A stretch of DNA of 64,000 bases, from positions 124,001 through 188,000 of the forward strand of contig CANGWB010000003.1 in the NCBI GenBank assembly GCA_947457465.1. The letters are read 5' to 3'. Below are positions 1 through 64,000 of this stretch, one piece after another. Under the pieces are notes generated by a model. That model searched no databases, had not been told where the DNA came from, and saw only the letters and a list, made by a program, of their open reading frames with translations. The DNA is from Chitinophagaceae bacterium. Lineage in GTDB: Bacteria > Bacteroidota > Bacteroidia > Chitinophagales > Chitinophagaceae. Position numbers and translations under genes: made by a program. Position 1 is the first letter of the stretch, and each line of letters opens with the position of its first letter.

Positions 1-696
1 TTCGCTTACGATGAAAAGCTGGTATTGAATAATATCAACTTCACCCTGCCAAAAGGCAAAACCATCGCGCTGGTCGGCTCCTCCGGTTCCGGCAAATCGA
101 CTTTGGCAGACCTACTGGCGAGATTCCATGATGTGACAGACGGACAGGTGTTGATCGATGGCGTCGACATCCGCGAGTACGCATTATCCTCCGTTCGCCA
201 ACACATGAGTCTGGTCACCCAAGAAGCCATACTGTTCAACGACACCATTGGCAATAATATTTCACTGGGTATGGAAGGGACTCCACTTCCGCAAATAGAA
301 GCAGTTGCGCGACTGGCAAATGCCGACACGTTCATCCGACAGAAAGGCGATCAATATAATTCCAACGTGGGCGATCGTGGCAGTAAACTCAGTGGCGGTG
401 AACGTCAACGACTGACCATCGCACGCGCCCTGTTGAAAAATCCCTCTATCCTGATCTTAGATGAAGCCACCTCTTCCCTTGATACCGAGAGCGAGCGACT
501 TGTACAGGAGGCCATCAATAATGTAATGAAAGACCGGACCAGCCTGGTGATCGCACATCGCCTCTCTACCATCCGGCACGCAGATGAAATTCTCGTGATG
601 CAGGAAGGCATGATCGTGGAAAGAGGAAACCACGAAAGTCTGATCGCGCAAAATGGCTATTACAAAAAGCTTGTCGACCTGCAAGAGTTGCAATGA
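1..696 (+). CDS. ABC exporter, ATP-binding domain (MsbA-like), 5' partial
   Basis: C-terminal nucleotide-binding domain of a type I ABC exporter; the membrane domain lies before the window. The reading frame is open from base 1, giving 231 visible residues. The Walker A motif GSSGSGKS is at visible residues 26-33, followed by a Q-loop (VTQEA), the signature LSGGERQRL, Walker B ILILDEATSSLD and the H-loop AHRLST. This layout is typical of fused permease-ATPase half-transporters such as MsbA, which flips lipid A-core across the inner membrane using ATP. Substrate cannot be told from this domain alone; MsbA is a family-level inference that fits the lipid A genes 5 kb away. The stop codon touches the stop of the convergent acyl-CoA dehydrogenase gene with no base between. 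Confidence 0.9.
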   Translation, partial: FAYDEKLVLNNINFTLPKGKTIALVGSSGSGKSTLADLLARFHDVTDGQVLIDGVDIREYALSSVRQHMSLVTQEAILFNDTIGNNISLGMEGTPLPQIEAVARLANADTFIRQKGDQYNSNVGDRGSKLSGGERQRLTIARALLKNPSILILDEATSSLDTESERLVQEAINNVMKDRTSLVIAHRLSTIRHADEILVMQEGMIVERGNHESLIAQNGYYKKLVDLQELQ

Positions 697-1836
697 TCAA
701 CGCTGGATCGATCGAGCAATGACCAACTTCTGGATCTCTGAAGTTCCCTCCCCGATCGTACACAACTTGGCATCCCGATAAAATTTCTCTACAGGAAAAT
801 CTTTTGTATATCCATAACCACCAAAGATCTGCACCGCCTCATTGGCGACTTTCACTGCTACTTCACTGGCATAATACTTGGCCATAGCCGCATCTTGTGT
901 CATCGGTAAATGATGCTGCTTTTTATAGGCCGCCTGATCGGTGAGCAGATCCGCCGCCTCTATTTCCGTTGCCATATCCGCCAATTTAAATCCGATGGCC
1001 TGGAATTGTGCAATAGGCTTTCCAAACTGTTCTCTTTCCTGCGCATAATTGAGGGCCGCCTCGTAAGCACCTCGTGCAATACCTAGGGAAAGGGCGGCAA
1101 TCGAGATGCGTCCGCCATCTAATACTTTCATTGACTGATGAAATCCATCACCGACTTCACCTAAACGATTCGCATCCGGGATGCGACAATTATCAAAGAT
1201 CATTTCGGCTGTCTCACTGCAACGCATCCCGAGTTTATTCTCTTTCTTACCCGCTAAAAATCCGGGCGTGCCGCGCTCCACTACAAATGCCGTTGCATTG
1301 TTTTTTGTACGAGGTTCACCGGTACGAGTGATCACTACCGCAATTTCCCCACTGATACCATGCGTGATCCAGTTCTTGGTACCGTTGATCACCCATTCAT
1401 CCCCTTCCCGGACCGCCGTACAACGCATATTACTGGCATCACTGCCGGTATTCGCCTCTGTTAATCCCCAGGCACCGATCGCTTCCCCACTGGCCAGTCG
1501 CGGCAACCATTTTTTCTTCTGTTCCTCATTTCCAAAGGCAAGTATGTGACCGGTACAAAGAGAATTATGAGCTGCCATGCTGAGTCCGACAGAACCACAA
1601 ACCTTTGCGAGCTCCACAATCGCTGCTTTATATTCGGCATAACCCATGCCCGATCCGCCATATTCTTCCGGGACCAACACACCCATCAAGCCAAGTTCAC
1701 CCAAGCGACGAAATACATCCCGCGGAAAAAATTGCGACTCATCCCATTCCATCACATGGGGACGAATGGCCCGCTCCGCAAAATCACGGGCTGTTTGCTT
1801 TACCTGCTCAGTGAGTTCAGTAGATTTAAAATGCAT
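697..1836 (-). CDS. Acyl-CoA dehydrogenase
   Basis: Flavoprotein that oxidises acyl-CoA to trans-2-enoyl-CoA in fatty acid or branched amino acid breakdown, passing electrons to ETF. At 379 residues it has the normal family length: N-terminal helical domain (about 1-115), middle beta domain with the [11 protein letters not shown] flavin/substrate segment, and C-terminal helical domain with [20 protein letters not shown]. The probable catalytic base is Glu363 in GEGTSEIQ near the C-terminus, the position used by short-chain type enzymes. ATG start. Upstream on the minus strand, TATTTTGA about 30 bases before the start is only a near match to the TAnnTTTG promoter. Exact chain-length preference is not readable. 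Confidence 0.93.
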
Positions 1837-1885
1837 ATCCCAAAAATCGGGAATAATTTCAAAATACGAACAATCGTTAGGGAGT

Positions 1886-2665
1886 TTATGAGACTTGGAT
1901 CGTTAAGCCATCGTAAGCCAGGTTACAACCAGCAGGCAGCTCGACACTGACCTCCGCATGCGATCCCAACTGATGTGAAACATGCGTAAAATAGACTTGC
2001 GGCACATCAAGGGATTTAGCCAATTCGATCGCTTCCGAAAGCGTGAAATGCGAGAGATGTTTTTCTTTTCGAAGGGCATTCAGCACCAAAACGCGACTGC
2101 CCCGGATCTTGTCCAGTTCAGCTTCATCGATAAAATTGGCATCGGTGATGTAGGTGAAGTCGCCGAAGCGAAACCCCAGCACGGGCATACGCAAATGCAT
2201 GACTTGGATCGGGGTTACGGGAATATCGCCAACCTGAAAAGGCTCGGAGCCGATCGAGAATAGATCGATGTCGGGTGTGCCCGGGTATTTCCCGTCCGAG
2301 AATGCATAGTAGAAATCACGGCGCACCGCTTCTTCGGTACGGGGATCGGCATATAGATGCATCGGTCGCCGTTGAAAATGATTGTAGGCCCTTACATCAT
2401 CCAATCCCGCCATATGGTCCTTGTGCGCATGCGTAAGGAGAATGGCATCAAGTGTGTTGATGTTGGAACGCAACATCTGTGCTCTGAAATCCGGACCGGC
2501 ATCCACCACTAAAGATGTATGCTCCGAGCGGACCCAGATACTTGAACGCAGGCGATTATCACGCGTGTCGGTCGATGTGCAGACAGCACAATCACAACCG
2601 ATCATCGGCACCCCACTGCTGGTGCCGGTACCAAGAAATGTTATGGTGAGTTTCGGGGCGACCAA
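1886..2665 (-). CDS. MBL-fold metallo-hydrolase, PhnP-like
   Basis: Metallo-beta-lactamase-fold phosphodiesterase of the PhnP group, whose characterised members hydrolyse phosphoribosyl cyclic phosphate. The N-terminus has the family strand and glycine turn [11 protein letters not shown], a Cys pair (CDCAVC), then the metal-binding motif [10 protein letters not shown] and a late [10 protein letters not shown] histidine segment. Length 259 residues. The start is a TTG: there is no ATG before the essential first strand, and the upstream gene's TGA lies in the same frame six bases before this TTG, so the two genes are tightly coupled. No C-P lyase genes are nearby, so a phosphonate role is not supported; the true substrate is unknown. 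Confidence 0.85.
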
Positions 2666-2671
2666 GTCAAA

Positions 2672-2950
2672 TCAGGCGGCCTTGTTGGTGGCAGATTGAC
2701 TGCGGGCCTCCTCGTACAATTTACGAAGGTCTTCCGGCAACAGGATGGGATCGATCTCCAACTGTGGGATCAACTCCAACAGCGTATTGATACGACCCTC
2801 CGTTTGCAGAAACTTATTCAGCACGATCACTTTTTTGGATTCTAGGATGCAATAGCCACTTTGAAAATTGCCGCGCTCGTATCGTAGAATGTAGCCTGCT
2901 TGCTCCGGAATGGAATGCAATTTATCGAGGGTGGTCTGTGTGTATTTCAT
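2672..2950 (-). CDS. Conserved small protein, unknown function
   Basis: A 92-residue soluble protein with no recognised domain. ATG at 2950 (MKYTQTT) is preferred over an upstream TTG at 2974. The sequence is mixed: an N-terminal helix (TTLDKLHSIPEQAG), a strand-rich middle (YILRYERGNFQSGYCIL, then KKVIVLNKFL) and a C-terminal helix with an acidic and Ala-rich tail. No signal peptide or membrane segment. It is the first gene of a two-gene unit with the PhnP-like hydrolase, separated by six bases. Coding is supported by the coupling and normal codon use; function cannot be given. Confidence 0.7.
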   Translation of the reverse strand: MKYTQTTLDKLHSIPEQAGYILRYERGNFQSGYCILESKKVIVLNKFLQTEGRINTLLELIPQLEIDPILLPEDLRKLYEEARSQSATNKAA

Positions 2951-3007
2951 AAGAATGACGCTAAGATAAACCAATGCTGAGCGGAAGTACGAAGAGTTTT
3001 TTCCACA

Positions 3008-4567
3008 TCAGTCACGCGGTTCCAACACGATGAACGGAACGATCATTTCTTCCAGACTTACCCCGCCATGTTGAAAAGTATTCCGGTAATACTGTGCGAA
3101 ATGGTTGTAATTGTTCGGATAACAGAGATATCGATCCTCGCGGGCAAAAATAAACGAGGAGTTGATCGTGGGTACAGGCAGTCCTGCCTGGCGGGGATCC
3201 CGAAAATCCAACACATCCTTTGCTTCGTATTGCAGGTTGCGACCATGCTTGTATCGGATGTTGGTACTCGTTTGTCGATCACCCAGCACTTTACAAGGTG
3301 TTTTAACTCGAATGCTCCCGTGATCGGTAGCCAGTACGATGCGGATCTTTTTGTCAGCCAGTTTTTTCAAAGCTTGGTGCAGGGGAGAATGCTCAAACCA
3401 GGAAGCTGTGATGCTGCGATAACTCATTTCATCGCCGGCCAGCTCTTTCAGTACTTCCATCTCCGTACGAGCATGACTCAGCATATCCACAAAATTGTAA
3501 ACGATCACATTCAGGTCGTTCTCCAGCAGATTATGCGCCTGGTTGGCCATTTCTTGAGCCGCTTGGTGGTTAACCACTTTCGTGTAGGAGCATTTCAATC
3601 CCTGTTTACCCAACCGACGAAGCTGATCACGCAAATACATCTCTTCATCGAGATTCTTGCTGCCTTCTTCTTCATCATTTTTCCAGACCTGCGGATATTG
3701 AGCCGCCATGTCAATGGGACGAAGTCCGGAAAAGATCGCATTGCGAGCATATTGTGTGGCTGTCGGTAGAATGGAATAAAAACTATCCTCCGTTACCACC
3801 CGAAAACTATCTGAAAGGATCGGCTGGATCGCACGCCATTGATCGAAACGAAGGTTATCGATCAGCACAAAGAAAAGGGAGCGCCCCTCCTCCAGTTGTG
3901 GCAATACTTTTCGTCGAACAAGATGATGGCTCATGATCGGCGCGTCTGCCTCCGGAGAAGACATCCACCCCGCATAGGATCGTTTGATGAACTTGAAAAA
4001 TTCGGTATTGGCCTCTTGCTTCTGATTTTGCAACACCTCTTGCATTTCCGGACTATCCGATTTCTGCATTTCCAGTTCCCAATACACCAGCTTTCGGTAG
4101 ATATCCATCCATTCCTGATGATCCGGATCGCTGTTCAACGCCGTGAAGAGATGACGGAATTGTTGTTGATAGGCGGAAGTCGTTTTCTCCGCAACCAGTC
4201 GTTTGTTGTCGATGATCTTCTTCAGACTCAGCAGCACCTGATTGGGGTTGACCGGCTTGATGAGATAATCAGCGATCTGTGAACCGATGGCCTCATCCAT
4301 CAAGTTCTCGGTCTCATTTTTCGTGATGAGCACCACCGGTAGCCCCGGATCGTATTCTTTGATTTTTGCCAAGGTTTCCAGTCCGCTGATACCCGGCATA
4401 CTTTCATCCATCAGCACCACATCCACCGATTGTGTTCGGATGTGGTCGATCGCATCGAAACCATTGGAGAATGCCTTGACTGCATATCCTTTCCCCTCGA
4501 GAAAAAGGATCTGCGAATGCAAACTCTCCATCTCATCATCCACCCAGATCAGATTTGCAATGGCCAT
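3008..4567 (-). CDS. porX: PorX-type response regulator with PglZ/alkaline-phosphatase domain
   Basis: Two-component regulator of the type IX secretion system. The receiver domain covers residues 1-120, with acidic pair Asp10-Asp11, phospho-acceptor Asp54 in VVLMDESMPG and Lys104 in DYLIKPVNP. A helical linker (about 125-225) leads to a PglZ domain of the alkaline phosphatase superfamily (about 228-519) with metal-type residues visible: Asp237 in VLIDNLR, Thr271, VDMLSH (361-365) and ATDHGS (413-417). In Porphyromonas PorX is phosphorylated by PorY and controls T9SS genes; the PglZ domain is a zinc phosphodiesterase. No histidine kinase is adjacent. The gene is divergent from the HD-lpxD-lpxC/fabZ operon, with an exact TAGATTTG element on the minus strand at 4594-4601. 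Length 519 fits PorX. Confidence 0.9.
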   Translation of the reverse strand: MAIANLIWVDDEMESLHSQILFLEGKGYAVKAFSNGFDAIDHIRTQSVDVVLMDESMPGISGLETLAKIKEYDPGLPVVLITKNETENLMDEAIGSQIADYLIKPVNPNQVLLSLKKIIDNKRLVAEKTTSAYQQQFRHLFTALNSDPDHQEWMDIYRKLVYWELEMQKSDSPEMQEVLQNQKQEANTEFFKFIKRSYAGWMSSPEADAPIMSHHLVRRKVLPQLEEGRSLFFVLIDNLRFDQWRAIQPILSDSFRVVTEDSFYSILPTATQYARNAIFSGLRPIDMAAQYPQVWKNDEEEGSKNLDEEMYLRDQLRRLGKQGLKCSYTKVVNHQAAQEMANQAHNLLENDLNVIVYNFVDMLSHARTEMEVLKELAGDEMSYRSITASWFEHSPLHQALKKLADKKIRIVLATDHGSIRVKTPCKVLGDRQTSTNIRYKHGRNLQYEAKDVLDFRDPRQAGLPVPTINSSFIFAREDRYLCYPNNYNHFAQYYRNTFQHGGVSLEEMIVPFIVLEPRD

Positions 4568-4593
4568 TCGATTCAGTGTTTTGTTGGCAGATT

Positions 4594-4601
4594 CAAATCT
4601 A
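4594..4601 (-). promoter_or_regulatory. Promoter -7 element for porX
   Basis: Exact TAnnTTTG (TAGATTTG on the minus strand) 26 bases before the porX ATG. No clear -33 TTTG at the usual spacing. It sits inside the 70-base divergent region and is separated by 22 bases from the plus-strand element at 4624-4631. Confidence 0.5.
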
Positions 4602-4623
4602 CCGATTTTACCGAGGCAGCCCG

Positions 4624-4631
4624 TAGCTTTG
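4624..4631 (+). promoter_or_regulatory. Promoter -7 element for the HD-lpxD operon, leaderless spacing
   Basis: Exact TAnnTTTG (TAGCTTTG) ending six bases before the ATG of the HD protein. With the transcription start expected about four bases after the element, the mRNA would begin at or just before the start codon. No -33 TTTG at ideal spacing was seen. Confidence 0.5.
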
Positions 4632-4637
4632 TGACTG

Positions 4638-5852
4638 ATGCCCGTCCGAAAAATTATTAACGACCCAGTATATGGGTTTATTACTGTAGACGATCCGCTG
4701 ATCTGGCGTATTGTCTGCCACCCCTACTACCAACGCCTGCGCCACATCCACCAGATGGCATTTGCGCACCTGGTTTACCCGGGCGCTGTCCACAGCCGCT
4801 TGCACCATTCGTTGGGTGCTTACCACTTGATGACGGAAGCGCTAAATGAACTGAAACGAAAAAGCATTTTGATCACCCCGGAAGAAGAACAGGGTGCACG
4901 TATCGCGATCTTGCTGCATGATATCGGTCATGGTCCTTTCTCCCATGCCCTGGAGAGCGAATTGATCTCCGGCGCCCACCATGAATCCCTTTCGCTTTTG
5001 ATCATGCAGGAATTGGATCGTCAGTTCGATGGGGCGTTGAGAACCGCCATTGAAATATTCACGAATCAACATACGAAGCCATTCTTGCATCAGTTGGTAT
5101 CCGGGCAATTGGATGTAGATCGGATGGACTACCTCAACCGGGACAGTTTCTTCACCGGCGTAGCCGAAGGCGTCATCGGTTATGACCGCATCCTGAAAAT
5201 GCTGACGGTGAAAGACGGAGAACTGATGGTGGAAGAAAAAGCGATCTACAGCATTGAGAAATTTTTGCTGAGTCGCCGGTTGATGTATTGGCAGGTTTAC
5301 CTGCACAAGACGGTGGTCAGTGCCGAAATGACCATGGTACGCATCATCCGACGCGCCAAAGAATTGATCCGCTCCGGCGCCCACCTAAAGGCAACCACGG
5401 AGAACCTCGACCACTTCCTGCAACGACCCGACCAGGCATTCGATCCAGCATCCGATCTGGAGCGATTTTGTCGGCTTGACGATCACGACGTAATGAGTGC
5501 GATCAAAAACTGGATGCAACACCCCGACCCGATCCTCTCTGAACTATGCACCCGCATCATCGAACGCCGGTTGCTGAAGATCCGCCTGCAGGCAGATCCC
5601 GTAGACCCCGCCATTCTGAATCAAAAACAAAACGAGGTGATCGATCGGTATCGAATCGCCCCTGAATGGGCCCATTACCTGGCGTTCACCGGCGAAGCCA
5701 GCAACACCTTGTATAATCCGGGCGATGAGCGGATACGTATTTTATTTAAAGACGGCAGCGTACGCGACATATCCGAAGTCGATCACGCGCTTATACAACA
5801 GGGGCTCAGTGGCCGGGTTAAAAAACATTACATTTGTTACCCGGAGAATTAA
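4638..5852 (+). CDS. HD domain phosphohydrolase (SAMHD1/dGTPase-like)
   Basis: Metal-dependent HD-superfamily phosphohydrolase, 404 residues, beginning MPVRKIINDPVYGF, the usual N-terminus of this Bacteroidota family. The HD metal site is visible: His57 in RLHHSLG, His94-Asp95 in LLHDIGHGPFSH and Asp159 in QLDVDRMDYL. The arrangement resembles SAMHD1 and dNTP triphosphohydrolases, but the substrate is not established by sequence. Gene order HD-lpxD-lpxC/fabZ, with 21 bases to lpxD, suggests co-transcription with lipid A genes; this linkage is contextual only. The promoter element six bases upstream implies a leaderless message. Confidence 0.88.
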   Translation: MPVRKIINDPVYGFITVDDPLIWRIVCHPYYQRLRHIHQMAFAHLVYPGAVHSRLHHSLGAYHLMTEALNELKRKSILITPEEEQGARIAILLHDIGHGPFSHALESELISGAHHESLSLLIMQELDRQFDGALRTAIEIFTNQHTKPFLHQLVSGQLDVDRMDYLNRDSFFTGVAEGVIGYDRILKMLTVKDGELMVEEKAIYSIEKFLLSRRLMYWQVYLHKTVVSAEMTMVRIIRRAKELIRSGAHLKATTENLDHFLQRPDQAFDPASDLERFCRLDDHDVMSAIKNWMQHPDPILSELCTRIIERRLLKIRLQADPVDPAILNQKQNEVIDRYRIAPEWAHYLAFTGEASNTLYNPGDERIRILFKDGSVRDISEVDHALIQQGLSGRVKKHYICYPEN

Positions 5853-5873
5853 TCGTTCTCCTTTCTACCTCCT

Positions 5874-6908
5874 ATGCAATTCAAGGCTTCTGCGCTCGCA
5901 CAACTTCTCGGCGGACAGATCGAAGGAAACCCCGAATCGACTGTCAGCGGGTTTGGTAAGATCGAATCGGCAGTCAGCGGTCAACTGAGTTTTCTGGCCA
6001 ATCCCAAATACGAAGACTATCTCTACACGTGCCAGGCATCCATCGTGATCGTGAATCAATCACTCACGCTCCGAAAGCCTGTGTCCGCTACCTTGATCCG
6101 AGTACCAGATGCCTATGCCGCATTCGCACAGTTATTAGCCCTATACGAAGAGCAACAGAAAAAAAATAAAACTGGCATTCAATCTCCTTGTCACATCGAC
6201 CCCAGCGCAAAGCTGGCAGATACTGTTTTCATAGGTGCCTTCAGCTACTTGGGAGAAAAAGTAACCATCGGTGAAGGCACCCAGATACATCCGCAGGTAT
6301 ATCTCGGCGATGGAGTTCGCATCGGCAAGCATTGCATCCTGCATCCCGGAGTGAAGATCTATGCACAGTGTGTGATCGGCGACGACGTGATCATACATGC
6401 CGGCACGGTGATCGGCAGCGATGGTTTTGGATTCGCGCCCAAGAGCGATGGCGCATATACCAAAGTGCCACAATTGGGAAATGTGATCGTCGAGGATGGT
6501 GTGGAAATCGGTGCCAACACCACAATCGATCGGGCAACGATCGGATCCACTATCATACGCCGAGGTGTAAAATTGGACAACCTGATTCAGGTTGCACACA
6601 ATGTGGAGATCGGTGCGCATACCGTGATCGCTGCGCAGACCGGCATCAGCGGCAGCACCCGGATCGGCGAACAAGTAATGGTCGGCGGACAAGTTGGTAT
6701 AGCCGGACACATAGAGATCGGTAACAAAGTCAAGATCGGTGCGCAAAGCGGTATATCGAAAGATGTGCCGGATGGTAAGATCCTCAACGGTACACCCGCT
6801 ACTGACCATGCGAGTTCGTTTCGTCAATTGGCCATGATCCGTCAATTGCCCGAGATAGAAAGACGTATCCGACTCCTCGAGCAACTGCTGGCAGCGAAGC
6901 CCGATTGA
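5874..6908 (+). CDS. lpxD: UDP-3-O-(3-hydroxyacyl)glucosamine N-acyltransferase
   Basis: Third step of lipid A synthesis: transfers a 3-hydroxyacyl chain from ACP to the 2-amino group of UDP-3-O-acylglucosamine. Residues 1-95 form the N-terminal uridine-binding domain ([22 protein letters not shown]); 110-310 is a long left-handed beta-helix of hexapeptide repeats ([19 protein letters not shown] and similar). Catalytic His242 lies in QVAHNVEIG, matching E. coli His239. A C-terminal helix (about 315-344) follows. Length 344 is normal. ATG start, 21 bases after the HD gene; lpxC/fabZ follows after 42 bases with its own promoter element overlapping the end of this gene's region. Confidence 0.96.
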
Positions 6909-6923
6909 CCCCATCGATTTTGT

Positions 6924-6931
6924 TATCTTTG
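6924..6931 (+). promoter_or_regulatory. Promoter -7 element for lpxC/fabZ
   Basis: Exact TAnnTTTG (TATCTTTG), 19 bases before the lpxC/fabZ ATG, with a TTG at 6905-6907 (16-base spacing) as a possible -33 element overlapping the end of lpxD. It would allow transcription of lpxC/fabZ independent of the operon promoter. Confidence 0.45.
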
Positions 6932-6950
6932 GTCATCCAATCACTAACGC

Positions 6951-8363
6951 ATGGCCAACCGTTTCAACCCCGATAAACAACATACCATCCAGCAAACTGT
7001 TTCCATCCAAGGAACAGGTCTGCATACCGGCATGCTGGCTGAATTGACATTGCAACCGGCAAATCCCGGGTTCGGCTTGCAGTTTCAACGAACCGATCTA
7101 GATGGCCAACCCATCATCAAAGCTGATTGTGATCTGGTTACCGATGTAAGTCGAGGTACGACCCTGGAATGCAACGGCGCCAAGATCAGCACGGTAGAAC
7201 ACATACTCGCAGCATTGGTCGGCTTAGGTATCGACAACTGTCTGCTGCAGATCAACGGTCCGGAGATTCCGATCATTGACGGAAGCTCCCAACCATTTGT
7301 AGAGCTGATCGAAAAAGCCGGTATCGAAGAACAGGATGCCGCCAAGATCTGGTACAGCATCGATGAAAACATCTTTCACTACGATGAAGGAAAAAGAGTG
7401 GAGATGGTAGCGATGCCCGCAACGGAGTACCAGGTTACCACTCTGATCGATTTCAACTCACCGGTATTAGGCACTCAACATGCCGGATTAAAAAATCTGC
7501 GGGAATTCAAAAAAGAGATCGCCCCCTGCCGAACCTTCTGTTTTCTACATGAGCTGGAAATGCTACTCGACAACAACCTTATCAAGGGCGGTGATGTCGG
7601 CAACGCTATTGTTATTGTAGATAAACCGGTAGAGCCAGCCCAATTGGAACGCTTGAAAAAAGTATTCAATAAAGATCATATCGAAGTAAAAAGCGAAGGC
7701 TACCTCGACAATCTAGAATTGCGCTTTCCGAATGAACCCGCTCGTCACAAATTGTTGGATGTGATCGGTGACCTGGCCCTTATCGGCTATCCGATCAAAG
7801 CCCGCATTATTGCTAATCGCCCCGGACACAGTAGCAATGTCGAATTCGCGAAAAAGATCAAGCAATACATCAAGAAGAATAAACACACACGCGACGTACC
7901 CACCTACGACCCAACTCAGCCCCCGGTATTCGATCAGCAATACATAGAGAAAAAACTCCCTCACCGTTTTCCCTTTGCCCTGGTCGATAAGATCATTGAG
8001 CTGAGCGACACTCACATAGTAGGTGTGAAGAACGTGACGTTCAATGAGTGGTTTTTTCAGGGTCATTTTCCGGGCAACCCCGTGATGCCCGGTGTGCTGC
8101 AGATCGAGGCGCTGGCGCAATGCGGAGGCATCCTGGCAATCAACCTGAGCGGAGAAGGACAGTACGACACTTATTTCCTGAAGATCGATCAATGCAAATT
8201 CAAGCAGATGGTGCGTCCGGGCGATACATTGTTACTGAAAATGGAACTGATCGCCCCCATTCGTAGGGGTATCTGTGAAATGAAAGGTACTGTGTACTGC
8301 GGTGGAAAGGTCTGCTCTGAGGGTATTTTAGTGGCTCAGATCGTAAAAAGAACCGAGTCATAG
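6951..8363 (+). CDS. lpxC/fabZ: Bifunctional UDP-3-O-acyl-GlcNAc deacetylase / 3-hydroxyacyl-ACP dehydratase
   Basis: Fusion of two enzymes drawing on the same 3-hydroxyacyl-ACP pool. Residues 1-310 are LpxC, the committed zinc deacetylase of lipid A synthesis: STVEHILAAL gives zinc ligand His84, RHKLLDVIGDL gives His266 and Asp270, and PGHSSN gives the acid/base His293. After a linker with DVPTYDPTQPP, residues 327-470 are FabZ, which dehydrates 3-hydroxyacyl-ACP in fatty acid elongation: LPHRFPFALVD, then GHFPGNPVMPG with His372 and Glu386. This fusion is a known Bacteroidota trait. In many relatives lpxA follows directly; here a terminator and gyrB follow instead. Confidence 0.97.
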   Translation: MANRFNPDKQHTIQQTVSIQGTGLHTGMLAELTLQPANPGFGLQFQRTDLDGQPIIKADCDLVTDVSRGTTLECNGAKISTVEHILAALVGLGIDNCLLQINGPEIPIIDGSSQPFVELIEKAGIEEQDAAKIWYSIDENIFHYDEGKRVEMVAMPATEYQVTTLIDFNSPVLGTQHAGLKNLREFKKEIAPCRTFCFLHELEMLLDNNLIKGGDVGNAIVIVDKPVEPAQLERLKKVFNKDHIEVKSEGYLDNLELRFPNEPARHKLLDVIGDLALIGYPIKARIIANRPGHSSNVEFAKKIKQYIKKNKHTRDVPTYDPTQPPVFDQQYIEKKLPHRFPFALVDKIIELSDTHIVGVKNVTFNEWFFQGHFPGNPVMPGVLQIEALAQCGGILAINLSGEGQYDTYFLKIDQCKFKQMVRPGDTLLLKMELIAPIRRGICEMKGTVYCGGKVCSEGILVAQIVKRTES

Positions 8364-8388
8364 CCCTGATTGAAAAACAGCTTTCAGC

Positions 8389-8413
8389 GCCCCCTTAATT
8401 GGGGGCTTTTTTT
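8389..8413 (+). terminator. Intrinsic terminator after lpxC/fabZ
   Basis: Six-base-pair GC stem GCCCCC/GGGGGC around a six-base loop, followed directly by seven T. It lies 26 bases after the lpxC/fabZ stop and closes the lipid A operon before gyrB. Confidence 0.8.
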
Positions 8414-8482
8414 GTCCACACACCCCTTCAAATTGGGTAAAACTCACCCCCTTTTTCAACCCGGTTTGGCCCCCCTTTTTCG

Positions 8483-8490
8483 TACATTCG
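8483..8490 (+). promoter_or_regulatory. Possible gyrB promoter -7 element
   Basis: TACATTCG matches TAnnTTTG at five of six fixed positions. A TTTG at 8465-8468 lies upstream, but the 14-base spacing is shorter than the usual 17-23. It is the best candidate in the 132 bases between the terminator and gyrB. Confidence 0.25.
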
Positions 8491-8542
8491 CCTATTGTAT
8501 TTCATAACTGGTTTTCCCTCGGAAAACAGCCATTTTTTCTAG

Positions 8543-10516
<1,974 letters not shown>

Positions 10517-10525
10517 CGGCTCTTT

Positions 10526-11356
10526 TCAGAGCTTCCAGTTATACTGAAAACTGAATTGAGTCAGGCTGCTTGATGTAGACCACTCTGGTCCACGAATCGG
10601 CCAGCAAATGCCGGCACGAACGTGAACAACGCGACTGACTTCAATACCCATTGCCAACGAAGCGCCTCCATACAATCCCCGGAACATCGGCAGCGAAAAC
10701 AACCACTTTAGTTGGTCCGGGGAAGAATAGCTCAGATGCCCACGCATCATGAGCCACCCTCGCCCCAGATTCTTTGGATTCGAACGCTCCCAAGCGCCGG
10801 TGTGCAGTACACAACCCACCACTGCATAATGATTCCATAATAGTTGCTGCCTCCCTGTTAGTGGATCGTTGAATGCCCCGATCCGGTATCCGCTTAACAT
10901 CCGCTCGCCGAACTGAAAAACAAATCGCAGCGCAGAGTGTGAACCCCATGCTGCACCCAATTTTTGTCCCTCAAACCCCATGTTCATCACCCCGCTCCAG
11001 GGCGAATACAGTTGCCAGGTGATCGATTCATTCGATCGTCCGCTCATCGCTATCCCAGCACCTGTATTCGAACCCGGCTGCGACACACCACTGTACAACG
11101 ATAAGGGCAACTGCCATTTACCTGGCTCACCTATCATCAATCGAACCACCCGTGCAGATGCTTGCATTTGTCCGCCTTGCCCCCACTCCATCATACCTGC
11201 ACTCAACCATTCAGGCGGTTCACTTAGTTTTCGAATGGCTGAATCACGCACCACAGCTGAAGGGATCGGTTTTACAGTTTGTGCCGCTGACCCTTGAAAA
11301 AGTGATAGGGTGATCACTGAAACAAGTAGGCTCAACGCTTTTTTACGAACCCGCAT
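10526..11356 (-). CDS. Exported protein of unknown function (third gene of a three-gene exported set)
   Basis: About 276 residues from the ATG at 11356 (MRVRKKALSLL), which gives a good signal peptide ending at GSAAQ; an upstream in-frame start at 11374 is less likely. No known domain. The mature protein is rich in Trp, Gly and aromatic-alternating strands (for example RFVFQFGERMLSGYRIG and WLMMRGHLSYSS) and ends in a strand FSFQYNWKL with a terminal Leu after Lys, as seen in outer-membrane barrels. I infer an outer-membrane or periplasmic beta protein. Its start lies 25 bases inside the preceding gene, so translation is probably coupled. It converges on gyrB with nine bases between the genes. 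Confidence 0.65.
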   Translation of the reverse strand: MRVRKKALSLLVSVITLSLFQGSAAQTVKPIPSAVVRDSAIRKLSEPPEWLSAGMMEWGQGGQMQASARVVRLMIGEPGKWQLPLSLYSGVSQPGSNTGAGIAMSGRSNESITWQLYSPWSGVMNMGFEGQKLGAAWGSHSALRFVFQFGERMLSGYRIGAFNDPLTGRQQLLWNHYAVVGCVLHTGAWERSNPKNLGRGWLMMRGHLSYSSPDQLKWLFSLPMFRGLYGGASLAMGIEVSRVVHVRAGICWPIRGPEWSTSSSLTQFSFQYNWKL

Positions 11357-12057
11357 AAAAATCCGACTGACCATTTTCGATTTATCATTTGACCGGCAGA
11401 AACAAGTAATGGATCATCCGGAACCGATTGAAAAGAAATACTCGACCGATCGCCGATGTCGAATTGAATCAATGGCTGTAAAAAACAAGACCAAGATTTA
11501 CGATCTAGAAGTTTACAAGACAGCCCTAACTGTGTTCGCCAATGAGGAATACCCATCGGATGCCGCTGCACACCCAATCGATATAAAATGAAAGTCCTTC
11601 GATCAGGTTGCGATTGCCCGGTTGTGGTGGACAAATAACTCCCATTATGAAATGAAAAGACTCCGCCGGTTCGCAAGACCCATTCCACTTTTCTGAATGA
11701 TGGTAACGGACGAATAATTGAGATAAAGGGGTATAGTTGTAATGCCTCCAACCGAAATGTCGGTACATGAACTTTGACCGGATAATAAGGAATGACTCTA
11801 TCTAACTCATAAAAAGGGGAGCGAAGTTGAAGTGTGGTAATTACACCGAATGAAAATCCAGACTTTCCGTTAGATGGTTTATGGTATGCCCCCAGCGACC
11901 AGTAACTATCTGGCACCGCTTTCAACCCGATTTGTCCAGACCGAATCACAGATGCCGGGGAGGAGCCAATGGCCCCTCCCCCCATCCAATGCACCTGCGC
12001 CTGCGCCGACATAAACAGTTGAAAACCGGTCAGGCCGAGTAAAATAAATGTCCGCAT
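11332..12057 (-). CDS. Exported protein of unknown function (second gene of set)
   Basis: 241 residues from ATG 12057 (MRTFILLGLTGF), with a signal peptide ending near SAQAQ. The A of this ATG is shared with the TAA stop of the preceding gene (TAATG), which fixes the start and indicates coupled translation. The mature part has alternating hydrophobic strands (SGFSFGVITTLQL, FRLEALQLYPFISII, KWSVGFLCGFVKKR), suggesting a small beta-barrel or other envelope beta protein. It resembles the downstream partner in general composition rather than in alignable motifs. No family recognised. Confidence 0.65.
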   Translation of the reverse strand: MRTFILLGLTGFQLFMSAQAQVHWMGGGAIGSSPASVIRSGQIGLKAVPDSYWSLGAYHKPSNGKSGFSFGVITTLQLRSPFYELDRVIPYYPVKVHVPTFRLEALQLYPFISIIRPLPSFRKVEWVLRTGGVFSFHNGSYLSTTTGQSQPDRRTFILYRLGVQRHPMGIPHWRTQLGLSCKLLDRKSWSCFLQPLIQFDIGDRSSISFQSVPDDPLLVSAGQMINRKWSVGFLCGFVKKR

Positions 12058-13295
12058 TAGAAACACCCTCCACTTCCCAGCAGATGCACCTGATCCACCA
12101 GCGTTCGGTTATAGAAAATCGGAAAATTGATGAACTCTGTATTGACCTGCTGAATCGATAATGCATACGGATGTCTTTCAGAAATTTTTGCCTTGCCACG
12201 ACGATGTACCCCGGCGAATTGAAAAGGTTGTCCGTTCGCCGGCCAGGGCTTATCATCACAAACGTTCCATTGTTTTGTACAATAGGCAATACCCACCGTC
12301 TGCGACTTATCCTTTACAAATCGATTGCGCTTACGTTTATACAAATTGGCTTTCCCCCAGATACGAGTACGCGTAGCCCGAAAATCCGCCAGCACCCCAC
12401 GCTGTCCAACCTGATAATAGATGCGACGCTCCACATCCGGACTCAGCTCCTGCATCAGATTCACATCACGGGTATCGCTTTTTATCCGAGAAGTGACAGA
12501 GGGACTACAATCTGAGAATGCCAATTCCTCCAACCAGCTCAGAATATCCTTGATCGCATCCCAATTATTCAAGATAAAAAGTATGATATCCTTGAACTTC
12601 GTCTTCGCCTCCACACCACCAGCCGCCGCTGATAACTGAATAGTGGATAATTGAGGTTCTGGTTTACGAAACTCGATCGACCAATCAGCACTCAACACAG
12701 ACCAATACATCTCTTCGCCAACCGGCAAGTCATTGAAAGGATGTGGTTCACTCCACTCCAGTCCCTGACGCTGCAACCAATCCTCCTCAGCTTTCAACTG
12801 TACCATCATCATCGATCGAAACCCGAGTGTTGATGCAAAATAGGTGGAAGCATAATGATCAGTCGGACGGATCGCCTCATCCTCCAGATAATTATCGAAT
12901 AATTCCTGGTACTGACCGAACGTCAATTCCTCTACACAAACACCTTCGGTCCAGGCAATACTCAACAAGGATTCGCGTAACTCGAAATACTGAGCATCAC
13001 AGGCCTCATCCAGATCACGCAACTGCATCGAAAGCTCTACCGTTGCACGCAGATCGTCGACCTGTAACGCATCACCCAACAGACGAACCTCATAGGAAGC
13101 GATCAACCGATCGACCGACTGACGGGTTTGTGTCAATTCTTCCAAGTACCGATCGCGCGCTACCTGCAGCTGCTTCTGTAAGAACTCATTCGATTGTAAG
13201 CAAAGTTGAAACCGCGACTGACGCTGCTCCAATGGCTGCGCCGACAAGACCGGAATCAAAAACGAAAGAAAGGAGAACATAATAATAATTTTCAT
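12057..13295 (-). CDS. Large exported helical protein of unknown function (first gene of set)
   Basis: 412 residues with a clear signal peptide (MKIIIMFSFLSFLIPVLSAQ). Residues 21-115 are predicted long helices rich in Gln, Glu, Arg and Leu, coiled-coil-like. A strongly hydrophobic amphipathic helix lies at 234-258 (FKDIILFILNNWDAIKDIL...), unusual for a soluble exported protein and suggesting membrane insertion or oligomerisation. The C-terminal third (280-412) is basic and strand-rich with Cys339, Cys346 and Cys411, the last in the final GSGGCF. No family recognised. It leads a three-gene set whose downstream members both overlap their predecessor. No exact promoter element was found in the 211 bases upstream. 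Confidence 0.7.
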   Translation of the reverse strand: MKIIIMFSFLSFLIPVLSAQPLEQRQSRFQLCLQSNEFLQKQLQVARDRYLEELTQTRQSVDRLIASYEVRLLGDALQVDDLRATVELSMQLRDLDEACDAQYFELRESLLSIAWTEGVCVEELTFGQYQELFDNYLEDEAIRPTDHYASTYFASTLGFRSMMMVQLKAEEDWLQRQGLEWSEPHPFNDLPVGEEMYWSVLSADWSIEFRKPEPQLSTIQLSAAAGGVEAKTKFKDIILFILNNWDAIKDILSWLEELAFSDCSPSVTSRIKSDTRDVNLMQELSPDVERRIYYQVGQRGVLADFRATRTRIWGKANLYKRKRNRFVKDKSQTVGIAYCTKQWNVCDDKPWPANGQPFQFAGVHRRGKAKISERHPYALSIQQVNTEFINFPIFYNRTLVDQVHLLGSGGCF

Positions 13296-13469
13296 GGTGA
13301 TTGATTTGATGAATGAATACGACTGTAAAACTCAAGGAGGCATAAAATGTAACCAAGGGATAATCAACCGATTCTGAGCAGAATATCACCAAGCAGAAAG
13401 GGTGAAAACCTCCATTGTATTGGCGAACTGACAGCAAGCATTTTTTTACATTACCCGCCCAGAAATCCG

Positions 13470-13477
13470 TATTTTTG
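13470..13477 (+). promoter_or_regulatory. Promoter -7 element for the 67-residue protein
   Basis: Exact TAnnTTTG (TATTTTTG), 29 bases before the ATG. A seven-T run at 13441-13447 lies about 22 bases upstream in place of a clean -33 TTTG. The leader before the ATG is A-rich, as is common in this phylum. Confidence 0.55.
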
Positions 13478-13506
13478 TGCTTTCCTAACGATTAAAAAAG
13501 AAACAC

Positions 13507-13710
13507 ATGTCGAACGGACCTATCACCGCGTACAACGTGAAGACCAAAGAAAAAGGAGTAGTTATGCTGGATGCCGTCATCACCAAGACTGCAAAAGGCG
13601 CTTACATGGCTCAAGGAAACGACGGAAAAGGCAATAAGCTCACCACTTTGTTGGGTGAAGCAAAAGCACTCGCCGCCATCAAGGATGGACACGCCAAACA
13701 AGGCTGGTAA
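13507..13710 (+). CDS. Small protein of unknown function, own promoter and terminator
   Basis: 67 residues (MSNGPITAYNVKTKEKG to KDGHAKQGW), no signal peptide, no Cys, Lys-rich with a helix-prone LLGEAKALAAIKDG near the end. Monocistronic: an exact -7 element stands 29 bases upstream and a strong bidirectional terminator 22 bases downstream. The A-rich leader (GATTAAAAAAGAAACAC) replaces a Shine-Dalgarno sequence. The compact, isolated design suggests a well-expressed small protein. I do not recognise the family; nucleic-acid binding is only a guess from charge. Confidence 0.75.
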   Translation: MSNGPITAYNVKTKEKGVVMLDAVITKTAKGAYMAQGNDGKGNKLTTLLGEAKALAAIKDGHAKQGW

Positions 13711-13724
13711 TCAGTCTTCCCCAA

Positions 13725-13760
13725 ATAAAAAAAGATCGGCTAGTAGCCGATCTTTTTTTT
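13725..13760. terminator. Bidirectional intrinsic terminator
   Basis: Nine-base-pair stem AGATCGGCT / AGCCGATCT around a three-base loop, with an A run on the left and eight T on the right. It can stop the 67-residue gene on the plus strand and the subtilase gene on the minus strand, whose stop codon lies 14 bases away. Confidence 0.85.
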
Positions 13761-13773
13761 GGCACCTGCCAGA

Positions 13774-16700
13774 CTAATATTGTTTTACTATTCGAAGAGT
13801 TGAAAATTGTCCACGTAGTTCAACCTGAACAGCATATACGCCACTAGCGATCGCTGGACTGGATAGATCCAACCAGAATGATTGCTCATACCCGGTTCCT
13901 GTAACCAGTTGCTCTCGCACCTGCCGACCCGACGCATCCAGGATCCGCATCCGCATCACCTCGCCAACATTGGCTTGGAAAACACCTTTGAATAACCCGG
14001 TTGAAGGATTCGGATAAAAACGTAAAACCGATTTTGCTTCATACACCATCGGTTGTGCCGCTGTATAAACATACCAGCCATCCCGATGCGTTATCTTGAT
14101 CCGGTAATACCAAACATCCGATTTACCTGCACTCAGATCATCGTACTGATAGGCGCGCGGCACGCCACCATTACCTGCTGAATTCAAGGTTGCCAGCGTT
14201 ACATATTGTTGCTGCTGCCAAGCCGTATTACCTTTTGCCACCTGAACCTCATGTGCCACCACATCGTACTCATAGGCAGTAGTCCAATTCAACCGAGCTG
14301 AATATGGTCCTAAGCGTTCCGATTGGTAAGCGGAAATGTCCACCGGCAAGCCCTGCATTCGGTTACGCCAGCCACTGTTTATCCAATACTCCGACCAATT
14401 TCGTACCGGAACCTCCATGTAATATCCATTCAAATAAGGAACTCTTCTGGCCTGATTACGCGTCAGAAATGACCACGTACCAATACCATTATCATTGAGT
14501 GAAAGGTTTTGAGTAGTGGATGCCTCATCGCTATAATGAGTGACGCCCAATTCTGCAACTGAATTGACCGGTTCACAAGTAGCACATCCGGTGGCAAATA
14601 CCAGCGAATCTGATTCCCTATCCAAGAAATACAAACGGAGTCGGGCCGTGTCGGTCAGCGGCGAGCCATTCAACACCCAGTTTCGATCCAAATAATACTG
14701 TCCATTCGTAAACCGATCCGAACCGGAATGAGAGAATGATTGAACGGATACTGTACCGGTTTGTCCGTGTGACTGCAACGCAGCCACCAACTGATTAGTA
14801 GCAATGACCGGCTGCCAATTGTTTGTGGCAGTATAATTCAATGTTAGGGGCGTAGTCAATGTCGGACCAGTATAGATCGGCAAACCATTATCATAAATAT
14901 GAATGTCATCCACAGCTAAACCCTCTCTGGGTAAAAATGAATCAGCCCGCAAGACAAACCGAAGCCGCATGGAAGGAATACCAGCAGGTAATGGAATAGT
15001 AGCCACATGCCAACGCGTATAGGTCTGAATACTCCATACCGGATTACCGGCATAGTTGCGATTGTACCAATTCACACCCTGGCCAACCGTGCCCAATCGA
15101 GTCCAGGTGATACCATCTGCCGAATACTCCATATAAGCACCATCACAGAATGCACCATTTCCGCAATCTTCCAGATCCAGCGCCACCATAAAACTCAGCA
15201 TCGGGGTACTGAGCCCGCTCAAGTTTAAACAGGGCGAGTACAAATACGAGAACTCACTATCGTTATACTGACCTTTCAATCTTGTTTTCCATGATTTAAA
15301 TCCACTACCAGTTCCTTTGATCCGGTTTGACGCCGGCACACCAAGCTCCCAACTGGGATTGACACCTCCTACATACCAATCAGAACCAGTTTCAAAATCC
15401 TGCACATAAGGGAAAGACGACACAACCGGCAACACGCGAATAGATGTCTGCGCCGTATCATTCGAACGATAAGAGTCATTCGCCAGATCGACCCAAACCG
15501 TCAACACCTCCGGTTGAGAGCCGTTCAAACTAAGAGCTTGTGTAAATGTGTAGGTCATAGTGGTGTTCGCCGGAATAGATGGGATCTGCTCCGATACGAT
15601 TGAACCATTGTTGAGACGCATGCGGATCGGCACATTAACTCTTGATTGACCCAAACTATTACGTACCGTTACTTTCACGGGAACAGCCTGTCCGGGTGCA
15701 CAAACCTGCGCAATGGGCTCATCGATCCGAACCAACTGCACATCCTCTCCTACAACATATAAACGAACATCATCGAATGAATAACCTGCTCCGCTCCAAT
15801 CATCCGCTGCCAGATATTGTCCCCACTGCCCCCAACGGATCTGAAAACTGCTGCTGAATTGTTGTCCGTTCGCGGCAAGTAGATCAGAAATTTCTATGCC
15901 ACTAACAGATCGATACACACCCAGCGGTGCCTGGTTCGCAAAGAGATCATAAGCCAAGATCCAGGGTGCCGCATCATCCCCACGGATCCATACTCGATTG
16001 TTCGTATTCGATAATTGATCGTGGTGCTTATAACGAAAGTCTAGCCGCACTTCATCCGTCAAGGCATAGTTGGATAAATTAAAAGTGCCGATCAGATAAT
16101 TCGTATTTCCACCACCGACCGGTAAACGAACATCCATCGTCAGCGCCCGGTCGCCGGAATAAGACATACCACTGTTGATGAACGTACGCAAACGACCCTG
16201 GCTATTCAGAAATGAAAAGTCATATCGATCCGAACCGATCAATCCCATTTGCGACTGAAGAACTTCCTGTTTGGGAAGCGCATCGAAATTATCCACCCAA
16301 GCAGGACTCAGCACCAGGGGAGCATTACTTAACTGACGAACCGTTTGCGTCAATTCGTTATTGGACGCTACCGGATCACCCGAACGGATCACGGCTGTTC
16401 GGATCACATACGTGCCCACGGCAGATAGATCCGCCGGCGTCGAGAAATTATAAACCAAGGTTGCACCGGCTGCCAAATTTGTAAGTGGCAGATTTTCAGA
16501 AACGATCGGGCCGCCGTTGATCTGATATGTAATTACAGATGGACCGGTAAAGGCCGCATCATCCAGATTCTTGATCCGAACCGAAATGGTTTGGTTAGAT
16601 GGTAATACAACAGATGTATTCAGTCGACCCGACGCAGCCGGACTGATCAATGCATCCATTCGCAGATCATTATCGGAGATAGAACCTGCACACGTACCGC

Positions 16701-19140
16701 TATTCGGCTGACGGGAAATTGAAGTCGAACGGCGACCCGCCTTGCCATTCAGACGAGGCCGTACGCCCACCCAGTAAATAGAATCACGTGATAACCCTGT
16801 AAACAAATAAGTAGTGGTTGTAGCAGGAACAATAGCTATCGATTGCATTTCCGTGCCAATCAACCGCATCACCTCATAATCCGTTGCACCCGAAACAGCT
16901 GTCCAGTTCAACGAGATATATGTCTCACATTGCGCGGGAGCCAAGGAAGCAACCGGTAATCCGATCATCAGGAAAGACTGAGAAGAGGAGATGGCTCCAT
17001 TCGCCCGACTGATTAAACGAACCCGTACCTGATCGGACGTAATATTCGGTGTAATCCAGCTGTGTTGGTCTGTTGTAGCTGCCAACCCATTCACGATGGT
17101 GATCCAACTCGCGCCATTATCGGTAGAATATTCTAGGTTGTATCCTCCAGAAGCGGCAACAGACTCCCATTGAATATTGATGGCTTGCCCGGGACGAAAA
17201 GATTCGTTACCCATCGGAAAAACCAATTTGGCAACAGCCGGCATCTGATCCCAACTGATAAAATAGGATTGCGTTACTGTGTTCACTGAAGTCCCTCGAA
17301 TCCGTATGGTATAATTTCCAGCCACCGGATTATACAAGGTGATCTGCTCAATGTTATTGATGCGATCAACTCCCACACCCGCCACCTGATTCACCCGAGC
17401 AGCGGTTGTATCGAGGATGCGTGGAAGAAGAATGGTACCATTGGGAGTTACTAACTCCAGATCCAGATCATTGACCAACGCTCGAGAGGTAACCATAGAG
17501 GCCGCCGGATCGTTCCAATTCAGCATTACTTTCAAGACGGACTGACCCGCAGGCACAGCGATACTTCTCAGAGCAAATCCACCATGTATCACAGAACCGA
17601 AGGCAAATCGATTATTTTCCAACATATCAAGCGAACGATCGAGATTCATCCACCCGAATCCAAATGTGTAATCCGGTCCCTCATTTCCTTTATCGGTGGC
17701 CCCATTACAAAGCAGATTCTTCACCAATGCGTTGATCGGATTCGCTCCGTTGTTTAGTTGTCGATACCGCTGAATCAACAATGCGGCGCCACCGGTTACG
17801 GCAGGAGCTGACATGCTGGTTCCGTTGTTTGTGTAATAGCTTCCGAAGCCAGTGGATACAACGGAGGCTCCTTGGGCGGTGATCTCAGGCTTTATCCGAC
17901 CATCGATGACAGGACCGCGGCTAGAGAAGCTGGCGATCAGTCCATTGAATTGTGTAGCGCCAACAGTCAATACATTTTTTGCCGATTGATAACTTCCTAG
18001 TACGGTCTTGAACCCCGTCGCATACGGAGGACAAGTGAGTGCCCCACTATTACCGGCTGCATATACATGCAACAACTCCGGCAGATCGAATGCCTGCTGA
18101 TCCCATGTTTTTGAGTAAAAATCATACAGCCCGTTATAGCCACACTCATTCACAATGGCGCCGTATGAATTATTGGTAAGCACCATGCCCTCATCCCGGA
18201 CGTACTGGGGTGCCATATCAAAAATATGGTTGAAGTATTGTGAGATCAGTCGAGCACGAGGCACATAACCGACCAAGGTATCCGATAGAATTCCTCCTCC
18301 TGCAACCGTGCCGGATACATGTACCCCATGCTGACCGGTACCATAAGCAAAACGACTTATCACTCTTCCCGTGAAATCCACATGCAGCAAGGGATCTCCA
18401 TTATCTCCCATACCGATCACCAATCCTTCGCCCAGCAATCCGCGGCCACCTTGACTCAACGGTGCATTGGCCAGATTGGCTCGGGAACCCATGCGGCTTA
18501 AAAAATTGATCTCCTGATCCGGTGCCGGTACAGCCTGTACATATTCCACATACGGAAGAGATGCCAATCCATTCAAGCGAGCCGTATCCAAGGAAACCTC
18601 GACGATATGTTGTTTGGCAAAACGAGCATTACGAATCTCAAAACCAGACACATTCAATAATGATTGAAGCTGTGGCAGATCGAGAGAGGCGCTGAATTGA
18701 ATCCAGACATCGATCATTCCACCTGTACGAGTCGACCAAGGAGGATATTTTTTAGAGAACAATTCAGGGGATAATTTCTCTGAAGGCTCCAACATAAATG
18801 CTGAACGCACTCCGACTGATTTCAACTTCTCCCATCCAGGCTTTCCAGTGATCGAAGCCCGAAACGAAAATGCATCTACATATTCATCTAATACAATACC
18901 TAACGCAACCAACTCCTTGATGTGCGTGGCATTGGGAGTCGATTCAAATTGAAGTAAACAGATCCGCTTACCCAGCACCAGTGGCTGCTGATCCAGAAAA
19001 CGAGGCCATTGAATAGCATCAATATTCGGTACAGGCGCCTTCAGGCCGCTTCTGATTTTTAAAGAATACGGAGAAGACATTTGGGCCTCTGCGAGCATCA
19101 GCCCCAGCAGGGCGAACGATAACAAGAAGAACTTTTTCAT
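13774..19140 (-). CDS. Secreted S8 subtilase with T9SS C-terminal sorting domain
   Basis: 1788-residue extracellular serine protease. A signal peptide (1-19, ending AEA) precedes an N-terminal prodomain-like region (20-230). The subtilase domain (about 235-530) has the triad Asp246 in MGDNG, His271 in GQHGVHVSGT and Ser442 in NGTSMSAP, with oxyanion Asn364 in AAGNSG, so it looks active. Beyond it come Ig/FN3-like and CARDB-like beta domains and two jelly-roll, MAM-like segments (for example LDFRYKHHDQ and SFDDVRLYVV). The last 85 residues are a type A T9SS sorting domain beginning FYPNPSTG and ending FSTLRIVKQY. The protein would be exported by the GldKLMN system. No exact promoter upstream of its ATG; the terminator at 13725-13760 closes it. 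Confidence 0.93.
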   Translation of the reverse strand: MKKFFLLSFALLGLMLAEAQMSSPYSLKIRSGLKAPVPNIDAIQWPRFLDQQPLVLGKRICLLQFESTPNATHIKELVALGIVLDEYVDAFSFRASITGKPGWEKLKSVGVRSAFMLEPSEKLSPELFSKKYPPWSTRTGGMIDVWIQFSASLDLPQLQSLLNVSGFEIRNARFAKQHIVEVSLDTARLNGLASLPYVEYVQAVPAPDQEINFLSRMGSRANLANAPLSQGGRGLLGEGLVIGMGDNGDPLLHVDFTGRVISRFAYGTGQHGVHVSGTVAGGGILSDTLVGYVPRARLISQYFNHIFDMAPQYVRDEGMVLTNNSYGAIVNECGYNGLYDFYSKTWDQQAFDLPELLHVYAAGNSGALTCPPYATGFKTVLGSYQSAKNVLTVGATQFNGLIASFSSRGPVIDGRIKPEITAQGASVVSTGFGSYYTNNGTSMSAPAVTGGAALLIQRYRQLNNGANPINALVKNLLCNGATDKGNEGPDYTFGFGWMNLDRSLDMLENNRFAFGSVIHGGFALRSIAVPAGQSVLKVMLNWNDPAASMVTSRALVNDLDLELVTPNGTILLPRILDTTAARVNQVAGVGVDRINNIEQITLYNPVAGNYTIRIRGTSVNTVTQSYFISWDQMPAVAKLVFPMGNESFRPGQAINIQWESVAASGGYNLEYSTDNGASWITIVNGLAATTDQHSWITPNITSDQVRVRLISRANGAISSSQSFLMIGLPVASLAPAQCETYISLNWTAVSGATDYEVMRLIGTEMQSIAIVPATTTTYLFTGLSRDSIYWVGVRPRLNGKAGRRSTSISRQPNSGTCAGSISDNDLRMDALISPAASGRLNTSVVLPSNQTISVRIKNLDDAAFTGPSVITYQINGGPIVSENLPLTNLAAGATLVYNFSTPADLSAVGTYVIRTAVIRSGDPVASNNELTQTVRQLSNAPLVLSPAWVDNFDALPKQEVLQSQMGLIGSDRYDFSFLNSQGRLRTFINSGMSYSGDRALTMDVRLPVGGGNTNYLIGTFNLSNYALTDEVRLDFRYKHHDQLSNTNNRVWIRGDDAAPWILAYDLFANQAPLGVYRSVSGIEISDLLAANGQQFSSSFQIRWGQWGQYLAADDWSGAGYSFDDVRLYVVGEDVQLVRIDEPIAQVCAPGQAVPVKVTVRNSLGQSRVNVPIRMRLNNGSIVSEQIPSIPANTTMTYTFTQALSLNGSQPEVLTVWVDLANDSYRSNDTAQTSIRVLPVVSSFPYVQDFETGSDWYVGGVNPSWELGVPASNRIKGTGSGFKSWKTRLKGQYNDSEFSYLYSPCLNLSGLSTPMLSFMVALDLEDCGNGAFCDGAYMEYSADGITWTRLGTVGQGVNWYNRNYAGNPVWSIQTYTRWHVATIPLPAGIPSMRLRFVLRADSFLPREGLAVDDIHIYDNGLPIYTGPTLTTPLTLNYTATNNWQPVIATNQLVAALQSHGQTGTVSVQSFSHSGSDRFTNGQYYLDRNWVLNGSPLTDTARLRLYFLDRESDSLVFATGCATCEPVNSVAELGVTHYSDEASTTQNLSLNDNGIGTWSFLTRNQARRVPYLNGYYMEVPVRNWSEYWINSGWRNRMQGLPVDISAYQSERLGPYSARLNWTTAYEYDVVAHEVQVAKGNTAWQQQQYVTLATLNSAGNGGVPRAYQYDDLSAGKSDVWYYRIKITHRDGWYVYTAAQPMVYEAKSVLRFYPNPSTGLFKGVFQANVGEVMRMRILDASGRQVREQLVTGTGYEQSFWLDLSSPAIASGVYAVQVELRGQFSTLRIVKQY

Positions 19141-19201
19141 AACTACGGTTCTTTACATTAGGCCGACACATTCAATTTTCGTTTCTATGTTTATGATTCC
19201 C

Positions 19202-22200
19202 TTATGCCTTCACAAACACACGCTCATGCATATTGTAAAGAATTCGGTGCAACTCGGCCATATCCCCCACACCCTCAACCACGAGCAAGAACAAACGACC
19301 CGTCTGCTTCAACTTGAAACGATTCGTACCTGTCTGCAGATAATCGAGAATCGAACGGAACGTAGCGGATTCAAAATAGGGAGAATCGGGCCGGTTGATG
19401 AAGAAACAGCGAACGGTTTTATCCTTCAGACTCATTTTTTCAAATCCAAGTTCCACAGCCAATTTTCGACAACGGACGGTATCAAGCAGCGCCACGACCG
19501 AATCCGGAAGCGGGCCGAATCGATCGATCAACTCTTGCTGCATCTCAACCAGTGCTGCTTCATCGGCACAATCATCGAGTCGCTGATACAAACTCAACCG
19601 CTCGGCAATACTCTCCACATAGGTATCCGGCAATAAGATCTCCAGGTCGGTATCAATGGTGCAGTCCTGTACAAAATCATCCTGCTTGGTGATCTCCTCC
19701 TGGAACAAATCCTGAAATTTCGAACGCTTCAATTCCCGTATAGCCTCCTCCAATATTTTTTGATAGGTCTCAAATCCGATGTCCGCCATAAAACCACTCT
19801 GCTCCCCACCCAATAAATTACCCGCTCCCCGTATATCCAGATCCCGCATCGCGATCTGAAAACCACTTCCCAGCTCACTGTGCTGCTCCAATGTTTGTAA
19901 ACGCTTCCGACTATCGGCCGGCAACGTACTCATCGGAGGGGCTAATAAATAACAAAAAGCCTTTTTATTGCTTCTTCCGACCCGTCCGCGCAACTGATGA
20001 AGATCACTCAATCCGAACTGATGCGCATTGTTCACGATGATCGTATTGACATTGGGAATATCCACTCCACTCTCTACGATATTGGTACAAACCAGTACGT
20101 CATATTTCCGATCAATGAAATCCAGGATCCGCTCCTCCAACACATGTCCTTCCATCTGACCATGCGCAAACCCGATGCTCAAATCGGGACATAAGGCCTG
20201 AATCCAGTTTGTCATTTCGGCCAATCCCGCGATCCGATTGTGAATGAAAAACACCTGACCGCCGCGTTCCGTCTCATAATAGATCGCTTCCCGGATCGCA
20301 TCCTCCTGAAAAACCTGCACCTCCGTCTGTATCGGTTGTCGGTTCGGCGGAGGTGTGTTGATGATGCTCAGATCGCGAGCGCCCATCAGCGAAAATTGCA
20401 AGGTTCGAGGAATCGGCGTTGCCGTAAGCGTCAGGCAATCCACTGCGGTACGTAATGTTTTGATCTTTTCTTTATGGGCTACTCCGAATTTTTGCTCCTC
20501 ATCCACTACCAATAGACCCAGATCCTTGAAGGCCACATCTTTTGCAAGTAATCCATGTGTGCCGATGATGATGTCGATCTTGCCTTCCTTTACAAGTTGC
20601 AGGGTTTCCTTTTTCTCCTTGGCCGATTTGAATCGATTTATATAATCAACCTTCACCGGGAAATCCTTCAATCGTTCTTGAAATGTCTTATAGTGTTGAA
20701 AGGCCAGAATCGTGGTGGGCACCAATACAGCAACCTGTTTGCCATCGATGCAAGTTTTGAAGGCGGCACGGATCGCCACTTCCGTTTTACCGAATCCGAC
20801 ATCTCCACAAACCAACCGATCCATGGGGGAGGTCGATTCCATATCTTTCTTCACGTCAGCCGTTGCCCTACTTTGATCAGGCGTATCCTCATACATGAAT
20901 GACGACTCCAATTCAGTCTGTAAGTAATTATCGGGCGAATGCGTAAATCCATTCAAGGCCTTACGCTTCGCATACAAAGTGATCAGGTCGAAGGCGATCT
21001 CCTTGACTTTAGCTTTTGTCTTCTCTTTTAATCTGCTCCATGCATCAGATCCCAATTTATTGATCTTGGGCACCGAGCCCTCCTTGCCGGTGAACTTGGC
21101 AATCTTATGCAGACTGTTGATGTTCACATAAAGTATATCTGAATCCTTGTAGATCAAACGCACCGCCTCCTGCATACGTCCATTCACATCGATTTTTTGC
21201 AAACCACTGAAGACTCCTACTCCATGGTCGATGTGCGTAACAAAATCGCCGGGCTGCAGATCACGCAGCGTTCGGATAGTGATCGCTTTGTTCTTGTTAT
21301 AGGCCTGCTTGACTTTATACTTATGATAACGCTGAAAAATCTGATGATCGGTATAGCAAACGATTTTTAAATCGGCATCGATAAATCCCTGATGGATCGA
21401 AGCGATCATGGGTTCGAAGACCAGCTCTGCTTGCAGATCATCGAAGATCTGTTGTAACCGCTCAAGTTGACGAGGATTCTCCGAGGCGATAGTTATTGCA
21501 TATCCCTGTGCCGCATGTGACTTCAGATCCCGGATCAGCAACTCAAACTGACGATTGAATGCCGGTTGCATTCTCGTTTGAAAATCACACGTCGCTTCTG
21601 AATTGTTTGATTGATGTCCGAACGACAGGCGATGAAAACGTCTGAGTCCATTTTCAACTGAATCAATAGAGAGCAGATCATTTTTACTGGGTAAACGAAC
21701 CAGGCCTCTTTCCTCGTCTTCAACGGGTCCGAAGGGAATCGCTTTTTCCAGATAGGCGTCCAGATCCAACAGCCAATCCCTCGCCTGCTCCATGGAAGTC
21801 GCTTCATCTTCCTGCCAAAAAATTGTATTGGCCGGTAGAAAATCGAATAAGGATATCTGCTCCGAATCAGAGGAAAGCGCCTCCACATGTGGAATGATAT
21901 TCACCTGCAGGATCTTGCGTTCACTCAATTGTGTTTCCGGATCCACGATACGGATCGAATCGACCTCTGAACCGAACAACTCGATGCGATATGGCTTGTC
22001 GTTGCCAAAAGAATAAATATCCAAAATGCCTCCGCGGATCGCGAACTGACCAGGTTCATAAACGAAATCGGTTCGCTGAAAACGATGTTTATCCAGTTGC
22101 TGTAACAACCCCGGAACATCCAAGGTGTCACCCGTCTTTATGGTGATCAGATGATCGGCGTAACGTGAGGCAGATTCTACTTTTTCCAATAAGGCCTGCG

Positions 22201-22585
22201 CGTAGGTGATCAGAATTTTTCGATTGCCCCCTTTACTGAATCGCATCAAGGCCTCGGTGCGGAGCATGACGTGCGAAGAACTCAATCGGATAAAATCCCG
22301 GGGGGATTTATAGGAGGACGGGAAATAGAACAGATCCAGGGCGCCGGTCAAACTTTCCATCGCATTGTGGAAATAGGCCGCTGATTCAGGTGAATCAAGA
22401 ACCACTACATGATTCCATTTGGAAAAATCCTCGTGTTGATAGGCCGCTGCCAATACAAAACAAGCCGCACTGCCTTGCAGTCCGCCGAGATGTATTTGCT
22501 GAGGTTGGGGTAAAGAGGTACTGCCCCGCAGTTCTTCCAACCGGGGGTGCGCCGCGTATCGATTGACCAGTTCTGCCAGCGCCAT
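19202..22585 (-). CDS. mfd: Transcription-repair coupling factor
   Basis: ATP-dependent translocase that removes stalled RNA polymerase from damaged DNA and recruits UvrA. From the ATG at 22585 (MALAELVNRY) it has 1127 residues, near E. coli Mfd. The UvrB-like N-terminal region is followed by the RNA polymerase-interacting segment (LQPGDFVTHIDHGVGVFSGL at mid-length), then the helicase core with Walker A CGDVGFGKTEVA, box II VVDEEQKFG, TATPIPRT and QLRGRVGRS, and a C-terminal TRCF domain. Extended starts up to 22822 run into the oppositely oriented reductase and lie beyond the promoter, so are rejected. The TATCTTTG element ends seven bases before the ATG, implying a near-leaderless mRNA. uvrC is also in the window (51757). 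Confidence 0.97.
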   Translation of the reverse strand: MALAELVNRYAAHPRLEELRGSTSLPQPQQIHLGGLQGSAACFVLAAAYQHEDFSKWNHVVVLDSPESAAYFHNAMESLTGALDLFYFPSSYKSPRDFIRLSSSHVMLRTEALMRFSKGGNRKILITYAQALLEKVESASRYADHLITIKTGDTLDVPGLLQQLDKHRFQRTDFVYEPGQFAIRGGILDIYSFGNDKPYRIELFGSEVDSIRIVDPETQLSERKILQVNIIPHVEALSSDSEQISLFDFLPANTIFWQEDEATSMEQARDWLLDLDAYLEKAIPFGPVEDEERGLVRLPSKNDLLSIDSVENGLRRFHRLSFGHQSNNSEATCDFQTRMQPAFNRQFELLIRDLKSHAAQGYAITIASENPRQLERLQQIFDDLQAELVFEPMIASIHQGFIDADLKIVCYTDHQIFQRYHKYKVKQAYNKNKAITIRTLRDLQPGDFVTHIDHGVGVFSGLQKIDVNGRMQEAVRLIYKDSDILYVNINSLHKIAKFTGKEGSVPKINKLGSDAWSRLKEKTKAKVKEIAFDLITLYAKRKALNGFTHSPDNYLQTELESSFMYEDTPDQSRATADVKKDMESTSPMDRLVCGDVGFGKTEVAIRAAFKTCIDGKQVAVLVPTTILAFQHYKTFQERLKDFPVKVDYINRFKSAKEKKETLQLVKEGKIDIIIGTHGLLAKDVAFKDLGLLVVDEEQKFGVAHKEKIKTLRTAVDCLTLTATPIPRTLQFSLMGARDLSIINTPPPNRQPIQTEVQVFQEDAIREAIYYETERGGQVFFIHNRIAGLAEMTNWIQALCPDLSIGFAHGQMEGHVLEERILDFIDRKYDVLVCTNIVESGVDIPNVNTIIVNNAHQFGLSDLHQLRGRVGRSNKKAFCYLLAPPMSTLPADSRKRLQTLEQHSELGSGFQIAMRDLDIRGAGNLLGGEQSGFMADIGFETYQKILEEAIRELKRSKFQDLFQEEITKQDDFVQDCTIDTDLEILLPDTYVESIAERLSLYQRLDDCADEAALVEMQQELIDRFGPLPDSVVALLDTVRCRKLAVELGFEKMSLKDKTVRCFFINRPDSPYFESATFRSILDYLQTGTNRFKLKQTGRLFLLVVEGVGDMAELHRILYNMHERVFVKA

Positions 22586-22592
22586 TGCGCCG

Positions 22593-22600
22593 CAAAGATA
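22593..22600 (-). promoter_or_regulatory. Promoter -7 element for mfd, leaderless spacing
   Basis: Exact TAnnTTTG (TATCTTTG on the minus strand), seven bases before the mfd ATG. It excludes the longer upstream starts of that frame. Confidence 0.5.
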
Positions 22601-22675
22601 AGCCACTATTGGCGGCTCCAGTGAATTCAAATCGATCCTTTTGTTTCGTCGTATCTTTCTGTCAAATCTTCGCTC

Positions 22676-23449
22676 ATGGCCCTGCAACCCTGGCGTACCG
22701 GCACCGTGATCCGGATCGTGGACGAAACATCCAACAACCGACGATTCTGGATCCGCGTCGATGAACTCGAGCGATTTGATTTTCAACCCGGGCAGTTTGT
22801 CACTCTCGACCTCCCCATTCACGAAAAACCCAACAAACGCTGGCGCAGCTACTCGATCGCCAGCTGGCCCGACGGAACCAATGTATTTGAGCTGGTGATC
22901 GTACTACTAGAAGGTGGTGCCGGCACCACTTGGCTGTTTGAAAATATCCGTATCGGTTCCGAACTCACCTTACGCGGCCCGCAAGGTGTTTTCACCTTGC
23001 CTGACCCACTAGACCGGGATCTTTTTATGATCTGTACCGGAACGGGCATCGCGCCATTTCGATCTATGACCCACCATCTGTTGACCAACAACATCGCGCA
23101 TCAAAACATCCACCTCATCTTCGGTTGCCGAACCTTCGGTGATGCCCTGTATGCATCCGAGCTGAAAGACCTGGCCCGAAAAGTGCCTAGCTTTCAATAT
23201 ATCACCACCTATTCAAGAGAGGATATTGGCAATGAAGATCATTTCGTGCGACAAGGATATGTGCACCAAGTATACGAGGAGATCTGTCGAAAAAACATCA
23301 GCATCGCGCTCGATGATCCAACGCAAACATTGGTCAAACCTGCTTACTTCTTCCTGTGTGGCTGGAGAAATATGATCGACGAGGCCAAACAACGTATCCT
23401 GGATCTTGGATACGACAAGAAATCAATTCACTTGGAATTATACGGATGA
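22676..23449 (+). CDS. Ferredoxin-NADP reductase-like FAD oxidoreductase
   Basis: 257-residue flavoprotein of the ferredoxin-NADP reductase superfamily. The FAD-binding barrel (about 1-100) carries RWRSYSIAS, the flavin-contact motif; the NAD(P) domain (about 105-257) begins FMICTGTGIAPFRSM and ends in FFLCGWRNMIDEAKQRI. Fpr-type enzymes move electrons between NADPH and ferredoxin or flavodoxin; the partner here is not visible. No 2Fe-2S domain is attached. It is divergent from mfd; TATCTTTC at 22652-22659 is a one-mismatch promoter candidate 16 bases before the ATG. Usually shorter than plastid FNR and closer to bacterial Fpr. Confidence 0.85.
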   Translation: MALQPWRTGTVIRIVDETSNNRRFWIRVDELERFDFQPGQFVTLDLPIHEKPNKRWRSYSIASWPDGTNVFELVIVLLEGGAGTTWLFENIRIGSELTLRGPQGVFTLPDPLDRDLFMICTGTGIAPFRSMTHHLLTNNIAHQNIHLIFGCRTFGDALYASELKDLARKVPSFQYITTYSREDIGNEDHFVRQGYVHQVYEEICRKNISIALDDPTQTLVKPAYFFLCGWRNMIDEAKQRILDLGYDKKSIHLELYG

Positions 23450-23469
23450 CCCTACGCAAGGCGTTTTGA

Positions 23470-24933
23470 TCAAACCGTGATCGCCTTCAAAACAAGGGAC
23501 TTCAATTCAGCGATCGGAATGCGTTCCTGCTCCATTGAATCACGATGACGAATCGTAACGGTGTTGTCTTCTTTGGTCTGATAATCGACCGTTACACAGA
23601 ATGGTGTACCAAGTGCATCCATGCGACGATAGCGCTTACCGATCGAGTCTTTCTCTTCGTAGAAACAACGAAAATCTTTTCTACAATCCGCAATGATCGA
23701 CTCCGCGATCTCCGGTAGTCCGTCTTTTTTATTCAAGGGCAAGACCGCCATTTTGATGGGTGCAAGCACCGGCGGTAATTTCAATACCACACGGCTATCC
23801 TGCTTATCGGCTGTACTCAGGTCCTGCTCCTCATAGGCGTGACTCATCACCGCCAGGAACATCCTGTCGAGACCAATGGAGGTTTCAATCACATAAGGAA
23901 TATAATTACCGTATGGCTTGCCGGTTGACGGATCGACATCATTGTCGAAATATTGCTGCTTCTTCTTACTGAATTCCTGATGTTGCTTCAAGTCGAAATC
24001 CGTTCGGCTGTGAATACCCTCCAGCTCTTTGAATCCCATCGGAAAAGCAAATTCGATGTCACAGGCGGCATCTGCGTAATGCGCCAACTTCACGTGATCG
24101 TGATAGCGATATTTTTCAGCAGGCAGGCCCAGCGCGAGGTGCCATTTCAGTCGCTCTGCCTTCCAGTATTCGTACCACTCTTTCTGCGAACCCGGACGAA
24201 CAAAAAATTGCATCTCCATCTGCTCAAATTCGCGCATCCGGAAGATGAATTGACGCGCAACGATCTCATTGCGGAACGCCTTACCAACTTGTGCGATACC
24301 GAACGGAACTTTCATTCGGCCGGTCTTCTGCACATTCAGAAAATTGACGAAAATCCCCTGCGCCGTTTCCGGACGGAGATAAACTTTATTGTCTTCTCCA
24401 TCAGTGGAACCGAATTCAGTGGCAAACATCAAGTTGAACTGACGGATATCGGTCCAGTTACAAGTACCACTGATCGAACAGGAAACTTTATTCGCTTCTA
24501 TGAGTGACTTCAATCCGGAAAAATCATCCTTCCCCAATAAGGCTTCCATCTCCGCGATCAAGGCCGCTGCTTCTGCTTCTTTTCCGGCTTCATTTAATTT
24601 ATCGGCATGTGCTTCGATCAGATGATCGACCCGATAGCGCTTGTTGCTATCCTTATTGTCGATCATCGGGTCGTTGAAATTATCGACGTGCCCGCTGGCC
24701 TTCCAAGTGGTGGGATGCATGAAGATCGCAGCATCCAGTCCTACGATATTATCCTGCAGCTGCGTCATGCTGCGCCACCAATGATCCTTGATGTTTTTTT
24801 TCAGCTCACTACCCATCTGGCCGTAATCATACACGGCTTGCAGTCCGTCATAGATCTCACTGCTGGGAAAAATAAACCCATATTCCTTACAATGGGCGAT
24901 GATCGCGGGGAGTTGATTCGTCTCGTTGGCCAT
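23470..24933 (-). CDS. glyS: Glycine--tRNA ligase, single-chain (alpha2) type
   Basis: Class II synthetase that charges tRNA-Gly, of the dimeric single-chain type (sometimes named glyQS) rather than the alpha-beta type. 487 residues from ATG 24933 (MANETNQLPAII). Motifs seen: HCKEYGFIFPSSEIYDG at the N-terminus, class II motif 2 region RNEIVARQFIFRMREFEQMEMQFF, and motif 3 ETSIGLDRMFLAVM; the anticodon-binding domain follows (LAPIKMAVLPL). The alternative start at 24957 would lie upstream of the promoter element and is rejected. The TATATTTG element ends five bases before the ATG. It lies downstream of dtd and the MazG-like gene on the same strand. Confidence 0.95.
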   Translation of the reverse strand: MANETNQLPAIIAHCKEYGFIFPSSEIYDGLQAVYDYGQMGSELKKNIKDHWWRSMTQLQDNIVGLDAAIFMHPTTWKASGHVDNFNDPMIDNKDSNKRYRVDHLIEAHADKLNEAGKEAEAAALIAEMEALLGKDDFSGLKSLIEANKVSCSISGTCNWTDIRQFNLMFATEFGSTDGEDNKVYLRPETAQGIFVNFLNVQKTGRMKVPFGIAQVGKAFRNEIVARQFIFRMREFEQMEMQFFVRPGSQKEWYEYWKAERLKWHLALGLPAEKYRYHDHVKLAHYADAACDIEFAFPMGFKELEGIHSRTDFDLKQHQEFSKKKQQYFDNDVDPSTGKPYGNYIPYVIETSIGLDRMFLAVMSHAYEEQDLSTADKQDSRVVLKLPPVLAPIKMAVLPLNKKDGLPEIAESIIADCRKDFRCFYEEKDSIGKRYRRMDALGTPFCVTVDYQTKEDNTVTIRHRDSMEQERIPIAELKSLVLKAITV

Positions 24934-24938
24934 GGGCG

Positions 24939-24946
24939 CAAATATA
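24939..24946 (-). promoter_or_regulatory. Promoter -7 element for glyS, leaderless spacing
   Basis: Exact TAnnTTTG (TATATTTG on the minus strand) five bases before ATG 24933, inside the short gap after the MazG-like gene. It predicts a leaderless glyS message independent of dtd-mazG readthrough. Confidence 0.5.
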
Positions 24947-24953
24947 AGTCGAT

Positions 24954-25280
24954 TCACTGCAGCTTGGGGTTGTCACGGTGCCGATCGGCGTCCCGATCCG
25001 TCTTCTTCCGGAGATTTTTTTCGAATGCCTCCGTCAGGTTCACACCGGTCTGATTGGCGAGGCAGATGAGGACCCACAATACATCAGCCATCTCATCGGC
25101 CAATCGGTCAGGAGACTCCCCCTGCTTAAAACTTTGATCACCATAGGTGCGCGCCATGATCCGTGCCAGTTCACCAACCTCCTCGGTGAGGATGGCCATA
25201 TTAGTCAGTTCACTGAAATAACGAACGCCGATGGTACGAATCCACTGATCCACCTGCTGCTGGGCCTCTTCGATCTTCAT
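24954..25280 (-). CDS. MazG-like nucleotide pyrophosphohydrolase
   Basis: 108-residue all-alpha NTP pyrophosphatase, a family that hydrolyses (d)NTPs to monophosphates, often as house-cleaning of non-canonical nucleotides. The metal-binding signature is present: EEVGELA in helix 2 and DEMADVLWVLICLAN in helix 3. Short, single-domain form, as in many Bacteroidota, unlike two-domain E. coli MazG. It lies three bases after dtd and 20 bases before glyS, forming a dtd-mazG-glyS cluster. The C-terminus is basic (KKTDRDADRHRD). Confidence 0.88.
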   Translation of the reverse strand: MKIEEAQQQVDQWIRTIGVRYFSELTNMAILTEEVGELARIMARTYGDQSFKQGESPDRLADEMADVLWVLICLANQTGVNLTEAFEKNLRKKTDRDADRHRDNPKLQ

Positions 25281-25283
25281 AGC

Positions 25284-25736
25284 TTATTCTTTGTTTTTTG
25301 TATCGATCCAGATGGTAACCGGACCGTCATTGAGCAATTCCACTTCCATCATAGCTCCAAATACACCTGTCGCAATGGGCTTACCCAAATCGGCCTCGAG
25401 CTGACGGATCATTTTTTCATACATGGGTCTGGCGAAATCAGGACGGGCCGCACGAATGAAAGAAGGACGATTTCCCTTCTTGGTGGCGGCATGTAGCGTG
25501 AACTGGCTGACCAACAATATGTCGCCGTTAACATCGGTCAGTGACAGATTCATCAAACCTTGATCGTCGTCAAACAATCGAAGTCCCACGATCTTTTTAC
25601 TGAGCCAGATCAGGTCCTCTTCCGTATCCGACTCCTCCACCCCCAGCAACACAAGAAAGCCCTTGCCAATGGAACCGGATAGATTGCCATCGACCTTAAC
25701 AGATGCTTTGGTCACTCGCTGGATCAATGCCCGCAT
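25284..25736 (-). CDS. dtd: D-aminoacyl-tRNA deacylase
   Basis: Removes D-amino acids from tRNA and, in characterised enzymes, glycine mischarged on tRNA-Ala, using RNA-based chirality proofreading. 150 residues from ATG 25736 (MRALIQRVTKASVKVDG). The family motifs are LLVSQFTLHAATKKGNRPSF (SQFTL motif) and the GVFGAMMEVELLNDGPVTIW segment corresponding to the conserved cross-subunit NxGP motif (NDGPVT). Upstream starts to 25814 are rejected as they run over the arfB promoter. TACCTTTA on the minus strand at 25757-25764 is a one-mismatch promoter candidate 20 bases upstream. Same-strand neighbour of glyS, which fits its glycine proofreading role. Confidence 0.95.
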   Translation of the reverse strand: MRALIQRVTKASVKVDGNLSGSIGKGFLVLLGVEESDTEEDLIWLSKKIVGLRLFDDDQGLMNLSLTDVNGDILLVSQFTLHAATKKGNRPSFIRAARPDFARPMYEKMIRQLEADLGKPIATGVFGAMMEVELLNDGPVTIWIDTKNKE

Positions 25737-25744
25737 GAAGAATG

Positions 25745-25752
25745 TAACTTTG
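25745..25752 (+). promoter_or_regulatory. Promoter -7 element for arfB
   Basis: Exact TAnnTTTG (TAACTTTG), 33 bases before ATG 25786, in the 49-base divergent gap between dtd and arfB. Confidence 0.45.
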
Positions 25753-25785
25753 AGGATAAAGGTACCGATCAAGCCGCGACGACCC

Positions 25786-26196
25786 ATGAGACCCCAAGAT
25801 CTAATTCCACACATCCGCTTTCAAACCACCCGCAGCGGCGGTAAGGGTGGACAAAATGTAAATAAGGTTGAAACGGCCGTTATCGCTTCATTGAACATAG
25901 AAACTACCGGCCTGTTCACCGATGAGCAACGTACGCTGATCCATACAAAACTCAGCAACCGTATCAATGCCGAACAGGAACTGCAGGTCAAATCACAAGT
26001 ACACCGATCGCAGTTGGCCAATAAAGAGGAGGCCATTGAAGTACTTTATAAACTGATCCGACGGGCATTGGAAAGAAAAAGGCCCCGCATCGCCACACAA
26101 GTAAATCGCGCGGCCAAAGAAAATCGCTTACAAGGCAAACGGATACAGGGGGAGCGAAAATCGAATCGAAAAAAATTTAGACCCGATTTCGAATGA
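25786..26196 (+). CDS. arfB: ArfB-type peptidyl-tRNA hydrolase (ribosome rescue)
   Basis: Rescues ribosomes stalled at the 3' end of broken mRNA by hydrolysing the peptidyl-tRNA. 136 residues from ATG 25786 (MRPQDLIPHIRFQ). The catalytic GGQ motif lies in RSGGKGGQNVNKVETAV, and the C-terminal tail is highly basic (RKSNRKKFRPDFE), the part that enters the empty mRNA channel. The full domain I/II/IV set of RF1/RF2 is absent, so it is not a true release factor. Its stop overlaps the ATG of the di-haem peroxidase gene by four bases (ATGA). Confidence 0.92.
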   Translation: MRPQDLIPHIRFQTTRSGGKGGQNVNKVETAVIASLNIETTGLFTDEQRTLIHTKLSNRINAEQELQVKSQVHRSQLANKEEAIEVLYKLIRRALERKRPRIATQVNRAAKENRLQGKRIQGERKSNRKKFRPDFE

Positions 26197-27218
26197 ACCG
26201 CTTCATAATACTCATACTGACCATCGGGCTGTTCGGGTCGCTACTCGGGTGTAAAAAACAATCCGATCGACTGCATACGGTTGCGATCCAAACGCCCGAC
26301 GGATTTCCGGTAATGGAGCAGTCGGTTGATGCGTTGAATCTGACAGTAGAAGGCATCGCATTGGGGCGACGGCTTTTCTACGACAAGCAACTTTCAGCTG
26401 ACGTGTCGGTCTCTTGCGGCACCTGTCACGAACAACGAGCGGCTTTTGGGACATTCGAACACGACCGCAGCCATGGTGTATTCAATTCACACACCCTACG
26501 CAATGCTCCGGCCCTTTTCAATTTACTCTGGCAAAAAAGTTTTCATTGGGATGGCGCGTATGGTTCGATCCACGAAGAAGCCGCGCAACCATTGACCGGA
26601 TCCGTTGAAATGGGTACGAACTTCGATCGGATCAAAGAATATTTACAACAGGATGCCTACTACCGGGAGTCTTTCAAGCGCGTGTACGGCACCTGGTTCA
26701 TTCGGCCCGAACTGATCACCAATGCGATCAGCCAATTCACCGCCACCTTTATTTCCGCGAACAGCAAATATGACCGGGTAAAACAAGGAAGAGATGTATT
26801 CGATTCCTACGAGCAGTCCGGCTATCAGCTTTTTCAAACCAAGTGCGCCAGCTGCCATGCAGAGCCCTTATTCACCGACCATAGTTTTCGGAATATCGGG
26901 CTGCCCATCGATCCAAGTTTGAATGACCTAGGTAGATTCCGAATCACCGGAAACCTCACGGACTCGCTTAAATTCAAAGTACCCAGCCTGCGTAATGTTT
27001 CAGCTACTGCAAACTATATGCACGACGGCCGGTTCGCTACCGTGCAACAAGTGATCCGACATTATCGTTACGGGGTTCAACGATCGACTACAGTGGATGC
27101 ATCTATCCAAAATGGCATTCCGATGAGCGACACAGACGAATACAATCTGATGCAGTTCCTGAAGTGTTTGACAGACTCCTCTTTCCTCAAAGAGCCACGC
27201 CTGTCAAGACCCTATTGA
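26193..27218 (+). CDS. Di-haem cytochrome c peroxidase family lipoprotein (CcpA/MauG type)
   Basis: 341-residue exported haem protein. A lipobox LLGC places the lipidated Cys at residue 20. Two c-type haem motifs are present: CGTCH (75-79) in the N-terminal domain and CASCH (218-222) in the C-terminal domain, as in bacterial cytochrome c peroxidases that reduce hydrogen peroxide and in MauG-like enzymes. Conserved context includes ALGRRLFYD, TLRNAPALFN and KVPSLRNVSATANYMHDGRF with its late Met/His ligand region. Probably faces the periplasm on a membrane. Co-translated with arfB through an ATGA overlap, though no functional link is obvious. Confidence 0.92.
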   Translation: MNRFIILILTIGLFGSLLGCKKQSDRLHTVAIQTPDGFPVMEQSVDALNLTVEGIALGRRLFYDKQLSADVSVSCGTCHEQRAAFGTFEHDRSHGVFNSHTLRNAPALFNLLWQKSFHWDGAYGSIHEEAAQPLTGSVEMGTNFDRIKEYLQQDAYYRESFKRVYGTWFIRPELITNAISQFTATFISANSKYDRVKQGRDVFDSYEQSGYQLFQTKCASCHAEPLFTDHSFRNIGLPIDPSLNDLGRFRITGNLTDSLKFKVPSLRNVSATANYMHDGRFATVQQVIRHYRYGVQRSTTVDASIQNGIPMSDTDEYNLMQFLKCLTDSSFLKEPRLSRPY

Positions 27219-27220
27219 GA

Positions 27221-27856
27221 TCAATTACTTCGCTTGGCTTTGAGAACCTCCAAGGCTGTCTGCTTGGCAGAGATCTCCTTTTCGGTGTCTTGCTGATTCG
27301 ACAAATTTGTTTGGAGTTTCTTCTCGAGATCTATTTGTTCCGATTTCAGTGTAGCGAGTTTCCTTTGAGTTTTGACCACTTGTTCTTCCTGGGCCTTGAT
27401 CTGCAATTCCAGGTATTCGCGCTGAACCGATGCCTCCAAAGAGGACATAAATCGCTTCACCTTTCGAATCTCATCCTCCTTCATATCTGTTTTCTGGTTA
27501 ACCAAGCCCTTCATCAACACCAGTGTCAGCGTGGCCCCTTCAGTTGATTTCTTACTCCGAGATTCCACCTTCACCAGATAATCCTGCTTTTCGTCAGTCA
27601 AGTCCTTCACGAATGCATCCTTGAAGATCTTGAAACCTTTATCCTTATTGAAGAGACCTTTCTCCTCTACGGGCTTGTATCCTAATTCCTGAAAATATTT
27701 TACAACGGCAAGGTCAACCGCTTCTGCAGAAGCTGCATAATCACATAAAAAGGCATCTTGTCTCTTTTTGTCATATTCCACCTTCCCCTCATATGGCTGT
27801 GCCAAAACAGCCGTTGAAACGAAAAGGCCTACCAGGAGTAGAGAAATAGTACGCAT
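27221..27856 (-). CDS. Exported protein with C-terminal coiled coil, unknown function
   Basis: 211 residues from ATG 27856 (MRTISLLLVGLF); signal peptide ends at VLAQ. Residues 25-130 form a mixed alpha/beta domain (YEGKVEYDKKRQDAFLCDY; LTLVLMKGLVNQ), and 135-205 a long Lys/Glu/Gln-rich coiled coil (QIKAQEEQVVKTQRKLATLK...). The longer frame to 28093 starts upstream of a perfect TATATTTG promoter and is rejected. Convergent with the peroxidase gene, two bases apart. A periplasmic scaffold or chaperone-like role is possible but not shown. Confidence 0.75.
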   Translation of the reverse strand: MRTISLLLVGLFVSTAVLAQPYEGKVEYDKKRQDAFLCDYAASAEAVDLAVVKYFQELGYKPVEEKGLFNKDKGFKIFKDAFVKDLTDEKQDYLVKVESRSKKSTEGATLTLVLMKGLVNQKTDMKEDEIRKVKRFMSSLEASVQREYLELQIKAQEEQVVKTQRKLATLKSEQIDLEKKLQTNLSNQQDTEKEISAKQTALEVLKAKRSN

Positions 27857-27871
27857 GCGGAAGTGTTTTTC

Positions 27872-27879
27872 CAAATATA
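27872..27879 (-). promoter_or_regulatory. Promoter -7 element for the coiled-coil protein
   Basis: Exact TAnnTTTG (TATATTTG on the minus strand), 15 bases before ATG 27856. Confidence 0.5.
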
Positions 27880-28006
27880 TGATGAGGAGATGAAAGATGA
27901 AAGATGAAGGGTGAAAGATGAAATTTTGTTTTAGGCTGAATGATGAGAGTTGATAAAAAATCAATTCTATAAATATCTCAACCCTCATCCCCCATCCCTC
28001 AACCAA
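27880..28006. repeat. GA-rich short repeats with TC-rich counterpart arm
   Basis: A run of GATGAAA/GATGAAG-type units (27890-27922), then GATGAGAGTTGA-TA (27942-27955) that pairs imperfectly with the TC-rich arm TATCTCAACCCTCATC (27974-27989), continuing as CCCCATCCCTCAACC. The same GTTGAGGGATG core recurs at 60745-60830. It fills most of the 181-base gap between divergent genes. Confidence 0.5.
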
Positions 28007-28012
28007 CTTTTC

Positions 28013-28020
28013 TACATTTG
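28013..28020 (+). promoter_or_regulatory. Promoter -7 element for the flippase
   Basis: Exact TAnnTTTG (TACATTTG), 17 bases before the TTG start at 28038. No ATG lies between the element and the first membrane helix, so it supports the TTG start. Confidence 0.5.
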
Positions 28021-28037
28021 TCAAAAGCCCCCTCTCC

Positions 28038-29528
28038 TTGAGCCCTGTCAAGAAACTGGCTGGACAGACCCTTTGGTACGGACTGCCCACCATCGCAAGC
28101 CGATTCCTCGGTTACCTGATGAACCTTTCACTGCCGCTGTTTTTTGCTGAACCCGCTACCACCGCCGACCTCACCCAACTCTATGCCCTGATTCCGTTTC
28201 TGAATATCCTGTTCACGTACGGACTGGAAACCGCCTATTTCCGATTCGCGCAACAAACCGACAACCACCGCCTCTACAATACCCTCACCACCTCGCTGGT
28301 TTTCAGCACCACACTGCTCAGCATCCTTCTTTGGCTATCAACCACACAGCTTGCCTCGGCACTGGGTATGTCGGCACACCCCGAGTACATACAGTGGATG
28401 ATCCTGATCCTGGCATTGGACACCCTCGCAGCGTTGGCCTTTGCTAAGCTCCGCCTCGAAAACCGCCCGCGCCGATACGCCTTTGCCCGCCTATCAGGCA
28501 TCGTTGTGAACGTAGTCGTTGTAATGCTATGCCTAGGCATTCTACCCCATTACGCTGGAGTAGATACTTTGAACTGGATCAGCCAGTTTCATCCCAACGA
28601 ACAAACCGGAATCGTCTATTATCTGATCGGCAATGTCTTGGGAAGCTTGGTAACATTGCTGGTTCTGTCGAATCAATTCAAAGGGGTAAGTCTCTCCATC
28701 GATCCGCTCATCTGGAAAAAAGTGATGCGCTATAGCCTGCCGTTGATTGTGGTCGGCATGGGCGGTATTGCCAATGATATGATGAGCCGACTGATCTATC
28801 AGCAGGTGGTTGACCTACCGGCCGATCAAGCCAAACATGAGCTCGGCGTATTCGGAAACATCATCCGTCTTTCGATCGCCATCACAATCGCCATACAAGC
28901 CTTCCGTATGGCAGCTGAACCGTTTTTCTTTCGGAAGAGCAGTGAATCCGACGCCCCGGCCACCTATGCCCGCATCATGCGATACTTTGTGCTCACTTGC
29001 TGCGTGTTGTTTTTGTTGATTAGCCTTTACATCGATCTGGTTGGATGGTTTTTTGAGACGATCGATCGAAGCGAATGGACCGAAGGGATTTATCTGGTTC
29101 CGCTGTTCGCCATGGGCAATATCTTTCTGGGAATCTATTACAACCTGAGCATCTGGTACAAACTGACCGACCGAAATGCCTGGGGTGCCTGGATCACCGC
29201 CATTGGGGCTGCCATTACGATCGGACTGAACATCTGGCTGATCCCGGAATATCATTACCTGGGAGCGGCCCTGGCAACCGTGAGTTGCTATTTTGTTATG
29301 ATGTTATTGAGTTATGCGGCGGGGCAAAAATTTTATCCTGTCCCCTACCAACATAAAAAAATTCTTTCCTATCTAATCATCAGTGCCGCCCTGGTGATCA
29401 CGCACCGACTCGTAGTGATCCGATTCGATATGGGTTGGTCGGGGTTGATCCTCGCCACCATTTTTATGGCCGGCTTTCTGCTCTTTGCCCGAAAGGAAAT
29501 GCTGTCGGAGCGAATGAATACCGCCTAA
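28038..29528 (+). CDS. Polysaccharide/lipid-linked oligosaccharide flippase (Wzx/MOP family)
   Basis: 496-residue inner-membrane protein of the MOP superfamily, with 12-14 predicted hydrophobic helices across its length. N-terminus KKLAGQTLWYGLPTIASRFLG is the typical first helix of RfbX/Wzx-like proteins, which move lipid-linked sugars to the outer leaflet. The start is TTG: no ATG precedes helix 1, the first internal ATG falls within that helix, and a perfect promoter stands 17 bases upstream. No glycosyltransferases are adjacent, so the substrate (O-antigen, exopolysaccharide or lipid II) is unknown. Convergent with the glyoxalase II-like gene three bases away. Confidence 0.87.
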   Translation: MSPVKKLAGQTLWYGLPTIASRFLGYLMNLSLPLFFAEPATTADLTQLYALIPFLNILFTYGLETAYFRFAQQTDNHRLYNTLTTSLVFSTTLLSILLWLSTTQLASALGMSAHPEYIQWMILILALDTLAALAFAKLRLENRPRRYAFARLSGIVVNVVVVMLCLGILPHYAGVDTLNWISQFHPNEQTGIVYYLIGNVLGSLVTLLVLSNQFKGVSLSIDPLIWKKVMRYSLPLIVVGMGGIANDMMSRLIYQQVVDLPADQAKHELGVFGNIIRLSIAITIAIQAFRMAAEPFFFRKSSESDAPATYARIMRYFVLTCCVLFLLISLYIDLVGWFFETIDRSEWTEGIYLVPLFAMGNIFLGIYYNLSIWYKLTDRNAWGAWITAIGAAITIGLNIWLIPEYHYLGAALATVSCYFVMMLLSYAAGQKFYPVPYQHKKILSYLIISAALVITHRLVVIRFDMGWSGLILATIFMAGFLLFARKEMLSERMNTA

Positions 29529-29531
29529 CCT

Positions 29532-30173
29532 CTACCCGCGAACAAAGGGATTGGAACGTTTCTCTTCACCAATGGTAGTAGCGGGGCCATGTCCTGAGTA
29601 GACAACCGTATCATCCGGCAACACATACAACTGCTCCCGAATGCTTTGCATCAATTGATTCGCGTTGCCCCCCGGCAGGTCAGTCCGACCCACACTGCCC
29701 TGAAACAACACATCCCCACTGATGACCCAACCGCTGCCCGGACAGTAAAAAGAAAGACTCCCCGGGGAATGGCCGGGTGTAAAAAGACAGTGTACTTCCT
29801 CCCCGCCCAATTGCCAGCTATCCCCGGCATTCAGGTAGTTGATCTCCCCCACATATTGCTCACAAGGCACCAGATACATGTCTCCGGCGATCGGCGCATA
29901 GTCGAGCACGACCTGATCGGCTTGGTGTATGTGAAGAGGCAACTTCCAAGTGGAATGAACAAAATTGTTGCCGAATACATGATCGATATGGCAATGCGTG
30001 TTCAGGAAAAGTACCGGGCGCAGATCATTTTCTTTGACATAAGACGCCAACAAACTCTTTTCTGCAGTTGAATGACAACCCGGATCAATCAGGGCACAGG
30101 TTCCATCGGGCGCAGCCACTAAATAGGTGTTTTCCGAGAAGGGATTGAAGCAAAAGGATTTAACAGTCAACAT
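29532..30173 (-). CDS. MBL-fold hydrolase, glyoxalase II-like
   Basis: 213-residue metallo-beta-lactamase-fold hydrolase. Metal motif NTHCHIDHVFG, then FTPGHSPGSLSFYC, ISGDVLFQGSVGRTDLPGG and YSGHGPATTIGEEK, the pattern of YcbL-type hydroxyacylglutathione hydrolase-like proteins. It lacks the C-terminal helical glutathione-binding domain of true glyoxalase II, so the physiological thioester is uncertain. ATG start. In the gap to the next gene only near matches to the promoter element are seen (TACCTTTA on this strand, TAATTTTA on the other). Confidence 0.88.
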   Translation of the reverse strand: MLTVKSFCFNPFSENTYLVAAPDGTCALIDPGCHSTAEKSLLASYVKENDLRPVLFLNTHCHIDHVFGNNFVHSTWKLPLHIHQADQVVLDYAPIAGDMYLVPCEQYVGEINYLNAGDSWQLGGEEVHCLFTPGHSPGSLSFYCPGSGWVISGDVLFQGSVGRTDLPGGNANQLMQSIREQLYVLPDDTVVYSGHGPATTIGEEKRSNPFVRG

Positions 30174-30238
30174 AAGCCTTTTCCGTAATTTTATACGCTA
30201 GCAGGTAAAGGTAATAAAAGCCCCCTGCCATCCCCAAC

Positions 30239-33200
30239 ATGAGAACCATTTCCCTACTTATCATAGCCGGGTTGCTGGTCGGTTTGACCTCGCCCCTTTT
30301 CGCCCAGGTGAATACCGTTGAATTCGGCAAAAACCGTGTTCAATACCAGAAATTCCGCTGGGAATATCTACAGTCCGAAAACTTCAATGTTTATTTCACG
30401 GAAGACGCCTTGAGCCTCGGCAATTACGTATCCCTGATCGCTGAAAAAGAATTGACTTCCATTGAAACATTCGTTGAATACACCTTGCAACGTCGCATTA
30501 ACGTGGTCGTGTATAACAACTACGATGCGATGCAACAATCCAACATCGGCATCGGCATCGACTGGCAGAACACAGGCGGCGTCACCAAGCTGGTGAACAA
30601 CAAGATGGTGGTGTACTACAACGGAAACCGAGAGCACCTGCGCATACAGATCCGTCAGGGCATTGCCCGAAACCTGGTAGAGAATCTGTTATTCGGAGAC
30701 AACCTCGGAGAGTTCGCCGCCAACCAAGCCTTACTCGATCTGCCTAAATGGCTGACCGACGGATACATCGCCTATGCCGCTGAAAATTGGAATCCGGATC
30801 TTGACGACCAATTGCGCGGCATCTTGTTATCGTCGACCTACAAGAGCTTTTACCATTTTGCATTCGATAAACCCCTGCTGGCCGGACATGCCTTCTGGAA
30901 ATACGTCGCCGACCGTTATGGAAAAACCCGCCCCACTTACTTCCTTTATTTGGCCCGTATCTACCGAAATCTCAACCAGGCCTCCTATAAGATCGCGAAG
31001 AAAAAATTCAAGGATGTGCTCAAAGACTTCATGACAGAGAATACCGAAGTCTATTACAAAGACATTCGCGGTCGTCGCAATACGCCAAAAGGTCAACTTG
31101 CCGTGAGTGAATACATCGGCAAAAAAGACTATATCCGTTTCAATGCAAATCCCGTTCCCCGCAGTTTCACCTATGGCGTCGTTGAGTTCCGTCAGGGACG
31201 CTATGAGGTTGTCCTCATGGAGAATTTCGTACAACGCAAAGTGCTGCTGAAGCTCGGCGTTCGCTCCAGGGAAGATGATCAAAATCCACATTATCCGATT
31301 CTCGCCTGGGATCCCAAAGGCACCCGACTCGCGGTACTTTATTGGGAGGAAGGAAAGATCAAGTTTTTCATTTACGATGTGGCACGCCGCGTCAAGATCA
31401 ACAAACAAGAGATCGCCGGCTTCGATCAGATACAGGACATGAAGTTCATGCTGAATGAAAACACACTCATCTTCAGCGCCGTCCGTAAAGGCCAATCCGA
31501 TATCTACATCTACAAGATCGATAAACAGACCAGCGAACAGATCACCAATGATCCGTATGACGATCTCGATCCGTCATTTGTGGCTTTCCCCAACAAGACC
31601 GGTATCCTCTACGCCAGCAACCGTCCCCACCCGAATCTGCGCGCCACGATGGACTCCCTTCCTGGTTCACATTTCAACATTTATTTAGTCGACAACTGGA
31701 ATAAATCCGCCGAACGACAACTTTCCAAACTCACCGACTTGAAATGGGGGAATGCCCGTTATCCCTCTCAATACAACACTTCTCACTTCACCTTCATCAG
31801 TGATGAGAACGGCGTCAATAACCGTTATGTCGGTTTCTTTACTACGGAGCGAGCCGGTGTAGACACACTAGTTTTCATTGGAGAAGAGGTGCTCCGCAAT
31901 CCCCCGCAAAAAGAGATCGACAGTCTGCTTGCCGAATATAAAAAAGACGATATCGATTCAGTGGGATTCGTATCGCTCACCAACGATTCCGCCTATGTAT
32001 TCCCGCTGACCAACTACCAAAGTAGCATGCTGGAAACGCGGACCGCTGGAGACAATCAGCAAGTGAGCGAGGTGGTTCAATTGGGAGACGTAAAACTGCT
32101 CTACCGACTGCGCATCGATGAAAACACCCTGCGCCGCCGAAACATCAGTACCCCGCCTACACAATACCGTCGCAAAACCATTGAAGAGTCCAAGAAGGCC
32201 GCAAAAAAATCACTCCCCGATGCGCCAGCCACCGCTGATAGTACGAAGCAGACCGGAGGTGATTTCACCAGTGGATTTGAAGACGAATCTGACAGTACGC
32301 TGAGTGTAGGTACGACCCTTCCCGCGAAAAATACTGAACTACCCAAACTCAAACGATACTCCTATCGCCCCCCGAAATTCTTTAATGATTATCTCGTCAG
32401 CGGATTCAACAATAACGTACTGGTCACCCGCTACCAACCTTTCCAAGGCGGATACGGTCCGATTCAGCTGAGTAACAACGACCCGCTCAATGGTATTGTG
32501 CGCGTAGGAACCTCCGACCTGATGGAAGACTGGAAGATCGCCGGAGGTTATCGCATCAGTCCCAACCTCCGTAACAACGAATACGTATTCACTTCTCAAT
32601 ACTTAAAAAAACGGATCGACTTTGGGTTCACCTATTATCGTAATGCGATCGATAATCCGCCGCTGTATACAGATTCGACCTGGTACAATTCAAAACTCTT
32701 ATCCAACTTGTACCAAGTCAGTATCAGTTACCCCTTCAATAAAGTGCGCAGCCTGCGTTTCAATGTGGCCTATCGCAGCGATCGCTATGTTAAGCTAGCC
32801 AATGAATTTTTCCCCGACCGCTCCTTGTTTGCTAAGGATGATCGATTGAGCTATGCGCTGGCCCGCGTTGAATTCGTGCATGACGATGCTATCTCTCCGG
32901 CACTGAATATTTGGGAAGGACTGCGCTGGAAAATCTATTTCGATTACAATGCACAGGTCGGAAAGAATACTGTGCAGGGTACCGGCGATTTCCCATTCGT
33001 CATGAATGCGGGATTTGATTTCCGCCACTACCTGCCCATCTACCGGAACATCAGTTGGGCGGTTCGTGCAGCCGGCGATTTCTCTTTCGGCACACAAAAG
33101 ATCGTCTACTATCTGGGCGGGGTCGACAATTGGCTGATGTTCGCCAACAACCAAAAAGCAGATGGCACCTATCGCTATTTCGATCCGGCACATCCGCTCG

Positions 33201-33628
33201 ATCCAGATAACGACTATGCCTATCAATCACTGGCCGTGAACCTGCGCGGATTCAAACAAAATATCGCCAACGGAAACAACGCCGTGGTATTGAACAGTGA
33301 AGTACGCATCCCGGTATTCACGACCTTCATCAACAAGCCGATCAACAATGCGCTGCTCAGAAATTTCCAACTGGTTCAATTCATCGACCTTGGAACAGCG
33401 TGGAACGGAGCCTATGATAAGATCGAGCGTCCAGCCTTATTTTACCGGGCTCCACCCGTAACGCTGAAAGTGAAAGCAGGTGGTATCGGACCTTTTGCCG
33501 GTGGATACGGATTCGGCGCCCGCAGCACTGTGCTGGGCTACTTTCTGCGCGTAGATGCTGCCTGGCAAATGGATGGATTCTTCAAGGGAAGACCGAAATA
33601 TTATTTATCGATGGGGCTTGACTTCTGA
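30239..33628 (+). CDS. Envelope protein: degenerate peptidase-like domain + beta-propeller + Omp85-like barrel
   Basis: 1129-residue exported protein; signal peptide ends at LFAQ (23). Residues 40-250 resemble the gluzincin MA-like peptidase fold: the helix that normally bears HExxH reads IRQGIARNLVENLL (138-151, no HExxH) and is followed by LPKWLTDGYIAYAAENW, the place of the WxxEGxA helix, so catalysis is unlikely. Residues 340-560 are TolB/WD40-like repeats (LAWDPKGTRLAVLYW; DIYIYKIDKQTSEQITNDPYDD). A linker rich in Lys, Ser and Asp (660-720) leads to a C-terminal barrel (about 740-1129) with LRGFKQN, the Omp85-type RGF motif, and NSEVRIPVF, ending GLDF. Often labelled TolB in databases, but it is not the periplasmic TolB of proteobacteria. 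An outer-membrane assembly or sensing role is inferred. Confidence 0.82.
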   Translation: MRTISLLIIAGLLVGLTSPLFAQVNTVEFGKNRVQYQKFRWEYLQSENFNVYFTEDALSLGNYVSLIAEKELTSIETFVEYTLQRRINVVVYNNYDAMQQSNIGIGIDWQNTGGVTKLVNNKMVVYYNGNREHLRIQIRQGIARNLVENLLFGDNLGEFAANQALLDLPKWLTDGYIAYAAENWNPDLDDQLRGILLSSTYKSFYHFAFDKPLLAGHAFWKYVADRYGKTRPTYFLYLARIYRNLNQASYKIAKKKFKDVLKDFMTENTEVYYKDIRGRRNTPKGQLAVSEYIGKKDYIRFNANPVPRSFTYGVVEFRQGRYEVVLMENFVQRKVLLKLGVRSREDDQNPHYPILAWDPKGTRLAVLYWEEGKIKFFIYDVARRVKINKQEIAGFDQIQDMKFMLNENTLIFSAVRKGQSDIYIYKIDKQTSEQITNDPYDDLDPSFVAFPNKTGILYASNRPHPNLRATMDSLPGSHFNIYLVDNWNKSAERQLSKLTDLKWGNARYPSQYNTSHFTFISDENGVNNRYVGFFTTERAGVDTLVFIGEEVLRNPPQKEIDSLLAEYKKDDIDSVGFVSLTNDSAYVFPLTNYQSSMLETRTAGDNQQVSEVVQLGDVKLLYRLRIDENTLRRRNISTPPTQYRRKTIEESKKAAKKSLPDAPATADSTKQTGGDFTSGFEDESDSTLSVGTTLPAKNTELPKLKRYSYRPPKFFNDYLVSGFNNNVLVTRYQPFQGGYGPIQLSNNDPLNGIVRVGTSDLMEDWKIAGGYRISPNLRNNEYVFTSQYLKKRIDFGFTYYRNAIDNPPLYTDSTWYNSKLLSNLYQVSISYPFNKVRSLRFNVAYRSDRYVKLANEFFPDRSLFAKDDRLSYALARVEFVHDDAISPALNIWEGLRWKIYFDYNAQVGKNTVQGTGDFPFVMNAGFDFRHYLPIYRNISWAVRAAGDFSFGTQKIVYYLGGVDNWLMFANNQKADGTYRYFDPAHPLDPDNDYAYQSLAVNLRGFKQNIANGNNAVVLNSEVRIPVFTTFINKPINNALLRNFQLVQFIDLGTAWNGAYDKIERPALFYRAPPVTLKVKAGGIGPFAGGYGFGARSTVLGYFLRVDAAWQMDGFFKGRPKYYLSMGLDF

Positions 33629-33650
33629 TCCTCCCCTACACCTTCTGTTC

Positions 33651-33682
33651 AGATCCCGACTAATGTCGGGATCTTTTGTTTT
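33651..33682 (+). terminator. Intrinsic terminator after the envelope fusion protein
   Basis: Ten-base-pair stem AGATCCCGAC / GTCGGGATCT around TAAT, followed by TTTTGTTTT. Located 23 bases after the stop codon. Confidence 0.85.
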
Positions 33683-33727
33683 ACGCATTGCGTAAATCGA
33701 TTATCTTACTTGGCCATCCAGATCGTC

Positions 33728-35233
33728 ATGTCCAATCGCTACATACTTTCCCTCGATCAGGGTACCACCAGCAGTCGAACCCTCCTGATCGATCAAGGGG
33801 GTCAGATCGTCAGCATCGCCCAAAAAGAATTCAAACAAAATTATCCGCAACCCGGATGGGTTGAACATGATGCGGATGAGATCTGGAGCACGCAATCGGG
33901 CACCATAGCCGAAGTGCTGGCAAAAGCTAAGATTCAACCCGAACAGATCGCGGCGATCGGCATCACGAATCAGCGAGAAACAACCGTTGTATGGGATCGC
34001 AGAACAGGTCATCCTATACACCCCGCCATCGTATGGCAAGACCGACGCACCGCTTCGTATTGCGACCAGCTGAAAGCTGCGGGAAAAGGATCGATGATCC
34101 AGCAAAAAACCGGACTCCTGATCGATGCCTATTTTTCGGCCACCAAACTTCACTGGATTCTGGAACACATACCTGATGCGAGAGCTCGTGCGGAAAAAGG
34201 AGAACTCGCATTCGGCACCATCGACAGCTGGCTGGTATGGAACCTCACAAAAGGAAAAGTACACGTAACAGATGTCAGTAATGCGTCGAGGACCATGCTG
34301 TACAACATTCATTCCTTGCAATGGGACAATGAATTGCTGGAACTTTTCAATATCCCATCCTCCATACTACCCAACGTGCGATCGAGTAGTGAAGTGTATG
34401 GTCAGGCACACCTGCATGGAAGCGATCCCTCAAATAACATTCCCATCGCCGGAATCGCCGGCGATCAACAAGCTGCCTTATTCGGACAACTCTGCACAGA
34501 ACCCGGTATGGCCAAGAACACCTACGGAACCGGCTGCTTCATGCTGATGAATACCGGAGAGAAAGCCATCCACTCAAACAACCAACTACTCACAACGATT
34601 GCCTGGCAGATCAACGGCGTCACCCATTACGCATTAGAGGGAAGTGTCTTTATCGCAGGCGCCGTAGTGCAATGGCTGCGAGATGAATTGAAGATCATCC
34701 GCCACTCAAGCGAAGTGGAAGCACTCGCTTCGCAGGTACCCGATGCCGGAGGTGTATACATCGTACCGGCTTTTGCCGGATTGGGTGCACCACACTGGAA
34801 TCCCCATGTACGTGGAACGATCTTCGGATTGACACGCGGTAGTAATCAGGCACACCTGGCGAGGGCGGCACTGGACAGCATCGCCTATCAAACGGCGGAT
34901 GTATTACATTCCATGAATGCGGATGCCGGCATTCCCATTAAAGAACTTCGTGTGGATGGCGGCGCCACCATCAATAATGCATTGATGCAGTTTCAGGCAG
35001 ACCTGCTCAATTGTTCAGTGATCCGCCCCGAGATCACCGAAACCACCGCTCTTGGTGCGGCCTACCTCGCCGGATTGGCAGTCGGTTATTGGAAAGACCT
35101 CTCCTCACTTCAGTCCAACTGGAAAAAACAACGACAATTCGACCCCCTCTGCTCAGATGCTGAACGAACAACTGCTATTGCAGGATGGCACCGGGCCGTG
35201 AATGCCAGCATCGCGTGGGCTAACGCACAATAA
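33728..35233 (+). CDS. glpK: Glycerol kinase
   Basis: Phosphorylates glycerol to sn-glycerol 3-phosphate with ATP. 501 residues from ATG 33728 ([17 protein letters not shown]), the usual FGGY-kinase N-terminus with the phosphate-binding loop; an upstream TTG start is not needed. Further motifs: [35 protein letters not shown] and [21 protein letters not shown]; the catalytic Asp lies in GIAGDQQAA near residue 245. glpF follows 16 bases downstream, giving a glycerol uptake and trapping unit. glpD is not present nearby. No exact promoter element was found between the terminator and the start. Confidence 0.97.
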
Positions 35234-35249
35234 AATCAACCGATCACAC

Positions 35250-35957
35250 ATGACACCTTTTATCGGAGAATTTATCGGCATGATCCTCCTCATCACACTG
35301 GGCTGCAGCGTCGTGGCCAATGTAGTACTGACCGATACAAAAGGCAACAACAGCGGATGGATCGTCATCACCCTGGGATGGGCCATGGCCGTATTCATCG
35401 GGAATTATGTGAGTGTCAAACTGGGCGGGAGCGGACATCTTAATCCTGCCTTTACATTGGGGGCCGCCCTATTCAGCGATTTCGATCGGACGCTGATCAT
35501 ACCGTATCTGATCGCTCAATTCGGTGGCGCGATCATCGGCGCTACACTTACCTGGCTCGCCTATCATTCACATTTTGAGCGCACAGCTAATGCCTCTTTG
35601 AAACTGGCCGTTTTTTGCAACGCACCCGCCATTCGTAAAACCATACCGAATCTGATCACCGAGATCATCAGCACTGCCGTATTGGTGGTGGCTGCCTTGG
35701 GCATGTCTCAACCCAGTACACCATTCGTTACGATCGATGCACTTCCTATTGCGCTTGTTGTATTGGCGATCGGATTGAGTATGGGTGGGCCGACCGGCTA
35801 TGCCGTCAATCCGGCAAGAGATCTCGGGCCACGCATCGCCCATTTTATGTTACCCATTCACGGAAAAGGAGATTCAGATTGGAACTATAGCTGGATACCG
35901 GTTGTAGGTCCACTGCTCGGCGCGTTGCTTGGTTTCTGGATCTATAGCTTACTCTGA
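35250..35957 (+). CDS. glpF: Aquaglyceroporin, glycerol uptake facilitator
   Basis: Inner-membrane channel for glycerol; 235 residues from ATG 35250 (MTPFIGEFIGM) with six hydrophobic helices. Both pore-lining NPA motifs are present (GHLNPAFTLG, Asn65; YAVNPARDLGPR, Asn187), and the Asp191 after the second NPA is the marker of glycerol-type rather than water-only channels. The start at 35202 suggested by the longer frame lies within glpK and is rejected. Forms an operon with glpK. The last 16 bases overlap the 3' end of the convergent aminotransferase gene. Confidence 0.95.
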   Translation: MTPFIGEFIGMILLITLGCSVVANVVLTDTKGNNSGWIVITLGWAMAVFIGNYVSVKLGGSGHLNPAFTLGAALFSDFDRTLIIPYLIAQFGGAIIGATLTWLAYHSHFERTANASLKLAVFCNAPAIRKTIPNLITEIISTAVLVVAALGMSQPSTPFVTIDALPIALVVLAIGLSMGGPTGYAVNPARDLGPRIAHFMLPIHGKGDSDWNYSWIPVVGPLLGALLGFWIYSLL

Positions 35958-37147
35958 TCGATAGCCTTCAAGATACGTTCACAAGCAAGTTTGATTTGCG
36001 CTTCTGAGATGATCAGGGGAGGCGCGATGCGCAAACAATGCGGCGCAAACAAAAACCAATCGGTCATGAGTCCGGTCGGATCTTGCGGAGTTACTGTTAA
36101 ACAATAATCGATCACGCGTTTGCATGTTTCCGCATCACTGAATTCAACCGCCATCCATAATCCGAAGGAACGGATCGATTTGATAGCGGGATGCTGCAAC
36201 TGCATACGGAAGATTGCTTCTTTTTCTTTCACTGTATCGATCCATCTTTCTTCGACGAGTGCATCCAGTGCAGCGAGCCCTGCAGCACAACTCAACGGAT
36301 GTCCGCCGAACGTAGTGATATGCCCGAGCACCGGCGCATCCGTCAACTGATCCATCAATTTTTTATCCGCGACAAAAGCACCCAGTGGCAAGCCACCACC
36401 CAACGCTTTCGCCAATAACAATACATCGGGAACGATATCGAACCATTCAAAGGCCCAGCACTTGCCGGTTCGACCGAACCCAACTTGTATCTCATCTAAC
36501 ATCAGCAACGTACCCGTGGCCCTGCATTTTTTCTCCAACGCCTTCAGCCAGCCGGCATCCGGAACAAGTATACCCGATTCAGCTTGTACCGTCTCCAGCA
36601 ATACACAAGCCGTTGTTTCGTCGATGGCATCAATAGCTGCCGGATCGTTGTATCGAAGATGCCAGACGTCGGGTAAAAGGGGACGAAACGCCTGTCTCCA
36701 GTACTCATCTCCGATAACACTCAATGCCCCTTGAGTGCTGCCGTGATAAGATCCCTGAAAACTGATGATACGCGTTCGGTTGGTATACCGCTTGGCCAGC
36801 TTCATGGCCCCTTCCACGGCCTCGGCACCCGAATTGGTGAAGTAAACAGAGTTCAAGGTTGATGGTAGCAAAGAGCAAAGACGCTGCGCATAGCGCACCT
36901 GCGGGGATTGAACAAATTCACCATATACCATCACATGCAGGTACTTGTCGAGTTGCTCACGAATGGCCGCCAGGATCTTCGGATGACCATGACCCATGTT
37001 CGCGACAGAGATGCCACCGATCAGATCGATATAGGCATTACCCTTAACATCGAACAGGGTGGCACATTCAGCCCGCTCGATCTCGAAGGCCAAAGAGGCC
37101 GGCGAGGTCTGTGCCACATGTTGTAAAAAAATCTCCCTTGTATTCAC
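35942..37147 (-). CDS. Class III (ornithine/acetylornithine-type) aminotransferase
   Basis: PLP enzyme of fold type I, 401 residues. Motifs: TNSGAEAVEGAMKLAKRYT (phosphate-binding region), SYHGSTQGALS, Asp218 in MLDEIQVGFGRTG (PLP nitrogen contact) and Lys247 in LLAKALGGGLPLGAF (Schiff base). The family includes acetylornithine, ornithine, 4-aminobutyrate and succinylornithine transaminases; the exact substrate is not readable and no arginine genes are nearby. The start is GTG at 37147. Its end overlaps the glpF end by 16 bases. Confidence 0.88.
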   Translation of the reverse strand: MNTREIFLQHVAQTSPASLAFEIERAECATLFDVKGNAYIDLIGGISVANMGHGHPKILAAIREQLDKYLHVMVYGEFVQSPQVRYAQRLCSLLPSTLNSVYFTNSGAEAVEGAMKLAKRYTNRTRIISFQGSYHGSTQGALSVIGDEYWRQAFRPLLPDVWHLRYNDPAAIDAIDETTACVLLETVQAESGILVPDAGWLKALEKKCRATGTLLMLDEIQVGFGRTGKCWAFEWFDIVPDVLLLAKALGGGLPLGAFVADKKLMDQLTDAPVLGHITTFGGHPLSCAAGLAALDALVEERWIDTVKEKEAIFRMQLQHPAIKSIRSFGLWMAVEFSDAETCKRVIDYCLTVTPQDPTGLMTDWFLFAPHCLRIAPPLIISEAQIKLACERILKAIDQSKL

Positions 37148-37196
37148 GGGTTAAAGGTCGGAAAGAAAAGAGGATATTTGTATCATAACTAGTAAG

Positions 37197-37727
37197 ATGG
37201 CACTGATCCTACCGGTAGAAGGAAAACAACCACAATTCGGAGAGAACACGTTTCTCGCACCGAATGCTACCATCGTCGGCGATGTTCAAATGGGCAAAGA
37301 GGGCAGCATCTGGTTCAATGCGGTGGTTCGCGGCGACGTGAATTTTATCCGCATCGGCGACCGGGTCAATATTCAGGATGGCGCCTGCATCCATGGCACC
37401 TATGAAAAATGCGGCACCACCATCGGAAATTCTGTCTCCATCGGGCACAATGCCATCGTGCACGGATGCACGGTGCACGATCACGTGCTGATCGGTATGG
37501 GCGCCATCGTGATGGATAAAGCCGTTGTACAATCAAATACCATCATCGCCGCCGGCGCGGTGGTACTCGAAGGAACCGTCTGTGAAAGTGGCAGCATCTA
37601 TGCCGGTGTGCCGGCGAAAAAAGTAAAAGACATCACGCCTGAATTGGTGCGGGGCGAAATCGAACGCATCGCTAATAATTATATCAAGTATGCCGGATGG
37701 TTCCGGGATAACAACGCGAATAAATAA
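37197..37727 (+). CDS. Gamma-class carbonic anhydrase-like hexapeptide protein (YrdA family)
   Basis: 176-residue left-handed beta-helix protein. The hexapeptide ladder is clear (IVGDVQMGKEGSIWFNAVVRGD, IGDRVNIQDGACIHG, IGHNAIVHGC). His residues in CIHGTYEKC, IGHNAIVHGC are placed as the zinc ligands of gamma carbonic anhydrases and YrdA. Whether it hydrates CO2 is unknown; many family members show no measured activity. Divergent from the aminotransferase and six bases before a small lipoprotein gene. Confidence 0.88.
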   Translation: MALILPVEGKQPQFGENTFLAPNATIVGDVQMGKEGSIWFNAVVRGDVNFIRIGDRVNIQDGACIHGTYEKCGTTIGNSVSIGHNAIVHGCTVHDHVLIGMGAIVMDKAVVQSNTIIAAGAVVLEGTVCESGSIYAGVPAKKVKDITPELVRGEIERIANNYIKYAGWFRDNNANK

Positions 37728-37733
37728 CTGACT

Positions 37734-37928
37734 ATGCGACTGAATAAATTTTTTTGGGGCTTGTTACTGATCTGTTTCTGTTTTTCTTCCTGTGGCCTGA
37801 TGAGTAATCTCTTTCGTCGGAAATCGGGCTGTCCGAGTAACGGCAAAAATGTAGGCGCTGAACAGATTCTCAGCGGCGACCCGAAGGCGATGAAAAGTGT
37901 AAAGCGGGCGAAGAAATTTCGAAGCTGA
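37734..37928 (+). CDS. Small putative lipoprotein
   Basis: 64 residues. A hydrophobic N-terminus (NKFFWGLLLICFCF) ends in the lipobox FSSC, so it is probably lipidated at Cys20, leaving a mature peptide of about 45 residues with one further Cys (KSGCPSNGKNVGAEQIL) and a basic tail. Short Cys-containing lipoproteins of this pattern are common in Bacteroidota and lack an assigned role. ATG start, six bases after the gamma carbonic anhydrase-like gene, so probably co-transcribed. Confidence 0.7.
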   Translation: MRLNKFFWGLLLICFCFSSCGLMSNLFRRKSGCPSNGKNVGAEQILSGDPKAMKSVKRAKKFRS

Positions 37929-38855
37929 TCAATAATTGCGCTCGTCGATCGAATCCAGCAGATTCACATAACTCAAGTATCGCTTTTCATCGATAATACC
38001 TGTACGCACCGCCTCTTTTACGGCGCATTGCGGTTCGTTCAGGTGCTGACAATTATTGTATTGACACCCATCCAGCAGCTTTCGCATCTCCGGAAAATAA
38101 TGTGAAAGCTCTGCTTTCTCCAGATTTACCAACCCGAATTCACGCATACCGGGGGTATCTATGAGTCTTCCTCCCTGCGGCAGTTCAAACATCTCCGCAA
38201 ATGTGGTCGTATGCAAACCCTTGCCACTCCATCCACTCACATCCTGGGTACGACGATTGATGCCGGGCAACCAACGATTCAATAAACTTGATTTACCCAC
38301 ACCACTGTGTCCGGTCACCAAGGTCGTCTTCCGGCTCAGCATGCTGAGCAGTTCATCCATCCCCAATCCCGTTTCGGCACTGACAAGCAAGACCGGATAT
38401 CCGGCACCTCCATATACTCGTTTCCATTCTTCGAATACAGTATTCTCCTTGTCGGTATGCAGATCTGCTTTATTACAAACAATGATCGAAGGAACGTGAT
38501 ACATTTCAGAGGCGATCAAACAACGATCGATGAAACCGGTGGAGGTCTTCGGACTTTTCACGGTCACGATCAACATAGACAAATCAAGATTAGCCGCCAC
38601 AATGTGATGTTGATACTTATGACGCGGACTTTGTCGATGTAAATAGTTCGTTCTCGGCTCGATAGTTGTGATCATAGCACTGGCGATCGCTTGCTCTTCA
38701 ATCTCCATTTGCACCCAGTCACCCACCGCAACCGGATTCGTACTGGTGATCGAATCGAGCTTCATGACACCCTTTATCCGAGCATTCCAGCTTTTGCCCT
38801 GCTCATCGCGGACCACATACCAACTGCCGGTGGATTTGTAGACGAGCCCGCGCAT
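37929..38855 (-). CDS. rsgA: Ribosome small subunit-dependent GTPase A
   Basis: Circularly permuted GTPase that checks late 30S subunit assembly. 308 residues: N-terminal OB fold (1-75), then G4 CNKAD, followed by G1 TGHSGVGKSSLLN, G3 DTPGMREFG, and a C-terminal zinc-binding segment with Cys/His spacing in DGCQYNNCQHLNEPQCAV. ATG start three bases after nadE on the same strand, so nadE-rsgA are likely co-transcribed. Its end abuts the small lipoprotein gene with no spare base. Confidence 0.96.
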   Translation of the reverse strand: MRGLVYKSTGSWYVVRDEQGKSWNARIKGVMKLDSITSTNPVAVGDWVQMEIEEQAIASAMITTIEPRTNYLHRQSPRHKYQHHIVAANLDLSMLIVTVKSPKTSTGFIDRCLIASEMYHVPSIIVCNKADLHTDKENTVFEEWKRVYGGAGYPVLLVSAETGLGMDELLSMLSRKTTLVTGHSGVGKSSLLNRWLPGINRRTQDVSGWSGKGLHTTTFAEMFELPQGGRLIDTPGMREFGLVNLEKAELSHYFPEMRKLLDGCQYNNCQHLNEPQCAVKEAVRTGIIDEKRYLSYVNLLDSIDERNY

Positions 38856-38858
38856 GGA

Positions 38859-40556
38859 TCAGTTAATTGATTTACTCGTCAGATAACTGGCCACAATAGG
38901 CATGCGACGCCCCACCCCGAAGGCCTTGGGCGATACGCGAATGATGGGACAAAATTGATTGCGCTTATACTCATTGATGTTTACAAGGCGTATCACATGT
39001 TCCACCATAGTCCGATCGAATCCCGAAGCAACGATCGACTCCGGACCCTTCCGTTGTTCGATATACTGATAAAGGATCGGATCGAGCAACGAATAATCAG
39101 GCAATGAATCCGAATCCTTTTGATTAGGTCTGAGCTCAGCCGAGGGAGCCTTGGTAAGGATCGAGGACGGAATGATCTCTTTCTCTCTGTTGATATAACG
39201 AGCCAATTCGTAGACCTGAAGCTTGTAACAATCACCTAAAACAGCGAGTCCACCGGCCATATCGCCATATAAGGTTCCATATCCGGTAGCCAATTCACTT
39301 TTATTCGAGGTATTGAGCAGGATATAACCGAACTTGTTAGCAATCGACATCAAAAAATTTCCACGGATACGGGATTGCATGTTTTCTTCGGCTAAACCGA
39401 ATGGACGGTCGGCGAACATGGACTTCAACTCAACCAGAAAAGATTCAAAAACCCGATCGATCGGAACAATATCATAGGGGTTTCCCAGCCGATCACTGAG
39501 CGAAGACGCATCTGCTACACTATGTGTAGAAGAAAATGGGGAAGGCAATAGAATCGCACGAACATTTTCTTTATCGAGTGCTTCCACGGCCAATGCCAAA
39601 GTCACGGCGCTGTCGATACCACCACTGCTACCCAGGATCGCCTGCTTGAATCCCATTTTTTGAAAATAATCTCGGATGCCAAGCACCAGTGCCTGATGAA
39701 TCGCAGCAATACCCGTTTCAGGCTTTAATGTATCCGGATTCCACTCCGCATCAGGGAGCTGAGCAGCAGAAGCTAGTACAGGCTGTGTGAATCGTCCGCC
39801 CTCATTTACATCTACATATCGAATGGATTCTTCGAACAGGGGGAGTTGTTGTACCAGATTCGCATCTGCATCCATCACGAGTGAACCGCCGTCGAACACC
39901 AATTCGGTCTGACTCCCCACTGCATTGCAATACAGCATGGGTATGTTATACTTTCTGACATTGAGCTTGAGGATCGCCTTACGATCTTCCAAGTGGGTAT
40001 AGTCGAACGGAGAGGCGGATAAATTGAGTATCAGATCAGGTTGCTGAGGGTGCAAATGATCGAGCGGACATTCTCGATACAGCGGATGATCGCCCATATT
40101 CCAGATGTCCTCACAGATCGTGATCGCCAGTTTTTTTCCTCGAAACGGCAAAACAGACCACTGTCGAGCCGGCTCGAAATATCGATACTCATCGAACACG
40201 TCGTAGTTGGGCAAACAGGTTTTTTGTGCTATACCGATCAATTGCTGTGCATCGAACAGATACGCTGCATTAAAAAGACGTTTCCCGTTCTTGTTCGGAT
40301 TCCGCTGGGGTGCACCCACCACAATACCAATGTCTGCAGAAGCGATACGAATCCGCTCCAGCGCCTGTTCGCATCGGTCGATGAATTCTGAAAACTCAAG
40401 CAGATCGCGTGGCGGGTAGCCACAAACAGCCAGCTCAGAGAAAAGGATCAGTTGCGCACCTGCCTCTTTTGCCGATTGAACGGCCTCGAGGATCTTGTCG
40501 GTATTTCCGTCAATATCCCCTATTCGGTAGTTTTGCTGAGCCAGTGCGATGTGCAT
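38859..40556 (-). CDS. nadE: NAD+ synthase, glutamine-hydrolysing
   Basis: Final step of NAD synthesis: amidates nicotinic acid adenine dinucleotide using glutamine. The N-terminal nitrilase-fold amidase domain (about 1-260) has ILFSELAVCGYPPRDLL and the catalytic Cys in MLYCNAVGSQ; the synthetase domain (about 285-565) has the P-loop LGSSGGIDSAVTLALA, and TSNKSELATGYGTLYGD. 565 residues from ATG 40556 (MHIALAQQNYRIGD), the standard N-terminus. Another in-frame ATG at 40577 lies upstream of the exact promoter element at 40561-40568 and is rejected. gldB is divergent, an arrangement like the nadE-gldB neighbourhood reported in Flavobacterium. Confidence 0.96.
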   Translation of the reverse strand: MHIALAQQNYRIGDIDGNTDKILEAVQSAKEAGAQLILFSELAVCGYPPRDLLEFSEFIDRCEQALERIRIASADIGIVVGAPQRNPNKNGKRLFNAAYLFDAQQLIGIAQKTCLPNYDVFDEYRYFEPARQWSVLPFRGKKLAITICEDIWNMGDHPLYRECPLDHLHPQQPDLILNLSASPFDYTHLEDRKAILKLNVRKYNIPMLYCNAVGSQTELVFDGGSLVMDADANLVQQLPLFEESIRYVDVNEGGRFTQPVLASAAQLPDAEWNPDTLKPETGIAAIHQALVLGIRDYFQKMGFKQAILGSSGGIDSAVTLALAVEALDKENVRAILLPSPFSSTHSVADASSLSDRLGNPYDIVPIDRVFESFLVELKSMFADRPFGLAEENMQSRIRGNFLMSIANKFGYILLNTSNKSELATGYGTLYGDMAGGLAVLGDCYKLQVYELARYINREKEIIPSSILTKAPSAELRPNQKDSDSLPDYSLLDPILYQYIEQRKGPESIVASGFDRTMVEHVIRLVNINEYKRNQFCPIIRVSPKAFGVGRRMPIVASYLTSKSIN

Positions 40557-40560
40557 GTTG

Positions 40561-40568
40561 CAAAGGTA
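40561..40568 (-). promoter_or_regulatory. Promoter -7 element for nadE, leaderless spacing
   Basis: Exact TAnnTTTG (TACCTTTG on the minus strand) ending four bases before ATG 40556. It decides between the two candidate nadE starts and implies a leaderless mRNA. Confidence 0.5.
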
Positions 40569-40624
40569 CTGACTCATGGCCCATGCCGGGCAATATTCAA
40601 TACGCCGACCTCGTTTGATAACAT

Positions 40625-41641
40625 ATGATAAATCGTCTTTTCCCCCTGCTGTTTTTGGCTGCCCTCTACGGCTGTGGCAACAACACTATACCCGATGTTT
40701 CGAAAGTGGACGCCAAGGTGGAAGTAGAACGCTTCGATCGATCTTTTTTTGCGGTGGACCCGAATCGACTGGACGAGGGACTGACACAAGTACGACAGGA
40801 ACATCCAACCTTTTATGTCGATTTCATGCAGCATGTACTCGGACTCCCCGCCGATGACACCTCTTCCGATAGTCGAAACAACCTGCTTTTTTTCTTCGAA
40901 GGGTATCGACCGCTCTATGATACTTTGATGCGCACGTATGATGCCGTGGATGATATCCAACGATCCGTAAAAGAGGGATTACAATTTGCCCGTTATTATT
41001 TTCCCGCTTATCCGGCCAATAAAAAACTCATTTTTTTTGTTGGCCCATTCGATTCACCGGGCACAGCCCTTACGAGAGAAGGCATAGCCGTCGGATTACA
41101 TCAATATGCCGGGAAAGATTTTTCATTTTATCTATCCCCGCAAGGGATGGAGCTATTCCCAACCTATATAAGCCGCCGATTCGATCGCCCGTACATTGCC
41201 GTGAACTGCCTCAAACTGATCGTACAGGATATTGCACCCGATACTGCACGCTTCGGCTCACTGATCGATCGGATGATCCGCCGCGGACGAGAAGCTTGGC
41301 TGCTCGATCGATTCCTTCCCCACACAGCCGATTCGCTCAAAATGGGGTATACGGCCGATCAACTAAAATGGTGTGAAAAAAATGAATCCATGATCTGGAG
41401 TTATTTTCTGAAGAATATCGACTTGCAGTCAAACGACCCGGAACTGTTGCAAAATTTTTTAGGAGAAGGCCCCTTTACTGTTGGACTCGACCAAGAGCGA
41501 TCACCAGGCAACCTGGGAACTTGGGTCGGTCGTCAGATCGTGCGTGCTTACATGGAAAAATTCCCGAATACAACCCCGGAGGCGCTCATTTGGACGGCAC
41601 CGCAAAAAATCCTGGAAAAAGCTGGGTACAAGCCGAGGTGA
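40625..41641 (+). CDS. gldB: Gliding motility lipoprotein GldB
   Basis: 338-residue envelope lipoprotein; the lipobox ALYGC places the lipidated Cys at 17. The body matches GldB: VEVERFDRSFFAVDPN, HPTFYVDFMQHVLGLP, KLIFFVGPFDS and GTWVGRQIVRAYMEKFPN. In Flavobacterium johnsoniae GldB is required for gliding; its fold is related to gluzincin proteases but no HExxH is seen here, so a structural role is likely. gldC, which follows gldB in Flavobacterium, is absent; apaG converges one base after the stop. ATG start. No exact promoter element upstream. Confidence 0.9.
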   Translation: MINRLFPLLFLAALYGCGNNTIPDVSKVDAKVEVERFDRSFFAVDPNRLDEGLTQVRQEHPTFYVDFMQHVLGLPADDTSSDSRNNLLFFFEGYRPLYDTLMRTYDAVDDIQRSVKEGLQFARYYFPAYPANKKLIFFVGPFDSPGTALTREGIAVGLHQYAGKDFSFYLSPQGMELFPTYISRRFDRPYIAVNCLKLIVQDIAPDTARFGSLIDRMIRRGREAWLLDRFLPHTADSLKMGYTADQLKWCEKNESMIWSYFLKNIDLQSNDPELLQNFLGEGPFTVGLDQERSPGNLGTWVGRQIVRAYMEKFPNTTPEALIWTAPQKILEKAGYKPR

Positions 41642-42019
41642 TCAGTTCAATTTAGCCGGCATGATCAGATCGAAGGCCGGAATCGCCACCTCAAATGTAT
41701 TCTCGGTATTAAGATTTTTCATCTCGTAAAAGCCGGACATCCGCCCCATCTCCGTATTCAGATTACAGCCGCTGATGTATTGATGACGGTCCCCGGGCTC
41801 GAGGATGGGTTGCAAACCGATCACACCCTCCCCGTCCACCTCACGGTAGGAGCCATTGCTGTCGAAAATATCCCAGTGGCGTCGCATCAATTGAACAGGG
41901 AACGGATTTTTATTTTCGATCGTAACGCGGTACGCAAAAATGAATTCCGGCTGATTGGCATCAGCCTGATAAAATGTTTCCACACTAACAGCAACCCCGG
42001 AGGTGACCTGACTGACCAT
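41642..42019 (-). CDS. apaG: ApaG domain protein
   Basis: 125-residue protein with an FN3-like beta sandwich, from ATG 42019 (MVSQVTSGVAVSVE). Family motifs: FIFAYRVTIENKNPFPVQLMRRHW and the glycine-rich EGVIGLQPILEPGDRHQYISG. ApaG was linked to Co2+ resistance and Ap4A metabolism in enterobacteria; its biochemical role is open. The longer frame to 42079 is rejected because MVSQVTSG is the family N-terminus. TACTTTTA on the minus strand three bases upstream is a one-mismatch version of the promoter element. Confidence 0.92.
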   Translation of the reverse strand: MVSQVTSGVAVSVETFYQADANQPEFIFAYRVTIENKNPFPVQLMRRHWDIFDSNGSYREVDGEGVIGLQPILEPGDRHQYISGCNLNTEMGRMSGFYEMKNLNTENTFEVAIPAFDLIMPAKLN

Positions 42020-42066
42020 ATCTAAAAGTAGGTAAAGAGAATTATAAATTTTCCCTTGTGCATAAA

Positions 42067-42094
42067 TTGGTTGGGCCACACCTGCCTAATTTTG
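42067..42094 (+). promoter_or_regulatory. Promoter for icd (-33 and -7)
   Basis: TTG at 42067-42069, 17-base spacer, then exact TAnnTTTG (TAATTTTG) at 42087-42094, 16 bases before the icd ATG. This is the most complete Bacteroidota-type promoter in the window. Confidence 0.6.
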
Positions 42095-42110
42095 CACCCA
42101 AATTCACGTT

Positions 42111-43562
42111 ATGAAGATTGCGATCGCCCATGGGGACGGCATTGGCCCCGAAATCATGAAAGCCGTATTGTCCCTTTTTGATGCTGCGGGCGTACCGCTG
42201 GAATACGTACCGGTCGATATGGGTAAATGGGTATTTGATAAAGGTTACAACAATGGCATGACGCCTGAGGCCCAGCAGACCATTGAATCGCTCGGCATCC
42301 TATTCAAAGGCCCGATGGAAACGCCCAAAGGCAAGGGTGTGAAAAGTGTGAATGTCACCGCTCGTAAAACCTGGAACACCTATGCCAACAAGCGGGTTTT
42401 TCAAACGCTCCACGGCGTCGATACGGTTTTTTCGAAGGCCGGTATTCCGATCGATCTCACGATCGTACGCGAAAATATCGAGGATACTTACGGAGGAATC
42501 GAGCACATGCTTACGCATGATGTAGCGCTGAGCCGCCGTTTCATTACCCGTCCGGGTAGCGAACAAGTAATCCGTTATGCCTTTGAAATGGCCCGCAAAA
42601 AAGGGGCCCGTCGCATCACCTGCGGCCATAAGGCGAACATCATGAAGATCACCGATGGACTTTTCTTGGAAGTATTCTATGAAGTAGCCAAAGAATACCC
42701 CGAACTGAAAAGCGATGATGTGATCGTGGATGATCTCTGCATGAAAATGGTGACCCGCCCTGACCTATTCGATGTAGTGGTGCTTACCAACCTACAAGGC
42801 GATATCGTCAGTGATCTTTGTGCAGGCTTGGTCGGTGGACTTGGATTTGCTCCTTCTGCCAACATCGGCGACCATATCTGCATCTTCGAGGCTGTACATG
42901 GTACGGCTCCAGACATCATGGGGAAAAATATTGCGAATCCGACCGCCTTGTTATTAAGCGGCCTGGCGATGCTGCGTCATCTTGGCTTCATGGGACACGC
43001 CGCCCGCATCGAGAATGCATTGCTGTACACCCTGGAAAGCGGTGCCCGCACCGGTGATTTTGGAGACAAGAGCAAACCCGCGCTCAACACTACTGAATTC
43101 ATTCAGACCATCATCAATAATCTGGGCAAAACACCTGCACACGGCGCCAGACCCATACTGGAAGACAAACCGATCACGCCCACCCAATATAAACTGGAGA
43201 AGAATCCCCTGATCATGTCTAAAGAAACCATGGATGAAAAGATCGTGGGGGCCGATTTTTTTGTGGAAAGCGAAGAACAGCCTACTCCCGTTGCGGAAAA
43301 AATACTCGCCGGATTGAATCCGAAATTCGAACTGGTCACCATCAGCAACCGCGGTACGCAGGTTTGGCCCAAGGGCTCTGTATTCACAAACCTGGTCAAT
43401 CAATATCGCTGCCGGATCGAGAGCAAAGACGCAGCTGCCTGTACACAAGAAGAAATCCTTGAACTGTATCAGCACTTCATGAAGGAGTTTAAAGTTTGCT
43501 CCATTGAAATCCTGAACATGTGGGGAGAGAAAAAAGGATACAGCCTGGCTCAAGGGCAATAA
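42111..43562 (+). CDS. icd: Isocitrate dehydrogenase, NADP-type with C-terminal extension
   Basis: TCA-cycle enzyme converting isocitrate to 2-oxoglutarate. 483 residues. The decarboxylating dehydrogenase core (1-335) shows GDGIGPEI, the substrate loop TIVRENIEDTYGG, VDDLCMKMVTRPDLFDVVV with metal-binding Asp residues, NLQGDIVSDLCAG and FEAVHGTAPDIMGKNIANP. The last 140 residues (from about 345, PITPTQYKLEK to the end) form an extra domain, as in the Thermus-type IDH and unlike the 416-residue E. coli enzyme. Cofactor preference is not proven by eye. It is a single gene with its own promoter. Confidence 0.92.
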   Translation: MKIAIAHGDGIGPEIMKAVLSLFDAAGVPLEYVPVDMGKWVFDKGYNNGMTPEAQQTIESLGILFKGPMETPKGKGVKSVNVTARKTWNTYANKRVFQTLHGVDTVFSKAGIPIDLTIVRENIEDTYGGIEHMLTHDVALSRRFITRPGSEQVIRYAFEMARKKGARRITCGHKANIMKITDGLFLEVFYEVAKEYPELKSDDVIVDDLCMKMVTRPDLFDVVVLTNLQGDIVSDLCAGLVGGLGFAPSANIGDHICIFEAVHGTAPDIMGKNIANPTALLLSGLAMLRHLGFMGHAARIENALLYTLESGARTGDFGDKSKPALNTTEFIQTIINNLGKTPAHGARPILEDKPITPTQYKLEKNPLIMSKETMDEKIVGADFFVESEEQPTPVAEKILAGLNPKFELVTISNRGTQVWPKGSVFTNLVNQYRCRIESKDAAACTQEEILELYQHFMKEFKVCSIEILNMWGEKKGYSLAQGQ

Positions 43563-43574
43563 TAATCTCAACCC

Positions 43575-43910
43575 TTATCCCTTCACCTTATATCCGAGTT
43601 TCAGCAAAAAAGCTTTGATTTTCTCACGTTGATCTCCCTGTACCAGCGCAATTCCGTCCTTGACGGAACCGCCGGTGCCACAATGGGATTTGAGTTTTTT
43701 TCCTAATTCCTCGAGATCGTCTGTTTTGCCCACAAATCGCTCCACTACAGTCACAGCCTTTCCGGCCCGTTGCTTGGTATCGAGCCGAACATATAGCTGT
43801 TGCTTCGCCGGCGGCAACGTTTCTTCCTCATTGGACTCATGCTCGTAGGAGAAATTCGGGTCGGTGCTGTACACATAGCCCTGTTGATCGGGACGATTTT
43901 TTTTCGACAT
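43575..43910 (-). CDS. SUI1/eIF1-family translation factor (YciH-like)
   Basis: 111 residues with an N-terminal polar tail (1-40, DPNFSYEHESNEEETLPP) and a SUI1 domain (45-111): VTVVERFVGKTDDLEELGKKLKSHCGTGGSVKDGIALVQGD and a C-terminal KIKAFLLKLGYKVKG. The archaeal/eukaryotic homologue eIF1 checks start codon choice; bacterial YciH may affect initiation fidelity, which is of note in a genome with predicted leaderless messages. One base after nadC, so co-transcribed. Its 3' end carries a copy of the CTCAACCCTTATCCC-type repeat. Confidence 0.92.
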   Translation of the reverse strand: MSKKNRPDQQGYVYSTDPNFSYEHESNEEETLPPAKQQLYVRLDTKQRAGKAVTVVERFVGKTDDLEELGKKLKSHCGTGGSVKDGIALVQGDQREKIKAFLLKLGYKVKG

Positions 43911-43911
43911 A

Positions 43912-44766
43912 TTATTCGATTAACGTTTTCAAACTCAGGTCCAAACTGACCGCCTGATGCGTCAGCGCACCAACACTGATGAAATCAACTCCAGCCATTG
44001 CATATGCTCGAATATTACTTAACTGGATGCCGCCACTGACTTCTGATTCATACAACCCATTGATGCGAGCAACCGCTTCGTGAACCTGCTCCGGAGACAT
44101 ATTATCCAGCAACACCCGATGCACACAGCCCCGACCATACTCGATCAACGCATTGAGTTCTTCCATGGTGCGCACTTCGATCTCAACCGGTAAAGACAAT
44201 TGATTGGCAGATAAATACTGGCGGGTGGCTTCAATTACAGATCGAACCCCACCGCCATGGTCGATGTGATTATCCTTGATCAAGATTCGATCATACAATC
44301 CGAAACGATGGTTGGATCCGCCGCCGATTCTTACTGCCTCTTTTTCGGCCCATCGAAAACCGGGCGTGGTCTTTCTTGTATCTAGCAAAATAGTTTTTGT
44401 ACCGGCTATCTCCTGTACGTACCGGTCTGTAAGCGTTGCAATCCCCGACATGCGTTGCATCATATTTAGTGCCACTCGTTCTCCGATCAATAACGAACGG
44501 GCTGATCCGCTCAATTGAAAGACCCGATCACCGGCCTGTATCCGATCACTGTCATTCATGAAAACTTTTCGCTCCAAAGACGGATCCACAAATTCAAAAA
44601 AATCCAATGCCGCCTGCACACCGGCCAATACACCGGCAGATTTGGCCAGCAAGACGGCACTTCCCGGTACATCAGCCCCCACGGTGGCCAATGTAGTATG
44701 ATCTCCCGTACCAAGATCTTCCGCAAGCCAGGTCTTAAAGGATTCCAGGTGTTTACTTGTCGACAT
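43912..44766 (-). CDS. nadC: Nicotinate-nucleotide pyrophosphorylase (carboxylating)
   Basis: Converts quinolinate and PRPP to nicotinate mononucleotide in de novo NAD synthesis. 284 residues: EDLGTGDHTT at the N-terminus, GERVALNMMQRMSGIATLT, the active-site segment LLDTRKTTPGFRWAEKEAVRIGGGSNHRFGLYDRILIKDNHI, and EIEVRTMEEL. The end of the barrel is ISVGALTHQAVSLDLSL. nadE, the last step, lies 3.3 kb away; nadA and nadB are not in the window. The TATTTTTG element ends four bases before the ATG. Confidence 0.96.
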   Translation of the reverse strand: MSTSKHLESFKTWLAEDLGTGDHTTLATVGADVPGSAVLLAKSAGVLAGVQAALDFFEFVDPSLERKVFMNDSDRIQAGDRVFQLSGSARSLLIGERVALNMMQRMSGIATLTDRYVQEIAGTKTILLDTRKTTPGFRWAEKEAVRIGGGSNHRFGLYDRILIKDNHIDHGGGVRSVIEATRQYLSANQLSLPVEIEVRTMEELNALIEYGRGCVHRVLLDNMSPEQVHEAVARINGLYESEVSGGIQLSNIRAYAMAGVDFISVGALTHQAVSLDLSLKTLIE

Positions 44767-44770
44767 GCCA

Positions 44771-44778
44771 CAAAAATA
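44771..44778 (-). promoter_or_regulatory. Promoter -7 element for nadC, leaderless spacing
   Basis: Exact TAnnTTTG (TATTTTTG on the minus strand), four bases before the nadC ATG. It is 33 bases from the divergent gpmI element. Confidence 0.5.
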
Positions 44779-44811
44779 GCCTCATTTCCCCCGCCCCCGC
44801 TGCTGCTTTCG

Positions 44812-44819
44812 TAACTTTG
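44812..44819 (+). promoter_or_regulatory. Promoter -7 element for gpmI
   Basis: Exact TAnnTTTG (TAACTTTG), 30 bases before ATG 44850, with ATTTC around 44784-44788 as a weak -33 candidate. Confidence 0.45.
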
Positions 44820-44849
44820 AAAGGCCCGTTTCAACGGGATATTTCAATC

Positions 44850-46385
44850 ATGAACCAGAAAAACCGAAAAGTCATTCTCGTGATCATGGATGGATGGGGG
44901 CTTGGAAAAGTCCCTGCCGCAGATGCCATCCAACATGCTCGCGTTCCCTTCACCGACAGCTTATATCAACGCTATCCGAATACCACTCTGGTGACCTGCG
45001 GAGAGGCGGTCGGACTCCCTCCCGGACAAATGGGCAATTCAGAAGTAGGGCACCTGAATCTAGGCGCCGGACGCATCGTATACCAAGAGCTTCAACGCAT
45101 CAACAAAGCGATCGCGGATGGAGAACTTGCTCAAAACGCCACACTCCGAAATAGCTTCCAATATGCCATCGAGCATAAGAAACCATTGCACCTGCTGGGG
45201 CTGGTAAGCGACGGCGGCGTACATGCACACATTGAACATCTGATAGCACTCGTAAACATCGCCCACCAGGCCGGAGTTCAAGACATCTTCATCCATGCTT
45301 TTACCGACGGAAGAGATACCGACCCGAAAAGTGGCAAAGGTTTTCTGACACAACTGGAACATTCAATAGCAGGAAAAGCAAAGATCGCATCGGTGAGTGG
45401 CCGGTATTATGCGATGGATCGGGACAAACGATGGGAGCGAGTAAAGTTGGCCTATGACGCGCTGGTAAAGGCAACCGGTCAAACCGCAGCAAGTGCTCTT
45501 CAAGCGATCGAATCGGCCTACGCCGCAAACATCACTGATGAATTTATTCTTCCTACGGTGATCGTGAATGAGCAGGATCAGGCACTGACAAAAATCAAGC
45601 CGCAAGACGCCGTGATCTGTTTTAACTTCCGGACCGATCGATGTCGCGAGATCACGCAGGTACTTAGCCAGATCGATCTGCCCGAATTCAACATGCAAAA
45701 ACTGGCACTTCACTATACCACCTTCACGGAATACGACAAAAATTATCAAAATATCGGGGTGGTATTCGCTACCGACAACCTGAACAATACAATCGGAGAA
45801 GTGCTCGAAAAAAATGGCCGTACGCAGATACGTATCGCTGAAACAGAAAAATATCCGCACGTCAGCTTCTTTTTCAGTGGTGGAAGAGAAAACCCTTTTG
45901 TTGGAGAAGAACGCATCATGATCCCCTCCCCAAAAGTTGCCACCTATGACCTGCAACCGCAAATGAGCGCCAAAGAACTTACTGCCGCCATTTTACCCGA
46001 GATTGAAAAAGGAAAAATAGATTTCATCTGCCTGAACTATGCAAATGCCGATATGGTCGGACATACCGGCGTCTGGCAGGCCGCCATCGAAGCAGTGGAA
46101 ACGGTCGATGATTGCGTCGCACAAGTGGTAACAGCCGGACTGAAAAACGATTACACCATCTTCTTGACCGCTGACCATGGAAATGCTGATTATATGGTCA
46201 ATCCCGATGGATCTCCCAACACTGCACACACGCTGAATCCTGTACCACTTTTCATCATCGATAAAGAATGGCATGGAAGTATCGATGCCGGAAAACTCGG
46301 CGATATCGCTCCTACCATTCTGACCATGATGAATATTCCCGTACCGCCTGAAATGACGGGAAATATATTGATCGATCAATCCTAA
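44850..46385 (+). CDS. gpmI: 2,3-bisphosphoglycerate-independent phosphoglycerate mutase
   Basis: Glycolytic enzyme interconverting 3- and 2-phosphoglycerate, with two metal ions and a phosphoserine. 511 residues from ATG 44850 (MNQKNRKVILVIMDGWG); longer starts are rejected because they run past the promoter. Metal and nucleophile motifs: Asp14 in MDGWG, Ser64 in GNSEVGHLNLGAGR, FTDGRDTDP, RYYAMDRDKRW, YANADMVGHTG and TADHGNAD. The family length is about 510. Followed after 11 bases by a haem-binding protein gene. Confidence 0.97.
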   Translation: MNQKNRKVILVIMDGWGLGKVPAADAIQHARVPFTDSLYQRYPNTTLVTCGEAVGLPPGQMGNSEVGHLNLGAGRIVYQELQRINKAIADGELAQNATLRNSFQYAIEHKKPLHLLGLVSDGGVHAHIEHLIALVNIAHQAGVQDIFIHAFTDGRDTDPKSGKGFLTQLEHSIAGKAKIASVSGRYYAMDRDKRWERVKLAYDALVKATGQTAASALQAIESAYAANITDEFILPTVIVNEQDQALTKIKPQDAVICFNFRTDRCREITQVLSQIDLPEFNMQKLALHYTTFTEYDKNYQNIGVVFATDNLNNTIGEVLEKNGRTQIRIAETEKYPHVSFFFSGGRENPFVGEERIMIPSPKVATYDLQPQMSAKELTAAILPEIEKGKIDFICLNYANADMVGHTGVWQAAIEAVETVDDCVAQVVTAGLKNDYTIFLTADHGNADYMVNPDGSPNTAHTLNPVPLFIIDKEWHGSIDAGKLGDIAPTILTMMNIPVPPEMTGNILIDQS

Positions 46386-46396
46386 ACAGATACGTT

Positions 46397-46885
46397 ATGC
46401 TGAAAAAAATCGGATGGGCCTTGCTGATCACCCTGATTGCGATCCAATTTATTCGCCCGGCAAAAAATCAAACCACTGAACCACAACCGCATGCCATACA
46501 AACGAAGTTTGAGGTGCCGGAAAATGTTTCTTCTATTTTGAAAAAGGCCTGCTACGATTGCCATTCAAACAATAGCCAGTATCCGTGGTACTCAAATATT
46601 CAGCCGGTCTACTGGTGGCTGAACGATCACATTGAAGAAGGAAAAGGACACCTGAATTTCGATGAATACACCAACAAACGCCTTCGGTATCAATATCACA
46701 AGATGGAAGAGGTGATCGAACAAGTGAAGGAAGGCGAAATGCCCTTAAATTCTTACACCTGGACGCATACAGATGCACGACTCACGTCGGAAGAAAAAGC
46801 AGCCTTGACCGGATGGGCGCAACAAGTGATGGATACGCTGAAAGCCAACCACCCGATCGATAGCCTGATCCGAAAGAAGAAATAA
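46397..46885 (+). CDS. Membrane-anchored haem-binding domain protein
   Basis: 162 residues with an N-terminal membrane anchor (GWALLITLIAIQFI, 6-19) and a periplasmic domain bearing one c-type haem motif CYDCH (52-56), followed by SNNSQYPWYSNIQPVYWWLNDHIEEGKGHLNF, the signature of the Bacteroidota haem-binding domain family. A single haem, with another ligand likely from the His-rich later part (KGHLNFDEY; YQYHKMEE). Downstream, after 20 bases, is a TonB-dependent receptor with features of haem receptors, so a shared role in haem or electron handling is possible. Confidence 0.85.
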   Translation: MLKKIGWALLITLIAIQFIRPAKNQTTEPQPHAIQTKFEVPENVSSILKKACYDCHSNNSQYPWYSNIQPVYWWLNDHIEEGKGHLNFDEYTNKRLRYQYHKMEEVIEQVKEGEMPLNSYTWTHTDARLTSEEKAALTGWAQQVMDTLKANHPIDSLIRKKK

Positions 46886-46905
46886 TTCACTACTCAATCT
46901 GCTAC

Positions 46906-49122
46906 ATGAGAATAAAGGGGGTCGTAGTTTTCTTACTGACGGCATTAGGCGCATACGCCCAAACGGATACAACCAAAAGCAAAACACTCGAGGAAGCCTT
47001 TATCTACACCAATAAGTTTCGAGAGAAAGTTAATCATACAGCCCAACAGGCAATGGTGATCGACCGGCTTGTGATCGCAAAGGTCAACGCGGCCAATACA
47101 GCCGACCTATTACAGGAGACTGGAAAGGTATTCGTACAGAAAAGTCAGCAAGGTGGCGGCAGTCCGGTTCTGCGCGGATTCGAAGCCAGTCGAGTGCTGC
47201 TCCTTGTCGACGGCATTCGAATGAACAACGCTATCTATCGGGCCGGGCATTTGCAAAATGCCATTTCCGTGGATCAAAATATTTTGGAGTCGGTTGAGAT
47301 TTTAATGGGGCCCGCTTCCACGCTGCATGGAAGCGATGCACTTGGCGGAGCGATACATTTTCGTACCCGTGCTCCTAAACTGTCTAATTCCGATAAAACA
47401 TCGATCAGCGGTAATCAGTTTTTACGATACCGCACCATCAACCGCGAAGTAACCGGACATGTGGATGTCAACCTCGGCACCCAAAAATTCGGCTGGCTGC
47501 AATCCTACACATTCAGCAAATTCGGCGATCTCAAAATGGGATCCAGATATCCTGAGAAATATCCAAACTTCGGACGCCGATCACAATACATCGATACTCG
47601 TGACGGAATCGACCGCATCGTTACCAATCCGGATGAACGCATCCAGAAATTCTCCGGATACCAGCAATGGGACATCACCCAAAAACTGCTGTACAAGCAA
47701 AATGATCGAATCACGCACTCCTTGAACCTTCAACTTTCCAACACGAACGATATCCCTCGATACGACCGCTTGCAAGACCGTCGAGATTTTGGTGGAAACG
47801 TCGGCACGACCCTTCGATTTGCCGAGTGGTATTACGGCCCACAATTCCGCTCCCTGATCGCGTATCAAACACAGTGGGCGATCAATGCGCAGCAAGAAGT
47901 GAACCTTCAGGTATACCATCAGTTCGTAAAGGAAAGCCGACAAACACGCGAATACCTGCGGTACGACAGGTTCGATAGCCGAAGAGAAGAGATCGGCATA
48001 TGGGGATTCAATTTAGATGCCCGGACCAAAAAGGGGAATGATGAATTCACATACGGACTCGACGGACAATGGAACGACCTGCAATCCGAAGCAGACCGAA
48101 CCGATCTCCGTACCGGTAATAAGACCGCACTTGACTCCCGATATCCGGACGGGAAGAACAACATGTTATACCTGGGCGCCTATGGCCAACACCTGAGAAA
48201 ATTCAAAAACAGCAAGTGGGTATTGAACGACGGCATCCGATTACAATTGATCACTTTACGTTCCAGGATCGAGAATAATTCATTCTTCCGATTCCCCTTC
48301 ACGGAGATCGATCAAAAAAATCTATCCGTCACGGGTAACGTAGGCATTGTATATAATCCATCCGCTTCCATGCGAACCGCTTTTCACCTGAGCAGCGGAT
48401 TTCGTACACCCAACATCGATGATGCGGCCCGGATCTTTGAATCCAGTACGTCGCAACGCAGACTGATCCTCCCCAATCCGAACATCCGACCTGAGCGCAC
48501 CTACAATGCAGACCTGAACTGGATCCTTCGAATAGACAATAAGATCCGTTTCGAGGGCGCCTTATTCTATACCCTGTATCGAGATGCGATCACACTTGCG
48601 CCTTTTCAGTTGAATGGCTCAGATTCGGTTGACTACAACGGATCCCGTGCCGCGGTTTTTGCGAATCAAAATGCACGCAAGGGATACTTGTTCGGCATCC
48701 AGGCGCGAATGTTCATTCAAGTGAACAAGCAATGGTCCATCGACAACACCATTACCCAGAATAAAGGCAGATTCCAAACAGCAGGCGGTGAAATCCCGCT
48801 AGACCATATCCCCCCTGTTTTTGGAAGATCAGGCGTACAGTACCAGCACAAACGAGTGCAGGCGGAGGCATTCCTACAATTTAATGGATGGAAACGGCTG
48901 CGGGACTATAACCTAGACGGCGAGGACAACCTGCAGTATGCCACTCCCGATGGTATGCCGAGCTGGATGACCCTCAACCTGCGCTTTCAGGTAGAAGTTT
49001 CCAAGCAGATCCAGATTCAGGGAAGCCTGGAGAATTTAACCGACCGAAACTACCGGGTTTTCGCCTCCGGCTTATCTGCGCCCGGCCGCAGCTGGATGAT
49101 CACGGTCAGGTCCCGTTTTTAA
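46906..49122 (+). CDS. TonB-dependent outer-membrane receptor, possibly haem-type
   Basis: 738 residues, signal peptide ending AYAQ (19). The plug domain (about 45-150) reads TADLLQETGKVFVQKSQQGGGSPVLRGFEASRVLLLVDGIRMNNAIYR and ends VEILMGPASTLHGSDALGGAIHFRTR. The barrel follows, closing with a C-terminal strand WMITVRSRF. In the barrel, GFRTPNIDD followed by ILPNPNIRPERTYNADLNW resembles the FRAP/NPNL region of haem receptors. There is no N-terminal carboxypeptidase-like domain and no SusD partner, so it is not a SusC. Cargo is inferred, not shown; the upstream haem-binding protein supports it. Confidence 0.88.
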   Translation: MRIKGVVVFLLTALGAYAQTDTTKSKTLEEAFIYTNKFREKVNHTAQQAMVIDRLVIAKVNAANTADLLQETGKVFVQKSQQGGGSPVLRGFEASRVLLLVDGIRMNNAIYRAGHLQNAISVDQNILESVEILMGPASTLHGSDALGGAIHFRTRAPKLSNSDKTSISGNQFLRYRTINREVTGHVDVNLGTQKFGWLQSYTFSKFGDLKMGSRYPEKYPNFGRRSQYIDTRDGIDRIVTNPDERIQKFSGYQQWDITQKLLYKQNDRITHSLNLQLSNTNDIPRYDRLQDRRDFGGNVGTTLRFAEWYYGPQFRSLIAYQTQWAINAQQEVNLQVYHQFVKESRQTREYLRYDRFDSRREEIGIWGFNLDARTKKGNDEFTYGLDGQWNDLQSEADRTDLRTGNKTALDSRYPDGKNNMLYLGAYGQHLRKFKNSKWVLNDGIRLQLITLRSRIENNSFFRFPFTEIDQKNLSVTGNVGIVYNPSASMRTAFHLSSGFRTPNIDDAARIFESSTSQRRLILPNPNIRPERTYNADLNWILRIDNKIRFEGALFYTLYRDAITLAPFQLNGSDSVDYNGSRAAVFANQNARKGYLFGIQARMFIQVNKQWSIDNTITQNKGRFQTAGGEIPLDHIPPVFGRSGVQYQHKRVQAEAFLQFNGWKRLRDYNLDGEDNLQYATPDGMPSWMTLNLRFQVEVSKQIQIQGSLENLTDRNYRVFASGLSAPGRSWMITVRSRF

Positions 49123-49172
49123 CAAGGGCAGCCGTTTTTTCATTTCGGATTTTTCTTACATTGAGGGTACAA

Positions 49173-49748
49173 ATGTCTGAGCAAGCCCTCATAGATGGAT
49201 GTCTCCGTAACGAGCTGAGTGCACAACGCGAATTGTATGAATTATACAGTCCCAAGATGCTGGCCGTTTGCCATCGATATGCCGTGAACCGCGAAGATGC
49301 AGAGGATATGCTGCAAGAGGGATTTGTAAAAGTCTTTCTGCAGATCCGATCCTTCGAAGGGAGAGGGTCATTTGAAGGCTGGATCAGACGCATCATGGTG
49401 CATAACTGCATCAATAATCTCAAAAAAAATAAAAAGTTTCAGGACAATCTCGACATCATTCATGCGCATGGGATCCCGACACGCACCGATGCGATCCCCT
49501 CGATCATGCAAGCCAAACAGATCGCTGAGTGCATCCGTTCACTGCCTGTGGGTTACCGAACCGTCCTGAATCTTTATGCCATCGAAGGATATAGTCACCG
49601 GGAGATAGCAGCCATACTCGACATTGAAGAAAGCACGAGCCGGAGTCAATACACCCGCGCCAAAAATTTACTGGAGACGCTACTCATACAACGTAATATT
49701 CTTCCGCCGCACAAACAAAAAGCCGACTGGCTGGTTGTCACTCGATGA
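49173..49748 (+). CDS. ECF-type RNA polymerase sigma factor
   Basis: 191 residues from ATG 49173 (MSEQALIDGCL); a TTG at 49161 is the alternative. Region 2 covers about 15-85: LYELYSPKMLAVCHRYAVNREDAEDMLQEGFVKVFLQIRSF (broken here by family-typical residues), then GSFEGWIRRIMVHNCIN. Region 4 (about 125-175) has LPVGYRTVLNLYAIEGYSHREIAAIL and ESTSRSQYTRAKN, the helix-turn-helix for the -35. It is followed with a four-base overlap (ATGA) by a membrane protein that is probably its regulator. Not SigP-like by any feature I can name. Confidence 0.93.
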   Translation: MSEQALIDGCLRNELSAQRELYELYSPKMLAVCHRYAVNREDAEDMLQEGFVKVFLQIRSFEGRGSFEGWIRRIMVHNCINNLKKNKKFQDNLDIIHAHGIPTRTDAIPSIMQAKQIAECIRSLPVGYRTVLNLYAIEGYSHREIAAILDIEESTSRSQYTRAKNLLETLLIQRNILPPHKQKADWLVVTR

Positions 49749-51160
49749 GATCTGATTTCCACGATAACGAATTTGAGCAGTGGCTTCGGCAAGAAACCGA
49801 TCGGCACCGACTCTATGCAGATGAATCAGTCTGGGCACGTATCCAACAACGGGTACACCGTCTTCGCTGGTTTCCCTTCGTATTAACTGCTTTGTTGACC
49901 ATCAGTGCCAGCGTTACCTGGGTCATGATCGATCAACCGGATCTGCCGATCAATTATAGAGCAGAGCTTGGCGCGAATCCATCCACCGACCAAAACGATA
50001 ATACTGTTCAGCATCGTTCCTCCGACCGCAACCACGCTTCCGAAATACAAACGCCTTTCCGCATCGCCTTGGAGACAACGGATGAAACATTGGCATTTTT
50101 GATTCGATCCGATGAACATACGGATGCCCAACCCAATAACTCATACCTCACGGATCTTACTACCGATTCCGATAAGAATACGGATCAGTTCTTTGAAAGT
50201 GCTAACCTGAATACTTCTAGAACGGAAACCAGACCATCAATACCGTTACAAAACAAGGTTGAAGCACCTGTTCTTTCGCAACCAAAAGACTACCTCGCAA
50301 CAAATTCGAATACAGACAAAGAGTCCTCCTCCGATTCTGCAGCATCAAAGAAATCTTCTGAAACTGTTGCCGTCATGGCGCCTGAACAATTCCAGACCAT
50401 CGAAAGTGTGATCAATGGCTATAAAGGCAAGCGGACGCGAAAGAGCTGGAATATGCAATTGAGTGTGAGTCCGACCATCAGCTACCGACAACTGATCGAA
50501 AACACAGCTGCTTTACAAGCTGCTCGCTCAGCCACACCGGCTGCACCGGCCATGGCCGTACCTGAACTTGAAAACGTTGTGAACCACAAACCCGACCTGG
50601 GGCTGCAATTCGGCGTTTCCGTAAGCCGGCAACTGAATAAGCGGCTCGACCTGATCGCCGGCGTTCAGTTTAACATCAATAAATATGATATTCGAGCTTA
50701 CGGCGGAAGCAGAGAAGTGGCAACCGTTGGACTCTCCAACGCAGGAGGAACAGGCAGTGTTTCTTCGTACACCAACTACCGAAGCGCTGGGGGTGTCTGG
50801 GCCAAATGGCTGGCAAATAATTATTTCTCCGTATCCGCCCCGATCGGATTTCAGTACCGGGTGACTGGAAACGGCAAATGGAGTTGGGGCATCGGGTCAA
50901 CACTGCAACCCACCTACTTGCTGAGCAATCAAGCCTATATCCTTTCCACCGATTATAAAAACTACCTAGAAGTTCCCTCCCTCATCCGAAAATGGAATCT
51001 CAACGGCCAGGTCGAATCCTTCATCGGATTTAAGAAGGGAAAAACAAGGTGGACACTCGGACCACAAGTCCGCTATCAGATCCTCTCCAGCTACGAGAAA
51101 GCCTACCCCGTACAGGAACACCTGTTCGATATGGGTGTGAAACTGGGTGTGGGACTTTAA
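49745..51160 (+). CDS. Membrane protein with anti-sigma-like N-terminus and barrel-like C-terminus
   Basis: 471 residues. Residues 1-40 are a charged helical cytoplasmic segment (NEFEQWLRQETDRHRLYADESVWARIQQRV), 41-61 one membrane helix (RWFPFVLTALLTISASVTWVM), 65-225 a disordered Ser/Thr/Asn/Asp-rich periplasmic linker, and about 230-471 strand-rich, like small outer-membrane barrels (LGLQFGVSVSRQLNKRLDLIAGVQFN; WSWGIGSTLQPTYLLS; FDMGVKLGVGL). The four-base overlap with the sigma gene and the architecture suggest an anti-sigma factor that spans the periplasm. No zinc-binding anti-sigma motif was seen. The linker length of about 160 residues could cross the periplasm. Confidence 0.75.
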   Translation: MRSDFHDNEFEQWLRQETDRHRLYADESVWARIQQRVHRLRWFPFVLTALLTISASVTWVMIDQPDLPINYRAELGANPSTDQNDNTVQHRSSDRNHASEIQTPFRIALETTDETLAFLIRSDEHTDAQPNNSYLTDLTTDSDKNTDQFFESANLNTSRTETRPSIPLQNKVEAPVLSQPKDYLATNSNTDKESSSDSAASKKSSETVAVMAPEQFQTIESVINGYKGKRTRKSWNMQLSVSPTISYRQLIENTAALQAARSATPAAPAMAVPELENVVNHKPDLGLQFGVSVSRQLNKRLDLIAGVQFNINKYDIRAYGGSREVATVGLSNAGGTGSVSSYTNYRSAGGVWAKWLANNYFSVSAPIGFQYRVTGNGKWSWGIGSTLQPTYLLSNQAYILSTDYKNYLEVPSLIRKWNLNGQVESFIGFKKGKTRWTLGPQVRYQILSSYEKAYPVQEHLFDMGVKLGVGL

Positions 51161-51183
51161 CATCGACCCATCGAGAGAAACGG

Positions 51184-51191
51184 TATTTTTG
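51184..51191 (+). promoter_or_regulatory. Promoter -7 element for the lipoprotein, leaderless spacing
   Basis: Exact TAnnTTTG (TATTTTTG), ending only three bases before ATG 51195. It also overlaps the end region of the upstream gene, allowing separate transcription. Confidence 0.45.
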
Positions 51192-51194
51192 AGC

Positions 51195-51752
51195 ATGCGT
51201 TCATTCCTTTTGATTTCAAGTTTACTCTTGCTGTTTGCCTGTAAACCTTCTGCGCCGGCAAAAAAATTCATCTCGGCTACTTCGTTGATCGAGCAACAGA
51301 TCCGAGCAATTGACACCTCCCTGTATTCAATAAAAAAATACACGACGGTAGACTCTCTTCCTGCCGATACCAGCTATATCCCTCGCGAAGATTTTCGAAA
51401 AGAAGTGTCGGCTTTTTTTAAACTCCCTGACCTGAGCGATCCGAAGGTGGCGGCTGATTTCAATGAAGAGACCCGATTCGATGATCTGATGAAGCGCGTG
51501 ATCATTTCCTACACACCCGTCAACCCGGAAAAACAATCCTTTCAGCGAATTGAATTGTTCGTTGAACCGAATATGGATGCAGGTGATCAGGTGCGAACCA
51601 TACTGGCAACCCGACGCAGTGGTGATAGAAATGGGTTTGAACAAGAGGAGTTGATCTGGCAGATGGATCGCAGTTGTACATCCATACTCACTACGCAAAA
51701 ACCCGGCGGGTTTGAACAGATACGAACTATCAAATTAAGCTGGAACGAATAA
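51195..51752 (+). CDS. Putative lipoprotein, unknown function
   Basis: 185 residues from ATG 51195 (MRSFLLISSLLLLFAC); lipobox LFAC gives lipidated Cys16. The mature protein is a mixed alpha/beta domain (IEQQIRAIDTSLYSIKKY; FQRIELFVEPNMDAGDQVRTILATRR; SCTSILTTQKPGGFEQIRTIKLSW) with no recognised family. A longer frame start at 51147 overlaps the previous gene's end and lacks the signal, so it is rejected. uvrC follows four bases after the stop. Confidence 0.75.
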   Translation: MRSFLLISSLLLLFACKPSAPAKKFISATSLIEQQIRAIDTSLYSIKKYTTVDSLPADTSYIPREDFRKEVSAFFKLPDLSDPKVAADFNEETRFDDLMKRVIISYTPVNPEKQSFQRIELFVEPNMDAGDQVRTILATRRSGDRNGFEQEELIWQMDRSCTSILTTQKPGGFEQIRTIKLSWNE

Positions 51753-51756
51753 GGTC

Positions 51757-53562
51757 ATGACGCCTGAACATCTCCAGTCGATCGTAAATGGATTGCCAAC
51801 AGGACCCGGCATCTATCAATACTTTGATACCCTCGGGGAGCTTATCTATGTCGGGAAGGCAAAGAACTTGCGCAACCGCGTCCGCTCCTATTTTGCCAAG
51901 GATCTCGATTCACAAAAGACCCGTGAACTGGTCAAACGGATCGAACGGATCCAATTCACCACGGTCAATTCCGAAGAGGATGCCTTTCACCTGGAGAACA
52001 GTCTGATCAAGGAATTTCAACCTCGGTACAACATCCGACTGAAAGACGACAAGACCTATCCCTGGATCGTGATCAAAAAAGAACCGTTTCCTCGCATTTT
52101 CCTCACCCGAAAAAAATTCAACGACGGATCGGAATACCTCGGACCCTTTACCCACTCGCAGCAAGTCAGGGAGCTGTTGGAATTCATCAAACAGATCGTA
52201 CCCTTGCGAACCTGCTCGCTGGCCTTGTACCCGACAGCCGTGAAAAAAGGAAAATTCAAGGTTTGCCTAGAATATCATTTGGGAAATTGTTTGGGGCCCT
52301 GCGCGGGGCACCAATCTGCCGAATCGTACGATAACGGAATACGACAGATCAGAAATCTGCTCAATGGAAACCTGAAGCCGGTGATGGACGAGGTGCGGGC
52401 GCAAATGAAGACCGCCGCAGCGGAATGGAAATACGAAGAAGCAGCGCGATGCAAACAAAAACTTGAATTTCTTGAGAATTATCGTTCACGATCTGTCGTG
52501 GCCAATGCCCGAGTGTCCGAGCTGGATGTATTCACCGGTAGAGAACAACAAGGACATTATTTTATCAGCTACCTGATGGTTAGAAACGGAGCCATCGTTC
52601 AAACGCATTCCACTCGATTGGAAAATCCGTTAGCCGCCGATGATCATACGCTGTTGGCAGCGGGTATCGCACAGCTCAGGGAACAACTCAATTCTCATTC
52701 CAAAGAGATCGTCGTACAAGAAAGGATCGACTATCCTGAACCGGAGGTGCGCATAACCGTCCCCCGTGCGGGTGATAAAAAAACACTGCTCGAACTGGCA
52801 CACAAAAATCTGTTGCACCATATCCAACATTGGATTTCTACGAAATGGAAACAGACTGAACTGGATACACTTTCATCAGACGAACTGTTGGAGAGAGTGC
52901 AAGAGGATTTGCAGCTACCGGCATTACCCCGACACATCGAATGCTTCGATAACTCGAATTTTCAGGGAAGCTATCCCGTCTCGGCCATGGTATGCTTCCG
53001 TAATGCAAAACCCGTTCCGAAAGATCACCGCCAATTCCACATTCGGACGGTTGTCGGCATCAATGATTTTGCCTCCATGCACGAAGCCGTAACACGCCGT
53101 TACCAGCGGTTGCTGAATGAAGGAGGTTCCTTTCCTCAATTGGTCATCATAGATGGCGGTAAAGGACAATTGAATGCGGCACAGGAAGCCATAAATGAGC
53201 TGGGGCTATCTGGTAAAATGACGCTGGTCGGACTCGCAAAAAACGTGGAGGAGATCTTTTTTACAGGCGACACTGAATCACTCAAACTCGATTACCGAAA
53301 TCCATCCTTACTGCTGATCAGACGCATCCGCGATGCCGTACACCAACATGGATTGAGTTTTCACCAACAATTGCGCAGTAAAGGCGCCATACAAAATGAA
53401 TTGGAGAACATCCCCGGTATAGGGAAACAAACAGCTGAAGAATTGCTGACGCAATTTCGTTCTGTGAAGAAGATCCAGGCATTGAGCGCTGATGAATTGG
53501 CTGTGGTTGTGGGGCCGTCTAAGGCCAGAAAAATTGTCGACTATTTCAAAAAGAATACATAG
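51757..53562 (+). CDS. uvrC: UvrABC excinuclease subunit C
   Basis: Makes both incisions in nucleotide excision repair. 601 residues. N-terminal GIY-YIG nuclease: GPGIYQYFDTLGELIYVGKAKNL; UVR domain around 200-240 (EEAARCKQKLEFLENY) that binds UvrB; RNase H-like C-terminal nuclease (HIECFDNSNFQGSYPVSAMVCF, then LVIIDGGKGQLNAA); and a tandem helix-hairpin-helix end (LENIPGIGKQTAEELL). Together with mfd this window holds two repair-path genes, but uvrA and uvrB are not here. Normal length and start. Confidence 0.97.
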   Translation: MTPEHLQSIVNGLPTGPGIYQYFDTLGELIYVGKAKNLRNRVRSYFAKDLDSQKTRELVKRIERIQFTTVNSEEDAFHLENSLIKEFQPRYNIRLKDDKTYPWIVIKKEPFPRIFLTRKKFNDGSEYLGPFTHSQQVRELLEFIKQIVPLRTCSLALYPTAVKKGKFKVCLEYHLGNCLGPCAGHQSAESYDNGIRQIRNLLNGNLKPVMDEVRAQMKTAAAEWKYEEAARCKQKLEFLENYRSRSVVANARVSELDVFTGREQQGHYFISYLMVRNGAIVQTHSTRLENPLAADDHTLLAAGIAQLREQLNSHSKEIVVQERIDYPEPEVRITVPRAGDKKTLLELAHKNLLHHIQHWISTKWKQTELDTLSSDELLERVQEDLQLPALPRHIECFDNSNFQGSYPVSAMVCFRNAKPVPKDHRQFHIRTVVGINDFASMHEAVTRRYQRLLNEGGSFPQLVIIDGGKGQLNAAQEAINELGLSGKMTLVGLAKNVEEIFFTGDTESLKLDYRNPSLLLIRRIRDAVHQHGLSFHQQLRSKGAIQNELENIPGIGKQTAEELLTQFRSVKKIQALSADELAVVVGPSKARKIVDYFKKNT

Positions 53563-53584
53563 TCTTCGTTAGACAAAACAGGAT

Positions 53585-53616
53585 AAAAAAAGGGGCCTGA
53601 ATGGAAATTCAGCCCC
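53585..53616 (-). terminator. Intrinsic terminator (minus-strand orientation)
   Basis: Ten-base-pair stem GGGGC-TGAAT / ATTCAGCCCC with one bulged C and a GGAA loop; the seven-A run on its left reads as a T run on the minus strand. No minus-strand gene ends directly before it, so it may back up the gldN terminator or end an unseen transcript. On the plus strand it lies 29 bases after uvrC without a following T run. Confidence 0.55.
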
Positions 53617-53634
53617 GTTAAAATCCAATATCCT

Positions 53635-53715
53635 ATGAAAAACCGAGGTGAAAATACATATTTTTTTGACTTCGAAGAATTTGCCCACTCTTTTTTTTCG
53701 GATATAAATTATTGA
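53635..53715 (+). CDS. Possible 26-residue peptide ORF
   Basis: ATG to TGA, 26 residues: MKNRGENTYFFDFEEFAHSF plus FSDINY, acidic and rich in Phe. It lies in the 266-base gap after uvrC, between the hairpin at 53585-53616 and the gldN terminator. No ribosome-binding site or promoter is evident, and an ORF of this length is expected by chance often enough that coding is unproven. Confidence 0.2.
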   Translation: MKNRGENTYFFDFEEFAHSFFSDINY

Positions 53716-53772
53716 AATACAGGTACTTATTTTTTAATCTACGTGTGGCATGGCTGATTTGCTTCGCATGCC

Positions 53773-53800
53773 AAAAAAAAATCCCGCCGGAAGGCGGGAT
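53773..53800 (-). terminator. Intrinsic terminator of the gldKLMN operon
   Basis: Eight-base-pair stem ATCCCGCC / GGCGGGAT around GGAA with a nine-base A run on the left, which is a T run on the minus strand. It lies 29 bases after the gldN stop. Confidence 0.85.
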
Positions 53801-53828
53801 CTAAATTATATAGCCGGAGTGCCGAGGA

Positions 53829-54869
53829 TCAATAGGACCAAAGATCCTGCTCGAAATTGAAGATCTTTTCCTTGATGTTCTCTCCTTCCAGTAAACGCAA
53901 GATCGGATCATCGATCAGATTGCGGATGAATTTATTTGAAGGATTGTCGATGGAAGACTTCACGATGTAGCTTCCGAACATACGGCTCTCGAAGAGCTCC
54001 TCCCAGGTCATGCGATTCTGTCCCATGTTCTTCGGATTGTAAACCTCTGCTTTTGCAAGCATTTCACGCAGATCGGGATAGTATACCCAGAACAAAGAGG
54101 AAGTTCCGCGCTCCCGCTTGGTGTTGGGTACATACTCTGTTTTCAGGATTCCGATACCGAGAATACGGACGAACATGCGGCTCGACTCACGGTCAAAAAC
54201 CCATTCTTCTTTAAGACGGATCTTGGTAACGTCTTTGGGATTGAAACTTTTGCGGGTAACGGTACGTCCGACAACCTTGTTGATGTCATTCAGATCACGA
54301 ACCAGCGCTGTATCCAATCCGCCGGCTGTTTTTTGATACACATCAGCTGTTGTCATCTCCGTGGTAAAACGATCATCTACAAAAGCCGTAACCTTACCGG
54401 ATGTAACCGCATTCATCAGCATGGAGATAAACATCTGGCTTCCATTGTCGTCAACCGCCTCATACGTGAAGACTTTGTTGATCTTTTCACGCAGATCCAG
54501 TTCGCGCCATACTTTCTCAGCATAGAAGGCATCATCCCAACGAAGGTGCTCGTATTCGAGAGGCTTGCGATCCCGAACAGAACCTTTGTCGAAAGCATTG
54601 TCATTGCGCTTGGAAGGCAAGGCAGACTCATTAGAACTGGCCGTATCATAGGTGATCGGCAGGTTCGCATAAGGGTCGAACGTGGGCGGTTGTCCGTTGT
54701 TATTATTGTTCTGCGGATTACCAGTGGTATCGGGTGCAGGAGTAGTGGGTGTTGTTCCACCACCACCACTTCCACCGCCTCGACCACCCCGACGCTGCGC
54801 TTCAGCAGTATTCACCTGCAGAAGTAAACAGACAGTCATCATTCCAAATACGATCAATTTTCCTTTCAT
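53829..54869 (-). CDS. gldN: Type IX secretion/gliding protein GldN (PorN)
   Basis: 346 residues from ATG 54869 (MKGKLIVFGMM); signal peptide ends AEAQ. A Gly/Arg-rich stretch and a Pro/Thr/Asn-rich stretch (RRGGRGGGSGGG; about 25-80) precede the conserved domain with KPLEYEHLRWDDAFYAEKVWRELDLREKINKVF, then VTKIRLKEEWVFDRESSRMFVRILGIG and MTWEELFESRMF. In Porphyromonas and Flavobacterium PorN/GldN forms a periplasmic ring with GldK/PorK. It is the last gene of gldK-gldL-gldM-gldN, 10 bases after gldM, and closed by a terminator. Confidence 0.95.
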   Translation of the reverse strand: MKGKLIVFGMMTVCLLLQVNTAEAQRRGGRGGGSGGGGTTPTTPAPDTTGNPQNNNNNGQPPTFDPYANLPITYDTASSNESALPSKRNDNAFDKGSVRDRKPLEYEHLRWDDAFYAEKVWRELDLREKINKVFTYEAVDDNGSQMFISMLMNAVTSGKVTAFVDDRFTTEMTTADVYQKTAGGLDTALVRDLNDINKVVGRTVTRKSFNPKDVTKIRLKEEWVFDRESSRMFVRILGIGILKTEYVPNTKRERGTSSLFWVYYPDLREMLAKAEVYNPKNMGQNRMTWEELFESRMFGSYIVKSSIDNPSNKFIRNLIDDPILRLLEGENIKEKIFNFEQDLWSY

Positions 54870-54879
54870 ATCAAGCCTT

Positions 54880-56379
54880 TTATTGAATGTAGTAAACCAG
54901 GGCCGGTGCTTTACTGATACGGCCATCCGGACCTTTCACCTTGATCTCTTCAATGGTCACCATGCGTCCAGCTTTAACTTGCTGATTGATCGCCGTCCGA
55001 ACAGGTCCCTGGAAAGCAGCTCCCTGAACCGGGATCGTAACGATGTCATCATCCGTGTCGCAAGTAAATGTGTAGCTGACCACGTTGTATTTCAGATCGA
55101 AGGGGAAATTTTTGATACCGGCACCCACACCCGCCTGAGAGCGAAACTCTCCGGCTGTAACCTGCTCACCACTCTGACGACCACCTACATAGGCCTGTGC
55201 CTCAGGTAATGCCTGTACGCGAAACTGAGAAGCGCCCACCAGCTTGTTGTCAACATAAACATTGATCATACAATTGTCGGTGATCTGGCCCACACGACCG
55301 ATGTACTTTCCATTGCCTTGACGAATCAGTTGTCCGCCACCGCCAACGATCTCTGCACGGATCTTATCATCTCCGCCACCGCTGGCAGCAATGGTAATCG
55401 GGTTATCGACACCGATGTACAATACATTCATTTTATCCAAGGCGATAGACGCATTGGCTGAACCGACTGTATACTCAACAGGTATGGTACGTGTTTGTGC
55501 TTTGCCATCCTGGTCAGTGAAAGCAACTGTTACATTGATTGTACGGCTACCGGTACCAGTAGCTGTGGTCTTATAAATGGCCATTCCTTTTTCGTTAAGG
55601 GCCACATTTGAACCATTGATGGTTACTGTTGGCAGCTTTGAACGGCTGAACGCACCCAAACCAGCTGTAATCTCCAGCTCCTGCCCGGGCATCAGGTAGC
55701 GAGAACTCTGTCCCACGATGGCTTCGAAAGCATCGAAACGGAGTTCCACTTTTCCTACCTGCTCGTGACAGAAAGTAACCAGCTTGTTCTCGGCGTTGCG
55801 CAGGTCATTCTGAAATTTGCTCAGGATACTCAATGCACCTACCGTAGGGGCCATGTAGAAATAGCCTTCTTCCCAGGTCTTCTTGTTGGAGTTCATGCTC
55901 TTTGGCATCTCCAAAGAGATAGGAAGAGACTTCTCGAATTCAGCACGAATGGCCGAGTCTTTCAAGACGTTCATCTTATAATCGGTCAGCATTTTTAGCA
56001 ATTGCTGCCCTTTTCCTTCTTTGACCAAGATCCGAGTGGTGGTGTTCTGATCATCATCCCCTTTGGATTGCGCCAACAGGTCTTTCTTCAGTCCATCGAT
56101 GAACGTATAAACAAGAGTTGTTTGGTCGGTCACCTCTTTTGCTTTCGGCTGCCAGATGGTAGCCTTCTCGCGGGTCGCATCCTCCGTCATTTTCTCGGTG
56201 AGTGACTCGAAAATCTGCTGGGTTGAGGACTTGACAGTGCCATTGGTCTTCTCCAAGCTGTCGTTGATCGTTTTGAAGGCGTTCAGGATCTCAGCAGATA
56301 TATTTATAGCCAACAGGGCGGTCAACACCAAATACATGATGTTGATCATCTTCTGTCGGGGCTCTTTTGGTAAAGCCAT
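54880..56379 (-). CDS. gldM: Type IX secretion/gliding protein GldM (PorM)
   Basis: 499 residues. N-terminal cytoplasmic segment and membrane helix MINIMYLVLTALLAINISAEIL (11-32), then a large periplasmic part of helical and Ig-like domains (AFKTINDSLEKTNG; SLEMPKSMNSNKKTWEEGYFY; VGSANASIALDKMNVLYIGVDNP). GldM with GldL forms the proton-driven motor; its periplasmic arm contacts the GldK/GldN ring. ATG start. Neighbours gldL (48 bases) and gldN (10 bases) complete the canonical operon. Confidence 0.97.
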   Translation of the reverse strand: MALPKEPRQKMINIMYLVLTALLAINISAEILNAFKTINDSLEKTNGTVKSSTQQIFESLTEKMTEDATREKATIWQPKAKEVTDQTTLVYTFIDGLKKDLLAQSKGDDDQNTTTRILVKEGKGQQLLKMLTDYKMNVLKDSAIRAEFEKSLPISLEMPKSMNSNKKTWEEGYFYMAPTVGALSILSKFQNDLRNAENKLVTFCHEQVGKVELRFDAFEAIVGQSSRYLMPGQELEITAGLGAFSRSKLPTVTINGSNVALNEKGMAIYKTTATGTGSRTINVTVAFTDQDGKAQTRTIPVEYTVGSANASIALDKMNVLYIGVDNPITIAASGGGDDKIRAEIVGGGGQLIRQGNGKYIGRVGQITDNCMINVYVDNKLVGASQFRVQALPEAQAYVGGRQSGEQVTAGEFRSQAGVGAGIKNFPFDLKYNVVSYTFTCDTDDDIVTIPVQGAAFQGPVRTAINQQVKAGRMVTIEEIKVKGPDGRISKAPALVYYIQ

Positions 56380-56427
56380 GTTTCGCTTCTTTTATTTCGG
56401 TTGAATAATCACTTTTCGATCCGGGTA

Positions 56428-57162
56428 TCAGGCGCGACCCTGCATCGCTGTCAGCATATTTCCATAGATGCTGTTCAAGCGACCCAAGTTACCGGCCAGA
56501 TGACCGATCTGCTCCTGTACCTTCTTGGCATCTTCCACGCTGCTGCTCATGGCGGTAGAAGCCTCAGCCAGTTTTCCGTAGAAATTGTTCAACGCCTTCA
56601 GGTGATTATTACTTTCCTGCAATTCCAATTCATAAATAGTATTCAGGGAAGAAAGATTCTTGGTAAGAGACTGAATCTGCTCATGAAACTGCTGAGCACC
56701 GGAAGTCGCTTGAGCAAATGCACCCACAGAACTGGCCGCATCTGTGTAAGCAGATTTAACAGCATCCAGTTGAGTGGTTACTTCGCGAGTCTTCTTGGCA
56801 AAGTCAGATGAAGCAGCCGCCATGTCCGTAACATCTTTCAGCCCGGATACAGTGGTGTTCAACTGCGTGAAACTTTCCTGCAGTGCCTTCATGGCATCGG
56901 GTCCACCGGCAGCTTTCGCCAAGCCGGCCACGGAAAGTTGCTCTTCCTCATGTCCGGGTGCCTCTTCTGAGGGATAAACGATATACAGAATTCCGTAAAC
57001 CGCAAAGATCACGGCCTCAGTTAACAAACCGACCCACAGTAGAATGTCGGCTCCAACAGTGTGTGTGATTTTGAAAAGCGCTCCTACGATAACAACGGAA
57101 GCACCAAAGGATACACCGACGTCTACCCATTTACTGACATTAGCAGGAATTTTTGCTGCCAT
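56428..57162 (-). CDS. gldL: Type IX secretion/gliding motor protein GldL (PorL)
   Basis: Cytoplasmic-membrane motor subunit, 244 residues. Two membrane helices near the N-terminus (VGVSFGASVVIVGALFKI, then DILLWVGLLTEAVIFAVYGILYI). Glu49 in LLTEAV is at the position of the functionally important glutamate of the Flavobacterium motor. A long cytoplasmic helical tail (75-244) follows. The gene is 51 bases after gldK and 48 before gldM. Confidence 0.96.
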   Translation of the reverse strand: MAAKIPANVSKWVDVGVSFGASVVIVGALFKITHTVGADILLWVGLLTEAVIFAVYGILYIVYPSEEAPGHEEEQLSVAGLAKAAGGPDAMKALQESFTQLNTTVSGLKDVTDMAAASSDFAKKTREVTTQLDAVKSAYTDAASSVGAFAQATSGAQQFHEQIQSLTKNLSSLNTIYELELQESNNHLKALNNFYGKLAEASTAMSSSVEDAKKVQEQIGHLAGNLGRLNSIYGNMLTAMQGRA

Positions 57163-57213
57163 AATTGATGTTTATTGGATTGTTGAAGTAAAAAGAATAC
57201 TGATTTAAAAATA

Positions 57214-58542
57214 TTAACGACCACCACCTTTTGTTGGTGCTGCCGGAAGATCGATCACGCAACGGAAACCGATGTAAGATTTTGCTGTATCCTGATACTC
57301 ATAAGTGCTAGTACCATTTTGCAAGAAATAACCTACGTCTTTCCAACTACCGCCACGGGTCACCTTACGCTTCATCAACGGAGTTTCATCCTTGCCGGCA
57401 TTCCAACGAACATCGGGGTTCATATCGTGCTGGAAATTATTTCGTCCCTCATAGAAAATAGAAGAGGTCCATTCGGCTACGTTACCGGACATGCAGTACA
57501 AGCCGAAATCATTCGGCCAGTATGAATCGGCACGAACCGTGTAAAATCCACCATCCTCAGGATAATTACCACGGCCAGGTTTGAAGTTCGCCAGCAAGCA
57601 TCCCTTCTTGTTGCGGAGATAATAGTTCCCCCAAGGATACATGGTCTGTGAACGTCCGCCGCGTGCAGCATATTCCCACTGCGCCTCGGTAGGCAAACGG
57701 AAATCCGACTCCTGCGTGCGCTTCTTGTCGTTCAGATATGAATTCAACAAATGTGTACGCCACTCACAAAAGGCGGTCGCTTGCTTCCAACTCACGCCCA
57801 CCACCGGATAATTTCCAAAAGCGGGATGAGAAAAATAACGCTTAGCCATCGGCTCGTTGTACGAGTAGGTATAATCGCGGATCCAAACCAGTGTATCAGG
57901 ATAGATCGGAAGGTCATACTTCACGATAAATTTCGAACGAGGAGGAGTAGTACCATCCGCATTCTTAGGTGCCTTCGCAGCAGCCTTCAGGTCGAACACT
58001 TCAGAGTGAAAAATGATCTTGGACGGATCGATCTCTTTTTTTCCGAAAATGCGATCGTCCGGAGGAAGAATGATATCTGTCGTACTCAATTGCTCAACGA
58101 CTTTAGGGTCTGACCATTTCAAGGTCTTCATCTTCGCCCAATCCACGCGCTCATTCCCTTCTTTGTCAGCCTTCACATAGCCCATCTTGCGGGCAACGAC
58201 TGAATCACGAACCCAATACACAAACTGACGATACTCGTTGTTCGTCACTTCAGTCTGGTCCATCCAAAAGCCACTGATCGAAACCGTACGGTTACGAGCA
58301 CTGAACGCATAGGCTGGATCCTCATCACTCGGCCCCATGTGAAAATATCCCTGTGGAACATACACCATGCCGGGAGGCTTAGGGAGTACATACTTGCTAC
58401 CGGGAGCGATGCCGTGCACCTGTCCGTCATTAGGAAGGCCACTGCCACCTTTGGATTTTTTGCCACCCAAGATGCCACAACTGCTGATCAATACAGCAAC
58501 TGACAATGAGAGGAATACAGGTCCGAGGTTCTTCATTTTCAT
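57214..58542 (-). CDS. gldK: Type IX secretion/gliding lipoprotein GldK (PorK)
   Basis: About 442 residues from ATG 58542 (MKMKNLGPVF) or the internal ATG at 58536. The lipobox ISSC puts the lipidated Cys near 22, followed by a Gly/Lys-rich linker (GILGGKKSKGGSG). The body is a formylglycine-generating-enzyme-like fold (PPGMVYVPQGYFHMGPSDED; WMDQTEVTNNEYRQFVYW; FRLPTEAQWEYAARGG; YCMSGNVAEWTSS), without catalytic function in this family. GldK binds GldN as an outer-membrane-linked ring. The alternative start at 58563 lies in the promoter and is rejected. Confidence 0.96.
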   Translation of the reverse strand: MKMKNLGPVFLSLSVAVLISSCGILGGKKSKGGSGLPNDGQVHGIAPGSKYVLPKPPGMVYVPQGYFHMGPSDEDPAYAFSARNRTVSISGFWMDQTEVTNNEYRQFVYWVRDSVVARKMGYVKADKEGNERVDWAKMKTLKWSDPKVVEQLSTTDIILPPDDRIFGKKEIDPSKIIFHSEVFDLKAAAKAPKNADGTTPPRSKFIVKYDLPIYPDTLVWIRDYTYSYNEPMAKRYFSHPAFGNYPVVGVSWKQATAFCEWRTHLLNSYLNDKKRTQESDFRLPTEAQWEYAARGGRSQTMYPWGNYYLRNKKGCLLANFKPGRGNYPEDGGFYTVRADSYWPNDFGLYCMSGNVAEWTSSIFYEGRNNFQHDMNPDVRWNAGKDETPLMKRKVTRGGSWKDVGYFLQNGTSTYEYQDTAKSYIGFRCVIDLPAAPTKGGGR

Positions 58543-58560
58543 ACAGTTAATGATAGTGGA

Positions 58561-58568
58561 CAAATATA
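58561..58568 (-). promoter_or_regulatory. Promoter -7 element for gldKLMN
   Basis: Exact TAnnTTTG (TATATTTG on the minus strand), 18 bases before ATG 58542. It is the only strong element ahead of the operon and excludes the in-frame start at 58563. Confidence 0.55.
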
Positions 58569-58690
58569 AGGTTTCACCTGTTTTTTTCGGTTTTCGGAAG
58601 TTGTTTTGTTTTTGGAAAAAGCAGATAAATCTGGGAATTCCAAGGACCCAAAACGAATCCCGAGAGTTTATTATTGTGCAGTATCGCGAA

Positions 58691-60736
58691 TTAGCCCGGA
58701 AAAGATTGATTTTTCAGCTTGATTAACAACTCATTAGGGGAATATACGGGGGGCAGACAGGTATTTTTTCGACAAACCTGAACAACCGTTCGCAAAAATG
58801 CTTCCGCCACAGAAAAGCGAGTCACCCCCTCAGGTCGGGTCGGGACCACCAGTAAAATAGCTCCTGGCAGGTAAGCGCCTCCAATCTGCTTAGACCATTC
58901 AACTGCATCGGAACCCAAAAAGGCAACCTCAGTCGGACCGCCAACTTGCATCCCCAACACCCTACACCAATACCCGAAAGAACCGGGATACCGCAACAAG
59001 GCCTGGCCTAATCCACCTACCATCCGCTCCGCCCGATCACGCCAATCAGCCCGATCGAAGATCGTTCCCAACCGAAGTAAATTTTCCGCCATCACCGCAT
59101 TCGATGAGGGCAAGGCCCCATCATAGATCTCCTTTTTCCGAACGATCAGATCTTGCTGTTCCACCGATGCGAAATAAAAAAATGGTGAATCCGGATCGGA
59201 GAAACGCTCAACCACATCAGCCGTCAACTTCCGGGCTTGCTCTAACCATTCCCATTCACCCGTAACTGAATGCCATTCGATCCAGGCACGGATCAAATAG
59301 GCCCGATCATCCAAAAAAGCAACACCTTGCCTCTGTTCATCAGTATAGGCATGATGCCAGTCGCCCGTAGGCGACTGAAAACGATCCATCATGAATTCAA
59401 GATTCCGCTTGCCCAAGAAAAACCAAGCCGACTCGCCTGTTGCCCGATATGCCAACGAGCACGCCGAATGCATCAACGCATTCCAACCCAACAGAATCTT
59501 ATGATCGAGACCCGGACGAATCCGTTGATCTCTGGCGCTCATCAGACGCTGTCTGGATTTTTCTACTATATCCTCCACTGCTTCTTCCGTCATTGCCTTC
59601 TCCATAGCGATGGATGCAACATCTCCAATCACACGTAATACATTCACATGCTCCCAATTCCCCTCAGGCAACACCTCGTAATACATCGAAAATATTTCCG
59701 AGTCAGCGCCCAAAATCGTTTGTACCTCGGCCTGATCCCACACATAAAATTTTCCTTCCACCCCTTCACTGTCGGCATCGAGTGCCGAATAGAATCCGCC
59801 GTCTGGATGAAGTAACTCCCTTCCCAAAAAACCGCGGATTTGCCGAAGGATCCGTTTGTATTTTTCACGCCCCGTCAACTGATAGGCTTCCGCAATGGCC
59901 TCTGTCAACAACGCATTATCATATAGCATTTTTTCGAAATGCGGTGCCAGCCATTCCGCATCCGTCGAATAACGGGCGAATCCGCCACCGAGCTGATCAT
60001 ATATACCCCCATCGATCATCCTGTCCAATGAAAACAATCCATGCGTACGCGCATCGGACTGCTCCAGCGCACCACCCAATTGCAATAAAAACCGAATGGA
60101 AAAAGATTGAGGAAACTTAGGTGGTCGACCAAAACCACCGTATCGCTCATCCGCTTGCTTCAACAAGGTCTTACCCATCATGATCAAACTCTCCTCGGTG
60201 AACAAGCCCGGTTCGGGCTTTAATTTTTCACCGAAACGATTCGATTCGATCAGATGAGTTGTCAGATTCTCTGCCTGCGCATCCATCTCGTGGCGTCGCT
60301 CCCGAAAGGCTTTCGATACGCCGGTAAGTACCTCCATCCAAGATGCTCGACCCTGCACCGCTCGTGGCGGAAAATAGGTGCCCCCGTAAAAGGGCTTCGC
60401 ATCCGGCAATAAAAAAACATTCAAGGGCCATCCTCCTTGCCCCGTCATCGCTTGCAGGGCATCCATGTAGATCGCATCCAGATCAGGTCTTTCTTCACGA
60501 TCGATCTTGACATTCACGAAATGCGCATTCATGAACGCTGCCACGTCCGCATCCTCAAAACTCTCGCGCTCCATCACATGACACCAGTGACAAGTCGAAT
60601 ATCCGATACTCACCAGCAAAGGTTTATTTTCCACCCTTGCTTTTTGCAATGCCTCTTCGCCCCAAGGATACCAGTCCACCGGATTGTGCGCGTGTTGGCG
60701 TAAGTAGGGACTGGTTTCGAGGGAGAGACGATTCAT
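58691..60736 (-). CDS. DUF255 thioredoxin-fold protein (YyaL/SPATA20-like)
   Basis: 681 residues: an N-terminal thioredoxin-like domain (1-160) with [18 protein letters not shown] (Cys49 and Cys52) and a following six-hairpin-glycosidase-like alpha/alpha toroid (about 190-600) with [17 protein letters not shown] and [14 protein letters not shown]. The family is widespread and described as highly conserved but of unknown biochemical role. No signal peptide. Three genes from hemD; the gap between them contains the GTTGAGGGATG repeat. Confidence 0.93.
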
Positions 60737-60742
60737 GTACGG

Positions 60743-60830
60743 AATGTTGAGGGATGAGGGACGAGCGTTGAGAGTTGAGGGATGAGAGTTGAATGTCTGT
60801 TCTCATCGTTCATCCCTCATCTCTCAACGC
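60743..60830. repeat. Imperfect inverted repeat with GTTGAGGGATG units
   Basis: A left arm GCGTTGAGAGTTGAGGGATGA (60765-60785) pairs with a right arm TCATCCCTCATCTCTCAACGC (60810-60830) over 21 positions with one mismatch; a further copy GTTGAGGGATGAGGG stands at 60746-60760. The right arm runs into the last codons and the stop of hemD. Matching copies are at 27880-28006, and a weaker one at 43566-43587. Confidence 0.6.
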
Positions 60831-61609
60831 TTTTTGGCAGCAAAATACTGATCCAATGCTGCTACCATGCTCGGAGCAGACGGTTGGGGAGCTTTGATCT
60901 CCACCTGTAACCCACGATCTTCCATAGCCTTGATCGTGTTACCACCAAAGGCGCCAAATACCAGCCCATTCTGCTTGAACTTAGGAATGTTCTCGAATAA
61001 ACTTTGAACGCCGCTTGGCGTGAAAAAACAGATCATCGCATAAGGCGTTTCCGCCAACAAGGTTTTTACATCGGAAGGCACACTACGATACATAAAAGCC
61101 AAATTGAAATCACAACCAATGTTTTTCAACCCGTTCACGATTTCATTGTCCTGCTGATTCTCGGAGCAGACATACAAAAACTTAACATTGGCTTTCTGCT
61201 TCTGGATCACATCCAGCATGCTCTTATTGGTTCCGTCAGAACCATAGAAGACTTTTCGCTTACGATACAGAATGAACTTCTGCAAATACAAGGCCACTGC
61301 TTCCGTGATGCAGAAATATTTCGTCTCAGGGGAAATGCTGGCCTTCATTTCCTCCACCATCCGAAAGAAATGATCGATGGCATTTCGGCTGGTGAAAATA
61401 ATGCCCGAATGAAGGGCGAGCTCGATCTTTTGTTTTCGGAAATCTTTGGAGGGAATCCCTTCCAGACGGATGAAAGGACAAAAATCCAATTTGACCGGAT
61501 ACTTGCGCTCCAGTTCAAAATAAGGAGACTTATCAGTCTCCGGTCTGGGTTGGGTGATCAGGATACGTTGTATCGTGGCTTCCGACTTTTTTGCCCCGGT
61601 TTTGCTCAT
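60824..61609 (-). CDS. hemD: Uroporphyrinogen-III synthase
   Basis: Cyclises hydroxymethylbilane to uroporphyrinogen III in haem and cobalamin synthesis. 261 residues with the two-lobed fold: ILITQPRPETDKSPY at the N-terminus, IIFTSRNAIDHFF, then YKFLYVCSENQQDNEIV-type inter-domain segment and MICFFTPSGVQSLFENI in the second lobe, with FGAFGGNTIKAMED near the end. Sequence conservation in this family is low, so the call rests on the pattern and its DUF4271 neighbour, a known pairing. A TAGTTTTG element stands 20 bases upstream; the 3' end overlaps a dispersed repeat arm. Confidence 0.87.
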   Translation of the reverse strand: MSKTGAKKSEATIQRILITQPRPETDKSPYFELERKYPVKLDFCPFIRLEGIPSKDFRKQKIELALHSGIIFTSRNAIDHFFRMVEEMKASISPETKYFCITEAVALYLQKFILYRKRKVFYGSDGTNKSMLDVIQKQKANVKFLYVCSENQQDNEIVNGLKNIGCDFNLAFMYRSVPSDVKTLLAETPYAMICFFTPSGVQSLFENIPKFKQNGLVFGAFGGNTIKAMEDRGLQVEIKAPQPSAPSMVAALDQYFAAKKR

Positions 61610-61629
61610 TCGTCGCGTTGACTTGGGTG

Positions 61630-61637
61630 CAAAACTA
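61630..61637 (-). promoter_or_regulatory. Promoter -7 element for hemD
   Basis: Exact TAnnTTTG (TAGTTTTG on the minus strand), 20 bases before ATG 61609, within the 30-base gap after the DUF4271 gene. Confidence 0.45.
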
Positions 61638-61639
61638 CG

Positions 61640-62572
61640 TCATTTCGCAAAAAATCCGATCAGAAACCGATACAAAACCAAGAGTGGTGCCAATTCAAAC
61701 CCGACCCAGTACAGGAAAAAATGGAACGGACTCACCGCCGCCTGACGTCTCACCACCCGAAAGGTCAAATATCCCCGATACAATAAAAGCCCACCAATCA
61801 GTATCCAAGAGACCAAAAGCGACCATTCCCAAACCCTCCCCTCCGCAAATGCAATGCCGATCACCGAAGGAAGCAAGAGGAGTCCCATTACCTTGTTCAC
61901 CGTAAATACCAAAAAAGAATAATCATCTCCCAATTCATCTTGACCGAAAATCCAAGCCGCAAAATGCAAGCCCAACCATTTCACCAGATACATCCCCACC
62001 AATCCACCTAAGGTCAACAACCAGAAAAGCCAATAGCCGGAAAACGGATTCCAACCCCGTTCCGTCAGAAACAAACTCACATAAAACGACAGGCATAAAA
62101 AAAAGAAAATATTCAACAAGATCGAGGGCAAGGAAGCTAGTTGCAATTGATCGCGCAACTGGCGCTGCCGAAGCGTCGTCCGGAAAAACAAACGAAAAAG
62201 ATCGGTCCAGTACTTCGGAAAAAACCGGCGGAACAAAGCCAAGCCCAACACCATTGCCAACAAAGCATAGAATAAACCCTCTTTACCATGGTACTGATGC
62301 CTTTCACCCGACTGACCGTCAGAAACCGCTACCACGATCGATCCGGGCGGCAATACCCGAAATGAATCCCAGATCAACTCGGGACGAAAAACGATCGAGG
62401 AGGTGATCGCAACTGTATCCGACCTATCCGAACTAACCGTTACACGGTCAGCAACCCGACCCGCTGAATCCTTTATGCTGTTCGATAACGTATCGGCAAA
62501 CGACTGTGCCTGCAAACAGAAAGTCATTCCGCAAACCAAAATCAACACCAAGAACAAACGATACTGCTGCAT
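61640..62572 (-). CDS. DUF4271 membrane protein
   Basis: 310 residues. N-terminal signal/anchor (FLVLILVCGMTFCLQAQ), a periplasmic segment (20-100), and six or so hydrophobic helices (LFYALLAMVLGLALFRRFF; LPSILLNIFFFLCLSFYVSLFL; YWLFWLLTLGGLVGMYL; MGLLLLPSVIGIAF; LLVSWILIGGLLLYRGY; WVGFELAPLLVLYRFLIGFF). This pattern and the hemD neighbour match the Bacteroidota DUF4271 family. No function is assigned. It stands 30 bases before hemD. Confidence 0.85.
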   Translation of the reverse strand: MQQYRLFLVLILVCGMTFCLQAQSFADTLSNSIKDSAGRVADRVTVSSDRSDTVAITSSIVFRPELIWDSFRVLPPGSIVVAVSDGQSGERHQYHGKEGLFYALLAMVLGLALFRRFFPKYWTDLFRLFFRTTLRQRQLRDQLQLASLPSILLNIFFFLCLSFYVSLFLTERGWNPFSGYWLFWLLTLGGLVGMYLVKWLGLHFAAWIFGQDELGDDYSFLVFTVNKVMGLLLLPSVIGIAFAEGRVWEWSLLVSWILIGGLLLYRGYLTFRVVRRQAAVSPFHFFLYWVGFELAPLLVLYRFLIGFFAK

Positions 62573-62603
62573 GCGACGTAAAAATAATAAACCCCTCTGC
62601 CTC

Positions 62604-64000
62604 CTAGAAATAATTCACCCAGCCGACGTGGATCTTCGACTGACGGGCATTCCATTCCGTATCCGAACGTTTGCCCAGGGCCCAGGCCAAATTGATCAAT
62701 CCGGCCTTTGTTTCAAAATTCAATCCCAACCCCGCACCCAAATAGCCGTACTGATACGTGGGCTGACCCGTCACCCGACTCTCCCCCCAACCCAGATCAC
62801 TGAATCCGTAGAAATATGAATTCTGTCCGGCAAGCAATCGAAACTCCACCGTACCGATGCCATAGGCCGTCAAATACTGACTCTCCTCATCAAACCCTCT
62901 TAACGTTCGAAACCCGCCAATTTGAAACTGTTCATTCCGAAACACCGAGGCACTCTGCAAATAACCACCCTGCATGCCCAACTTCAAAGTTGATCGACCC
63001 CCACGTATCGGCAGGTAACGCGCCCCTTGAACTCTTATTCGAAGCAGATAGGTCTTCAATCGAACCGTATCATACAACCGGGCAAAATCAAACGAAGGAT
63101 CCGAAGGATCTCTCAACTTGAGAATATCATTACTCGGACGGATCCGCTTCGTCCCCCCTGTCAGCTGACCTTTCGCCTCCCATCCCCTACGCGGATTGAA
63201 CCGATAATCTGTTCGTTCCCATTCATACTCCAACCCCAGATTCACATTCGATAGATCATTGATCTCCGGCAACCGACGATCCTGCAGGATGCGCGCGATG
63301 TTAATGCCACCCGGTGTCACCGCCGACTGATGCCACTGCACAAACAACCGACCCGACTCTCCCCCGCGCGTAGCATACTGTACACCCAAACGACCCTGCA
63401 CGTTCAAAAAACTACTATCCTTTCGAAACATATCAAAGGATGCATCCAACCCCATACCTGTTCCAAAGACAAAGGGATTTCGATACAATAAGGCCAATCG
63501 TGGCGAGCGCACTTGCAACTGCTGCCAATTCAATCCGATTGTCTCGCCCTTCCCAAACGTATTGCGTAACAACACATTCGCCTCCCCCGTGATCAACAAC
63601 TTTCTATTCTGTGTCTGCGTATTGTCCGGCAAAAAACCGATCAACGCATTGATCTGACTACTTTTCCGCTGCCGCAAATACACATTCAATACTGAACCCG
63701 TCGCCAACCAACTCAAATCCGATGGTTTCTCCAATTCCGCGTACGGCAAATTCCTCAACAACCCATCCACCTTCATCAACTTCTCCTTCGAATACGGCTC
63801 ACCCCTTTCGATCATCAAGTAACGATTCAAAAAGGATGGATCGATCCGCAACTCCCCATACACCCGTATACTGTCGATCCGATACAACATCCCCTTTTCT
63901 AACAACAACCTCGCCTGTACCGTATCTCGATCGATGCGAATATCTTTCAACCCCACCCGCGCAAAGGGATAGCCGGAATTTTCCATCTTATCCAAACAAC
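62604..64000 (-). CDS. Omp85/BamA-TamA-like outer-membrane protein, 5' partial
   Basis: The frame is open to the window edge, so the N-terminus lies outside; 465 residues are seen. The first 90 show POTRA-like repeats (GYPFARVGLKDIRID; YRIDSIRVYGELRIDPSFLNRYLMI; KEKLMKVDGLLRNLPYAELE). The rest is a 16-strand-type barrel with the Omp85 RGF-type motif in QIGGFRTLRGFDEESQYLTAYG and a C-terminal strand SKIHVGWVNYF. BamA inserts outer-membrane proteins; TamA-like and other Omp85 members share the layout. Which type this is cannot be fixed without the N-terminus. DUF4271 follows 31 bases later. Confidence 0.85.
   Translation of the reverse strand, partial: CLDKMENSGYPFARVGLKDIRIDRDTVQARLLLEKGMLYRIDSIRVYGELRIDPSFLNRYLMIERGEPYSKEKLMKVDGLLRNLPYAELEKPSDLSWLATGSVLNVYLRQRKSSQINALIGFLPDNTQTQNRKLLITGEANVLLRNTFGKGETIGLNWQQLQVRSPRLALLYRNPFVFGTGMGLDASFDMFRKDSSFLNVQGRLGVQYATRGGESGRLFVQWHQSAVTPGGINIARILQDRRLPEINDLSNVNLGLEYEWERTDYRFNPRRGWEAKGQLTGGTKRIRPSNDILKLRDPSDPSFDFARLYDTVRLKTYLLRIRVQGARYLPIRGGRSTLKLGMQGGYLQSASVFRNEQFQIGGFRTLRGFDEESQYLTAYGIGTVEFRLLAGQNSYFYGFSDLGWGESRVTGQPTYQYGYLGAGLGLNFETKAGLINLAWALGKRSDTEWNARQSKIHVGWVNYF

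What the first reader, a model, noticed from the sequence alone, without database searches (positions are those of the whole stretch)
10526..13295. Three overlapping genes for unrecognised exported proteins
The three frames overlap in series (TAATG between the first and second; about 25 bases between the second and third), all have signal peptides, none matches a family I know. The first has an N-terminal coiled-coil part, a hydrophobic helix at 234-258 and a Cys-bearing C-terminus; the other two look like envelope beta proteins. Such tight coupling suggests a stoichiometric envelope complex. The hydrophobic helix in an exported helical protein hints at membrane insertion, so a pore-forming or surface-assembly system is possible (inference).
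Basis: partly seen in the sequence, partly recalled or inferred. Interest (0 to 1): 0.55.

Follow-up and report, generated by a model that had tools for sequence, protein, structure and literature searches.

The report
Exported cargo with its envelope partner
These three genes are real and belong to a little-known envelope locus of environmental bacteria in which one conserved outer-membrane-type protein is paired with an exported, cysteine-bearing cargo protein that is swapped for other cargos in relatives, some of which look like secreted toxins; what the cargo does is untested.

Summary
The three overlapping genes exist as described and match no Pfam, NCBIfam, PHROG, PADLOC or PDB sequence family beyond chance. 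They are not a fixed trio. Among 42 genomes held of the genus, the first gene (P1) is in 16 and never without the third (P3). The second (P2) is detected in 10 of those 16, has an in-frame stop in two, and evolves fastest. In five of six other relatives a terminator-like hairpin follows P1, which argues against 1:1:1 stoichiometry. P3 also occurs without P1. I examined 20 P3 loci outside the small-genome site (one of them with P1): 17 have an upstream gene, and the nearest of 150 aa or more is called exported in 17 of 17. These cargos fall into about 13 kinds, some Cys-rich at the C-terminus, some with a small membrane protein or a divergent two-component system nearby. P1 is best read as exported cargo and P3 as its constant envelope partner (anchor, release or self-protection factor) in a modular, possibly antagonistic locus. 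The 234-258 helix is amphipathic, not transmembrane. P3 shows no PorP/SprF similarity. Structure prediction helped only for P1's helical N-terminus. Function, contact and location are inferred.

The parts
12057..13295 (-). P1, exported cargo-like protein, 412 aa, 7 Cys (6 conserved in the family)
   Evidence: dN/dS 0.05 vs L002
12825..13232 (-). P1 residues 22-157: helical N-terminal region (helical hairpin in the model)
   Evidence: AlphaFold2 on 4 rows; block pLDDT 72-93 except 45-53 near residues 71-90 and 56 after 150; alpha moment z 3.1 for residues 21-216
12522..12596 (-). P1 residues 234-258: conserved amphipathic helix, not a transmembrane segment
   Evidence: best KD mean over 19 residues 1.15; alignment
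12060..12518 (-). P1 residues 260-412: basic C-terminal domain with 4 invariant Cys and an invariant His-Pro; the most conserved part of P1
   Evidence: dN/dS 0.02-0.07 in the pairs where it could be computed, against 0.013-0.029 for gyrB
12055..12059 (-). TAATG stop/start overlap of P1 and P2
11332..12057 (-). P2, exported beta-type protein, 241 aa; accessory, fast-evolving, missing or broken in half of the P1 genomes
   Evidence: beta moment z 2.7
11332..11356 (-). 25-nt overlap of the P2 end and the P3 start
10526..11356 (-). P3, exported envelope (outer-membrane-type) protein, 276 aa; the constant partner
   Evidence: outer-membrane nature inferred, beta moment z only 1.7

Best explanation
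P1 is the exported cargo, and P3 its dedicated outer-membrane-type partner, of a modular envelope locus in which P3 is the constant part and the cargo is exchanged between lineages. P1 goes through Sec, forms up to three disulfides in the periplasm, and acts at or outside the cell surface; P3 anchors it, releases it, or protects the producer from it. P2 is an accessory envelope protein. In the larger genomes, with changing, often Cys-rich cargos, small membrane proteins and a divergent two-component system, the locus most likely serves regulated antagonism or another surface effector function. In the small-genome relatives one cargo (P1) is fixed between mfd and gyrB without those extra genes. 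Shown: gene order, co-occurrence, different cargos beside closely related P3, selection. Inferred: P3 as an outer-membrane barrel, P1-P3 contact, disulfides, and the effector role.
For: P1 never occurs without P3: 16 of 16 P1 genomes among 42 (Fisher p 5e-6, which ignores shared ancestry). P3 without P1 in 8 of 42 genomes of the genus and in other genera. Of 20 P3 loci outside the small-genome site, 17 have a same-strand gene within 450 nt upstream; the nearest such gene of 150 aa or more is called exported in 17 of 17, against 35% of 147 background ORFs; in 9 of 17 the upstream block (up to 5 genes) holds a protein that is exported and has 3 or more Cys in its last 80 residues, against 2 of 147 single ORFs. 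7 of 17 have a 47-108 aa hydrophobic protein. P3 of L024, L042 and L035 is 78-86% identical while their cargos do not align or align only weakly. A divergent membrane protein, HK and RR set in 4 loci; a fifth (L053) has HK and RR matched and the membrane protein by inspection only; RR alone in 2. P1 residues 260-412 are under strong purifying selection.
Against: No experiment or reliable model shows P1-P3 contact; the P3 model is uninformative (pLDDT 32) and P3's beta-periodicity is weak (z 1.7 against 4.7 for PorP). 3 of 20 P3 loci have no upstream partner (L055, L066, L069), and in L066 the linked gene is downstream and shows no signal peptide by eye. The loci are not independent: collapsed by kind, 6 of 13 are exported and Cys-rich. 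The home-made export rule% of the background exported. Some cargo pairs that I treat as unrelated have weak BLAST matches (L039 vs P1 E 0.018, L054 vs a P1 E 0.017, in a set of 21 proteins). Conservation of P1 and its retention in small genomes fit a housekeeping surface role at least as well as antagonism, and the small-genome loci lack the small membrane protein and the two-component system.
Confidence: 0.5

Rival explanations
1. Antagonism proper: P1 is a Sec-exported antibacterial protein with a helical pro- or chaperone part and an active C-terminal domain, and P3 (with or without P2) is its self-protection factor or altered receptor.
For: Cargos in sister loci end in Cys-rich hydrophobic or Gly-rich stretches that look like bacteriocins by eye (L036, L037, L038, L039, L043), some with small membrane proteins that look like immunity proteins; L067 holds an exported papain-family protein over Pfam's cut-off (a near copy in L068 by eye) and L066 an HExxH protein with a sub-threshold Peptidase_M91 match; the fast P2 (dN/dS 0.25) would suit an arms race; BcpT, an exported toxin whose C-terminal fragment is thought to act, is a precedent in the phylum (PMC9308784: abstract, one section and passages read).
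Against: None of the cargos searched matches a bacteriocin family; P1's C-terminal domain is under strong purifying selection; P1 sits at one conserved site in small genomes; no small membrane protein lies beside P1 there.
Confidence: 0.25
2. A structural envelope complex or adhesin of P1, P2 and P3 with fixed stoichiometry.
For: Overlapping starts in the window clade and a possible P1/P3 overlap in 5 of 5 P2-less relatives; conservation of P1 and P3.
Against: P2 not detected or broken in 8 of 16; hairpin with T-rich tail between P1 and the next gene in 5 of 6 other relatives; P3 used with other cargos.
Confidence: 0.1
3. The cargo is a signal or adhesion protein read by the divergent two-component system.
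For: Divergent HK and RR genes beside five cargo loci.
Against: No match to these HK and RR in the four small-genome P1 loci tested, nor in 9 others of the 23 loci tested; some of these regions hold several HK/RR copies, so they may simply be rich in them.
Confidence: 0.1
4. A type IX secretion cargo with a PorP/SprF-like shuttle.
For: Same logic of cargo plus adjacent outer-membrane partner; the genome has 7 PorP/SprF matches over the cut-off (one with an internal stop) and a type A sorting domain on the neighbouring protease.
Against: No sorting-domain model is listed for P1 up to E 1; the P3 profile aligns with PorP only over 25 columns of signal peptide.
Confidence: 0.05

Closest known systems
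T9SS type B CTD cargo with PorP/SprF shuttle (SprB-SprF, PG1035-PorP; PMC9143113: abstract, outline and passages; PMC12618676: abstract and outline)
   Same: Exported cargo, often genetically linked to a dedicated outer-membrane partner; several cargo-partner pairs
   Different: P1 has no detected C-terminal sorting domain and P3 no detected PorP/SprF similarity
BcpT-BcpI of Phocaeicola (PMC9308784: abstract, outline, section on activation, passages)
   Same: Exported proprotein whose C-terminal part is thought to be the active one, with a small linked immunity protein
   Different: BcpT is an SpII lipoprotein on a plasmid with a 57-aa lipoprotein partner; P1 lies beside gyrB, has no lipobox Cys, and its partner is a 276-aa protein; BcpT and P1 were not compared by sequence here
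BSAP pore-forming toxins (PMC12853789: abstract, start of the introduction, outline)
   Same: Exported proteins of Bacteroidota that act together with outer-membrane proteins (their receptors)
   Different: BSAPs are surface lipoproteins with a MACPF domain; P1 has neither
Bacteroidetocins (PMC6671954: passages)
   Same: Their small Cys-bearing end products resemble the C-termini of some sister cargos by eye
   Different: Bacteroidetocins have 15-16 aa leaders ending in GG and an ABC transporter with a peptidase domain; these cargos have Sec-like signal peptides and about 185-440 aa

Membership tests
T9SS type B cargo + PorP/SprF | C-terminal sorting domain on the cargo | tested here: not met
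   No sorting-domain model listed for P1 up to E 1 in NCBIfam
T9SS type B cargo + PorP/SprF | Partner belongs to PF11751 | tested here: not met
   No Pfam match for P3; P3 profile vs five own-genome PorP proteins aligns 25 columns of signal peptide only
T9SS type B cargo + PorP/SprF | Host has T9SS | tested here: inconclusive
   Indirect markers only: 7 PF11751 matches over cut-off and a type A sorting domain next door; the core machine was not searched for
BSAP (MACPF) toxins | MACPF domain | tested here: not met
   Pfam search of P1 lists only a chance match at E 0.17
BSAP (MACPF) toxins | Lipoprotein signal (SpII) | tested here: not met
   No Cys at the end of the signal peptide of P1 (by eye)
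Secreted antibacterial protein (functional class) | Kills or inhibits competitors | not testable with these tools
   needs an assay
Class II-type bacteriocin with GG leader | GG leader and peptidase-ABC transporter | not tested
   Cargos have Sec-like signal peptides; transporters were not searched for
Outer-membrane beta-barrel | Barrel fold of P3 | tested here: inconclusive
   AF2 pLDDT 32; beta moment z 1.7 for P3, 2.7 for P2, 4.7 for the PorP control
P3 family (defined here) | Match to the P3 profile | tested here: met
   a distant member, L067, at hhalign probability 99.5 and E 2e-22

The most novel reading that the evidence does not exclude
P3 defines an undescribed class of outer-membrane delivery or self-protection protein of Chitinophagaceae and near relatives that works with interchangeable, Sec-exported, disulfide-rich antibacterial effectors through a route outside the known Bacteroidota systems (T9SS sorting domains, T6SS, surface lipoproteins, GG-leader bacteriocins), and small-genome members have domesticated one such effector, P1, as a constitutive surface protein.
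Probability: 0.25. Interest if true: 0.78.

Novelty: new variant of a known kind. Interest (0 to 1): 0.52.

Why it matters
If P3 is a constant partner for interchangeable exported effectors, P3 becomes a marker for finding unannotated exported proteins, often Cys-rich and possibly antibacterial, in this part of the Bacteroidota, and P1 plus P3 a simple two-gene system for testing how such a protein reaches the surface without a known sorting signal. That 15 of 17 genomes of 2.1 Mb or less in the genus keep P1, always with P3, suggests that the pair matters to these bacteria.

Tried and rejected
Family libraries: Pfam, NCBIfam, PHROGs and PADLOC for the three proteins gave at most weak matches far below any cut-off (the best, E 0.0064, is P1's helical N-terminus against ATP synthase subunit B). 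Profiles of P1 and P3 against PDB sequences gave 0 and 8 matches, all at E 0.2 or worse. AlphaFold2: P1 reliable only in its helical N-terminus (mean pLDDT 44); P3 useless (32). Foldseek of the P1 model: 0 matches at E 0.001 or better. Pore-forming helix: rejected on hydrophobicity. PorP/SprF membership of P3: rejected. Mobile origin: no P3 relative confirmed in viral contigs (13 stretches matched a pattern) or found in plasmids (one P3 sequence as query). P2 vs the other barrel-like family c12: weak (E 0.0018, probability 15), not claimed. Promoter and terminator consensus scans found no more than shuffles did; no TAnnTTTG box (consensus recalled) lies in the 481 nt upstream of P1. Literature: in seven searches I saw no listing whose title or shown abstract start describes this locus; most subscription papers are not held, so this is weak evidence of novelty.

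Limits of the counts: the genome search scores only part of its first-look candidates (at most 6 per genome, 9), so absences are not proven; several genomes are incomplete; the family, order and class samples overlap; background ORFs come from the same neighbourhoods; the Fisher values ignore shared ancestry. The export call is a home-made rule that also labels some small membrane proteins. Many dS values beyond the L002 pair exceed 1.5 or could not be computed, so dN/dS there is rough. Gene names mfd, gyrB and homogentisate dioxygenase are by eye. The grouping into 13 cargo kinds is mine; L044, L068 and L070 were not in the BLAST set. That the bacteria live in freshwater is only a guess from MAG names. 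On checking, I softened two statements: P1's C-terminal dN/dS is 1.5 to 3 times that of gyrB in the pairs where both could be computed, and the T9SS row is now inconclusive; the odds did not need changing.

Full report
What is there. Three minus-strand genes lie between a 1788-aa protein with a T9SS type A sorting domain and gyrB (name by eye): P1 12057-13295 (412 aa), P2 11332-12057 (241 aa) and P3 10526-11356 (276 aa; the longer start at 11374 is less likely because L003 and L004 have no earlier start in that frame). P1 and P2 share TAATG, P2 and P3 overlap by 25 nt. All three begin with a clear Sec-type signal peptide by eye. Window vs L002 dN/dS is 0.05, 0.25 and 0.11; P1 residues 260-412 give 0.02 in that pair (no gyrB there to compare), and 0.036, 0.068 and 0.038 in three wider pairs where gyrB gives 0.024, 0.022 and 0.013 (dS is near or above saturation in these).

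No known family. Pfam, NCBIfam, PHROGs and PADLOC give nothing near a cut-off, PDB sequences likewise.

Distribution. With a P1 profile, 16 of 42 genomes of the genus match. Only this genus matched in wider samples: 2 of 195 family genomes with the single protein, 3 of 396 order genomes with a 4-row profile, 2 of 191 family genomes with a 15-row profile, each count including the window's own genome. Of genomes of 2.1 Mb or less 15 of 17 have P1, of larger ones 1 of 25 (G539). P3 is in 24 of 42: all 16 with P1, and 8 without. P2 is detected in 10 of 16 P1 genomes (8; G517 and G528). It has an in-frame TGA in G155/L004 and an in-frame TAA near the start in G528/L027, and is not seen in the other 6. 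Where the contig reaches, the small-genome locus has mfd on one side (13 of 13 genomes) and gyrB on the other (13 of 13). So the core is P1 plus P3, and P2 is an accessory.

Coupling is not uniform. In the window's clade the starts overlap. In the five P2-less relatives L028-L032 an ATG of P3 lies 10 nt upstream of the P1 end. In five of the six remaining loci (L023, L024, L025, L026, L033) a stable hairpin with a T-rich tail follows P1 (z -6.5, -5.5, -6.0, -2.5, -4.6; the tail is weakest in L024), but not in L027 (+0.35). This looks like a terminator that would let P1 be made in excess, the opposite of a 1:1:1 complex. It is sequence evidence only; the consensus scan of L025 did not list it, its loop limit being 8.

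P1 anatomy. Helical N-terminal part (AlphaFold2 on 4 rows; reliable over about residues 21-70 and 91-150), a conserved amphipathic helix at 234-258 that is too polar for a membrane helix, and a basic C-terminal domain with four invariant Cys. In G515 (L035) a 437-aa exported protein upstream of P3 has a possibly related C-terminus (hhalign E 3.6e-4 but probability only 37; BLAST E 0.001-0.017 in a set of 21 proteins). It was a row of the profile that found it again, so that match proves nothing. With that profile 17 of 102 relatives match, all in the genus.

P3 as constant partner. P3 profiles matched 6 of 191 family genomes (5 of 101 genera) and 10 of 396 order genomes (5 of 165 genera), but only the own genus among 395 class genomes (2 of 395). 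I looked at 20 P3 loci outside the small-genome site (fetched); one of them, L024 from G539, has P1. In 17 there is a same-strand gene within 450 nt upstream, and the nearest such gene of 150 aa or more is called exported in 17 of 17 (background 35% of 147 ORFs of that size). In 9 of 17 the upstream block holds a protein that is exported and has at least 3 Cys in its last 80 residues (background 2 of 147 single ORFs; the block has up to 5 genes, so the comparison flatters it). L055, L066 and L069 have no such upstream gene. By my own grouping the 17 reduce to about 13 kinds: P1, the L035 type, a four-member family (L037, L038, L041, L044), a papain-like pair (L067, Peptidase_C1 over cut-off, and its near copy in L068) and single ones (L036, L039, L040, L042, L043, L052, L053, L054, L070). 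Of these 13, six are exported and Cys-rich. BLAST among 21 of these proteins shows weak matches of L039 and of L054 to P1 proteins (E 0.018, 0.017), so a shared N-terminal part cannot be excluded. 7 of 17 have a 47-108 aa hydrophobic protein between cargo and P3. L024, L035 and L042 have P3 proteins 78-86% identical, but their cargos are P1, the P1-like protein and a 265-aa protein without a match to either. In the P3 tree G539's P3 groups with G515's (SH-aLRT 96) and then G542's (88), away from the P3 of the small-genome P1 loci (quick tree with long branches and open forks). I read this as cargo exchange at a conserved partner.

Regulators. A divergent set of a membrane protein, histidine kinase and LuxR-type response regulator lies upstream of the cargo in L036, L040, L043 and L052; L053 has HK and RR matched and a membrane protein seen by inspection only; a response regulator alone lies there in L024 and L042. 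The four small-genome P1 loci tested (L025, L026, L028, L031) have no match.

How it may work. The gene logic, an exported cargo plus a constant envelope partner, is that of T9SS type B cargo with PorP/SprF (PMC9143113, PMC12618676), but P1 lacks a sorting-domain match and P3 shows no PorP similarity, although the genome carries PorP/SprF genes and a type A sorting domain. The cargo side recalls antagonistic systems: small membrane proteins that could be immunity proteins and bacteriocin-like C-termini by eye, with BcpT-BcpI as a precedent for an exported proprotein with a small immunity protein (PMC9308784). None of the cargos searched matches a bacteriocin family. Against a toxin reading of P1 itself stand its conservation, its fixed site and the missing small membrane protein. 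I therefore commit to cargo plus dedicated partner (0.5), with antagonism proper as the first rival (0.25). Physical contact, disulfides, location and function are all inferred.

Verdict. The interesting part lies outside the given coordinates: P3's changing cargos.

Noticed in passing
window 13777-19140 (-): 1788-aa subtilase-like protein with a T9SS type A sorting domain over the NCBIfam cut-off (TIGR04183); it appears beside P1 in 7 loci, which come from 5 genomes of the window's close clade.
   Followed up: partly
L004:9557-9559 (same genome as L034): In-frame TGA in the P2 gene of one MAG (G155) in an otherwise open frame; a real nonsense change or an assembly error.
   Followed up: partly
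L024:4416-6162, L035:1734-2573, L038:6112-7281: Another exported beta-type protein family (c12), sometimes in tandem, next to P3; in L038 it is split over several frames.
   Followed up: partly
L066:4706-6321: Next to a distant P3: an LpxR-like outer-membrane protein (Pfam E 7e-25) and a 150-aa HExxH protein with sub-threshold Peptidase_M91 and SprT-like matches.
   Followed up: no
L054:1118-1372: 85-aa ORF with 10 Cys and a CxxHDxxC motif reminiscent of phospholipase A2 (motif recalled), between an exported protein and a small membrane protein upstream of P3; no Pfam match.
   Followed up: no
L042 and L043 (G542); L041 and L044 (G540): Two P3 loci in one genome: in G542 with different cargos, in G540 with related cargos.
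   Followed up: partly
L037, L038, L041, L044: Cargo family c20 lies beside a homogentisate dioxygenase-like gene (name by eye, not searched) in all four loci.
   Followed up: no
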